43,694 bases of DNA, from the NCBI GenBank assembly GCA_028693285.1, contig JAQUVQ010000021.1, positions 1 to 43,694 on the forward strand, written 5' to 3'. This stretch comes from Smithellaceae bacterium (GTDB lineage: Bacteria; Desulfobacterota; Syntrophia; Syntrophales; Smithellaceae). This document shows, piece by piece, positions 1 to 43,694 of this stretch. Below the pieces are notes generated by a model. That model was not told the DNA's origin. It did no database searches and worked only from the letters and a program-made list of their open reading frames with translations. The position numbers and the translations under genes are program-made. Position 1 is the stretch's first letter; the number at the start of each line of letters is the position of its first letter.

Positions 1-1215
1 AATCATCGCTTCGAGCGTGGCCTTCTTTTCGGCGTTGCCCTGCACATTTTTGAGTTCCTGTTCGATCTCCACGATGATGCCGGATGTGCCCAGGCGCAGC
101 ATCTTTGGAAAATCCGGAATGGTGTGCGAGATGGTTGCCTGTTTCCAGTTGAAATAATAGGCATAGCGTTCATCAATCTGCATGCATAGAGGATTGTTGT
201 ATCGATCCCGAACCCATTCCCGGAAATTGCGATGGGCCCAGTAGGGAAATACCTCGTAGTGCAGAAGGTTTCTTGTTTCTTCCGAGATCTCAAAGGGATT
301 GTAGGAGCGATGAGCAATCGTGAAGAGCTCGTTCCAGATCAGGCCGCCGCTTCCCTCGGGGTACACGATGCATCCCACCTCGCGGCTGGTGGTGGTTCCG
401 GCCAGCAGACAATCTCCGGCAATAACGGGTGCGCGGTTTTCCATCAGATATTTGTAGGAAAGGGCTTTGCGGGTTGCCGGTTCCCAGGGCCGGCCCTTCG
501 CGTCGGTTTCAAAACCGTTTTTTTTATGCCACTCGGTGAGAAGCCGCGGCATTTCCGGGCAGATTTCCGGTTTTGCCGTGAGATGGACATCCAGAAATTT
601 CTTCAGCCGGGGAAAGTCGTCAAGGCCGAATTCCGGCAGATAGGGATCTTCCAGATAGTGAACGCCGCCGTCAACTTTTTCGCCTTTGAGCCTTGTGGCG
701 CGCCTTGCCTGGAGCTCATCGCTTAATTCCTTCCGGGAATCGGGTGATTTTTTGATCTCGGCTTCCCTGGAAGCTTCTCTTTCCTTCTGGAGCTGCCGGA
801 TTTGCTTTTTGTTCATCAGAACGGACAGGAGGAAAAAAAACAGGTTCAGGTACATCATGCTTCCTTCGACCCGCATTTCACTTTTCAGCAGCATGAAAAT
901 CTGGTCGGAGGGCGTGGCCGCGAGAAGTTTCTTCACCACGGCGTCGGATCTGAAAACAATCGTTACATCCGTCTTTTCCGGGATACGGCCCAGCACGGAC
1001 ACCCGGCCGTCCTTAAAACGGATGGCGCATTCCACGGAGCGGGATTCGGTTCTCAAGCCCACGGTCAGATCAATCCACCCCTCCGAGGTTTTCAGGTACT
1101 GATGATAAGACCGGCGGAGTTGAAAACCGGCCGCCACAATCCCGAGCAGCATTTTCATGAGCAGCGCCGTCAGGGATTTTTGGGGATTTATGCTGTTGCG
1201 GACATCAGGAATCAT
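1..1215 (-). CDS. Glycyl radical enzyme (pyruvate formate-lyase-like) with N-terminal SCP2-like domain, 3' end outside window
   Basis: An open frame of 405 codons runs to the left edge with no stop, so the protein is partial at its C-terminus. Residues about 45-125 (IDLTVGLRTE ... MRVEGSMMYL) resemble an SCP2 sterol/lipid-carrier domain; a charged linker follows (about 135-175). From about 175 the sequence matches the N-terminal part of pyruvate formate-lyase-type glycyl radical enzymes, with PVIAGDCLLAGT, GCIVYPEGSGG and a conserved EVFPYW segment. The radical Gly and catalytic Cys regions are beyond the window, so the substrate cannot be read. ATG 1215 is preferred because GGGAG lies 7 nt upstream; a TTG 54 nt upstream in frame is possible. 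The SCP2 part suggests a hydrophobic or CoA-bound substrate (inference). The enzyme would be oxygen-sensitive, and an oxidative-defence operon lies directly upstream. Confidence 0.82.
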   Translation of the reverse strand, partial: MIPDVRNSINPQKSLTALLMKMLLGIVAAGFQLRRSYHQYLKTSEGWIDLTVGLRTESRSVECAIRFKDGRVSVLGRIPEKTDVTIVFRSDAVVKKLLAATPSDQIFMLLKSEMRVEGSMMYLNLFFFLLSVLMNKKQIRQLQKEREASREAEIKKSPDSRKELSDELQARRATRLKGEKVDGGVHYLEDPYLPEFGLDDFPRLKKFLDVHLTAKPEICPEMPRLLTEWHKKNGFETDAKGRPWEPATRKALSYKYLMENRAPVIAGDCLLAGTTTSREVGCIVYPEGSGGLIWNELFTIAHRSYNPFEISEETRNLLHYEVFPYWAHRNFREWVRDRYNNPLCMQIDERYAYYFNWKQATISHTIPDFPKMLRLGTSGIIVEIEQELKNVQGNAEKKATLEAMI

Positions 1216-1413
1216 GACAGGGTCTCCCTGTGAAATCTGGTTTCCAGAAGAATCAGTTTTTTCAGTCAACCTCTTGAGTTTCGCTCTCCGGTTGCAATGG
1301 ATGACACACAGGACGGGACTTGTCAAGAAGAGTTGGATAGTGAGAGGTGTTCGCGAAACCGCGGAGAATATTTAAGCTCTTCCTGTGGCTGATGGAAAGA
1401 TTTCATGGCACGA

Positions 1414-1438
1414 AACCGGGGGATAGTGTCCCCCGGTT
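1414..1438 (-). terminator. Strong hairpin after the oxidative-defence operon
   Basis: Perfect 10-bp stem (AACCGGGGGA / TCCCCCGGTT) with a 5-nt loop, 13 nt after the stop of the reverse rubrerythrin gene. On the minus strand only a short T run follows, so it may be a weak intrinsic terminator or an mRNA 3' end-stabilising hairpin. It separates the defence operon from the glycyl radical enzyme gene. In the rest of the gap (1216-1413) I see only a TTGACA at 1321-1326 (minus strand), a possible -35 without a convincing -10. Confidence 0.6.
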
Positions 1439-1451
1439 CCACGGGATTCAT

Positions 1452-1970
1452 TTACTTCAGCCTTTCTTCCGACAAGTGCAGGTGGTCCGTTTCGATTTCC
1501 ACCAACGCTTCAAAAAGCTGCCGAATCCGCGGATGATCCGCTTCGGCAGCCGACTTCCGGTAGAATTCAATGGCCCGGATTTCCCGCTCGTGGGATTCTT
1601 TCAGGTTTGCGACATTCTTCGTGTGGCAGGCGTCGCTTCCCGGGGGAACGCTTCCCAGCTTGAGGATTTTTCTCCAGATGGACGCGTGCTCCGCCTCAAC
1701 CTTGCCCAGCGCCTTGAACAGAATCTTTCCCTCGGGATCATCGGTTTGATTCGCGGCGCACATGTAGAAAGCGGAATTGCTGATTTCCACCTTGAGCGCG
1801 TGTTCGGCTTTGGCCTGATCTTTCACGCTCAGAGGCACATCAAAATTTACAACTGCTTCTTTTGCCTCGGCCATATACCCCATGTGCGCGCCGCAGAACG
1901 GGCAGTTCGCCGGAGGACTGGCGCCGATATACGCATCGCCGCATATCGTGCATCGGTATAACTTGACCAT
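1452..1970 (-). CDS. Reverse-type rubrerythrin (N-terminal rubredoxin-like domain)
   Basis: 172 aa. Residues 1-30 form a rubredoxin-like Fe(SCys)4 site (C7xxC10, C23xxC26). This is followed by a ferritin-like four-helix domain with E/H ligand motifs (KVEAEHASIW, SHEREIRAIEF, EIETDHLHL) expected to hold a di-iron centre. The rubredoxin-first order is that of reverse rubrerythrins, which act as NAD(P)H-linked peroxide reductases in anaerobes. The start is ATG 1970, with AAAGGA 6 nt upstream; an ATG 21 nt earlier lacks a ribosome site. It is the last gene of katG-rbr-dfx-this gene, 36 nt after dfx. The electron donor is not identifiable here. Confidence 0.88.
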   Translation of the reverse strand: MVKLYRCTICGDAYIGASPPANCPFCGAHMGYMAEAKEAVVNFDVPLSVKDQAKAEHALKVEISNSAFYMCAANQTDDPEGKILFKALGKVEAEHASIWRKILKLGSVPPGSDACHTKNVANLKESHEREIRAIEFYRKSAAEADHPRIRQLFEALVEIETDHLHLSEERLK

Positions 1971-2006
1971 GTTTTTTCCTTTCAGCAACAATGTGTCTGC
2001 CTTCTC

Positions 2007-2381
2007 TTATGCTTTCCACAGACCGTGCAGATTACAGTATTCCCGGGCTGTAATCGTGGCGGCTTCGATGGGGAAAAACGCTTCCGGCGCCTGTCCGGGC
2101 GCCAGATACTGGCGATAGGCCCTGCCGTCCGCGATGACTTCGATCCATTCGATGTAATGCTTTTCTTCCATCGGGTGGGCCACGCTGCCCACTTTTACCT
2201 TGAAGCCGCCCGCCACTTTCTCAATCGCCGGAACATGCTTTTCTTTCGCCGCATCCGTGGTATTTTCCGTCAAAAGCTTCATGGGCTGATTGCAGCAGAC
2301 GAGCTCACCCTTGCCTTCGTGAAGCACTTCCACGATATGGCCGCATACCTCACATTTAAAGACTTCGTTTCTTTTTGCCAT
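2007..2381 (-). CDS. dfx: Desulfoferrodoxin (2Fe superoxide reductase)
   Basis: 124 aa, full length. The N-terminal desulforedoxin domain has C10, C13, C29, C30 for centre I. The C-terminal superoxide reductase domain has H49, H69, H75, C116 and H119 for the catalytic centre II, with the lid residues E47-K48. All key residues are present, so it should reduce superoxide to hydrogen peroxide without making O2, using rubredoxin-type electrons. The H2O2 would be handled by the flanking rubrerythrins and KatG. It lies 24 nt after rbr and 36 nt before the reverse rubrerythrin gene, so it is very likely part of the same transcript and under the PerR-like box before katG. Confidence 0.95.
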
Positions 2382-2405
2382 GACAAACCTCCTCCTTTAG
2401 AATGA

Positions 2406-2903
2406 TTAATCGACCTTTTTAAACATCTTGCCTTTGGCGCCGCACACCGGACAGGTTTCCGGCGCTTCTTTTTCCGCCGTATAGCCGCAGACCGGACAGA
2501 TATAATAGCCGTAGGTTTCTTTTGCCCCGTCCAGATTGTCCAGCATTTGCTGATAAAGTCCGGCATGAATCTTTTCCACCTCGTTGGCGAAAATAAATGA
2601 GCGCTCCGCCTCCTTGTGGCCTTCCGCCTTTGCCGCTTCGATCATGGCAGGATACATGCTTTTGAACTCATGCGTTTCTCCATCGACCGCCTCCTGAAGG
2701 TTTTCCTTTGTGGAGCGGATGCCCTTTAACGCCTTCAAATGGGCGTGGGCGTGAATGGTTTCCGCCTCCGCGGCTGCCCGGAATAGTCTTGCGGCCTGGG
2801 CAAATCCCTCCTGGTCGGCTTTGGCTGCAAACGCCAGATATTTTCGGTTCGCCTGTGATTCTCCTGCAAAAGCTTCCTTTAACGCATCTTCTGTTTTCGA
2901 CAT
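2406..2903 (-). CDS. rbr: Rubrerythrin
   Basis: 165 aa. The N-terminal ferritin-like domain (about residues 1-130) carries the repeated glutamate/histidine ligands (GESQANRKY, AAEAETIHAHAH, VDGETHEF, NEVEKIHAGLY). A C-terminal rubredoxin domain has two CPVCG motifs. This is the classical arrangement of the peroxide-reducing rubrerythrin of anaerobes. The start is ATG 2903, preceded by AAGGAG at 6 nt; an upstream in-frame ATG sits before that ribosome site and is not used. It lies 33 nt after katG in the same operon. Confidence 0.95.
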   Translation of the reverse strand: MSKTEDALKEAFAGESQANRKYLAFAAKADQEGFAQAARLFRAAAEAETIHAHAHLKALKGIRSTKENLQEAVDGETHEFKSMYPAMIEAAKAEGHKEAERSFIFANEVEKIHAGLYQQMLDNLDGAKETYGYYICPVCGYTAEKEAPETCPVCGAKGKMFKKVD

Positions 2904-2936
2904 GATTTTCTCCTTCATTATATTTTATTGTTAATA

Positions 2937-5171
<2,235 letters not shown>

Positions 5172-5176
5172 TTAAA

Positions 5177-5191
5177 TTGGAATCATTCTAA
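5177..5191 (-). promoter_or_regulatory. PerR/Fur-type operator upstream of katG
   Basis: TTGGAATCATTCTAA is a 7-1-7 inverted repeat with one mismatch, the layout of a PerR box (TTATAATNATTATAA). On the minus strand it includes TAGAAT, a possible -10, so a bound repressor could block polymerase. The core GGAATCATTC recurs exactly in front of the adjacent perR-like gene. Confidence 0.7.
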
Positions 5192-5268
5192 GTAGGAAAC
5201 GGTAAGACCCTTCCCCTCGCTTCGCATGCCATCGGTGTTGCCTCGTGCGGAACCGCAGAATCAAAAAA

Positions 5269-5703
5269 TCAGTCGGGGCGCTTCAAACAATCCCGGCAAT
5301 AGCCGTGAAACTCGATCCGGGTGTCGGTAACGACAAATCCCGATTTTCGGACAATATTTTTTGGCTCGAGCGGCGCGGGAATGTGGTAGTCCACCACCTT
5401 TCCGCACCGTTTGCAGATGAGATTCACATGATCGGAGAGATCCACGTCATATCGGTTCTCCAGCCGGTCAAATTCCATTTGGCGGATCAGCCCGCTTTCG
5501 GAAAATTCCTTGAGCGTCGCATACACCGTCGAGAGGCTGACGCGCCCGGCTTTTTTCCGGGCTTCGTTGAAGATGAGCGTCGCGCCGGGATGCTCGTAGC
5601 GGTTCTCCACCAGCGCATCGATAATCGCCAGGCGCTGCGGCGTAATTTTGAGCCCGTTTTCTTTTAACTGACCGATCAGATCTTCTTTGGTATTCGTTCT
5701 CAT
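5269..5703 (-). CDS. perR: Fur-family peroxide regulator, PerR-like
   Basis: 144 aa. N-terminal winged helix (ITPQRLAIIDAL; recognition helix near VSLSTVYATLKEF) and C-terminal dimerisation domain. Two CxxC pairs (CKRCG and CRDC) form the structural zinc site. The regulatory site has the His of EHPGA, the Asp of NRYDV, the His of LSDHVN and the Asp of KVVDYH. Where Bacillus subtilis PerR has a second His (SDHYH, His93) this protein has Asn. The oxidisable His pair (H37/H91 equivalents) is kept. Neighbouring katG and a shared operator sequence support a peroxide sensor that also controls itself. The assignment to PerR rather than Fur rests on this context. Confidence 0.88.
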   Translation of the reverse strand: MRTNTKEDLIGQLKENGLKITPQRLAIIDALVENRYEHPGATLIFNEARKKAGRVSLSTVYATLKEFSESGLIRQMEFDRLENRYDVDLSDHVNLICKRCGKVVDYHIPAPLEPKNIVRKSGFVVTDTRIEFHGYCRDCLKRPD

Positions 5704-5704
5704 A

Positions 5705-5719
5705 TCGGAATCATTCCAG
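5705..5719 (-). promoter_or_regulatory. PerR-like autoregulatory operator
   Basis: TCGGAATCATTCCAG contains a perfect 5-1-5 inverted repeat (GGAAT-C-ATTCC) and shares GGAATCATTC with the katG box. It lies between the -10 element and the start codon of the perR-like gene and covers the predicted transcription start, a classical autorepression position. Confidence 0.7.
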
Positions 5720-5727
5720 TTTGGAAA

Positions 5728-5757
5728 ATCCTACCCTGATCCGGCGCGTCCTGTCAA
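5728..5757 (-). promoter_or_regulatory. Sigma-70 promoter of the perR-like gene
   Basis: On the minus strand TTGACA (5752-5757) and TAGGAT (5728-5733) are separated by 18 nt. The predicted start is about 7 nt downstream, giving a leader of only about 15-20 nt that holds the operator. No clear Shine-Dalgarno is seen in that leader other than the GGA of the operator. Confidence 0.75.
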
Positions 5758-5800
5758 GCGGTTTTTGCAAATTGGAAGAACGGGCGATCAATTGATTCCC

Positions 5801-5835
5801 GTCCACCGGCATACCAGCCTTCGATGCCAGTGGAC
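5801..5835 (-). terminator. Hairpin after the YeeE/YedE pair
   Basis: Inverted repeat with 12-nt arms (5801-5812 and 5824-5835), one mismatch, 11-nt loop, 23 nt past the last yeeE stop codon on the minus strand. No T run follows, so its role as terminator is tentative. Confidence 0.4.
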
Positions 5836-5858
5836 AGGAACCTGATAACGTTCAGATT

Positions 5859-6389
5859 TTACAGACCATTTTTCTCGAACACCACAAACAGGCCGATCGT
5901 TGCCGCCCAGAAGATCGGCACAAGCACCCAGTGGGAAATACCCAGAGCGCCCGGCAGGCTGATTTTGCCGAAGTCCTGCCACGCCATGACGGTTGATTGA
6001 AGGAAAGGATAAATCTCGGCAAATACCGCCGCACCGACGAGCATTCCCGCAATGCCGAACAAAGCGTGCACACGGCCTTCCCCCACAGCCGCGACGGAAG
6101 TTCCGGGGCAGAATCCCATCACCGCCCAGCCGATGCCGAAAAGAATTGCACCGATAACCACAGCGCCCACATTCATCGGTTTGTGGCTGAAAGTAATGAT
6201 TCCCATATCCGAGAGAATGAAGATTCCCACCATGCCGACCAGAATCGAGGAAAGCATGAATTTGAAAATTGTCATGTCTTTTATCAAAAGCGCGCCAACC
6301 TGTTTTTCAAAACGTATGACCCGCCCTTTCTGCATCAGAAATCCGAACACCACACCGGTAACCAAACCCAAAATTTGATCGATGCTCAT
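5859..6389 (-). CDS. YeeE/YedE family transporter, C-terminal half subunit
   Basis: 176 aa, a hydrophobic protein with about four to five membrane spans. It has the YeeE/YedE signature GWAVMGFCPGTSVAA with its conserved Cys, the type of residue that relays sulfur compounds in the thiosulfate channel TsuA (YeeE). Its start overlaps the stop of the upstream partner as ATGA. The two proteins together have the length of one full YeeE/YedE transporter, so they probably assemble as a two-part channel for thiosulfate or a related sulfur species. No TusA/YeeD partner is adjacent, so the substrate is inferred from family only. Confidence 0.85.
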   Translation of the reverse strand: MSIDQILGLVTGVVFGFLMQKGRVIRFEKQVGALLIKDMTIFKFMLSSILVGMVGIFILSDMGIITFSHKPMNVGAVVIGAILFGIGWAVMGFCPGTSVAAVGEGRVHALFGIAGMLVGAAVFAEIYPFLQSTVMAWQDFGKISLPGALGISHWVLVPIFWAATIGLFVVFEKNGL

Positions 6390-6928
6390 GATGCCCTCCT
6401 TTTGTATACCAGCACCGCGGTCAGAGCGCCGGCCGCAAAAAACAGCACCAGCGCCACAAAAGAGCTTGCCGACAACTGCATCATGCCGCTGAGTCCGTGT
6501 CCGCTGGGACAGCCATCCGCCAGCCGCGCACCGATCATGGCCACGATGCCGCCCAGGAAAGCGCCTGCGCCTCTTTTGGCCATGGAGGAGCCGAAGCGTT
6601 CCTTCCAGATGGGCGGCACTTTTTCCACCAGAAAACTTTTATCCGTGAGAGAAGAGATCAGCGAGCCCAGGAAGATTCCGATGATGAGCATGAACTGCCA
6701 GTCCACTTTGATTTTTGTGGCGGCAAAATAAGCGTTTTGAGCAACATGCTCCGAGGCGAAAACCTGCTCCACAAAACCGGCGGCGCGGACAAAAGTGGTG
6801 GACGCGCCAAGATAATTGGTTTTGCCCATCAGCTCCGTCGTGGCGCAAACTGAAACAATCGCCAGGACGCCCACCAGCGCTCCGGCAAAGTAAGGATTCC
6901 ATCCTCCGTCTTTTGTTTTAAGTCTCAT
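6386..6928 (-). CDS. YeeE/YedE family transporter, N-terminal half subunit
   Basis: 180 aa, with membrane segments near residues 12-32, 75-95, 122-142 and 155-175. The motif IGARLADGCPSGHGLSG is the hallmark of YeeE/YedE proteins and carries the conserved Cys of the transport path. ATG 6928 is preceded by AAAGGAGG. It is translationally coupled to the second half (ATGA overlap at 6386-6389). The split two-gene form occurs widely in anaerobes; thiosulfate or other sulfur-species uptake is inferred from the family. Confidence 0.87.
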   Translation of the reverse strand: MRLKTKDGGWNPYFAGALVGVLAIVSVCATTELMGKTNYLGASTTFVRAAGFVEQVFASEHVAQNAYFAATKIKVDWQFMLIIGIFLGSLISSLTDKSFLVEKVPPIWKERFGSSMAKRGAGAFLGGIVAMIGARLADGCPSGHGLSGMMQLSASSFVALVLFFAAGALTAVLVYKRRAS

Positions 6929-7396
6929 CGTTGCCTCCTTTCGTTGATTGAATTAGCCAGCGGCCGGGCAAATAGTATCCGATCCTTGCAAGAATTGCCA
7001 CGGAGTTTTTTCGGGTGAAGAAGAATGGGGGTGAGGCATGATGGACCGCAGGGAACGGTTTAAAACCTTTTCCTGCTGTGGCTTGCGGGCGCTCATGCAA
7101 ACGGATGAATGCTCGAGACGGGTTGCAATTTCCGCCGCTCCATGATATGAGCCCCCATAATTGTTAATCTGTTGATCAATTCTTTAACGTTTGGGCTTCA
7201 TCTGTTTTACATCGTCGTTCATGAGCAACGGCACACCGCAACATTGATATATCGAAAGGGAGAACGCTTTGGTAAAACAGCCCCTTCATATTCTGTTTTG
7301 GAAATCTGCTTTCCCGAAGCGCGGTTCTTCCCTGAAACCGCGGCCGGTCGTCTGCGGCGGACGCGGCTCTGCCAAACGCATATCAGGAGCATTCAA
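6929..7396. other. Divergent intergenic region between yeeE pair and DHS-like gene
   Basis: 468 bases with no convincing gene. It contains a palindromic repeat at 7048-7076 (separate entry) and a hairpin with 7-bp arms CGCGGTT/AACCGCG at 7320-7342 in the leader of the plus-strand gene. A TACTAT at 6975-6980 (minus strand) is a possible -10 for the yeeE pair without a good -35. Frames reading through here from 7172 lack a ribosome site. Confidence 0.5.
7048..7076. repeat. Palindromic repeat, copy 1
   Basis: GCAGGGAACGG at its left and a matching right arm form a near-perfect 29-nt palindrome centred on TTTAAA. Its core (7050-7073) matches the reverse complement of the palindrome at 30625-30667 at 23 of 24 positions. 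The two sites flank unrelated genes, so this is a dispersed repeat rather than a gene-specific site. Confidence 0.6.
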
Positions 7397-8389
7397 ATGA
7401 GCGAACGCATTTCTTCCAATTTTCCGGCGGTCAAGGAATTCATCAAAGACAATTATCGCCATTTCAACGCAGCCGTGGTGGTCGATGCCGCCCAGGCGTA
7501 TGTGGAACATCTTCAGCAGGGCGGCAAGATGATGATCGCCATGGGCGGCGCCATGAGCACCGCCGAAATCGGCATCACCCTTGCCCAAATGATCCGGGCG
7601 GACAAAGTCCACGCGATCTCCTGCACGGGAGCCAATCTGGAAGAGGACATCTTCAACCTGGTAGCCCATAAGCATTATCGCCGTGTTCCTCACTACCGTG
7701 ATCTCACGCCCGCCGATGAAGCGGATTTGCTCAAAAGAAAATTGAACCGCGTCACCGATACCTGCATTCCCGAAGAAGAAGCCATGAGAAAGGTCGAAAA
7801 AAAGCTTCTGGGGTTTTGGAAGCAGGCGGAAGAGGAAAACAAAAGATATTTCCCCTATGAATTTATTTTTCAGCTCCTTTCCAGCGGCGTCCTGAAAAGC
7901 GACTATGAAATCGACGAAAAGGATTCCTGGCTCATTGCCGCCTGCCAAAAAAACATTCCGATTTTTGTTCCCGGCTGGGAGGATTCGACGCTGGGCAATG
8001 TCTTTGTCTCGAGTGTCCGGAAAGGACAAATTCAAAACCCCGCCGTCGTCAAGTCAGGCCTGGAAACCTTGAATGCCCTGATCGACTGGTATCTGGACGC
8101 CTCGCGCGACCGGGGCGTCGGCTTTTTTCAAATCGCGGGCGGCATATCCGGAGACTTCGCGATCAGCGTCGTGCCGCTGATTCGCCAGGACATGCAGATG
8201 AACTGCCGGTTGTGGTCCTACTTCTGCCAGATCTCCGACAGTACGACCTCGTACGGATCGTACAGCGGCGCCGTTCCCAATGAAAAAATCACCTGGGAAA
8301 AGCTGTCGGTGGATACGCCCCGTTTTATCATCGAAAGCGACGCGACTATTGTTGCTCCGCTGATTTTCGCCTACGTTCTGGCGGAATGA
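7397..8389 (+). CDS. Deoxyhypusine synthase family protein (bacterial)
   Basis: 330 aa, close to the usual length. Features of the family are the N-terminal GGAMSTAEIG and SCTGANLEED segments and the central PIFVPGWEDSTLGN segment. Near the C-terminus, NEKITWEKLSV aligns with the WGK active-site segment of eukaryotic DHS, keeping the Lys that forms the imine with the butylamine group, and SDATIVAPLIFA matches the DHS C-terminus. Bacteria have no eIF5A, so hypusine formation is not expected; an NAD-dependent aminobutyl transfer or cleavage on a polyamine is more likely. ATG 7397 is chosen over an upstream ATG because CAGGAG lies 7 nt before it. The zupT gene follows after 39 nt. A pyruvoyl arginine decarboxylase is also in the window (36965-37513). 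Confidence 0.88.
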   Translation: MSERISSNFPAVKEFIKDNYRHFNAAVVVDAAQAYVEHLQQGGKMMIAMGGAMSTAEIGITLAQMIRADKVHAISCTGANLEEDIFNLVAHKHYRRVPHYRDLTPADEADLLKRKLNRVTDTCIPEEEAMRKVEKKLLGFWKQAEEENKRYFPYEFIFQLLSSGVLKSDYEIDEKDSWLIAACQKNIPIFVPGWEDSTLGNVFVSSVRKGQIQNPAVVKSGLETLNALIDWYLDASRDRGVGFFQIAGGISGDFAISVVPLIRQDMQMNCRLWSYFCQISDSTTSYGSYSGAVPNEKITWEKLSVDTPRFIIESDATIVAPLIFAYVLAE

Positions 8390-8428
8390 AATGATTTCCA
8401 TCATTGCGGAACTGAGAGAGACTGGAAA

Positions 8429-9334
8429 ATGGATTCTGTTTTCATTGCCCTGGGGCTGACGCTGATAGCCGGCATGGCCACCGGCATCGGCAGCGTTATC
8501 GCCTTTACAGCGAAGCGCACAGATTACCGTCTGCTTTCCGTGGCGACGGGCTTCTCGGCAGGGGTAATGCTGTATGTCTCCTTTGTCGAAATCTTTCCCG
8601 AAAGCACGGCAATGCTGGCCGCACGCTACGGCGAGTCATGGGGAAGCCGGCTTGTGACCGCGTCGTTTTTTGGCGGCATGATTTTGATGGCGCTCATCGA
8701 CAACGTGATTCCCGCCGCCGAAAACCCCCATGAAACGCATTCCGAAGAAGAGACGGCGCCGCTTCACGATCCAAAGGCGGCGCTTCCGGATTTTCCGTCC
8801 GCCGCATTCAGGGATTCTACTCATCCTAAGCCGGGAGTTCACGATCACGGCCCGTTCCGCGCGGGGCTTTTGCGCACGGGACTGCTGACGGCGCTGGCCA
8901 TTACCATTCACAATTTTCCCGAAGGCATTGCCACCTTTCTGGCCGCGATGCAGGAGCCGGCGCTGGGCGCAGCCATTGCCGTGGCCGTCGCCCTGCACAA
9001 CATTCCCGAAGGCATCAGCGTTTCCGTCCCCATATTTTATGCAACAGGCAGCCGCAAAAAGGCCTTTTGGTGGTCTTTCGCCAGCGGTCTTGCCGAACCG
9101 CTGGGCGCCGTGGCCGCTCTGGCGGTGATCACGCTGATCACCGGGGGCGGCGCGTGGAACCCTCCGGTGAACCTGACGGGGTTTCTGTTCGGCGGCATTG
9201 CCGGGGTAATGGTCTATATCAGCCTCGATGAACTCCTGCCCACCAGCCGCGCTTACAGCAAGGGGCATGACAGTATTCTGGGGCTGATGGCCGGCATGAT
9301 GGTGATGGCGATCAGTCTGCTTCTGATGCGCTAG
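8429..9334 (+). CDS. zupT: ZIP family metal transporter (ZupT-like)
   Basis: 301 aa, eight predicted membrane helices. Helices 4 and 5 carry the metal-binding signatures [13 protein letters not shown] and [13 protein letters not shown], the His/Asn/Pro/Glu pattern of ZIP transporters. Between helices 3 and 4 is a His/Glu-rich cytoplasmic loop (residues about 95-145, with ETHSEEE and HDHG), a typical metal-sensing loop and somewhat longer than in E. coli ZupT. It should import Zn2+, Fe2+ or similar divalent cations through the inner membrane. It is 39 nt after the DHS-like gene and may be co-transcribed with it. Confidence 0.9.
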
Positions 9335-9464
9335 ATCGGCTCGTCATGAATACGGCACCTTCGTCGGCAGCAGCCTTGCAAAATAGCGCAGAGCCGACTA
9401 AAATAGAAACCGGCTTTCAATAAAGGGCTGTTTTGACAGCAACCGGCAATTCAGGAGTGAGACG

Positions 9465-12400
9465 ATGATGAAAAGAAAATCATTGAAAATGATCGGCGCG
9501 GGATTCCTTTGGGCAGCAATGTTTTTTGCCACCGGAGCGGCCGACTGTTTTGCCCAGCAGCCGAAAGCACCGGCAAGTCCCGAAAAACCGGAAATTTTCG
9601 TGCAGTTGGGACATCGCAGCACCGATGTGAAAGCCGCCGCTTTTTCTTCCGATGGAAAATATCTCGTGACGGGAAGCGGCGACAAGACCGTTAAGCTCTG
9701 GCATCTTTCCACGGGCGCCGAAATCCGGACGTTTTCCGGCCACGAGGAAGAAGTGACGGCCGTGGCGATTTCGCCGGACGGCTCGAAAATACTCTCCGGC
9801 GATAAAAAGGGAATGATCAAACTTTGGGACGCCTTGTCCGGCAACGAGTTGCGCACCATGATTGTTCCCTGGAAAGAAAAAGAAATCTGGACGCTGCGCT
9901 TTGCGCCTGACGGAATTCGTTTTAGTATGCTGTCGGGATTTTCGTTGTCCTTCTGGGACGGCGGAACAGGGCAGGCGCTGAGAAAAATCGATAATATCCG
10001 CGGCAGTTATCTTGCCGACCGCGGCGAATCGTATCTGGCGGCAAAGATCGGCTACAAAGATGATTATGCGTTGATCAATCCGGCCAATGCGGAGGAGATT
10101 AAGAAATTTACTTATGATCATCAATGGTTTGCAAGGGCATCCTTTTCGCAGGACGGTAAATTTGTTCTTTTTATGACAGATGACTACAGTCAGAAAAAAT
10201 ATTTTTTCACGCTGCTGGATTTGACAACGGGTGAAAAAATATCTTCCTGGCAGACGGCGATTGAAAAAGACAAAAACATCTATTCAATCAATCTTCTCCG
10301 TGACGGAAAATCGGCCTTAATGTCTGGTGGGTGCGGCATAGAGCTTTGGGATGCCCGGAAGGGTAAAAGGCTGAAGGTATTGACAACCAGTTTTACCTCC
10401 ATGGTTAATCTTTCTCCGGACGGAAGATTTTTTCTTTCGACCGGTTCGCGTTATGCGCCGACGCTTTGGGATGCGGCATCATTTTCTAGTGTGCGATCCT
10501 TCCGCCAGCGGCCGCTGGCGCGGTGCAATAGCGCGCAGTACCGTCCGGATGAAAAACAGGTGCTGATCAATCGAACCGGCGCGCCGCCGGCCCTTTTGAA
10601 TTTGTCAACGGGCGGCCTGGAGAAAACCTATTCCGGATATTCGGCGGGATATTTCCGCGCCGGGGGCCGCTCTCTTTTGCTGATCGGCGAAAAAGGCGAG
10701 CGTCTCTTCCAGGATCTGGAGACCCATAAGGTTTTGAAAAAATTTCAATCCCGGTACTTCGATCTGCCGCAAGACGGAAAATATCTGGCGGAACTCATCG
10801 GCGAGCGAGGCTTCAAAGTATGGGAGACCAGAGCGGATAAAGAAATTTTAAACTATCGGGAGCCTTCCGGATCCATCAATAGCTTCACGATTTCCAGCGA
10901 TAACCGGCATCTTGTGCTGTGCGTGGACAACCGCGTCAAACTGATCGATATTGCCTCCGGGAAAGAAACGCGCTCTTTTACTGTTCCCGACACGGCAAAT
11001 ATTCACTCGGCTCAAATATCGTATGACGGCCGTTATCTTGTCGCTTTTTATCGTGACGATGTTCAGCAACCGAAAAAGCTTCGGGCGATTGTGAAGATAT
11101 GGAATCTGGAGACAAACCAGGAGATCGCGAAAATCAATAACGCCAGAAATATGCTGGGTTTTAAATTTTCGCCTGACGGCAGATCGCTGCTTGTCGGTGA
11201 CCATACCGATCGGGCCGACAGCGTCTGGCTTATTGATCTGGCGACCGGTCGAATTCAGAAAACATTGAAAGGAAACGACACAATCTGGGCAACAGCCTTT
11301 TCCGCGGATGGAAGATTCCTGGCAACCGGCGATGCCGACGGAAGCATCATGATCTGGGATGTGGCGGCGGGCAGGCGGGAAATGTTTGTCTCCGGACATA
11401 AAAACGGCGTCCGGAAAATTGATTTTTCATCTGACAATCAGCAGATTGTGTCGACCGGTGACGACGGCCCGGCCCGTATATGGGATATCGCAACCGGCAA
11501 GGAAATTGCGCAGTTCTTTTCCTTTGCCGACGGCGAATGGATTACCATTACACCGGAAGGATATTTCAACGCTTCGGCCGGCGGTGCCAAGTATCTGAAT
11601 GTGCGTCTGGGGAACCAGATTTATTCGATCGATAATTTTTATGAAACATTTTTTAACCCGGTTTACGTTGCTTCTGTCCTGCAGGGGAAAAAGGCGGAAG
11701 GGCTTGCCGATATTCGCACGGGCATTCAATCGCCGCCGGATGTCCGGATCCTCTCGCCCGCGCCCGGCGCCGTCCTGAACACCGACACCATCACCATTAA
11801 AGTCGGAGCCAAAGACACGGGCGGCGGCATCGATGAAATCCGGCTCTACCACAACGGCAAGGCGCTGGGCGACGATCGTCGGGGAGTGAAGCTCGTGGGC
11901 ACCGGCGGCGAGACCGTCAGGGATTTTCAGGTGACGCTGGTGGACGGAACCAACATTTTCCGCGCCGTGGGCTTCAGCTCCGACCGCACCGAATCCAATC
12001 CCTATGAAATGACCGTTTCGCTCAGTGCGCCTTCCAAGGATGTGTCGCTTTATGTTTTTGCCGTCGGCGTCAACCAATACCGCAATCCGGCGCTGAACCT
12101 CAACTATGCCGTGCCGGACGCCAAAGGCATTGCCGGCTTCTTCCGGCAGAAGGGTCAGCTATTCAAGAAAGTGAACATCATCGAGATTTACGATGAAAAA
12201 GCGACGAAAGACGGCATTCTTGCCGGGCTGCGCGAACTGGAGAAAACCAATCCGCAGGACGCCGTGCTGATCTATCTGGCCGGCCACGGCGAAAACGTGA
12301 AGGATGTCTGGTACTTCATCCCCCATGAGCTGGCCTATCCGGAGCGCGAAGAATATGTTCAGACCAAAGGAATATCGTCCGCGGAATTGTCCTCGGCCAT

Positions 12401-12782
12401 GAAAAATATTCGGGCGCAGAAAATCCTGCTGCTGGTCGATGCCTGCAAATCCGGCGCCGTACTGGTCGCCTTTCGGGGCTTTGAAGACCGCAAGGCGCTC
12501 TCACAGCTTTCAAGATCTACGGGAACGCATGTCGTCGCGGCATCCACCAAAGACCAGTTCGCCGCCGAGGTGAAGGACCTGGGGCACGGCGTGTTCACCT
12601 ATACTTTGCTGGAAGGTTTGAAGGGAAAGGCCGCGGGCGGCAGCGACACGGTCACGGTGCGCAAACTGATGGGCTATATTGAAGAGCAGCTTCCGGAAAT
12701 AACCAAAAAGTACAAACAGGAAGCGCAGTTCCCGGTGGTGGATTCCCGCGGAATGGATTTCCCGCTGGTGATCGTGAAATAG
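9465..12782 (+). CDS. Secreted WD40-repeat protein with C-terminal caspase (peptidase C14) domain
   Basis: 1105 aa. A signal peptide (residues 1-30: MMKRKS, hydrophobic core, FAQQ) is followed by many WD40-like blades (about residues 45-690; clearest are KTVKLWHLSTG, GMIKLWDALSG, GSIMIWDVAAG and PARIWDIATG). An Ig-like region (about 755-850) follows, and then a caspase/C14 domain (about 865-1105). Its catalytic dyad is H941 in YLAGHGEN and C994 in LLVDACKSG. WD40-caspase fusions are known in cyanobacteria and other bacteria, where the roles are mostly unproven; here an export signal places the protease outside the cytoplasm. ATG 9465 (followed by a second ATG) sits 9 nt after AGGAG. It stands alone between a ZIP transporter and a convergent hairpin. 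Targets are unknown. Confidence 0.88.
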   Translation: MMKRKSLKMIGAGFLWAAMFFATGAADCFAQQPKAPASPEKPEIFVQLGHRSTDVKAAAFSSDGKYLVTGSGDKTVKLWHLSTGAEIRTFSGHEEEVTAVAISPDGSKILSGDKKGMIKLWDALSGNELRTMIVPWKEKEIWTLRFAPDGIRFSMLSGFSLSFWDGGTGQALRKIDNIRGSYLADRGESYLAAKIGYKDDYALINPANAEEIKKFTYDHQWFARASFSQDGKFVLFMTDDYSQKKYFFTLLDLTTGEKISSWQTAIEKDKNIYSINLLRDGKSALMSGGCGIELWDARKGKRLKVLTTSFTSMVNLSPDGRFFLSTGSRYAPTLWDAASFSSVRSFRQRPLARCNSAQYRPDEKQVLINRTGAPPALLNLSTGGLEKTYSGYSAGYFRAGGRSLLLIGEKGERLFQDLETHKVLKKFQSRYFDLPQDGKYLAELIGERGFKVWETRADKEILNYREPSGSINSFTISSDNRHLVLCVDNRVKLIDIASGKETRSFTVPDTANIHSAQISYDGRYLVAFYRDDVQQPKKLRAIVKIWNLETNQEIAKINNARNMLGFKFSPDGRSLLVGDHTDRADSVWLIDLATGRIQKTLKGNDTIWATAFSADGRFLATGDADGSIMIWDVAAGRREMFVSGHKNGVRKIDFSSDNQQIVSTGDDGPARIWDIATGKEIAQFFSFADGEWITITPEGYFNASAGGAKYLNVRLGNQIYSIDNFYETFFNPVYVASVLQGKKAEGLADIRTGIQSPPDVRILSPAPGAVLNTDTITIKVGAKDTGGGIDEIRLYHNGKALGDDRRGVKLVGTGGETVRDFQVTLVDGTNIFRAVGFSSDRTESNPYEMTVSLSAPSKDVSLYVFAVGVNQYRNPALNLNYAVPDAKGIAGFFRQKGQLFKKVNIIEIYDEKATKDGILAGLRELEKTNPQDAVLIYLAGHGENVKDVWYFIPHELAYPEREEYVQTKGISSAELSSAMKNIRAQKILLLVDACKSGAVLVAFRGFEDRKALSQLSRSTGTHVVAASTKDQFAAEVKDLGHGVFTYTLLEGLKGKAAGGSDTVTVRKLMGYIEEQLPEITKKYKQEAQFPVVDSRGMDFPLVIVK

Positions 12783-12794
12783 AAGCACGCCGAA

Positions 12795-12855
12795 GCACTG
12801 AAAATGAATTTGGTTTACCCGCCTTATCCGAAAGCGGGCAACCTTTATTCAGTGC
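12795..12855. terminator. Long imperfect hairpin between convergent genes
   Basis: Outer arms GCACTGAA/TTCAGTGC and inner arms CCCGC/GCGGG make an interrupted stem over 61 nt, located between the stop of the WD40-caspase gene and the end of the convergent minus-strand gene. Position suggests a bidirectional terminator; there is no long T run on either side. Confidence 0.5.
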
Positions 12856-12897
12856 AGACGACACCTATCGTGCCCTTCTCTTCTGCCGTCCGGAATC

Positions 12898-13326
12898 CTA
12901 TTTATTTTTTTTGTCTTTCTTAGCCTTGCTTTTCCCCTTGCCCTTCGGACCGTAAAGATCATCTCCTCGTTTGAGGGCATGAAATTCCTTTGAGCCGGGT
13001 TTGATGCCCAGGCTTTTGGCCAGCGCTCCCCATCCCTTCCCCTTGTTTGCCTTGTACTGCCCGGTGACGTCGTCGATCGGCTTTCCCGACATTTCCCCCA
13101 GGCGCAGCGCAACGTAGGCATCCGCCGGTTTGGGAAAATTGCTGAGAACGGCGTTCACCTGCGCATCGCCGATATTAAAGCGCGTGGCAAGCCGGGCGTG
13201 GAATCCGGACGGATCCGCCTGTGCCTGAATGTTGAAATTCGGCATCCAGTCAAAATCCGCCGCCGGAAGCTGAACGGGAAGCAGCACCAACATCACCAAA
13301 AACGCAAAAAACATTTTTCTTTTCAT
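12898..13326 (-). CDS. Small secreted protein with lysine-rich tail, function unknown
   Basis: 142 aa from ATG 13326, which has GGGAGGG 4 nt upstream; an ATG 33 nt earlier has none. A signal peptide (residues 1-23: MKRKMFFAFLVMLVLL to PAADF) precedes a compact region with GKPIDDVTGQYKAN and GWGALAKSLGIKPGSKEF. The last 25 residues are almost all Lys/Gly/Asp (KGKGKSKAKKDKKNK). I do not recognise a named family. It lies 32 nt after another Lys-rich gene and probably shares its transcript. The basic tail could bind nucleic acid, lipopolysaccharide or cell-wall polymers (inference). Confidence 0.75.
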   Translation of the reverse strand: MKRKMFFAFLVMLVLLPVQLPAADFDWMPNFNIQAQADPSGFHARLATRFNIGDAQVNAVLSNFPKPADAYVALRLGEMSGKPIDDVTGQYKANKGKGWGALAKSLGIKPGSKEFHALKRGDDLYGPKGKGKSKAKKDKKNK

Positions 13327-13358
13327 GTTGCCCTCCCATAGATTTTGTTTTGGCGGCA

Positions 13359-13751
13359 TTATTCCGCCGGAGCGTCTTCTTTCTTTTTCTTTGGTTTCTT
13401 CGGGGCTTCTCCTTCGGCCGGAGCCGCCTTCTTTTTGGATTCCTTCTCCGCCGGGGCGGCTTTCTTCTTTGCCTTCCCTTCTTTTTCCGGCGCGGCCGGG
13501 GCTTCCCTGGGTGCATCCTTTTCCGCCAGTTTCCTGGCCTTGGCCTGTTTCAATATTTCGATTTTTGCAATGTTTTTATCAAAGGCGGCAATGCGGATGT
13601 CCGTTTCACGAATTTGCGATCTCAGATTTTTTACCATAGGGTCTTTTTCTTTGGCGGCCCCGAGCGCTTCCAATTTCTGAAGCCGAAGCTCCAGTTTCTT
13701 TTCCAGTATCCGGCGCTGTTCCATTCTGACTTCCCTGCTTTTTGATGCCAT
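13359..13751 (-). CDS. Coiled-coil protein with Lys/Ala/Pro-rich tail, function unknown
   Basis: 130 aa. Residues 5-80 are a highly charged helical region with heptad-like Leu/Ile spacing (RILEKKLELRLQKLEAL; QIRETDIRIAAFDKNIAKIE). Residues 80-130 are a low-complexity Lys/Ala/Pro/Glu tail with repeated KKKAAPAE units, reminiscent of histone H1-like tails. No signal peptide. ATG 13751 is preceded by GGAGG. It is followed after 32 nt by the small secreted basic protein. Its composition is conserved in style but not diagnostic; function is not assigned. Confidence 0.72.
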   Translation of the reverse strand: MASKSREVRMEQRRILEKKLELRLQKLEALGAAKEKDPMVKNLRSQIRETDIRIAAFDKNIAKIEILKQAKARKLAEKDAPREAPAAPEKEGKAKKKAAPAEKESKKKAAPAEGEAPKKPKKKKEDAPAE

Positions 13752-13871
13752 CTTATCCTCCCTTGAAAATAGATAAATAATCTCGATTTGCCGGGGAAAG
13801 TAGCAATATTTTCACCAGAAAGCCACCATTTTTTAAAGAACCGTCCCGGCTTTCGTCTCTTCCCGTCCCGG

Positions 13872-15029
13872 TTATTTCCTCCTGAGCAGGCCGACGGTTT
13901 CAACATGCTCGGTTTGCGAAAACATATCAAGGGGTTGAAGACTTTGCAGAACGTATCCGTTGGCGGTCAGGTATTTGACGTCCCGAGCCTGCGTGGCCGG
14001 ATTGCAGGAAACATAAATGATATCCCGGCATTTTATCCCGCATATGGCGTTCAGCGCCTTTGAATCCAGGCCGGCGCGCGGGGGATCCAGCACAATGAGA
14101 TCAACCGCATCCAGCCTTTCGGCCATGCGGTTTAAGTGCTCCCCGATGTCGGCGCAGATGAACTCCGCGTTTCTTATTCCGTTTCTTTCGGCATTTTCCC
14201 GCGCGCACTGAACGGACTTTTCATGAATTTCAACGCCTGTCAGCCGTTCGGCGCTTTGCGCCAGAAAGATGGAAAAAAGCCCCGACCCGCAGCAGGCATC
14301 CAGAATGGACGCCCTTTTTTCCAGGCCGGCAAGGCGGCGCACTTCGTCCACCATGGCATCGGTCAGATACAAATTGGTCTGAAAGAATCCCGAGAGCGGG
14401 ATCAGAAATTCCCGGTCCTTCACGGTTCTCACAATAGCATCGCCCGCGCGGCTTGACGGATTGGCCCAGAAAATCAGATCGCCGCCATCCGATTCAAAGC
14501 GTCCCCGGGATCTTGCCTCGATGATCTGCCGATTGATGGACTCATGCATGATCTCGCAGCGTTCAATGTCCACCAGCTTTCCGCCTGTGATGTCCATGAA
14601 TCCCAGGCGAAAGCCTTCCCGTGATTTGGCAGCGTGCAGTTCGGCCTTTCCCCTGTAAGCATAGGCGCGCGGCGACGCGATGACTTTTTCAACCGGCGGG
14701 TCCGGCAATTTGCCGATTTTTACAAAAGCCTCCCGCACCTGGGCCTGCTTGATGTTCAACTGATGATGGTAAGCGATGTGCTGATAGGAGCAGCCGCCGC
14801 ACCGGCCGAAGCAACGGCAGAGCGGCTCCGCTCTCTGCGGCGAGGGCGCTACGATGCCCAGCAGACGCCCCCGGGCGAAATTTTTCCTGCGCTCAACGAT
14901 TTCAATGTCCGCAATGTCCCCCGCTGCTGTAAACGGCACAAAAATCACCAGACCGCCGGCCCGCCCGACGCCGGATCCGCCAAAGGCGACAGATTGAATG
15001 TTCAAACGGCAGCGTTCTCCGATGCTCAT
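13872..15029 (-). CDS. rlmD: 23S rRNA (uracil-C5) methyltransferase, RlmD/TrmA family
   Basis: 385 aa. An N-terminal TRAM-like domain (residues 1-55) is followed by four Cys for a [4Fe-4S] cluster around CRCFGRCGGCSYQH. The C-terminal Rossmann methyltransferase domain has the SAM-binding ILDACCGSGLFSIFLA, the motif LIVLDPPRAGLD, the catalytic Cys in YVSCNPATQARD, and the general base Glu in EHVETVGLL. It should methylate C5 of a uridine in 23S rRNA using SAM; which uridine (RlmD or RlmC type) cannot be decided from sequence alone. ATG 15029 is used because AGGAGG sits 3 nt upstream; an extension upstream in frame has no such site. Confidence 0.9.
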   Translation of the reverse strand: MSIGERCRLNIQSVAFGGSGVGRAGGLVIFVPFTAAGDIADIEIVERRKNFARGRLLGIVAPSPQRAEPLCRCFGRCGGCSYQHIAYHHQLNIKQAQVREAFVKIGKLPDPPVEKVIASPRAYAYRGKAELHAAKSREGFRLGFMDITGGKLVDIERCEIMHESINRQIIEARSRGRFESDGGDLIFWANPSSRAGDAIVRTVKDREFLIPLSGFFQTNLYLTDAMVDEVRRLAGLEKRASILDACCGSGLFSIFLAQSAERLTGVEIHEKSVQCARENAERNGIRNAEFICADIGEHLNRMAERLDAVDLIVLDPPRAGLDSKALNAICGIKCRDIIYVSCNPATQARDVKYLTANGYVLQSLQPLDMFSQTEHVETVGLLRRK

Positions 15030-15156
15030 GATCCTCCTGACGCCCGGCACTATCCTATATTGCGGGGCGGGAGTCAACCGCGCGGACGCATTTTTCTTTA
15101 CAACTCTTTTTTTTGTTGTTAAGGATTCCCTCCACAAAAACGAGAAGGAACTCACG

Positions 15157-15996
15157 ATGTCCGCTCAAAGAAACTCCATACTCTGCCCGAACTGCCGCAA
15201 GCTGATCAGTCTGGATGAACCGGCCTGCCCCTACTGCGGACTGGTGCGTCCCGGCCTGCACGAAACGGCCGGAAAACTGCGGGGCATCCTTTTCGCGTTT
15301 GAGCCGGTGCAGACGATCCTGTACGTAAACATCGCTTTCTTTGTCCTTGCACTTCTGCTGGATCTGCGGGGCATTTTTACGGGCGGCAGTCCGCTGGCGT
15401 TTCTTTCGCCTTCCCAGCAAAGCCTGCTGGCGCTCGGGGCCAGCGGCGCCATTCCCGTCATTTATTACCACAACCTCTGGAGCATTGTTTCCGCCTCGTT
15501 TCTGCACGGGGGCATTCTGCACATCGTTTTCAACATGATGGCACTCTACCAGCTCGGCCCCTTCGTGCTGCGTGAATTCGGGCTCCACCGTTTCGCCTGC
15601 ATTTACATTCTGTCCGGCGTCGCCGGTTTTGCCGTTTCGGTGCTGGCAGGCGTGCAGTTCACCATCGGCGCGTCCGCTTCCGTCTGCGGGCTGATCGGCG
15701 CGATCATTTATTTCGGGAAAAGCCGCGGAGGCTCTTACGGAGAGGCCATTTTCAAACAGGCGCTGGGCTGGGTTGTGGGGCTGATCATCTTCGGATTTCT
15801 CTTCAGCGGCATCAACAACTGGGCGCACGGCGGCGGCCTTCTTACGGGCCTGCTTTTGTCCTTCGCGCTGGGCTACAGCGACCAGAAGCCGGAAAGCGCC
15901 TGGAGCAAAATTCTTGCATACGCCTGCGTGCTGATCACCGCGGCCGTTCTGCTCTGGGCGGCGGGGTCGTCGTTGTTTTACAAATTCTTAACGTAA
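15157..15996 (+). CDS. Rhomboid family intramembrane serine protease with N-terminal zinc ribbon
   Basis: 279 aa. The N-terminus has C10xxC13 and C24xxC27, a zinc-ribbon-like knuckle. Seven or so membrane helices follow. The catalytic Ser lies in TIGASASVCGLIG and the catalytic His in NNWAHGGGLLTG; a conserved HGGILHIVFNM in helix 2 and an Asn precede them, as in GlpG-type rhomboids. It should cleave membrane proteins within the lipid bilayer. ATG 15157 follows AAGGA at 8 nt; reading frames starting earlier overlap the divergent rlmD gene and lack a ribosome site. The zinc ribbon may recruit substrates (inference). Confidence 0.9.
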   Translation: MSAQRNSILCPNCRKLISLDEPACPYCGLVRPGLHETAGKLRGILFAFEPVQTILYVNIAFFVLALLLDLRGIFTGGSPLAFLSPSQQSLLALGASGAIPVIYYHNLWSIVSASFLHGGILHIVFNMMALYQLGPFVLREFGLHRFACIYILSGVAGFAVSVLAGVQFTIGASASVCGLIGAIIYFGKSRGGSYGEAIFKQALGWVVGLIIFGFLFSGINNWAHGGGLLTGLLLSFALGYSDQKPESAWSKILAYACVLITAAVLLWAAGSSLFYKFLT

Positions 15997-16059
15997 GCTG
16001 AAAGCGCCATGTCCTCTGCTTCATCCGGCGGACACGGCCGATCGCCAGGAGGGAAATTC

Positions 16060-16455
16060 ATGAAAAGAAATCTTTGCGCGCTGATCGTTTTGGTTTTTCT
16101 GCTGTCCGGTTGCGACGCCGCCATGGTCATGGGTGGAAAAGTCATGGGCGTCAGCTCCGGAAGATTCATCTATCAGGACGGCTACCTCTCCACGCAGTAC
16201 AAGGCCGGCGTGGACCAGGTATGGCAGGCTTGTGAAAAAACCGTAGTGGAGCTGAAAGGCGGCAAGATCGAAAAGGACCGCAAAATTGCCGGCGGGTCGA
16301 TCAAGGCCGTCATCTCGGATGAAAAGGTGCACATTCTGGTCGAATACGTCGAAAAGAATGTGACCAATGTGTCCGTGATGTGCGGCATCGGCGGCAGCAA
16401 CATTGCTTCGCGGATGCTCCAGGACAGGATCGCCGCCAATATCGTAAAGCCCTGA
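16060..16455 (+). CDS. Small lipoprotein, DUF3568-like
   Basis: 131 aa. A lipoprotein signal peptide with lipobox LLSGC (Cys19) is followed by a hydrophobic patch (AAMVMGGKVMG) and a mixed alpha/beta domain: SSGRFIYQDGYLSTQY, VDQVWQACEKTV, and GGSIKAVISDEKVHILVEYV. This pattern resembles the DUF3568 family of short lipoproteins seen in Desulfobacterota. The C-terminal SNIASRMLQDRIAANI matches the family end. ATG 16060 follows AGGAGG by 7 nt; the earlier in-frame ATG lacks one. Function unknown; likely anchored in the outer or inner membrane facing the periplasm. Confidence 0.8.
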   Translation: MKRNLCALIVLVFLLSGCDAAMVMGGKVMGVSSGRFIYQDGYLSTQYKAGVDQVWQACEKTVVELKGGKIEKDRKIAGGSIKAVISDEKVHILVEYVEKNVTNVSVMCGIGGSNIASRMLQDRIAANIVKP

Positions 16456-16466
16456 CGAAGCGTGAA

Positions 16467-16506
16467 GGCATGCAGGCAAAGCGGCGCCGTTTGCGCCCGT
16501 CATGCC
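16467..16506. terminator. Hairpin between convergent lipoprotein and rlmI genes
   Basis: Outer arms GGCATG (16467-16472) and CATGCC (16501-16506) enclose a GC-rich near-palindrome (16476-16494). It lies between two convergent stop codons and overlaps the last codons of rlmI. It is probably a shared terminator, though no T run is present. Confidence 0.45.
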
Positions 16507-17693
16507 GCTTTTCTCAGCAGCAGTCCTTTCAGATACCGGCCTTCGGGATGGCCCGCGGCCAGCGGATGATCCGGCCCCGCTTCCAGGCGGGCCAGCAGTT
16601 GCAGGTCGGCCTGCGCGTCGCGCGCAGCGCCCAGAACAATCTTGCCGAATAATTCTTCTTCGATGAAATTGGAGCAGGAAAAAGTTGCCAGCATTCCACC
16701 CGGCGACAGATGCCGGATGGCCTGCATATTGATTTCCTTGTAGCCGCGGGAGGCTTTGGTGACATCTCTTTTGGTCTTGGCAAACGCGGGCGGATCGAGA
16801 ATGATCAGATCGAAACATTCCCGCAGATTGCGCAGATAGTCAAAGACATCCCCCTCGATGACCGGGTGGTCTTCCGGGTTGCAGTTGTTGAGGCGCAGAT
16901 GCTCCGCGGCCGCCGCGCAGGCGGACTTGGAAATGTCCAGAGAAACTACTTTTTTGGCCCCGCCCCCGGCGGCGTAAACGGAAAACGCGCCGGTGTAGCA
17001 AAAGCAGTTCAGCACCGTCCTGCCCCGGGCCAGGGAACCGATTCTCTCCCGGTTGACGCGCTGGTCGAGGAAAAAGCCGGTTTTCTGGCCGCAAATAAAA
17101 TCCACGTCAAACCGGTAGCCGTTTTCCGTCACGCGCGCGGCGCTTTCCTGACCAGGTCCGTGGAGAAACCCCCTGCGCTCCGACAGGCCTTCCAGTCCGC
17201 GCGAGCGCCCGGCGCTTTGTTCGTAGATGCGTTCCGGTTTCAGGTGGAAAAGCAGGGCGTCCAGAATCGCATGCTTCTGCAGCTCCATCCCGGCCGTCGT
17301 GACGGACAAAACCAGCGTGTTGTTGTAAACATCCACAATCAGGCCGGGAAAGCCGTCGCCTTCGGCATTGATCAGGCGATAGCAGCTCGTCCCCTCGCCG
17401 ATGATTCGCCTGCGCAATTCCAGTGCGTCCAGAACTCTCCGGTTCCAGAAGGATGCATCGACGGCGGCGGCCGTGTCGCGGCTGACCAAACGGAAGGAAA
17501 TATCCGTGCGGCTGTTGAAAAATCCCAGGGCCAGCGCCTGTCCGCGGGAATCCCTGGCCAGGACAATATCGCCATCGGACGGGTTTCCGCGTATTTTGGC
17601 GACCGCGCCCGAAAAAACCCAGGGATGGCCGCGCAAAAGCGCCGCCTCCCTGCCGCCTTTCAAAATGATTTCAGGGTAATTTATTTTTATCAT
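16500..17693 (-). CDS. rlmI: Class I rRNA large-subunit methyltransferase, RlmI-like
   Basis: 397 aa. An N-terminal PUA domain (residues 1-75: LRGHPWVFSGAVAKI) is followed by the EEHEEDxxP-like central domain and a Rossmann methyltransferase domain. The SAM site is TVLNCFCYTGAFSVYAA, and motif IV is LIILDPPAFAKTK. The end has LATFSCSNFI, the FSCS segment typical of RlmI/YccW cytosine-C5 methyltransferases. It should methylate a cytosine of 23S rRNA (C1962 in E. coli). Not part of an operon; divergent from manC and convergent with the lipoprotein gene. Confidence 0.9.
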   Translation of the reverse strand: MIKINYPEIILKGGREAALLRGHPWVFSGAVAKIRGNPSDGDIVLARDSRGQALALGFFNSRTDISFRLVSRDTAAAVDASFWNRRVLDALELRRRIIGEGTSCYRLINAEGDGFPGLIVDVYNNTLVLSVTTAGMELQKHAILDALLFHLKPERIYEQSAGRSRGLEGLSERRGFLHGPGQESAARVTENGYRFDVDFICGQKTGFFLDQRVNRERIGSLARGRTVLNCFCYTGAFSVYAAGGGAKKVVSLDISKSACAAAAEHLRLNNCNPEDHPVIEGDVFDYLRNLRECFDLIILDPPAFAKTKRDVTKASRGYKEINMQAIRHLSPGGMLATFSCSNFIEEELFGKIVLGAARDAQADLQLLARLEAGPDHPLAAGHPEGRYLKGLLLRKAA

Positions 17694-17713
17694 GAGGATT
17701 CATTAGCGTTTCG

Positions 17714-17731
17714 GGCTTGAATTTGCAAGCC
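17714..17731. promoter_or_regulatory. Small inverted repeat in the rlmI-manC divergent region
   Basis: GGCTTG-aatttg-CAAGCC is a perfect 6-6-6 inverted repeat just upstream of a TATTAT at 17738-17743, a possible -10 for manC. It could be an operator, but no regulator is linked to it. The whole divergent gap is 133 nt. Confidence 0.3.
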
Positions 17732-17826
17732 GGTTCGTATTATACAGCCTCCGAAGGGGCGTCCCCGCGCGCAAAGGATCGGCGCCCGCATCGCCAAAAA
17801 AATAAATGAATAACAGGAGCATCCGC

Positions 17827-18903
17827 ATGCATGCCGTCATTATGGCCGGGGGAAGAGGAACAAGGTTCTGGCCGCGCAGCCGGGAAAAGAAGCCAAAGCA
17901 TCTGCTGGATATCGTCAGCGACCGGACGATCATTCAGGAAACCGTCGACCGGATCAAGCCGCTCATCAAACCCAAAAACATTCTGATCGTAACGGGGAAA
18001 AAACATGCGCGGGAGCTGATGAGACAATTGCCGGAAGTCCCCGCGAAAAACATCATTATCGAACCGGTCGGGCGAAACACGGCCGCCTGCATCGGGCTCG
18101 CCGCTCTCCACATTCAGAAAAAAGTCAAAGACGATGTCATGGTCGTTCTGCCGTCCGACCACGGCATCGCCGATCCTGCACGATACCGCAGCGTCATCGC
18201 CGCAGCGGCCCGGGCCGCCGAAAAGAAAAGCGCCCTGGTCACCATCGGCCTCACTCCCGCCAGCCCGCACACCGGGTTCGGCTACATGGAAGGCGGCGCT
18301 TCGGCAGGAAATGTTGCAGGCGAAAAGCTGCTGCGGGTCAAAGCGTTTCGCGAAAAGCCGAACCTGGAGCAGGCCCGGATCTTTCTGCAAAGCGGCAATT
18401 TTTTCTGGAACAGCGGCATGTTTATCTGGAATGCCTCAACCATCCTGAAAGAAATTGAAAAATTCCTGCCGGATCTGCATTCGGGGCTGATGACGATTAA
18501 ATCTTCTTTGGGAACATCTTCCGAAGCCCGAACGGTGTCAAAAATCTACAGAAGCCTCGCGTCCGTCTCCATCGACTACGGCGTCATGGAAAAAGCCAAA
18601 GACGTCTTCATGATTCCGGCCGGCTTCGGCTGGAGCGACGTGGGAAGTTGGGATACACTGTGGGAAATCTCCCAGAAGGACTTCAAAGGCAACGCGCTCG
18701 CGGGCGGTTCGCAGGCTATGTACGAGAACGCCGAAAACACGCTCGTATACAGCCCGAACAAGCTGGTGGCGCTCATCGGAATAAAGGATATCCTGGTGGT
18801 CGAAACGAAAGACGCCCTGCTGGTCTGCCAAAGAGGGCAGTCGCAGGACGTCAAGAAAATCGTGGACGCGCTGGAGGCAGAGGGAAAGCGTCAGTTGCTT
18901 TGA
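17827..18903 (+). CDS. manC: Mannose-1-phosphate guanylyltransferase
   Basis: 358 aa, the single-domain GDP-mannose pyrophosphorylase form without the C-terminal isomerase domain. Nucleotide-binding signature MAGGRGTRFWPRSREKKPKH at residues 6-25, then the sugar-nucleotide region (IEPVGRNTAACIGLAA, PSDHGI, FREKP) and FWNSGMFIWNA. It makes GDP-mannose from mannose-1-phosphate and GTP for O-antigen, capsule or glycan synthesis. ATG 17827 follows AGGAG by 7 nt. Its last 13 nt overlap, tail to tail, the minus-strand gene at 18891-19214. No other glycan genes are adjacent. Confidence 0.93.
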   Translation: MHAVIMAGGRGTRFWPRSREKKPKHLLDIVSDRTIIQETVDRIKPLIKPKNILIVTGKKHARELMRQLPEVPAKNIIIEPVGRNTAACIGLAALHIQKKVKDDVMVVLPSDHGIADPARYRSVIAAAARAAEKKSALVTIGLTPASPHTGFGYMEGGASAGNVAGEKLLRVKAFREKPNLEQARIFLQSGNFFWNSGMFIWNASTILKEIEKFLPDLHSGLMTIKSSLGTSSEARTVSKIYRSLASVSIDYGVMEKAKDVFMIPAGFGWSDVGSWDTLWEISQKDFKGNALAGGSQAMYENAENTLVYSPNKLVALIGIKDILVVETKDALLVCQRGQSQDVKKIVDALEAEGKRQLL

Positions 18904-19214
18904 GTTTCGGCGGGAAAAGCTTTCAGATAAACCGGCTTGTCCTGTACGGCAAAATCGCCTGCCCGCAGGGCTTTCATAATCACGTCCAGGTTGGTCTTTT
19001 CATCGTCAAAGGCAATCACCAGGCTGTTCGGTCTTTGCGTCTGATGTTTTTGAACCCCGTCAATTTTCTTCAGGATAGTCCCTATCCTTCGGTCGGCGCC
19101 TCACGAAAAACATCCGGGCACCTTCAACTGCACGATTCTCTCCGCCGCACCGGCCGCACCGACCGACAGCACCAGAAACAGAAATATCGCAACCAGCCTC
19201 TTCATTTTTCTCAT
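18891..19214 (-). CDS. Probable selenoprotein: secreted heavy-metal-associated (MerP-like) domain with CxxU motif
   Basis: Read from ATG 19214, one frame is open for 107 codons to TGA 18891-18893 except for a single in-frame TGA at codon 38 (19101-19103). Residues 1-24 are a signal peptide (MRKMKRLVAIFLFLVLSVGA). The mature part has QLKVPGCFS-[UGA]-GADRRIGTILKKIDGV and then LVIAFDDEKTNLDVIMKALR, the beta-alpha-beta pattern of HMA/MerP metal carriers. The TGA replaces exactly the second Cys of the CxxC metal site (C35-x-x-U38). A stem-loop follows at SECIS distance (19072-19088). The downstream frame keeps the HMA pattern to a normal end, unlike a decaying pseudogene. A sequencing error or true nonsense mutation cannot be excluded. 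Start could also be ATG 19205. Automatic callers would split it or miss it. Confidence 0.72.
19072..19088 (-). promoter_or_regulatory. Candidate bacterial SECIS stem-loop
   Basis: On the minus-strand mRNA a perfect 7-bp stem AGGAUAG/CUAUCCU with loop GGA lies inside the coding sequence, 19 nt from the in-frame UGA to the first loop base. Known bacterial SECIS rules (short stem, loop of 3-14 nt, a G in the first two loop positions, 16-37 nt from UGA) are all met. Confidence 0.65.
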
Positions 19215-19237
19215 CACACCATCCATGATTTATCACT

Positions 19238-19255
19238 GCGGGCCTGAAGGCCCGC
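19238..19255. repeat. GC-rich hairpin repeat
   Basis: GCGGGCC-TGAA-GGCCCGC is a perfect 7-bp stem with a TGAA loop, followed by CCTACA. It sits just upstream of the probable selenoprotein gene and looks like a dispersed REP-type unit; no second copy is in the window. Confidence 0.5.
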
Positions 19256-19290
19256 CCTACAGTAAATGGGCGCTGTCCCTGTTTTTCGAT

Positions 19291-19328
19291 GGAACGGTCG
19301 CGATAACCTAAAGGTCACAAGCCGTTCC
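19291..19328. repeat. Palindromic repeat, diverged copy 3
   Basis: Arms GGAACGG (19291-19297) and CCGTTCC (19322-19328) enclose ACC/GGT inner pairs. Read on the minus strand, 19313-19332 matches the GTAGGGAACGG...ACC end of the palindrome at 30625-30667 with a different centre. Probably a diverged member of the same repeat family as 7048-7076. Confidence 0.45.
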
Positions 19329-19340
19329 CTACAGTCCACC

Positions 19341-19367
19341 ATTCACCATCCACGATTCACCATCCAC
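19341..19367. repeat. Short tandem repeat, two 13-nt units
   Basis: ATTCACCATCCAC occurs twice (19341-19353 and 19355-19367) with one base between. With the two palindromic repeats it makes 19215-19419 a repeat-rich, non-coding stretch. Confidence 0.55.
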
Positions 19368-19419
19368 CAATGAGCTTCCACTAAACCACGCTTCCGAAAA
19401 ACGCAATGCCAATTTCGAA

Positions 19420-19448
19420 TTGACAGGCCATGATTATTCTGGAATAAA
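19420..19448 (+). promoter_or_regulatory. Candidate sigma-70 promoter for maf
   Basis: TTGACA (19420-19425), 17-nt spacer, AATAAA (19443-19448), ending 25 nt before the maf start codon. The -35 is perfect; the -10 matches 4 of 6. Confidence 0.45.
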
Positions 19449-19473
19449 AAGCCCGACTTTAAAAAAGAAAGAA

Positions 19474-20073
19474 ATGATTATGGTTCTGTCCCTGTCGTCT
19501 CCCCTGATCCTGGCCTCCGCCTCACCACGCCGGAGAGAACTGCTCCGTTCGGTCGGTTTGACGTTCAAAATCCGTCCGGCGGACGTGGATGAAACCGGCC
19601 TTCCGGATGAAAGCCCGCGCGCTCACGTTCGCCGGCTGTCCAGAGATAAAGCAGGCGCGATCGCCCATCAATACCCGAAAGCCCTGGTGCTGGGCGCGGA
19701 CACCATTGTGGTCATCGACGGCCGGATTCTGGGAAAACCCAAAAACAAAAAAGAGGCCCGTGAAATGCTGCAGCGGCTGAGCAGCCGGCGACACACCGTT
19801 TTGACCGGTTTTACGATCGCCTGCGTCCGTGCGGGAATGTCCAGAACAAAAATCGTCCAATCCACCGTGCAGTTTAAAAAAATCAGCCCTGAAGAAACGG
19901 CATGGTACGTCAATGGCGACGAGCCCTATGACAAAGCCGGCGGCTATGCGGCTCAGGGCAAGGGCGCGTCCTTCATTCAGGCCATCCGGGGCTCTTATAC
20001 CAATGTGATCGGGTTGCCGCTTTGTGAAGTCGTGGAAGAATTGAACCATTTGGGTGTCCTTCATTTCAGGTAA
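19474..20073 (+). CDS. maf: Maf family nucleoside triphosphate pyrophosphatase
   Basis: 199 aa. Starts with LILASASPRRRELLRSVGL, the Maf phosphate-binding signature, and continues with VLGADTIVVIDGRILGKP, holding the catalytic Asp, and EPYDKAGGYAAQGKGASFI near the end. Family members hydrolyse dTTP, UTP or modified nucleotides to monophosphates, either cleaning the pool or influencing septation. ATG 19474 is taken because AAAGAAAG precedes it; ATG 19480 is equally possible. The yggS-type gene follows after 5 nt, so the two are one operon. Confidence 0.92.
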   Translation: MIMVLSLSSPLILASASPRRRELLRSVGLTFKIRPADVDETGLPDESPRAHVRRLSRDKAGAIAHQYPKALVLGADTIVVIDGRILGKPKNKKEAREMLQRLSSRRHTVLTGFTIACVRAGMSRTKIVQSTVQFKKISPEETAWYVNGDEPYDKAGGYAAQGKGASFIQAIRGSYTNVIGLPLCEVVEELNHLGVLHFR

Positions 20074-20078
20074 AGACC

Positions 20079-20783
20079 ATGGCCGATGAAATCAAGACCA
20101 ATATTTTGAACATTCGCGAAAGAATCGCAGCGGCCGCAATCCGCGCGGGCCGCGACCCGGCGGGCATTCGTCTGATGGCGGTCTCCAAAACCGTGGAACC
20201 GGAACGCATCCGGCAGGCCCTGGATGCGGGAATCACGCTTTTGGGTGAAAACTACGTTCAGGAGGCCCGCGAGAAAATCCCCGTCGTCGGACGGCCTGCC
20301 GTATGGCACATGATCGGCCACCTGCAAACCAACAAGGTCAAGTATGTCGTCAACCTCTTTGATTGGATTCATTCGGTGGACCGTTTGGAACTGGCGCGGG
20401 AGTTGGATAAAAGAGCCGGCCAGCGCAGCCGACGGTTGAATGTGCTCATCGAGGTCAATGTCAGCGGCGAGGCATCGAAAAACGGCGCAGCGCCCGGGCA
20501 AGTTTTGGAACTGGTCCGTCAGATTTCCATCTTACCGAATGTAAGCGTGAGGGGTTTGATGACGATGCCGCCCTATTCCGATGATCCGGAAAATTCGCGC
20601 CCTTGTTTTATTGTGCTTCGTCAACTGCGCGATGAAATCGTTTCCGCCGCCCTTCCAGGCATTTCAATGGACGAACTCTCCATGGGCATGACGGATGATT
20701 TTGAAGTGGCCATTGAAGAAGGCGCCACCATTATCCGCGTCGGCCGCGCGATTTTCGGGGAAAGACGCTATTCGCCTCCATAG
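20079..20783 (+). CDS. PLP homeostasis protein (YggS/PLPBP family)
   Basis: 234 aa, single alanine-racemase-like TIM barrel. The PLP Lys is K37 in RLMAVSKTV; other family marks are GENYVQEAREK, WHMIGHLQTNK, IHSVDR, VNVSGEASKNG, GLMTMPP and LSMGMTDDFEVAI, followed by IRVGRAIFG. These proteins bind PLP without a known catalytic reaction and keep vitamin B6 and amino-acid pools balanced. It directly follows maf (5 nt). Its last 16 nt overlap, tail to tail, the end of the minus-strand RND-TolC fusion gene. Confidence 0.94.
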   Translation: MADEIKTNILNIRERIAAAAIRAGRDPAGIRLMAVSKTVEPERIRQALDAGITLLGENYVQEAREKIPVVGRPAVWHMIGHLQTNKVKYVVNLFDWIHSVDRLELARELDKRAGQRSRRLNVLIEVNVSGEASKNGAAPGQVLELVRQISILPNVSVRGLMTMPPYSDDPENSRPCFIVLRQLRDEIVSAALPGISMDELSMGMTDDFEVAIEEGATIIRVGRAIFGERRYSPP

Positions 20784-23700
20784 CGTCCGGTTAGGATTTG
20801 AAGGTCGGTCCAGGCCATGCGGTAGCTCAGCCGCGCGGCCAGCAGATCCGCTTCGGATTTCGCCAGGGCGGCCTTTGCCGCCAGCCAGTCCGCTTCCAGG
20901 TTCAGTCCGGCGGAAAACCGGTCGGTTTGAATTTTGAAATCTTCGCGGCGGTATGCAACGACTTTCCCGGCAACGCCGATCAATTGAGCGGCCTGCGTCA
21001 GTTTGCGCCTCGCTTTTTCCGTGTCGGCATGGACCTGTTCCCTGGTATTGGCCAGATTCTCCTCGGCCTGCTTTTTCAGAAAAATGCGCTGGCGGGTAAC
21101 GTAGGTGTTGGCGACCAGGTCCTGGAGATTCCAGTTCAAAACCACGCCGATAAACGCATCCCGCTTTTGCCACTGGGGATCCAGACCGAAGCCGGCGCTG
21201 ATAAACGAATACCGGATATCACCGGTAAAATCGGCTGCGCCGTGCTGGTAAACGTAGCCGCCCAGAATGCCTAAACTCGGCAGGTAGCTGTAGTGTCCGG
21301 CATCCACCGCGTGCTGCGCCTTCGTCTGATACAGCGCGGCGATTTTCAAATCCTGGTTCTCCTGCCGCCCGGAAACACCGTTTGTTGCGGCGCTCGGGTC
21401 CGCGTCGTCCACGGGCACGGGCGCAAGTGCAAAGGAGGCGGATTTTAAACCGGTCAGCCGCCTTAAATCGTCAAAATAATCGTCCATCTGGACGTTGATC
21501 TTGAGAAGGTTTTGCTCTTCGTCGGCGGCATTGGCCCTGAGACCGGTCAGGCTGGAGGGAGTCGTCTTGCCGGCCAGCACGGCGCTTTCCACGTCGTAGA
21601 GTTTTTTTTGGGCCAGATCCAGTCGGATTTGGGCCTCTTCCCTGCGCTTCTCCTGAATCAGCAGGCCGAAATAGAGTTTTTCGGCGGTCTGCTTCACCTG
21701 CAGCGTCGCTCTTGCCTGATCGGTTTTGGCGATTTCCAGATCCGTCTTGGACACATTGACCCCGGCCATGATTTTCGGAATCTGCGAGATGGGCTGATAC
21801 ATCAGCACTCCCGCCGTGTACGTGTCCGCGTGGCCCAGGTCCAGCGTCGTGTCGGCCGACGGCAGCGGAACACTGATCGGGCCGACGGCGACCTGGCCAA
21901 GCATTCCCCTCTTCAGCGACAGCTCACCGATGTTGCTGTTGTACTGATAGGCGCCGCCCACGATCAGCGACGGAAAGAATTTAACCCGGTCTTCGTACAC
22001 CTTCTGCTGTTTTTCCTGCACCTGAAGCTGCTTGATGGTTAAAAGCCGGTTGTTTTGCGCGGCCAGGTCGATCACCTTTTGCAGGTTCAAAGCTTCGGGA
22101 GGCTCCTGCGCTCCGGAAGGAAAAGACAGCAGGCAAACGGAAGCCAGGACAAGGATCATCAACTTCCTGCCCACGCTCAAAGCACCTTCTGCTTGCAGCC
22201 CGGCCGGCGTTTTCCGGTCCTGATCGACCGGCTTCATCAGGCAGGCGTACAGCACCGGCACTAAAAACAGGGACGTCACCATGGAAAGCATGATTCCCAC
22301 CGCGATCACGCTGGCGAGCGGGCTCCACAGCGGTGAGCCGGAAATGATCATGGGAATCACGCCGATGGCCGCCGCGCTGGCCGTCAGGAAGATGGGGCGC
22401 AGTCGCCTTTTTCCGGACTCGAGCGCGGCTGTCGCGACGGACGCGCCGCCGCGGCGCAGTTCATCGGCGTGGTCCAGCAGGATGATCGCGTTTCTCACCA
22501 CGATGCCGGAGAGGCTGATCAGGCCGACAAACGCGGTAAATCCGAACGGGTTGCCGGTCATCAGCAGCCCCAGCATGGCCCCGAACATGCTTAGCGGAAC
22601 GGTCAGCATGACGATCAGCGTTTCCTTCAGATTGCGGAACTGGAAAAGCAGGACCAGGAAAATCAAAAGGAGGCTGACAACCAGCGCCGTCAGCATTTCG
22701 GAGAAGGTTTCCTTCTGGTTTTCGTACTCGCCCCCGTATTCGATTTTGTAGCCCGCCGGCAGGGAAAGGTCTGCGATTCGCTGTCCGGCCATTTTCAGCA
22801 CCTGCGAGGCCAGATAGCCGTCCGCCGGTTCGCACTGCACGGTCAGCGTGCGCAGTCCGTTGAGATGGTTGATCCGGCCGCTTAGCCACTGCGGCTCCAG
22901 GGAGGCGATCTGGCGCAGCGGCACACCCGCTCCGGTCACGGGAGACGTCAGGTAAAGGTTTTCCACGTCGCCGAAATGCCTCCGGCTTTTTTCATCCAGA
23001 CGAAGCACGATGTCCACGGCCACATTCCCTTCGTAGAGCGTGGATACGGGAGCGCCGGTAAATCCGGCATAGATGGATTTGGCCACACTTTCGGTGGTAA
23101 ATCCCAGACGTTCGGCGCCGTCCTTGAGCCGGACGGCGACGCCGTAATAATCCTCCCGGCTGTCCAGGCGGAGAAAGGCGACGGCCCGCGTCTGCCGGAG
23201 AATATCCATGACCCGGTCCCCGATCTCCTTCAGTGTCGCGATATCGTCGCCGATGATCCGGATTTCCACGGAGGCGTTCGAGGGAACCCCCTGCTGGAGC
23301 AGACGGGCCTGGAGCCTGCCTTCCGGGACTGCCTCGTCGGCCCGCAGGTTCAACTCATGGCGCAGCCGCTTTGCGTCTTCATCGAGGCGCGTATTGACGA
23401 GAATCTGCGCGAAATTGGAAGCGGGGTTTCCCTGCGTGAAATTGTAGTAAAAGCGGGGAATGCTTGCGCCGACAAACGTCGCGAGGGAAACCACGTCGGG
23501 GTCGCGTTGAACCAAATCCTGAATTCCGCCGATCGCCTGCTCCGTTTTTTCCAGCTTTGTTCCGGTGGGCATCCACAAATCCACGATAAGCTGGTTGCGT
23601 TCGGCTTCCGGAAAAAATTTCTGCGGGAGGATCTGATACAGGACAACCGCCATTCCCATGGCCCCGAGGCACACCAGGATGGTCAGCCGTGAATGCGCCA

Positions 23701-25279
23701 TGCTCCAGACGATGGCGCGGTTGTAGCCGGACTGCATCAAGTTGAGCAGATTCATTTTCTTCCTGCCCGAAGATAAATCGCGCTCCTGATCGTGAAGACC
23801 TTTTTTGATAAAAGACAGGCACAAAATCGGCGTTAAAATCATGGCGACAAAAAAGGAGGACGCCAGGGCAATGGAGACGGTCAGCGGCAGAGCAATGATG
23901 AAATCTCTCACCATGCCCGACAGCAGGACCATCGGCAAAAAGGCGGCGATGATGGTGAGGGTCGCCGTCAGGATGGGCACCACCAGCTCGGTCGCGCTTT
24001 TCCAGGCGGCGGTTTTCGGCGGAACGCCGTTGTCTAAGAGCTCCACGTAATTGTCGGCGACAACAACCGCGTCGTCCACCACCATGCCCAGCACCACGAT
24101 CAGAGCCGAAAGAGAAACCTGGTGCAGTTCAATGCCGAAAAAATGCAGCAGGGCGAACGTCATCGCGACCGTCATGGGAATCGCCGTGGCGGCGACCGCG
24201 GCAACACGGAAAGGAAGCAGGAGAATGATGACCAGGATCACCGCGGCAATGGCCAGGACGAACTCAAACAGGAAGTGGCTGACATTCCGCTCTACGATTT
24301 TGGGCTGGTTGACGATCGTGGTCAGTTTGACCCCGGCCGGCAGCCATTGGGACGCTTCCGCGAGCTTCCGGTCCACCGCTTTTCCGAAGGCGACGATGTT
24401 GTATCCTTCGTGCATTTGAACGGCAAGCAGCATGCTGCTTTTGCCGTTGACGAAGATTTTGGACGACGGTTCCTCGTACTGTCTCTGAAGGCGGGCCACA
24501 TCCCGAAGGCGGACGACTTCGCCGGTTTTCGCGAAGCCGACGATCTGATCTCCGATTTGGGCTTCCGTTTTGTAGTATCCCTGCGTGTAAAGCGGGACGC
24601 GGACATCGGACGTTTTCAGGCCGCCGGCCGGACCGATCGTGTTTTGCGAGAGCAGGATCTTCATCACCTGGTCCAGCCGGACCCCGTAGAGCGCCAGCTT
24701 CGCGCTGTCGGTGTAAACGACAATCTGCTCCTTTTGCTCGCCGATGCGCTTGATTTTCGACACCTCTCTCATCGTCCGAAAGGTGTCTTCCAGTTTTTGC
24801 GCGTATTCCCGAAGCTGGGCGTATTGGGGCCGGTCCATTTCAATGGCGATCATCAGCGCTTCCGTGTCGCCGAACTCCGAGTTCACGATGGGACCATACA
24901 CCCCCTGCGGCAGGCTCAAGGCTTTCAGGACGTTCAGTTGATGGTTCAGCTTGCTCCAGAAGGTGTCAAAATTTTTGACGTCATTGTTCAGCCAGACGGT
25001 GATGACTGCCATGCCGTCCGAGGTCACGGAGGTCGTTTTCTCCTTTCGCACCTCCGCGTACTGGAACAGATGCTGCTCCAGCTTCCGGGTGACCTGCTCT
25101 TCCACCTGCAGGGCGTTGGCGCCGGGATACAGAGCGATCACCTGGCCCACGCGGATCTGGATCTTGGCGTCCTCGCGGCGAGGCATTGCCATCAGGGAAT
25201 ACACGCCGACCAGAAACGTCAGGGCCAGAATGGACAGGGTGACTTGCGGATATTTGAGCGATTTTTTTACAAAATTCAT
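20768..25279 (-). CDS. RND efflux pump fused to TolC-like outer-membrane channel
   Basis: 1503 aa in one uninterrupted frame. Residues 1-1020 are a complete AcrB-type permease with twelve membrane helices and two large periplasmic loops. Proton-relay residues D402-D403 in helix 4 (VVLGMVVDDAVVVADN) are present; the usual helix-10 Lys is Arg (SGIVVRNAIILLD). At about 1036-1060 a typical signal peptide appears (VGRKLMILVLASVCLLSFPSGAQ). It is followed by an outer-membrane-factor domain (about 1065-1503) with the two helical-barrel repeats of TolC family proteins, e.g. LNLQKVIDLAAQNNRLL and DLQILTGRYGGE. The internal peptide would act as a 13th membrane helix or be cleaved. A GTG at 22174 with AAGGTG 8 nt upstream could also start the channel separately. 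It overlaps the adaptor gene by ATGA. Confidence 0.9.
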   Translation of the reverse strand: MNFVKKSLKYPQVTLSILALTFLVGVYSLMAMPRREDAKIQIRVGQVIALYPGANALQVEEQVTRKLEQHLFQYAEVRKEKTTSVTSDGMAVITVWLNNDVKNFDTFWSKLNHQLNVLKALSLPQGVYGPIVNSEFGDTEALMIAIEMDRPQYAQLREYAQKLEDTFRTMREVSKIKRIGEQKEQIVVYTDSAKLALYGVRLDQVMKILLSQNTIGPAGGLKTSDVRVPLYTQGYYKTEAQIGDQIVGFAKTGEVVRLRDVARLQRQYEEPSSKIFVNGKSSMLLAVQMHEGYNIVAFGKAVDRKLAEASQWLPAGVKLTTIVNQPKIVERNVSHFLFEFVLAIAAVILVIILLLPFRVAAVAATAIPMTVAMTFALLHFFGIELHQVSLSALIVVLGMVVDDAVVVADNYVELLDNGVPPKTAAWKSATELVVPILTATLTIIAAFLPMVLLSGMVRDFIIALPLTVSIALASSFFVAMILTPILCLSFIKKGLHDQERDLSSGRKKMNLLNLMQSGYNRAIVWSMAHSRLTILVCLGAMGMAVVLYQILPQKFFPEAERNQLIVDLWMPTGTKLEKTEQAIGGIQDLVQRDPDVVSLATFVGASIPRFYYNFTQGNPASNFAQILVNTRLDEDAKRLRHELNLRADEAVPEGRLQARLLQQGVPSNASVEIRIIGDDIATLKEIGDRVMDILRQTRAVAFLRLDSREDYYGVAVRLKDGAERLGFTTESVAKSIYAGFTGAPVSTLYEGNVAVDIVLRLDEKSRRHFGDVENLYLTSPVTGAGVPLRQIASLEPQWLSGRINHLNGLRTLTVQCEPADGYLASQVLKMAGQRIADLSLPAGYKIEYGGEYENQKETFSEMLTALVVSLLLIFLVLLFQFRNLKETLIVMLTVPLSMFGAMLGLLMTGNPFGFTAFVGLISLSGIVVRNAIILLDHADELRRGGASVATAALESGKRRLRPIFLTASAAAIGVIPMIISGSPLWSPLASVIAVGIMLSMVTSLFLVPVLYACLMKPVDQDRKTPAGLQAEGALSVGRKLMILVLASVCLLSFPSGAQEPPEALNLQKVIDLAAQNNRLLTIKQLQVQEKQQKVYEDRVKFFPSLIVGGAYQYNSNIGELSLKRGMLGQVAVGPISVPLPSADTTLDLGHADTYTAGVLMYQPISQIPKIMAGVNVSKTDLEIAKTDQARATLQVKQTAEKLYFGLLIQEKRREEAQIRLDLAQKKLYDVESAVLAGKTTPSSLTGLRANAADEEQNLLKINVQMDDYFDDLRRLTGLKSASFALAPVPVDDADPSAATNGVSGRQENQDLKIAALYQTKAQHAVDAGHYSYLPSLGILGGYVYQHGAADFTGDIRYSFISAGFGLDPQWQKRDAFIGVVLNWNLQDLVANTYVTRQRIFLKKQAEENLANTREQVHADTEKARRKLTQAAQLIGVAGKVVAYRREDFKIQTDRFSAGLNLEADWLAAKAALAKSEADLLAARLSYRMAWTDLQILTGRYGGE

Positions 25280-26319
25280 AAGACCTGCTTGAGGGCGATC
25301 AAAGATCCGTTCTGCAGCTTATGTTGGCCGCCGACCACGACAAGCTCGCCTGGCGCAAGCCCCGCGACCACCTCGATGCCGTCTTCATCGATTTTTCCCA
25401 GCGATATTTTGCGCCGGAAGGCCTTGTGCTTGACGTCGTCCGCAACAAAAACATAGGCCGTGTTGTCCATGTCGCGCAAAACCGCGTCTCCGGGAATCTT
25501 GACAACATCTTCTTTTTGGCCGGACGGGATTTGAATCTCAGCCGTCATGCCCGGCCGGAGAATTTCACCGGGATTCTGCACCTCCATCCGGACGGAAAAT
25601 GCCCGCGTGGCCGGTTCTGCGAGGGCCCCGACTTCAATCACCCGGCCCGAAAACGCCGCATCGATCGACGCGACGTAAATTTTGGCTTTCACGCCCTTTT
25701 TGATGAAGCGCAGATCGGTTTCCGGCACAGAGGCGTTTACATGGACGGTGCGAATATCGGACACGCCGAAGAGCGGCAGACCGGCGCCGATGATCTCTCC
25801 CACTTCCACGCCGCGCTTTAGCAAAATGCCGCGGAAGGGCGAATACAATCTGGTCTCGGCCAGATTTTTCGTGTGCAGCCTCTGCTGGGCTCTGGCCATT
25901 TTCAGCCCGTTGGAGATTTTGGAATAGTCGCTTTCGGAGATGCTGCCGCGCTCGTGCATGAGGTTCAGCCGGCTGTATTCATCCTGGATCTGGGCCACAT
26001 TGGCATCGGCAATTTCCTTGGCAATCCGGTAATTTTCAGGATCGAGGCTCGCCAGCAGCTGCCCCTTGCCGATGATCTCCCCTTCTCTGGCCGCGACATA
26101 GTTGATCTTCCCGGCCACCATGAACCCCAGCCTTGCGGTTTTTGACCCTTCAATGTTGCCGCTGACGGCAATGACCCTGGCCGCCGCCTGCTTTTCGATC
26201 TTTTTGGCGATCACGAAAACGGGGGCGGCCTCCGGCCTGGCCGCCTCCCGGTCGCCGCAGCCGAACATCAGAAAAAGAACAGGCCACAAAAAGAAAAATC
26301 CCGACATTTTCATTTTCAT
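25276..26319 (-). CDS. RND efflux periplasmic adaptor (membrane fusion lipoprotein)
   Basis: 347 aa. Lipobox LFLMFGC near residue 20 makes it an inner-membrane-anchored lipoprotein. It has the lipoyl half-motifs GFMVAGKINYVAAREGEIIGKGQLLASLDPENY and LYSPFRGILLKRGVEVGEII, read here in short segments, a helical hairpin between them (about residues 95-150), a beta-barrel and a membrane-proximal domain (QEIPSGQK-like IQIPSGQKEDVVKIPGDA). ATG 26319 is followed by two more in-frame ATGs; GAGAGGG stands 3 nt upstream. It links the pump to the channel, and its stop overlaps the pump start (ATGA). It follows tetR by 28 nt, in one operon. Confidence 0.92.
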   Translation of the reverse strand: MKMKMSGFFFLWPVLFLMFGCGDREAARPEAAPVFVIAKKIEKQAAARVIAVSGNIEGSKTARLGFMVAGKINYVAAREGEIIGKGQLLASLDPENYRIAKEIADANVAQIQDEYSRLNLMHERGSISESDYSKISNGLKMARAQQRLHTKNLAETRLYSPFRGILLKRGVEVGEIIGAGLPLFGVSDIRTVHVNASVPETDLRFIKKGVKAKIYVASIDAAFSGRVIEVGALAEPATRAFSVRMEVQNPGEILRPGMTAEIQIPSGQKEDVVKIPGDAVLRDMDNTAYVFVADDVKHKAFRRKISLGKIDEDGIEVVAGLAPGELVVVGGQHKLQNGSLIALKQVL

Positions 26320-26347
26320 AAGACCCTCTCGATCAAAACCGCTTCCT

Positions 26348-26992
26348 CTATTTTTTGTCGCCGACCGCCGGTATTGCGATTCCGTACATGATCGCGTCAA
26401 TGACCTGGTCCAGCTCCCGGTCGTAATCGTCGAGCTGGATCATGGGGCCGAACAGATTGCGGTAAACGAAAAAAAGAACCAGATTGCCCAGAATGCCGCG
26501 GCCCGCGACGACCGCGTCAATTTCCCTTTTCATCAGCCCTTTTTCAACCATCTCCCGGTGATATTCCTCAAATACCTCGACGGACCGGGAAATGATTTTG
26601 TCGTAGAGGATCTGCCGGATGTCTTCATGATACATCGCCTCCGTGATCACGATGCGCAGCATGGGAAAAACGGCATCGATCATGGCCATGCGGTCTTTCA
26701 AAACCAGCTTGATGCCGGCGCGAAGGTCTTCCCTGCCGTCCTGATAAAGAATTTTTTTGAGGCCGTACACCACCAGCAGCTCCGCGATGACATTGCCCAG
26801 GTGAATCAGAATGCCGCGCAGAATGTCCTTTTTGGTTTTAAAGTAGCGGAAAATGGTTCCTTCCGCGACTCCGGCCTGGCGCGCGATTTCGCTCGTGCTG
26901 GCCGCGCTGAAGCCTTTTTCTGAAATGACGGCAATCGCCGCATCAAGAATTTTTTTTTCTTTTTCCGACATTTTCAAATCAGGCGCCTGCAT
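26348..26992 (-). CDS. TetR family transcriptional regulator
   Basis: 214 aa. The N-terminal helix-turn-helix (residues 10-57) reads [20 protein letters not shown] then [20 protein letters not shown], the TetR/AcrR signature. The C-terminal ligand domain (about 60-205) is not recognisable beyond the family. It is first in the operon tetR-adaptor-pump and probably represses it together with itself: a perfect 7-4-7 inverted repeat (27065-27082) covers its promoter. The ligand would be a pump substrate (inference). ATG 26992 has AAAGG upstream; a second Met at residue 8 is possible. Confidence 0.9.
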
Positions 26993-27064
26993 GATGAATA
27001 CCTTTTTTCATTAAGCTCAGTAATTACTAATACTTGCAAAAACTTTTCTCCGTTGCCGTTATGT

Positions 27065-27082
27065 TGAGTGAGTAATCACTCA
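27065..27082. promoter_or_regulatory. TetR-type operator (perfect palindrome)
   Basis: TGAGTGA-GTAA-TCACTCA, two perfect 7-nt arms with a 4-nt centre. This arrangement is typical for TetR/AcrR regulators with TGAGTGA half-sites. It overlaps the -10 region of the minus-strand promoter and lies between tetR and prmC, so both could be affected. Confidence 0.78.
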
Positions 27083-27100
27083 TTTTTGTGTTTTTGTCAA
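27071..27100 (-). promoter_or_regulatory. Sigma-70 promoter of the efflux operon
   Basis: Minus strand TTGACA (27095-27100), 18-nt spacer, ATTACT (27071-27076). The -10 and part of the spacer are inside the TetR-type palindrome, which fits repression by blocking RNA polymerase. Confidence 0.65.
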
Positions 27101-27221
27101 TATTTTTTTGAGCGAAGTTCCGTTCCATAAAAAATGGCCGTTTGGATATTCGGTCCAAATAAGATATAGATTGAAAAATCATCGGGGCGGCCGTGTAATG
27201 CGCCTCGCCGCAAAGGGAAAA

Positions 27222-28076
27222 ATGACGGTCCGGGAAATCATTTTTGAAGCGACGCAAACGCTGGAGAAAGCCGGGATTCCTTCCGCTCGCCTTGACGCTG
27301 AAGTTTTGCTGGCTTTTCTTTTGCGGTGCAACCGCCTGGCGTTCATCAAAAATCCGGACGAGGCGCCAAGCAAAAAACAATTGGCCGACTTTGAGCGGCT
27401 GATCGCCAGACGGGCGAAAGGAGAGCCTGTGGCTTACCTTACGGGCCGAAAAGCTTTCTGGTCCTTTGTCCTGGAAGTAAATCCTTCCGTGCTGATTCCC
27501 CGCCCCGATACGGAAGTAATTGTCGAAGAGGCGCTTTCCGTTGCACAGCGGGAAGCCTGGAGCAATCCGCGCATTCTGGACATCGGCACGGGAAGCGGCG
27601 CAATCGCGCTGGCGCTGGCCTGCGAAATCCCCGGCGCGGCCATTACCGCCACGGACATCTCGTCGGCGGCCCTCAAAACGGCGCAAAAAAATGCCGCCGC
27701 CCTGAAACTGGATCAGCCGGTCGTGTTTCGTGAGGGCGATCTTTTCGAGCCGGTTGACGGCCGGTTTGACCTGATTGTTTCCAATCCTCCCTACATCGGA
27801 GCGGAGGATTTCGAGTCCCTGCCCGCCGGGGTGAAAAACTTCGAGCCGGATGAAGCGCTCCGGGCGGGCCAAACAGGTCTGGAATTTTACCAAAAGTTGA
27901 TATATCAGGCACACGGATACCTCGCGGAAAATGGCTGGCTTTTGCTTGAAATCGGCGCTACACAAGAGCAGGAAGTTCGCGCCATCTTTGAGGCCCATAA
28001 GGATTTTTACGAACGGGTCGATGTGCGTGAAGACTACGCGGGATTGCCGCGCGTGATCAAAGGAAGGAGAAGGTAA
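27222..28076 (+). CDS. prmC: Release factor glutamine methyltransferase
   Basis: 284 aa. N-terminal helical domain (residues 1-80, ending in RRAKGEPVAYLTGRK), then a SAM-dependent Rossmann domain with ILDIGTGSGAIALALA and the catalytic NPPYI in LIVSNPPYIGAEDF. It methylates the Gln of the GGQ motif in RF1 and RF2. ATG 27222 is preceded by AAAGGGA and gives the usual family length; upstream in-frame starts would add 30-38 residues. The murA GTG start abuts its TAA, so the genes are coupled. In many bacteria prmC is next to prfA; that is not the case here. A TTTGGA/TCCAAA repeat at 27141-27159 lies in its leader. Confidence 0.93.
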   Translation: MTVREIIFEATQTLEKAGIPSARLDAEVLLAFLLRCNRLAFIKNPDEAPSKKQLADFERLIARRAKGEPVAYLTGRKAFWSFVLEVNPSVLIPRPDTEVIVEEALSVAQREAWSNPRILDIGTGSGAIALALACEIPGAAITATDISSAALKTAQKNAAALKLDQPVVFREGDLFEPVDGRFDLIVSNPPYIGAEDFESLPAGVKNFEPDEALRAGQTGLEFYQKLIYQAHGYLAENGWLLLEIGATQEQEVRAIFEAHKDFYERVDVREDYAGLPRVIKGRRR

Positions 28077-29324
28077 GTGGATAAAATTGTAATTTCCGGG
28101 GGCAGGCCGCTTCACGGAGACGTTCGAATCAGCGGCGCGAAAAATGCCGCCCTGCCGGTGCTGACCGCCGCGCTTCTGACCGCAGAGCCCTGCACGTTTT
28201 CCAATATTCCGGACCTGGTGGACATCAAAACGGCCTGCAAGCTCTTAAGAAATATGGGCGTGGAAATTGAAGGCGCGGGCACGGTAAAAATCAGCGCCGA
28301 AAAAATCACCGACAGCGTCGCCCCGTATGATCTGGTCAAAACGATGCGCGCGTCCATCCTGGTTCTAGGGCCGCTGGTGGCCCGCACGGGCAAAGCACGC
28401 GTTTCTCTGCCCGGCGGCTGCGCCATCGGAGCGCGCCCCGTCAATCTCCATATCAAGGCGCTCCAGGACATGGGCGCGACCGTGGACCTGAAGGAAGGCT
28501 ATATCGAGGCCAAAGCCGGCAGGCTCAAAGGCGCCGATATTTATTTTGATCTGCCCACGGTGACCGGCACTGAAAATATCATGATGGCGGCAACCCTGGC
28601 GGACGGCGTCACCGTGCTCAACAACGCCGCGCGGGAGCCGGAAATCGTCAACCTGGCGGAGGTGCTGCAGGGCATGGGCGCCAACATCAGCGGCGCGGGA
28701 ACGGACGTGATCACCATCACCGGCGTATCCGAACTTTCCGGAACCGAGGCGGCCGTCATCCCCGACCGCATCGAAGCCGGCACGTTCATGATCGCCGCCG
28801 GCATCACCGGCGGGGAAATCAACGTGCTGGGATGCGTCCCCCGGCACCTGGAAGCGCTGATCAACAAACTGCGGGACACCGGCATGAGAATCCGGCCCAC
28901 TGAAGGAGGGCTTCGCGTCGCCGCCGGAAGCAAAATCTCCAGCGTGGACGTCAAAACCCTTCCCCATCCCGGCTTTCCGACGGATCTGCAGGCGCAGATC
29001 ATGGCCTACCTGTGTGTCGCAAGCGGCCTGTCGGTCATCACGGAGACGGTTTTTGAAAACCGCTTCATGCACGTGAGCGAACTGATGCGCATGGGCGCGG
29101 ACATCACGATTCAGGGCGGCAGCGCCGTGGTGCGCGGCGTTCCCTCTCTCAACGGCGCGCAGACCATGGCCACGGACCTGCGGGCCTCCGCCTCGCTGAT
29201 TCTGGCGGCGCTGGTCGCAAAAGGCACGACGGAAATTTCGCGGGTCTATCACATCGACCGCGGTTACGAGAACATCGAAAAGAAATTTTCCGCGCTGGGC
29301 GCGGACATCAAAAGGGTAAAATAA
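28077..29324 (+). CDS. murA: UDP-N-acetylglucosamine 1-carboxyvinyltransferase
   Basis: 415 aa, GTG start directly after the prmC stop with GGAAGGAG upstream. Catalytic C115 lies in [13 protein letters not shown], the fosfomycin-reactive Cys of the E. coli enzyme. The substrate-binding [11 protein letters not shown] (residues 19-29) and the inverse alpha/beta barrel pattern are intact. It adds enolpyruvate from PEP to UDP-GlcNAc, the first committed step of peptidoglycan synthesis, in the cytoplasm. It is followed after 3 nt by hisD in the same run prmC-murA-hisD. Confidence 0.96.
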
Positions 29325-29327
29325 AAG

Positions 29328-30635
29328 ATGAAAATTCTTCGAGCCGACGCGAAAGCCTTCCACAATTTTTTTGCGGCCCTGCGGACAAGGGGCGGCGCGT
29401 TTTCGCCGGAGCTGCTGGCGGACGTGGCCCGCATCGTTCAGGAGGTGTCCGCGCGGGGGGACAAAGCCCTGTTTTCCTACACCCGGAAATTCGACGGCCA
29501 CGACCTGACTGCGGCAACCGTCGAAGCAACGGATGAGGAAAAGAAAGAAGCGCTGGCCCGCGTAAAACCGCGGGACCTGGAGGTCATCCGGCTTTCGGCC
29601 GAACGAATTGAAAAGTATCACCGCCGGCAGATCGCCCAGGGATGGTCGATGAAGGACGAAGACGGCGTCGAACTGGGCCAGCGGATCCTGCCGCTTGCGC
29701 GGGCGGGCATTTACGCGCCGGGCGGAAAGGCCTTTTATCCTTCCACGATCCTGATGGCGGCGATCCCCGCGCATCTCGCGGGCGTCAAAGAAATTCTGCT
29801 GGCAAGCCCCGTAAAGGACGGCCGGCTTTCCCCGCTCATTGCCGCGGCGGCCGAAGCCGCCCGGGTGGACCGCATCTTCAAGATCGGCGGCGCGCAGGCC
29901 GTCGCCGCCCTGGCGTACGGGACCGAAAGCGTTCCGCGCGTGGATAAAATCGTGGGGCCGGGCAACGCCTATGTCGCCGCGGCCAAGAAGCTGGTGTTCG
30001 GACAGGTGGCCATCGACATGATCGCCGGTCCCAGCGAGGTGGCGATCATCGCCGATCAAACCGCCGACCCCGTTTTCGTGGCGGCGGACATGCTGGCGCA
30101 GGCTGAACATGACGAAAAGGCGGCGGCCGTGCTGTTCACGCCCGATCCCGATCTGGCGCGCGAGGTTGAAGGAGAAATCAGACGGCAGATGAAAACCCTG
30201 TCCCGGAAAAAAATCATTCAAAAATCCCTGTCTTCCTTCGGCGCGATCATCATCACGGCTGATATCGACGAGGCGGCGGCGCTGACCAATCTCTTCGCGC
30301 CGGAGCACCTGGAGCTTCTGGTGGAGAATCCGACGAATGTTCTCAGGCAGATCCGCAGCGCCGGCTCCGTGTTCCTGGGGCCCTATACGCCGGAAGCCCT
30401 CGGCGATTACATCGCCGGCGCCAACCACATTCTGCCCACGGAAGGCACGGCGCGGTTCTCTTCGCCCCTGGGCGTTTATGATTTCTACAAGCGGATGAGC
30501 ATTCTGTCTTTCCCGCAGGCGGCTTTCGAAAAGCTTGCCCCGCAGACACGGCACTTCGCTGAAATGGAAGGACTGGACGCGCACGCCAATTCCGTGCAGG
30601 TTCGATGTAAAAGCGCTAAAGGATCAATAGCGTAG
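29328..30635 (+). CDS. hisD: Histidinol dehydrogenase
   Basis: 435 aa, full length. Motifs: YAPGGKAFYPSTILMAAIPA, IGGAQAVAALAYGTE, KIVGPGNAYVAAAKK and MIAGPSEVAIIAD for NAD binding. Zinc and catalytic residues lie in LAQAEHDEKA, NLFAPEHLELL, GANHILPT and LDAHANSVQ. It oxidises histidinol to histidine, the last two steps of histidine synthesis. The other his genes are not in the window, so hisD is detached here; it starts 3 nt after murA. The last codons lie in a long palindrome (30625-30667) that probably ends the transcript. Confidence 0.96.
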   Translation: MKILRADAKAFHNFFAALRTRGGAFSPELLADVARIVQEVSARGDKALFSYTRKFDGHDLTAATVEATDEEKKEALARVKPRDLEVIRLSAERIEKYHRRQIAQGWSMKDEDGVELGQRILPLARAGIYAPGGKAFYPSTILMAAIPAHLAGVKEILLASPVKDGRLSPLIAAAAEAARVDRIFKIGGAQAVAALAYGTESVPRVDKIVGPGNAYVAAAKKLVFGQVAIDMIAGPSEVAIIADQTADPVFVAADMLAQAEHDEKAAAVLFTPDPDLAREVEGEIRRQMKTLSRKKIIQKSLSSFGAIIITADIDEAAALTNLFAPEHLELLVENPTNVLRQIRSAGSVFLGPYTPEALGDYIAGANHILPTEGTARFSSPLGVYDFYKRMSILSFPQAAFEKLAPQTRHFAEMEGLDAHANSVQVRCKSAKGSIA

Positions 30636-30667
30636 GGAAAGGTTTTAAACCGTTCCCTACGCTATTG
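30625..30667. terminator. Long palindrome at convergent gene ends; repeat copy 2
   Basis: A 43-nt palindrome with 21-nt arms and one mismatch (left CAATAGCGTAGGG, right CCCTACGCTATTG, centre near TTTTAAA). It covers the end of hisD and reaches within 15 nt of the convergent enoyl-CoA gene, so it likely acts as a two-way terminator. Its core matches the reverse complement of the palindrome at 7048-7076, so it is a member of a dispersed repeat family that here serves as a terminator. Confidence 0.65.
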
Positions 30668-30681
30668 AAATGCTTATTGGA

Positions 30682-31392
30682 TTAAACGTAGAATCGACCG
30701 GACGCGATGATCGGCGGATCCTCATGATCGATCGCGTAAACGATGTCTTTGTTCATTTCCGCCTTGATCAGTTCAACGACCGGGCGTCTTTTGTTCTGAA
30801 GATTGGCAAATTTCATGACCTCGTCCATTAACTGATCGATATGGCAGGCCTTGGTGATGATATGGTGCTCCTCGCATTCCTGCGCGGCGCAGCGCTTTCC
30901 GGTCATGACCATCTCGTCGAGCTTGTAGCGGGGAACGGCTTTTTTCATCGCCGTCATCATGCCCGGCAAAAACGGAATGCCCAGATCGACTTCGGGAAAG
31001 CACATGAAGCCCCGGTCCGACCGCATGAAGCGAAAATCAAAATAGCAGCACATGATGGCGCCGCCGGCAAAGGCGTGCCCGGTCATTGCGGCGATGGTGG
31101 TCAGCGGATAGAGGGCAATTTTCCGAAACAGCGCCATCATCGTTTCGATAAATTTCTTGGCCGTGGCCGTGTCGTTTTTCTGCATGATCGGCATCAGCCA
31201 TTCCAGATCAATGCCGTTGCTGAAAATTTTGGCATCCGCTCCCCGAACAACCAGCACGGTGGCCTGGGTCTGTTTTTCCACGTGATCCAGCGTGTCAATA
31301 AATTTCTGCAGGAAATCCAGGTTCAAACGGTTTTCCCCTTCGTTCAGCGTCACAACGGCCACATGGCCTTCCAACTTGACTTCAATCGGCAT
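30682..31392 (-). CDS. Enoyl-CoA hydratase/isomerase family, probably enoyl-CoA isomerase-like
   Basis: 236 aa, somewhat short for the crotonase fold. The two oxyanion-hole segments are KIFSNGIDLEWL and GHAFAGGAIMCC, and a Glu in MCFPEVDLGIPFLPG occupies the site of the single catalytic acid of delta3-delta2-enoyl-CoA isomerases; the second Glu of hydratases is not evident. It should shift or hydrate a double bond of an acyl-CoA in fatty or aromatic acid breakdown. Its leader (31393-31555) has a 6-bp hairpin AACGGT/ACCGTT at 31423-31439, and the CoA-transferase gene lies 163 nt upstream, so it may be transcribed with it or alone. Confidence 0.82.
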   Translation of the reverse strand: MPIEVKLEGHVAVVTLNEGENRLNLDFLQKFIDTLDHVEKQTQATVLVVRGADAKIFSNGIDLEWLMPIMQKNDTATAKKFIETMMALFRKIALYPLTTIAAMTGHAFAGGAIMCCYFDFRFMRSDRGFMCFPEVDLGIPFLPGMMTAMKKAVPRYKLDEMVMTGKRCAAQECEEHHIITKACHIDQLMDEVMKFANLQNKRRPVVELIKAEMNKDIVYAIDHEDPPIIASGRFYV

Positions 31393-31555
31393 AATTCTTC
31401 TTCTTTCTTCAATATTTTTTTTAACGGTTCCGGACCGTTTGTACGACCTTTTTTTACTCTCTGTGACCCTTATCTTTTTGCGGCAATATTTTCAACCCCA
31501 ATTTCCATTCTTGCTTTGCCTTCAGCCCAACAGCCTTCAGTCTTTGCAGCCTTTC

Positions 31556-33529
31556 TTATTCCAGCGCCTCCCGCGCCTCTTCCTTGGACTGGAAAATGTG
31601 CGCCGCCAGATTCCGTTTTTTCAGCTCATCGCCCAGCTTCATGCGCAGAAACGCGCTGGTGGTGTAGCGGGTGACGTCGCTGTAGTATTCGGACACCACA
31701 TATTTGACCATTTTGACGTATTCATCTTCCAGGTCCGGCGCGATCGAGAAGTTGTCGTAGTTGACGATTGTTTTGACGCGCTTCCCCAGCGGAGCGCACA
31801 CTTCCGCCACGCGGGAGCGGATCGCCTCGATGTCGGCCGAGCTGCGGACATGGAGGCCCTCGAAATTGACATAAAAGATGTTGGTCGCCGGATCGTAGGT
31901 GAGACGTTCGGGAATCGGAATGCTCAGGAGATCATCCTTGAGCCCCATCAGCGGGAGCCTGAAGATCCGCTCGTCCATCGGGCGGACATTCTTCATGACC
32001 GGCCTGAATTCCATCTGCGCCAGTATGTCTTTTTCCAGGTCGACGCCGGGAGCGATTTCGGTAAGCTCCACGCCTTCGCGCGTCAGCCGGAATACGCATC
32101 TTTCGGTGACGTAAAACACCTGCTGTTCACCCTGCCGGGCGGTTTCGCCGCTGAAGGTGATCTGCTCCACTTCCCGCACGATTTTTTTCAGGCTCCCCTC
32201 CTGCACGATTTTCAGTTTGCCGTTTTCCACGGCCAGCCGGGTTCCGCCGGCGGTAAACGTTCCCGCGAAAACGATTTTCTTGGCGTTTTGCGTGATGTTG
32301 ATGAAGCCGCCGCAGCCGGCCAGTTTGGGACCGAACTTGCTGACGTTCACGTTGCCGTGGGAATCCATCTGGGCCAGCCCCAGGCAGGCCAGGTCCAGCC
32401 CGCCGCCGTCATAAAAATCAAACTGGGCGTGCATGTCGTTGAGAAAATCCATGTTGGTGGCGGTGCCGAAATCCCCGCCGCCTGAGGGAATGCCGCCGAT
32501 CGATCCCGCTTCCGCCGTGAGCGTCAGGTAATCGAAAATGCCTTCCTCGTTGGCGACGCTGGCCACGCCCTCCGGCATGCCGATGCCCAGATTCACCACC
32601 ATGTTCGGCCGAAGCTCAAAGGCGGCGCGGCGCGCGACAAGCTTCCGTTCGTCCATGGGCAGCGGCTCCACGGTGGCCGTGGGAATCTTGAATTCGCCGC
32701 TGAAGGCCGGATTATAGTGCGTGACATAGGTTTGCCAGTGATTTTCCGGCCTGGCCACAATTACGCAGTCCACCAGAATTCCGGGAATCCTGACATGGCG
32801 GGGATTGAGCGCGTGGCGGTCGGCGATCCTTTCCACCTGCACGATGACGAATCCGCCAGAGTTTTTAGCCGCCATGGCCATCGGCAGCACTTCCAGCGTC
32901 AGCGGCTCCTTTTCCATCGAAATGTTGCCGTCCATGTCCGCCGTGGTGCCGCGCAGAAACGCCACCGAAACCGGCAGGGTCTTGTAGGCCAGATATTCCC
33001 TGCCGTCAAAGGTGATCCGTTCAACCAGGTCTTCCGTGGTGACGGCGTTGACCTTGCCGGCGGACAGCCGGGGATCGACGAAGGTGCCCAATCCCACGTG
33101 CGTGATCGTCCGGGGCAGGCGTCCCGCGACATCCCGGTACATGTGCGTAATCACTCCCTGGGGAAAGTTGTAGGCTTCGATTTTTCCCGCGAGGGCGAGC
33201 TTCTGCATTTTGGGAATCAATCCCCAGTGCCCGGCAATGACGCGCCGGACCAGCCCGTCATGCGCCAGCCGGTTGACGCCCTTTTCCTTGCCGTCTCCGA
33301 TGCCGGCCGCGACGATGATCGTGAGATTTTTCGGTTCGCCCGTTTTCAGAAAGCGGTCTTCCAGCCCCTGGAGCAGCTCTTCGGGGGAGTAGCCGACAAA
33401 GCCGTTGACGGCAATGGTGTCCCCGTCCCGAATCACCCGCATGGCATCCTCCAGGGACACCACTTTCCCTCGCTTCATACCGGAGCGGATATCCGCAATG
33501 ACCGGACTGACGACGCCTTGGTTGCTCAT
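31556..33529 (-). CDS. Acyl-CoA:acetate/3-ketoacid CoA-transferase with C-terminal extension
   Basis: 657 aa. Both halves of a class I CoA-transferase are present in one chain: the alpha-like half (residues about 20-275; DGDTIAVNGFVGYSPEEL) and the beta-like half (about 290-520) with the active Glu in LTAEAGSIGGIPSGG, as in YdiF and propionate CoA-transferase. It moves CoA between carboxylic acids. Residues about 535-657 are an extra domain (FYVNFEGLHVRSS, KRVKTIVNYDNFSI, YYSDVTRYTTSAFLRM) absent from the short family members; I cannot name it, though it has a SpoIIAA/STAS-like alternating pattern. The two dehydrogenase genes lie upstream with gaps of 21 and 95 nt. Substrate unknown. Confidence 0.88.
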   Translation of the reverse strand: MSNQGVVSPVIADIRSGMKRGKVVSLEDAMRVIRDGDTIAVNGFVGYSPEELLQGLEDRFLKTGEPKNLTIIVAAGIGDGKEKGVNRLAHDGLVRRVIAGHWGLIPKMQKLALAGKIEAYNFPQGVITHMYRDVAGRLPRTITHVGLGTFVDPRLSAGKVNAVTTEDLVERITFDGREYLAYKTLPVSVAFLRGTTADMDGNISMEKEPLTLEVLPMAMAAKNSGGFVIVQVERIADRHALNPRHVRIPGILVDCVIVARPENHWQTYVTHYNPAFSGEFKIPTATVEPLPMDERKLVARRAAFELRPNMVVNLGIGMPEGVASVANEEGIFDYLTLTAEAGSIGGIPSGGGDFGTATNMDFLNDMHAQFDFYDGGGLDLACLGLAQMDSHGNVNVSKFGPKLAGCGGFINITQNAKKIVFAGTFTAGGTRLAVENGKLKIVQEGSLKKIVREVEQITFSGETARQGEQQVFYVTERCVFRLTREGVELTEIAPGVDLEKDILAQMEFRPVMKNVRPMDERIFRLPLMGLKDDLLSIPIPERLTYDPATNIFYVNFEGLHVRSSADIEAIRSRVAEVCAPLGKRVKTIVNYDNFSIAPDLEDEYVKMVKYVVSEYYSDVTRYTTSAFLRMKLGDELKKRNLAAHIFQSKEEAREALE

Positions 33530-33550
33530 GGAGCACCTCCCGTATGGTTG

Positions 33551-34312
33551 CTATGCAGTCATGGTTCCACCATCCACGTAGATGGTGTCTCCCGTAATGT
33601 AGTCCGCGGCGCCGGACGCCAGAAATAGCACCGCGCCGACAACATCCTCCGGTTCGGCGATCTTCCCCTTGGGAATGGCCTGGCAAATCAACTTTTCAAC
33701 ATCGGGATTGGACCAGATCGGCCGGCTGAAATCCGTTCGGGCAAATCCGGGCGCGACGGCGTTCACGTTGATGCCGAACTGCGCCCACTCCCTCGCCATG
33801 CAGCGGGTCAGATGCTTGAGCGCCGCCTTGCTGCAGCCGTAAGCCGCCATGCCCGCTTCGGCTTTTTCCGCGCCGACCGTGGTAATATTGATGATTTTCC
33901 CGCTTTTTTGTTCCATCATTTTTCGCGCGACCAGGCGGCTTAAAAGCCAGACGGCCTTTACATTGGTATTGAAACACTTGTCCCAGCCGTCCTCGCGCAG
34001 ATCGAGCAGGCCGCGCAGAAAGCTGCGGGCGGCGTTGTTCACCAGAATGTCAATCCGGCCGAATTCTTTGATCGCCGCATCGACCAGATTCTCCAGTTGT
34101 TCATGAACCGTCAGATCCGTCGGCACCGCCAGAGCTTTGCCGCCTTTGCCGGAGATTTCGCCGGCGACGGCATCGATCTCCGCTTTCGTTCTGCTGCACA
34201 GCACCACGTTCGCGCCGGCCTGGGCCAGACCCAGAGCAATCACGCGGCCGATCCCGCGGCCCGCGCCGGTTACAATCGCCGTCCTGCCGGCAAAATTGAA
34301 AACAGGTTTCAT
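33551..34312 (-). CDS. Short-chain dehydrogenase/reductase (SDR family)
   Basis: 253 aa. NAD(P)-binding TGAGRGIGR (residues 16-24), NNAAR, and active-site Tyr-Lys in AAYGCSKAAL with Thr (NITTVGAE) at the usual Ser position. C-terminal GDTIYVDGG matches the SDR end. It probably oxidises or reduces a hydroxyacyl or ketoacyl substrate in the acyl-CoA pathway encoded around it. Its stop lies 21 nt before the CoA-transferase start. The preceding gene is a second SDR with 95 nt between. Substrate cannot be predicted. Confidence 0.87.
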   Translation of the reverse strand: MKPVFNFAGRTAIVTGAGRGIGRVIALGLAQAGANVVLCSRTKAEIDAVAGEISGKGGKALAVPTDLTVHEQLENLVDAAIKEFGRIDILVNNAARSFLRGLLDLREDGWDKCFNTNVKAVWLLSRLVARKMMEQKSGKIINITTVGAEKAEAGMAAYGCSKAALKHLTRCMAREWAQFGINVNAVAPGFARTDFSRPIWSNPDVEKLICQAIPKGKIAEPEDVVGAVLFLASGAADYITGDTIYVDGGTMTA

Positions 34313-34407
34313 GAGCTTCGCCTCCTTTATTCATGTCATGCGGAATGCCGCCGCAGCCGCGGCGGCCGTTCGAAAACCAGGGCATTCGGCGCCCGATAAC
34401 CTTCTTC

Positions 34408-35157
34408 CTACATTTTCATTCCACCGTCGCAGAAGATGATCTGCCCGGTGATGAACGAACTTTCGTCGGATGCCAAAAACAGCGCCAGATTGGCGATGTC
34501 CTGCGGCGACCCCTTCCGGTTCAGCGGAACGATGAACGGCAGCATCATGTCCATCTGCTGAAGGACGTCCGGGGGCATGCCTTTCATCATATCCGTCCAG
34601 ATCATGCCCGGCGCGATGGCGTTGACGTTTACGTTTTTCGGCCCCAGCTCCTTGGCGGCGGTCTTGGTCATGCCGATCACCCCCGCTTTCGAGGCCGAGT
34701 AGTTGAGCTGGCCCGCGTTTCCCAGCGCGCTCACCGAGGAAATGTTGATGATCTTGCCGTACTTTTTCTCGCGCATGACGCGGCCCGCGCACTGGATGCC
34801 GTAGTAAACGCCCGTCAGGTTCACATCGATGACGGCTTTCCACTGGTCGTCCGTCATTTTGTGAAGCATCACGTCGCGGGTGATGCCCGCGTTGTTGACG
34901 ATAATGTCGAGCGTGCCGAATTGCGCCACGGCGGTGTCGACCATTTTCTGGACAACTTCCCGGTCGGACACGCTGCCCAGAACGGCCACGGCCTGCCCGC
35001 CGCCGGCCCTGACTTTCTCCACGACGGCCATGGCATCCGCCTCGTTGACGTCATTTACGATGATCTTCGCGCCTTCCTGGGCAAAACGCATCACAATGCC
35101 TTCTCCGATGCCGCGCCCCGATCCGGTTATGATGGCTGCCTTGTCTTTCAGTCTCAT
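34408..35157 (-). CDS. 3-oxoacyl-ACP/acetoacetyl-CoA reductase-like SDR (FabG/PhaB type)
   Basis: 249 aa. TGSGRGIGEG cofactor loop, NNAGITRDVMLHKMTDDQW (typical of FabG/PhaB), Ser in NISSVSALGNAGQ, and catalytic Tyr-Lys in NYSASKAGVIG. It is a good FabG homologue, but its place among CoA-linked genes, outside a fatty-acid-synthesis operon, suggests a 3-hydroxyacyl-CoA dehydrogenase or reductase. ParA is upstream (73 nt) and a second SDR downstream (95 nt). Confidence 0.87.
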   Translation of the reverse strand: MRLKDKAAIITGSGRGIGEGIVMRFAQEGAKIIVNDVNEADAMAVVEKVRAGGGQAVAVLGSVSDREVVQKMVDTAVAQFGTLDIIVNNAGITRDVMLHKMTDDQWKAVIDVNLTGVYYGIQCAGRVMREKKYGKIINISSVSALGNAGQLNYSASKAGVIGMTKTAAKELGPKNVNVNAIAPGMIWTDMMKGMPPDVLQQMDMMLPFIVPLNRKGSPQDIANLALFLASDESSFITGQIIFCDGGMKM

Positions 35158-35230
35158 ACGATCTCCTTTTCATTTTTTTCGGTGGTCAACCGTTTACCGG
35201 TTTTTCCCGTTGTTTCCCTTCATGACCCCC

Positions 35231-35998
35231 TCAGCCGGCGGGCCGCTTGCGGATGATTTCCCTGCAGAGCGCCAGATAATCCTCCGCCCCGTGGCTTTTC
35301 GGAGCGTATTCAAAAATGGACAGGCCGAAACTGGGGGCTTCCGCCACGGCGATGTTTTCGCGGATGACCGTGTTGAACACGCGCGTGCCGAAGCGCTCGC
35401 GCACCTTGTCCATGATGGCATTGTTGAGCCGTTTGCGGGCATCGAAGCGCGTGGGAATGATCCGATACACGGGCCCATCCTTGTTCAATTTTTTATTGAC
35501 GTCTTCGATCAGCGTCAGAAGCCTGCTCATGCCTTTGAGCGCCAGAAACTCCATCTGCAGCGGTATAAAGACCTCGCGGCAGGCAACCAGGGCGTTCACG
35601 GTCAGAAGCCCCGACGACGGCGGGCAGTCGATAATAATATACTGGACATCGGAAGTGTCGGCCAAACGATTTTTCAGGATCATTTCCTTTTTGGGAAGCG
35701 CGGATAATTCCGTTTCCAGCCTTCCCAGATTCAGATTGGCGGGCAGCACTTTCATCCCTTTGATTTCCATGACCGCGCCGGCAAGCGGTGCGGCGCCGTT
35801 CATGACCGAATAAATCGTGCCTTCCAGATTGTGGGCGTCCAGTCCCAGAGAATAAGTAAGGTGCGCCTGCGGATCGAAATCGATCACCAGAACTTTTTTC
35901 CTAAGCAGGGTCAGACCGACGGCGATGTTGAGGGCGCAGGTCGTCTTTCCCACGCCTCCCTTCTGGTTGCAAAAAGCGATGATGTCAGGATCGGACAT
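35231..35998 (-). CDS. Orphan ParA family ATPase
   Basis: 255 aa. Deviant Walker A NQKGGVGKTT (residues 11-20) with the signature Lys of the ParA/MinD class, Walker A' LVIDFDPQAH, and Walker B IIIDCPPSSG. No ParB is next to it, and this is not at an origin region by gene content. Such lone ParA proteins often position cargo such as protein clusters or granules. Here it sits in a run of acyl-CoA genes between an alpha/beta hydrolase (45 nt) and a FabG-type reductase (73 nt), both on the same strand. ATG 35998 is preceded by AAGGAA. Confidence 0.9.
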   Translation of the reverse strand: MSDPDIIAFCNQKGGVGKTTCALNIAVGLTLLRKKVLVIDFDPQAHLTYSLGLDAHNLEGTIYSVMNGAAPLAGAVMEIKGMKVLPANLNLGRLETELSALPKKEMILKNRLADTSDVQYIIIDCPPSSGLLTVNALVACREVFIPLQMEFLALKGMSRLLTLIEDVNKKLNKDGPVYRIIPTRFDARKRLNNAIMDKVRERFGTRVFNTVIRENIAVAEAPSFGLSIFEYAPKSHGAEDYLALCREIIRKRPAG

Positions 35999-36043
35999 GA
36001 TTCACCTTCCTTTGCGCCCTCCCGCAGCCGGGGGTTCCGAATC

Positions 36044-36904
36044 TCAGGCAAGCTTTGCCGCGAACTCCTTGATCAGCAGGGTAATTTCCCGGGGTTTCTC
36101 CATCGGGATCAGATGACCGGCGCCCGCCACGGACCCGAACTCCCCGCGCGGCAGGAGCGAGACGGCCCGGTGGAGATCCACGAAATCAACGTTGGGGCTC
36201 TTCTCCCCTTCGAGCACGAGCGCCGGACAGCCGATCTTTTCCAGAAGCGGCCAGGGATTGCAGCACCAGCCGCCCATGAACATGGCCGCTTCACTCTCCG
36301 GCGAGCAGGCCAGACGCATGTCGCCTTCCGGCATTTTTTCCATGCCGAAGCGCTTGTACAGATGGAGGATCTCTTCATCCCAGGTCGTAAAAAAGGAGCG
36401 GGATTTCAAATAGGCGTGCGCGTCTTGCTCGCTTTGCCAGTAGTTGAGGCGTTTGATCGACTTCGACGCCAGCGGATGGCCTTCGACGCTGGGCGTCAGG
36501 CTGTAGAATTCCTCCGGCAGGAAAATCGGCTCGATCAGAAACAGGCCGCGCGGACGAACACCGAAAAGGGAAGCGGCGATCGTCGAAACCGTGGCGCCCA
36601 TGGAATGGCCGACCTGCACGTGATTCTCAATCTTCTGCGCGCGGCAGAACGCGCCCAGGTCCTCGGCGATGATATTCCACTTCAGGCCGCCCTGATGCGG
36701 GTCGCATGACCGGTAATTGCAGATGTAGGGCGCCCAGATGGAATATTCGGGGCCGAACTCCTCAATGATCGGGTGCCAGAGCCAGGGCAGGAAACCGGTG
36801 GCATGGCAGAAGAGCATCTGCTTTTCGCCTCCCGGATAATGCAGGTAGGGCAGTTCGGCGCCGCCCACGTCCTGATGCTTCAATTCGGGGATGTCTCTTT
36901 TCAT
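36044..36904 (-). CDS. Alpha/beta hydrolase
   Basis: 286 aa from ATG 36904, which has AAAAGGA further upstream; an ATG 54 nt earlier has no ribosome site. Nucleophile elbow GHSMGAT, oxyanion segment CHATGFLPW, and catalytic His in GAGHLIPMEKP; the acid is probably in the LVLEGEKSPNV region. No signal peptide, so cytoplasmic. It lies between pdaD (60 nt upstream) and parA (45 nt downstream). It could be a thioesterase or ester hydrolase for the acyl-CoA genes that follow (inference). Confidence 0.85.
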   Translation of the reverse strand: MKRDIPELKHQDVGGAELPYLHYPGGEKQMLFCHATGFLPWLWHPIIEEFGPEYSIWAPYICNYRSCDPHQGGLKWNIIAEDLGAFCRAQKIENHVQVGHSMGATVSTIAASLFGVRPRGLFLIEPIFLPEEFYSLTPSVEGHPLASKSIKRLNYWQSEQDAHAYLKSRSFFTTWDEEILHLYKRFGMEKMPEGDMRLACSPESEAAMFMGGWCCNPWPLLEKIGCPALVLEGEKSPNVDFVDLHRAVSLLPRGEFGSVAGAGHLIPMEKPREITLLIKEFAAKLA

Positions 36905-36964
36905 CGGCAAAGCAATCCTTTTCCAGTGAACATTCCGCTCGCGGGGCGCAGTCGGCATGTTTTT

Positions 36965-37513
36965 TTAAAAGACGAATACGGCGGCGGCAACCACCGTCGT
37001 GAAATGATTATCCATGCATATTTTCGACTGGGTCACATTCAGCGTCCGGACGATCTTGCCGCTGATTTTGAAGATTTCCTTTTTTTCATCCCAGCTCTCG
37101 TCCACGTTGAAATCAATCCCCAGCGTGGAGGCCAGCATGGCCGCGGCCAGGTCTTCGGCGTGGTCGCCGGTCTGTTTTTCCGTCATGCCGAAAGCGTGGT
37201 GTTCACTGATGTACCCGTAGGAGGTTTTGTCGGCGGGGATGGCGCAGCCGACCGACGCGGCCAGAAGCCGCTTGGGCTCGTTCGAGCAGCAGCGGCTCAT
37301 CACGCAGTAGGTGATGGCGCCCGGCGTCAGCGACTTGAGCCCCTGCGACTTGGGAATCATTTTGCAGCCGGGAGGAAAAATGCTGGACACCTGGACGAGA
37401 TTGCATTTTTCAATGCCGGCGTTGCGCAGGGCGCGTTCAAAGGAATGCAGCTCATCCTTGTGCGTGCCTACGCCCTTGGTGAAAAAAATTTTTTTGGGAA
37501 CGAAATCCTGCAT
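36965..37513 (-). CDS. pdaD: Pyruvoyl-dependent arginine decarboxylase
   Basis: 182 aa. The self-cleavage site is LVQVSSIFPPGCK: cleavage between S43 and S44 would yield a pyruvoyl group on the alpha subunit. Other family marks are TPGAITYCVMSR, ASVGCAIP, GYISEHHAFG and a C-terminal MDNHFTTVVAAAVFVF. It decarboxylates arginine to agmatine for polyamine synthesis or acid stress. ATG 37513 has AAGGAG 6 nt upstream. It is first in a minus-strand gene run; the function of the genes that follow is not clearly polyamine-related. A DHS-family enzyme is elsewhere in the window. Confidence 0.93.
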   Translation of the reverse strand: MQDFVPKKIFFTKGVGTHKDELHSFERALRNAGIEKCNLVQVSSIFPPGCKMIPKSQGLKSLTPGAITYCVMSRCCSNEPKRLLAASVGCAIPADKTSYGYISEHHAFGMTEKQTGDHAEDLAAAMLASTLGIDFNVDESWDEKKEIFKISGKIVRTLNVTQSKICMDNHFTTVVAAAVFVF

Positions 37514-37704
37514 TGATGTCTCCTTATGAGTGGGATGTGGTGCCTCCGGGACGTGGATCAAACACCCATGAAAATCATGGCCGTAATTTACACAAAATTT
37601 TCAAGAATGCAAAAGAAAATGATGGGAATGCCCGGTCCCGTTTAACTTGATCGAAACGCAAAAAAAGATTATAGGAAACAGCATCTTCCATGAAGGGTGA
37701 TTTT

Positions 37705-39057
37705 ATGAACAGAATGTGCGGGCTGGCAGTGATTTTCTTTTTTATTTTATCCGGTTGCGTATCGGCGCCCGAAACCGTTCAGGATGTCCGGGATCTTCGC
37801 CAGGACCACGCCGCCTATCTGACGGACATCGCCGGCGGCGGCGACCCGCTGCCCGCAGCCCTGCAGGCCCGGCTGGACGAGGACTACAACACGATTTATT
37901 TTTCCGTCTGGCATCAGAGCCGTCCGTTTCACGCCTGGGAGGAAAGAGTCCGCCGCGATTTTGCAAGATACGGCCTCAAACCCGGCTACGGCGAAAACAA
38001 GAGGCTGCATCCCTCCTCGTGGCTGAAAAAAATGCAGCACAATGCCGCCCTGGATGACTACCCCAACGCGCTCACCCGCGGGATCACGACCCGGAACACG
38101 AATTTGCGGGAGCTGCCCACGAATTCCCCCCACTTCACGAGCGCAAACGGAGACAGCTCCGCCTGGCCTTTCGACAATCTGCAGCGGTCGTCCGTGCCGG
38201 CCGGCACGCCGGTTTTCATCTCCCACGTCAGCGCGGACAAAGCCTGGGCACTGGTGGAAACCTCCTTTACTTACGGCTGGATGCCGGTGGAAGACTTTGC
38301 CCGGGTCAACGAAGATTTCGTGAAAACCTGGGAATCGGGACGCTACGCGGTCATTCTGCGCGATTCCACGTCTGTTCTGGACCGCAACGGTCGCTTCCTC
38401 GTAAAGGCGTCCGTGGGCCATCTTTTCCCTTTCACCGCAACGCAGGACGGAAAGATGCAAATCTCCGTCGCGGCAGCGGATCAGAACCATCAGGCGGTGA
38501 TCCGGCAGGGGGTTGTCCCCGCGGAAGCAGCGGCGGCAAAACCGCTTCGCTTCACCCCGGCCAATGCGGCCCGGATCGCCAACGAAATGATCGGCGAACC
38601 TTACGGCTGGGGCGGTCTTTACGGCAACCGCGACTGCTCGGCCATGACCCGTGATTTTTTCACCGTCTTCGGCATCTGGCTGCCGCGGCACTCGGAAGAC
38701 CAGGTGAAGGAAGCGGGCGCTACCATCGACCTGCGGGGCCTGTCGCCCGAAGAGAAGGAAAGAATCATCATGGAAAAAGGCGTCCCGTACCTGAGCCTGC
38801 TGTGGCGCAAGGGTCACGTGATGCTGTACATCGGCGCTTCGAAAGGCCGGGCGCTCATCTTCCACAATATCTGGGGCATCCGGATAAAAGATCTGCAGGG
38901 GCATGAAGGGCGAAAAATCATCGGACAGGCGGTAATCACCGGTCTGACGCCGGGACGGGAGCTTTCGGATATGGACACGGCGGCCGGTTCTCTGCTGGAC
39001 AACATCGCCGCCATGAACATCCTTTCCGCGGACGTCCGGGAGGCTCCGGCGCCATGA
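37705..39057 (+). CDS. NlpC/P60 endopeptidase lipoprotein with SH3 domains
   Basis: 450 aa. Lipobox FILSGC gives a lipid-anchored envelope protein. Residues about 110-290 hold two SH3b-like modules (TRNTNLRELPTNS; RYAVILRDSTSVLDRNGRF). The C-terminal NlpC/P60 domain (about 300-420) has the catalytic Cys in GNRDCSAMTRDFF, His in RKGHVMLYIG and a third polar residue in IFHNIWG. It should cut peptide stems of peptidoglycan, as in cell-wall recycling enzymes. ATG 37705 has AAGGGTGA upstream; an in-frame ATG 15 nt earlier is weaker. Its stop overlaps the truA start (ATGA). Confidence 0.9.
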   Translation: MNRMCGLAVIFFFILSGCVSAPETVQDVRDLRQDHAAYLTDIAGGGDPLPAALQARLDEDYNTIYFSVWHQSRPFHAWEERVRRDFARYGLKPGYGENKRLHPSSWLKKMQHNAALDDYPNALTRGITTRNTNLRELPTNSPHFTSANGDSSAWPFDNLQRSSVPAGTPVFISHVSADKAWALVETSFTYGWMPVEDFARVNEDFVKTWESGRYAVILRDSTSVLDRNGRFLVKASVGHLFPFTATQDGKMQISVAAADQNHQAVIRQGVVPAEAAAAKPLRFTPANAARIANEMIGEPYGWGGLYGNRDCSAMTRDFFTVFGIWLPRHSEDQVKEAGATIDLRGLSPEEKERIIMEKGVPYLSLLWRKGHVMLYIGASKGRALIFHNIWGIRIKDLQGHEGRKIIGQAVITGLTPGRELSDMDTAAGSLLDNIAAMNILSADVREAPAP

Positions 39058-39830
39058 GCAAATACAAAATCGTTCTCGAGTATGACGGCACCAACTACAG
39101 CGGCTGGCAGGCGCAGAAAAACGCCAGGAGCATCCAGGAAACGCTGATCGCCGCGGCCCGGAAATTCCTTGGCGTCCCGGTGGAATTGCAGGGAGCGGGG
39201 CGCACCGACGCCGGCGTCCACGCGCTGGGCCAGGTCGCCCATCTGGAATGCGCCCGCAAGGTGAACGGCGATGCCCTGCGGATGGGAATCAATGATTTGC
39301 TGCCGGCGGGCATCAACATCCTGAGCGCACAAAGCGCCCACCCGCGGTTTCACGCCCGCCACTCGGCCGTGGCCCGCAGCTACCTGTATCTGATCGCGAC
39401 GAGACGCACCGCCTTTGCCAAAAAATATGTCTGGTGGGTAAAAGACAGCCTTCACATCGGCAAAATGCGGCGGGCGCTTCAGGTTTTTGAGGGCTTTCAC
39501 GACTTTTCCTCCTTTGCCGACAAACGAATGGAAAAAAGCGCTTCCACCACCGTGCATCTGGAATCCGCGCGGCTTGAGGAATTCGGACAAATTATCGCGA
39601 TGCGCCTGGTCGGCTCTCACTTTCTGTGGAAAATGGCGCGGCGCATCGTGGGCATGACCGTTGAGGCCGGGCGCGGCCAGGTTTCGGCCGAAGACCTGGC
39701 CGGAATGCTGAAAAACTTTTCCGATGCTCCCGCCCGCCACACGGCCCCTCCCTCCGGGCTTTTTCTGGAAAAAGTTCTATACGAAGGCGACCGGCTGCCG
39801 GATATTCAGCCGCCGGTTCATCTGCTGTAA
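39054..39830 (+). CDS. truA: tRNA pseudouridine(38-40) synthase
   Basis: 258 aa. Catalytic D52 in GAGRTDAGVHALGQ. Other signatures are LEYDGTNYSGWQAQ at the N-terminus, FHARHSAVARSYLY, FEGFHDFSSFAD and FLWKMARRIVGMTVEAGRG. It makes pseudouridines at positions 38-40 of tRNA anticodon arms. Its ATG overlaps the stop of the NlpC/P60 gene (ATGA), so translation is probably coupled although the functions are unrelated. Confidence 0.96.
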   Translation: MSKYKIVLEYDGTNYSGWQAQKNARSIQETLIAAARKFLGVPVELQGAGRTDAGVHALGQVAHLECARKVNGDALRMGINDLLPAGINILSAQSAHPRFHARHSAVARSYLYLIATRRTAFAKKYVWWVKDSLHIGKMRRALQVFEGFHDFSSFADKRMEKSASTTVHLESARLEEFGQIIAMRLVGSHFLWKMARRIVGMTVEAGRGQVSAEDLAGMLKNFSDAPARHTAPPSGLFLEKVLYEGDRLPDIQPPVHLL

Positions 39831-39880
39831 ACCCCGGCCCCGCCAAAACGGTCCTGAATCCATATTTTCAAAGAAAAACA

Positions 39881-39909
39881 TTGACATACTGGGGGAACTT
39901 TCCTATATT
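39881..39909 (+). promoter_or_regulatory. Sigma-70 promoter upstream of mgtE
   Basis: TTGACA (39881-39886), 17-nt spacer, TATATT (39904-39909): perfect -35 and a 5-of-6 -10. The transcript would have a leader of about 140 nt before the mgtE start. No M-box or other known riboswitch motif is recognisable in that leader. Confidence 0.78.
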
Positions 39910-40057
39910 CCCGTCGCCGGGAAGAACCTTTCGATTGCGTCACACGCTTTTAAAAATGAGTCCCTGACCCGGTGGACGGACATCAGGATTGTTGCCTTTC
40001 CTGCTGAATCGATTCAACATCAGACACCCTTCAACCCAAGATACGTCAGGCAGCCCT

Positions 40058-41419
40058 ATGCAAGAGGTTAAGAAAAAAGAACGGACACCGCTGGCCACCC
40101 TCAAAGACCTGATCAGCCGCAACCGCGAATTCGACATCATCGACCTGTTTTCCGACATGCATCCGGCCGACATCGCTGATCTGATCGATGAACTCGATGA
40201 AGAAGACCGCCTGCATCTCTTCACGCTGCTGGATGTGGACACAGCCTCGGACGTTATTCTGGAACTGTCGGACAACTCCAGAGAACAGCTCATCGAAGAC
40301 CTGTCCAATGAACAGCTCACCGACATCATCGAAGAAATGGAGTCGGACGACAAGGCGGACATCATCGCCGAACTGTCGGACGATCAGGCCAAGGCCGTTC
40401 TCGACGCCATCGAGCCGGAAGAATCCCAGGAGGTCAAGGAACTTCTCCGGTATCCCGAGGACACGGCCGGCGGCATCATGCAGTCGGAGCTGGTCTCCGT
40501 CGGCAGACAGGCCACCATCAATGACGCCTTCCAGGCGGTCGTGGACGCCAAGGACGACATGGAAAATATCCATAATATCTTTGTCGTGGACGATGAAAAC
40601 AAGCTTGTCGGGACGGTGCCCCTGCAGAGCCTGATCACCATGAAGCGCTTTACGCCGATCGTGGACGTCATCGATGGGGATATTCCCAGCGTCAGGGCGG
40701 ACATGGACCAGGAAGAGGTGGCGCGCCTGTTCAAAAAATACGACCTGGTCTCCGCGGGCGTGGTGGACGCCGACAACCATCTGCTGGGCCGCATCACCAT
40801 CGACGACGTCGTGGATGCCATTCAGGAGGAGACCTCGGAGGACATTTACCGCATCGCCGGTTTGGGAGAGGACGATACTGTTTTCAACAAGACCACCGAA
40901 TCGGTCAAGAAAAGACTGCCCTGGCTCTATTTGAATCTCCTGACGGCTCTGGCCTCCGTGCTGGTGATCGGTTTTTTTGAAGATACGATCAAAAGCATGG
41001 TTACGCTGGTCTTTTTCATGCCGGTCGTGGCGGGGCTGGGCGGCAACGCCGGAAGCCAGACCCTGACGCTGATCGTTCGCGGCATGGCGCTGGGGGAAAT
41101 CACTTTTGAAAATGCAAGACGCGCGTTATTCCGACAGGTGGCCGTAGCCATCGCCAACGGCCTGGCCGTCGGCATCGTCATCGGGCTGATTGCCTGGCTC
41201 TGGAAAGGGATCCCCATTTTGGGAATGATCCTGGGACTGGCTATGGTGATCAGCATCTTTGCCGGAACGCTCGTGGGCGCGCTGATTCCCCTGGCCCTCA
41301 AGCGCATGAAGCTTGATCCCGCGCTGGGTTCCCATATTTTTTTAACGGCGTTTACCGATGCTTTCGGATTCCTGTGTTTCCTGGGTCTGGCAACCATTTT
41401 TATCAAACTGATGGCCTGA
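40058..41419 (+). CDS. mgtE: Magnesium transporter MgtE
   Basis: 453 aa. The N-terminal superhelical domain (residues about 10-130; FDIIDLFSDMHPADIADLI, an acidic sensor) precedes a pair of CBS domains (about 135-250; YPEDTAGGIMQSELVSV, ADNHLLGRITIDDVVDAI). Five membrane helices follow from about 285, with the pore-lining GLGGNAGSQTLTLIVRG and ILGMILGLAMVIS. It is a Mg2+ channel gated by intracellular Mg2+ through the cytoplasmic domains. ATG 40058 gives the usual N-terminus. The promoter at 39881-39909 leaves a 140-nt leader. Patatin follows with its own candidate promoter. Confidence 0.95.
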   Translation: MQEVKKKERTPLATLKDLISRNREFDIIDLFSDMHPADIADLIDELDEEDRLHLFTLLDVDTASDVILELSDNSREQLIEDLSNEQLTDIIEEMESDDKADIIAELSDDQAKAVLDAIEPEESQEVKELLRYPEDTAGGIMQSELVSVGRQATINDAFQAVVDAKDDMENIHNIFVVDDENKLVGTVPLQSLITMKRFTPIVDVIDGDIPSVRADMDQEEVARLFKKYDLVSAGVVDADNHLLGRITIDDVVDAIQEETSEDIYRIAGLGEDDTVFNKTTESVKKRLPWLYLNLLTALASVLVIGFFEDTIKSMVTLVFFMPVVAGLGGNAGSQTLTLIVRGMALGEITFENARRALFRQVAVAIANGLAVGIVIGLIAWLWKGIPILGMILGLAMVISIFAGTLVGALIPLALKRMKLDPALGSHIFLTAFTDAFGFLCFLGLATIFIKLMA

Positions 41420-41422
41420 TCC

Positions 41423-41473
41423 CGGCGGCAAAATATTCCATTGACATGGAAAAACAGCGGCGGCAAAATGTTC
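41423..41473. repeat. Direct repeat in the mgtE-patatin gap
   Basis: CGGCGGCAAAATATTC (41423-41438) and CGGCGGCAAAATGTTC (41458-41473) match at 15 of 16 positions, 35 nt apart. The second overlaps the -10 of the candidate patatin promoter, so the pair may be a regulator-binding site. Confidence 0.4.
41441..41469 (+). promoter_or_regulatory. Candidate sigma-70 promoter for patatin
   Basis: TTGACA (41441-41446), 17-nt spacer, CAAAAT (41464-41469), 47 nt before the start codon. Perfect -35, 4-of-6 -10. Confidence 0.45.
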
Positions 41474-41515
41474 GCGGAATATAAATCCGCCAGGATATAG
41501 GGAAAGCAGCCTGCC

Positions 41516-42484
41516 ATGAAATGGACCGGAAAAAAAGTTGGAATTGCTCTGGGCGGCGGCGGTGTCCGCGGCCTGGCTCACATCGGCGTAATTCAGGTTC
41601 TGGAAAAGGAAGGTATTGAAATCGACCTGATCGCCGGGACCAGCGCCGGCGCGCTGATCGGCGGCGCCTACGCAACGGGCATGACGACCGGCGAAATTAC
41701 GGCAAAAGTGGACGCCTATCTGAAGAGTTCGGAGTTCGAGGAATCCGCCATCAAATCGATGGGCCTGTCGTTTTCCACGGGGCCGAAGAGCTTTGTTCAG
41801 AAAGCGCAAATCTTTGCCCGGAATCAATATTATCTGGTCAAGGCCCTGTTCAGTCCCTCCATCCTGCCCGCCGAGGATTTTCAGTCCCTCATCAATTACC
41901 TGCTCCCGGATGTGGACATCCGCGCCACGCTCATCCCCTTTTATGCCGTATCCACGGATTTGATTACCGGCAAACAGGTCGTCCTGCACGAAGGTTCCCT
42001 TCGCCAGGCGGTGCTGGCCAGCAGTTCCGTTCCCGGAGCGGTTGAACCCACCCGCCTGGGCGAGTGGCTTCTGGCGGACGGAGGCGTGACCAGCCTGGTC
42101 CCCGTCCACGCGGCGCGCGCGTCCGGAGCGGATATTGTCATCGCCGTGGTGGTGGACCGCGATCTGCCTCAGGAAGCGGACATCGAAACGGCAAAGGACG
42201 TTTTGTACCGCGCAGGCGAGATCACCGCCAACGCGCTGGAGGCCGCCGAGCTTCAAAACGCGGACGTCGTCATCCGCCCCGCCGTGGGAGACCTGCACTG
42301 GGCCGATTTCAGCCGGTCGCATACGCTTATCCGGATCGGGGAAGAAGCCGCCCGCGAATCGCTGGAAAAAATTCACGCCTCTCTTCCGCTGCCCCGGCGC
42401 TTTGCCCGCTTTGCCCGGCGCTTCCTGAACCGGGTGCAGAATCACGACGCCCGGCACACCGGTTCAAATCCTGATCCGTCATGA
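41516..42484 (+). CDS. Patatin-like phospholipase
   Basis: 322 aa, RssA/YchK type. Oxyanion loop ALGGGGVRGLAHIG, nucleophile elbow IAGTSAGALIGG with S43, and catalytic Asp D188 in LADGGVTSL, a Ser-Asp dyad. No signal peptide, so probably a cytoplasmic or membrane-associated lipid acyl hydrolase. It is expected to start from ATG 41516, about 47 nt after a candidate promoter. Its stop overlaps the start of the omptin-like gene (ATGA), so the two are co-transcribed. A decayed fragment of a second copy lies after that gene (43475-43540). Confidence 0.92.
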   Translation: MKWTGKKVGIALGGGGVRGLAHIGVIQVLEKEGIEIDLIAGTSAGALIGGAYATGMTTGEITAKVDAYLKSSEFEESAIKSMGLSFSTGPKSFVQKAQIFARNQYYLVKALFSPSILPAEDFQSLINYLLPDVDIRATLIPFYAVSTDLITGKQVVLHEGSLRQAVLASSSVPGAVEPTRLGEWLLADGGVTSLVPVHAARASGADIVIAVVVDRDLPQEADIETAKDVLYRAGEITANALEAAELQNADVVIRPAVGDLHWADFSRSHTLIRIGEEAARESLEKIHASLPLPRRFARFARRFLNRVQNHDARHTGSNPDPS

Positions 42485-43467
42485 GATTACCCGGCCAAAT
42501 CCATTCCTGCCTCCTGGCATCCATCGCCTTCGTTTTGCTTTTCACGGTGATGTGCGGCACGGTGTTTGCCGCCGGGATTGAGGACCGGCAAGCCGCTGTC
42601 CGGCCTTGGTCGGTTTCCCTGCAAACCCGGTATTTTTTTCAAAGCCGCACCTCCTATGAATTTGGAAATCCGTTTCCTCCCCATCAGGCACCGCTCAGCC
42701 GTTTGGAATTCCCGCTGGACAGCTGGTGGGCGGGCGCGTCGATGCGCCGCGAATTTTCCCGTTTTTCGGCGGGCGTGGAGTTTTTCCGCAACCTGTCGGA
42801 CGAGGCGCGGGGCGTCATGATGGATTCCGACTGGGACGATGCCGCACAGCCGGCTCTCAAAACGATTTATTCCGAATCCTCCTGCCGCATGGAGCCCAGC
42901 TATAGGGTCCGCGCCGACGCGGATTTGAAAATATCGGACTGGATCGGCCTGCCCGGATGGCTGGATCTGCGGCCCCTTGCCGGATTGGCCTGGCAGCGCT
43001 TTACACTGGTCACACACGACGGTTTTCAGTCTGAAATTGGAAAGGGGACGGAATTATTGCCGGGAGACGGCATCCGGTTCGAACAAACGTACTGGCAGTT
43101 CTTTACCGGCTTGAAAACCACGTTCGAACTGGGAAAGCCTTTTCATCTGACGCGCCTCGCCTTCACGATGCAGGGAGACTGGGCTTACGTGGCCGGGAGC
43201 AACGAAGACCATCACCTGCTCCGGACCGGCAACCGAATCACCCGCGAGAAGACCACGGGAGACGCCTGGCATGCCCTGGTAAATCTGAAAATCGGGTTCA
43301 CGCAAAACCTAAGCGCGAATATCGGCGCCGAATACCTGCGCATCAAAAGCACCGGCTCGCACAACCTGACCAATAACCTTTTCGGAATTGATTTCACTTT
43401 TGATCACGGTGTCAAGGTTTGGTCGGAGCAGTGGAGTGTTGCGACGGGGCTGGAATACCGGTTTTAA
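42481..43467 (+). CDS. Outer-membrane beta-barrel protein, omptin-like
   Basis: 328 aa. A signal peptide (about residues 8-31, ending FAAG) precedes alternating amphipathic strands typical of a beta-barrel, and the protein ends in an aromatic (LEYRF), the outer-membrane insertion signal. VMMDSDWDDA (D115, D117) resembles the VDQDWMD of OmpT that holds two catalytic Asp (D83, D85). NEDHHLL (241-247) resembles the NDEH segment with the Asp/His pair, though the acid is shifted by one or replaced by Glu. This suggests an omptin-type protease or a derived, possibly inactive, relative. Coupled to patatin by ATGA. Omptins are best known from enterobacteria, so the family assignment is tentative. Confidence 0.6.
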   Translation: MRLPGQIHSCLLASIAFVLLFTVMCGTVFAAGIEDRQAAVRPWSVSLQTRYFFQSRTSYEFGNPFPPHQAPLSRLEFPLDSWWAGASMRREFSRFSAGVEFFRNLSDEARGVMMDSDWDDAAQPALKTIYSESSCRMEPSYRVRADADLKISDWIGLPGWLDLRPLAGLAWQRFTLVTHDGFQSEIGKGTELLPGDGIRFEQTYWQFFTGLKTTFELGKPFHLTRLAFTMQGDWAYVAGSNEDHHLLRTGNRITREKTTGDAWHALVNLKIGFTQNLSANIGAEYLRIKSTGSHNLTNNLFGIDFTFDHGVKVWSEQWSVATGLEYRF

Positions 43468-43474
43468 GAAATGC

Positions 43475-43540
43475 GGTGGTGTGAATGTTGTCATCGCTGT
43501 GTCAACGGATCGCGATCCGCCGCAGGAAACAGCTTCCTGA
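43475..43540 (+). pseudogene. Decayed fragment of a patatin gene
   Basis: The frame GGVNVVIAVSTDRDPPQETA followed by Ser and a stop aligns to residues 204-222 of the patatin encoded 1.3 kb upstream (GADIVIAVVVDRDLPQEAD), with about 12 of 19 positions identical, and the DNA is also similar over the central 40 nt. There is no start or N-terminus with the active Ser, so it is a remnant of a duplicated or recombined patatin gene. It contains a 14-bp palindrome (CGGATCGCGATCCG). Confidence 0.6.
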
Positions 43541-43552
43541 AAAATAAATCAT

Positions 43553-43694
43553 TTATACCACAGGATACAACACTCGCAGCACCATCAGAAGACGACGCAC
43601 ATCTTCATCAGGCAATCCTTTGACAATTCGACCAATTCGATTCTCGACAACTGTCTTATCAATAGTCTCCTGTTCAAAACGAAATAGTTCCAGA
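43553..43694 (-). CDS. 3' end of a small gene, MazF/PemK-toxin-like C-terminus (5' part outside window)
   Basis: 46 codons and a TAA (43553-43555) read leftward from the right edge; the start is outside. The visible end IDKTVVENRIGRIVKGLPDE, then DVRRLLMVLRVLY, has the pattern of the C-terminal helix of MazF/PemK-type mRNA interferases (IDK...RIG.L...D...). The evidence is one short segment, so the toxin call is tentative. Downstream, CAGGAA/TTCCTG at 43523-43539 can form a small hairpin. Confidence 0.45.
   Translation of the reverse strand, partial: LELFRFEQETIDKTVVENRIGRIVKGLPDEDVRRLLMVLRVLYPVV

Follow-up and report, generated by a model that had tools for sequence, protein, structure and literature searches.

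The gene at positions 18891-19214 on the minus strand of the window (the whole stretch of 43,694 nucleotides that was analysed) encodes a small MerP-related protein of anaerobic sediment bacteria, exported by prediction, in which selenocysteine (Sec) occupies the place of the second metal-binding Cys. The gene is missed by gene finders because this residue is encoded by a stop codon. The computations covered conservation of the TGA, covariation of the SECIS element, the Sec machinery, the predicted fold, homology to MerP, the absence of MerT, and fusions and neighbours; from these we infer the insertion of Sec in the cell and the export and function of the product. Confidence was very high that the product is a selenoprotein with an HMA fold, a grading that applies to identity and fold and does not extend to function. 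The features of the locus were as follows.

18891-19214, minus strand: selenoprotein gene of 107 codons plus a terminal TGA stop; MerP-like product (HMA fold) with CxxU, exported by prediction
19101-19103, minus strand: in-frame TGA at codon 38, taken as selenocysteine (TGA in 78 and Cys in 3 of 81 homologues)
19101-19112, minus strand: CxxU motif (CFSU) at the place of the MerP CxxC metal site, from the alignment and the model
19146-19214, minus strand: likely signal peptide, residues 1-23, with AGA before AER, read from the sequence by eye
19072-19088, minus strand: bacterial SECIS with a 7-bp stem (AGGATAG/CTATCCT) and loop GGA, from covariation, the loop G, the redraw control and the specificity of the pattern
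17806-18903, plus strand: convergent manC (mannose-1-phosphate guanylyltransferase), from Pfam NTP_transferase and ManC beta-helix domains
19474-20073, plus strand: divergent maf-like gene (Pfam Maf, 2e-61)

Translation of the frame from 19214 to 18891 detected a sole internal stop, the TGA at 19103-19101, so that the original prediction of a minus-strand frame broken at codon 38 alone was exact to the base. With TGA read as U, the product is MRKMKRLVAIFLFLVLSVGAAGAAERIVQLKVPGCFSUGADRRIGTILKKIDGVQKHQTQRPNSLVIAFDDEKTNLDVIMKALRAGDFAVQDKPVYLKAFPAETQSN. A start at an alternative in-frame ATG at 19226, 12 nt upstream, is possible, but relatives begin MRK or MKK. A hydrophobic N terminus was also present in the homologues. 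Both positions of the CxxU motif were >90% conserved in the alignment, and in the structure model the motif sat at the start of helix 1.

In a six-frame search, 75 of 99 related genomes contained homologues, almost all of which had an internal TGA. At the position of codon 38, a search for Cys or Sec among the extracted homologues (n = 81) returned 78 with a Sec-type TGA and three with Cys. The TGA-containing homologues spanned ∼20 families of the order, and the lowest identity to the window protein was ∼25%. Apart from the TGA, the extracted frames were open, and the other frameshifts or stops in close relatives that had been named as evidence against the gene were not encountered in them. 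Values of dN/dS indicated that, in most close pairs, protein-level selection persists downstream of the TGA. The gene is short and the measure correspondingly noisy, and in a few close pairs the value after the TGA was ∼0.6. The C-terminal two thirds of the protein, which follows the TGA and contains most of the fold, was conserved.

All three Cys forms were found in genomes that also carry a Sec copy (L061 beside L038 in genome G030, L068 beside L053 in G022, and L086 beside L073 and L075 in G098); they had no hairpin and were nested within the Sec clade. Members with a CxU motif (L073, L074, L076, L081, L084, L085 and L087) had the TGA one codon earlier, and the hairpin was 3 nt more distant from it. 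A TGA without the first Cys was detected in L080 (GYDSU), L192 (SGGU) and L193 to L195 (GVVU), in which Tyr, Gly or Val was present instead.

The hairpin was located at 19088-19072, starting 12 nt past the TGA and with a TGA-to-loop distance of 19 nt; the 7-bp stem, GGA loop and spacings of the original prediction were thereby reproduced exactly. Among 48 distinct sequences, the conserved stem was 7 to 8 bp long, 90.6% of cells were paired and two-sided compensatory changes were observed in seven of eight pairs. The covariation score was 0.336 compared to 0.160 in shuffled alignments, none of 500 of which reached the observed value, and shifting the stem partner by 1 to 3 bases reduced pairing to 33 to 46%. 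The first base of the loop was G in 48/48 sequences. Redrawing of synonymous codons lowered the number of pairs per hairpin from 7.44 to 5.49 of 8, and at least seven pairs were present in 72 of 78 observed sequences but in no more than 21 of 78 after redrawing. Published rules for bacterial SECIS elements specify a loop of 3 to 9 nt, a stem of 4 to 16 bp, a G among the first two loop bases, a UGA-to-loop distance of 16 to 37 nt and a minimum free energy of -7.5 kcal/mol or lower (PMC13188914). The window hairpin lies within these rules, with a 3-nt loop, a 7-bp stem, G as the first loop base and a distance of 19 nt. The folding energy of the 48 nt after the TGA was -12.2 kcal/mol, and that of the hairpin alone, extended by a single base on either side, was -7.5 kcal/mol, exactly at the limit.

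The genome to which the window belongs contains selA (603 bits), selB (365 bits), a tRNA-Sec with anticodon TCA, and a selD gene that has its own in-frame TGA, in SAGUACKIGPGDL. The search for selA, selB, selC and selD that had been proposed as a check thus returned a full set. A full SelB was present in 90 of the 99 related genomes and in 67 of 68 relatives of good quality, the exception (G075) also being without the Sec-HMA gene. As SelB is near-universal among the relatives, including others without the gene, a co-occurrence test is uninformative. The conserved TGA, the covarying hairpin and the sel genes all agree with the proposal that Sec replaces the second Cys of a CxxC motif.

A collection of 257 Gb of genomes was scanned with the pattern TGY-N6-TGA-N12-AGGRTARGKNCTATCCT, which is blind to Cys forms. 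By our own arithmetic, ∼0.5 matches were expected by chance. There were 66 matches, and all 66 stretches carried a member of the Sec-HMA family; since many of these records duplicate the related genomes already searched, the count shows the specificity of the pattern and not independent occurrences. Many matching records were titled Smithella (including JAAZOZ010000112.1 and JAAZHX010000034.1, both Smithella sp.), Smithellaceae, Syntrophaceae or Syntrophales, and further matches came from Desulfobacterales, Desulfobacteraceae, one Desulfohalobiaceae genome and the complete genome of Desulfonema magnum 4be13.

The AlphaFold2 model of the window protein was a single HMA fold (mean pLDDT, 86) with the beta-alpha-beta-beta-alpha-beta order of elements. 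The top Foldseek match was oxidised MerP (PDB 1osd; E = 1.7e-4; TM score by target, 0.86), followed by copper-binding HMA domains and chaperones, which were tied with MerP by VIA-align Z score. The MerP model TIGR02052 matched the window copy with 41.1 bits (E = 2e-10), below its curated cut-off of 92.55; across the family it matched 74 of 75 members, the lowest E value being 2.3e-15. No match to the Pfam HMA model (PF00403) was obtained for the window copy, which did not reach the gathering score; E values of 0.01 or lower were obtained in 24 of 75 members, and both of the thioredoxin fusions described below scored above the cut-off. The HMA-type domain of the original prediction was therefore upheld by the predicted fold and by the MerP match but not by Pfam in the window copy.

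Comparison with MerP (TIGR02052; PDB 1osd and 1afi) identified one HMA domain, export (by prediction for the window protein) and two chalcogen ligands with CxxC-type spacing at the start of helix 1 as common features. The window protein differs in that Sec replaces the second Cys, within PGCxxU rather than the GMTCxxC of MerP, and in that the MerT partner is absent from its genome. On the tree, the Sec-HMA clade split from the Cys-MerP proteins and the UxxU protein L208 with an SH-aLRT value of 98; the Cys forms lay inside the Sec clade and required two changes from Sec to Cys. The inner forks were weak, as the alignment has just 77 columns. The separation of the clade from the UxxU protein suggested that Sec in HMA proteins probably has more than one origin.

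Several named families resemble this clade. NF041115 (seleno)proteins likewise have Sec at the HMA ligand positions, but they have two (UxxU) in comparison with the CxxU found here, and they group with Cys-MerP on the tree. Membership in NF041115 was rejected on the basis of this separation and the finding of no match above the 95-bit cut-off in the 99 related genomes. L208 itself contains two Sec (GMIUPAUP) and is of the NF041115 kind, with a score of 81.9 bits; as this is below 95, its own NCBIfam model would miss it. The putative mercuric transport selenoprotein (PF02411; ABB16073.1) has Sec in a C/SxxU motif, similar to the CxxU motif described here. That protein and NF045683 (MerT/CopZ fusion-like) are MerT-type membrane proteins or fusions, whereas the window protein has no MerT part; the NF045683 model (MerT_CopZ_Se) matched it with 12.6 bits, at the CopZ-like end alone, against a cut-off of 375. 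No NCBIfam model names the Sec-HMA clade, which is an unnamed clade of Syntrophales (Smithellaceae and others) and other Desulfobacterota.

The window gene is a solitary gene flanked by manC and maf. It lies tail to tail with manC in a gap of ∼570 bp that extends to maf, in agreement with the original prediction, to which can be added an overlap of 13 bp (18891-18903) between the 3' ends of the two genes. Among 73 distinct loci, manC adjoined the Sec-HMA gene in 49, maf likewise in 49, and both in 44, a placement that favours orthology and a solitary gene. Neither promoter- nor terminator-like sites were found around the window gene, and neither its surroundings in the window nor the conserved manC-maf locus contained a metal operon. 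A tandem repeat with a period of 14 (TCCACCATTCACCA; 2.5 copies), and also of 7, was observed at 19335-19369, between the Sec-HMA gene and maf, and a similar GGATGGTGGATGG run was present upstream of the Sec-HMA gene in L012. Elsewhere in the window, at 20768-25279 on the minus strand, a 1,503-amino-acid frame combined an AcrB-type RND pump (ACR_tran, residues 11 to 1013) with an OEP domain near the C terminus. An RND pump and an outer-membrane efflux protein are usually encoded by separate genes.

Other members were fused to, or adjacent to, genes for redox-type proteins. L074 and L085, both CxU members, had a C-terminal Thioredoxin_9 fusion. In the Desulfobacterales members L140, L160 and L163, the Sec-HMA domain was followed by PKD and rhodanese domains (Pfam), and the same fusion was recognized by eye in L179 (Desulfonema magnum). 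The active-site Cys of the L163 rhodanese is apparently missing. A Sec-containing DsbC-like gene was located 38 bp upstream of the Sec-HMA gene in L060. This DsbC-like gene had a UPYC active site, with the TGA at 2442 and a possible hairpin after it, and L060 therefore has two adjacent selenoproteins, both exported by reading. A SurA-like foldase gene was present 7 to 202 bp upstream in five loci, and a gene for a pyridine-nucleotide disulfide oxidoreductase was present 73 bp upstream in L076. P-type ATPase genes were seen by eye near the Sec-HMA gene in L082, L133 and L146.

In the proposed mechanism, SelB and Sec-tRNA(UCA) would decode the UGA of codon 38 as Sec, guided by the downstream hairpin. 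The product would be exported through its signal peptide and, according to the model, would fold as one HMA domain of the MerP/CopZ type, in which Sec, where helix 1 starts, stands in for the second ligand of an ancestral CxxC. Paired with Cys or by itself, Sec may then serve as a reactive selenol in the thiol redox or sulfur chemistry of the envelope, a role that we tentatively place ahead of metal binding and hold to be slightly short of an even chance. The thioredoxin and rhodanese fusions, the DsbC-like gene of L060, the SurA-type foldase, the oxidoreductase of L076 and the lack of MerT suggest this leaning. Against it, each redox-type partner is confined to one lineage, the window gene itself is solitary, P-type ATPase genes are close to three copies, and the nearest named relatives of the Sec-HMA clade bind metal. 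Metal carriage is the main role known for HMA folds.

The same selenoprotein could instead be a periplasmic binder of Cu(I), Hg(II) or Ag(I), in which Sec would raise the affinity and the metal would be passed to an exporter or trapped; this is a plausible reading that we would nonetheless not expect to prevail. It is consistent with the HMA fold, with MerP and copper chaperones as the closest solved structures, with the TIGR02052 matches in all but one member and with the P-type ATPase genes near three copies. It is at odds with the absence of a metal operon from the window and from the manC-maf locus, and with a ligand spacing that varies (CxU) and a Cys that has been lost in some members. 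Neither a two-ligand site nor an internal bond between Se and S is compatible with the loss of Cys in L080 and L192 to L195. MerT was not found in the window's own genome and was found in 1 of the 99 genomes searched; its absence from that genome and from 97 of the 98 others also counts against a metal binder and makes a classical mercury carrier, and hence a classical MerP role for the window protein, unlikely. A classical mercury operon was rejected as MerT was not found. The rest of the functional weight, beside the redox and metal roles, falls to neither.

With regard to the decoding of the UGA, it is very improbable that the codon is read as an ordinary amino acid or that a short UGA-terminated product is functional. 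The three non-TGA homologues carry Cys and not Trp, the hairpin obeys the bacterial SECIS rules and is missing from the Cys forms, and full SelB is widespread among the relatives; a short product would lack the conserved C-terminal two thirds. The view that the TGA is a sequencing error, or the frame a pseudogene in decay with a nonsense mutation, has nothing in its favour other than that the frame contains a stop and would be omitted by ordinary gene finding, and it is excluded for practical purposes by the identical TGA in dozens of separate, independent assemblies, the selection that most close pairs show past the TGA, the covarying hairpin and the Cys in all three non-TGA forms. A chance frame was rejected on the basis of the TGA conservation, the covariation and the occurrence of every pattern match within the family.

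A 2007 paper on the symbiont of Olavius algarvensis reportedly may contain the first Sec-MerP. In the 2008 selenoproteome of the Global Ocean Sampling expedition, a Sec-containing 'Mercuric transport protein MerP' was listed among previously described families (PMC2398784, Table 2), with two sequences from one sample and a text that gives neither motif nor sequence (PMC2398784). That entry is of the same kind, a Sec-containing MerP, and may belong to the Sec-HMA clade. Sec-MerP as a kind was thus already known in 2008. Sec-MerP is absent from the portion of the 2022 selenoprotein table that was consulted and from the 2026 table, in which MerT (C/SxxU) and UxxU relatives do appear. What is new here is the clade with its CxU and Sec-only variants and its thioredoxin and rhodanese fusions.

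These results add a conserved selenoprotein clade, found in roughly three of every four related genomes searched, that is hidden from annotation by its TGA. They place Sec in the ligand site of an HMA protein on a branch distinct from that of the UxxU selenoproteins. The three Cys forms that reside in the same genomes as Sec copies provide natural pairs for determining what selenium brings to the HMA fold. It is possible, at somewhat less than an even chance, that in one large clade of anaerobes an HMA fold has been turned into a Sec-based module for redox or sulfur transfer in the envelope, in some lineages without Cys. With the thioredoxin and rhodanese fusions, a redox role for an HMA protein can be tested directly.
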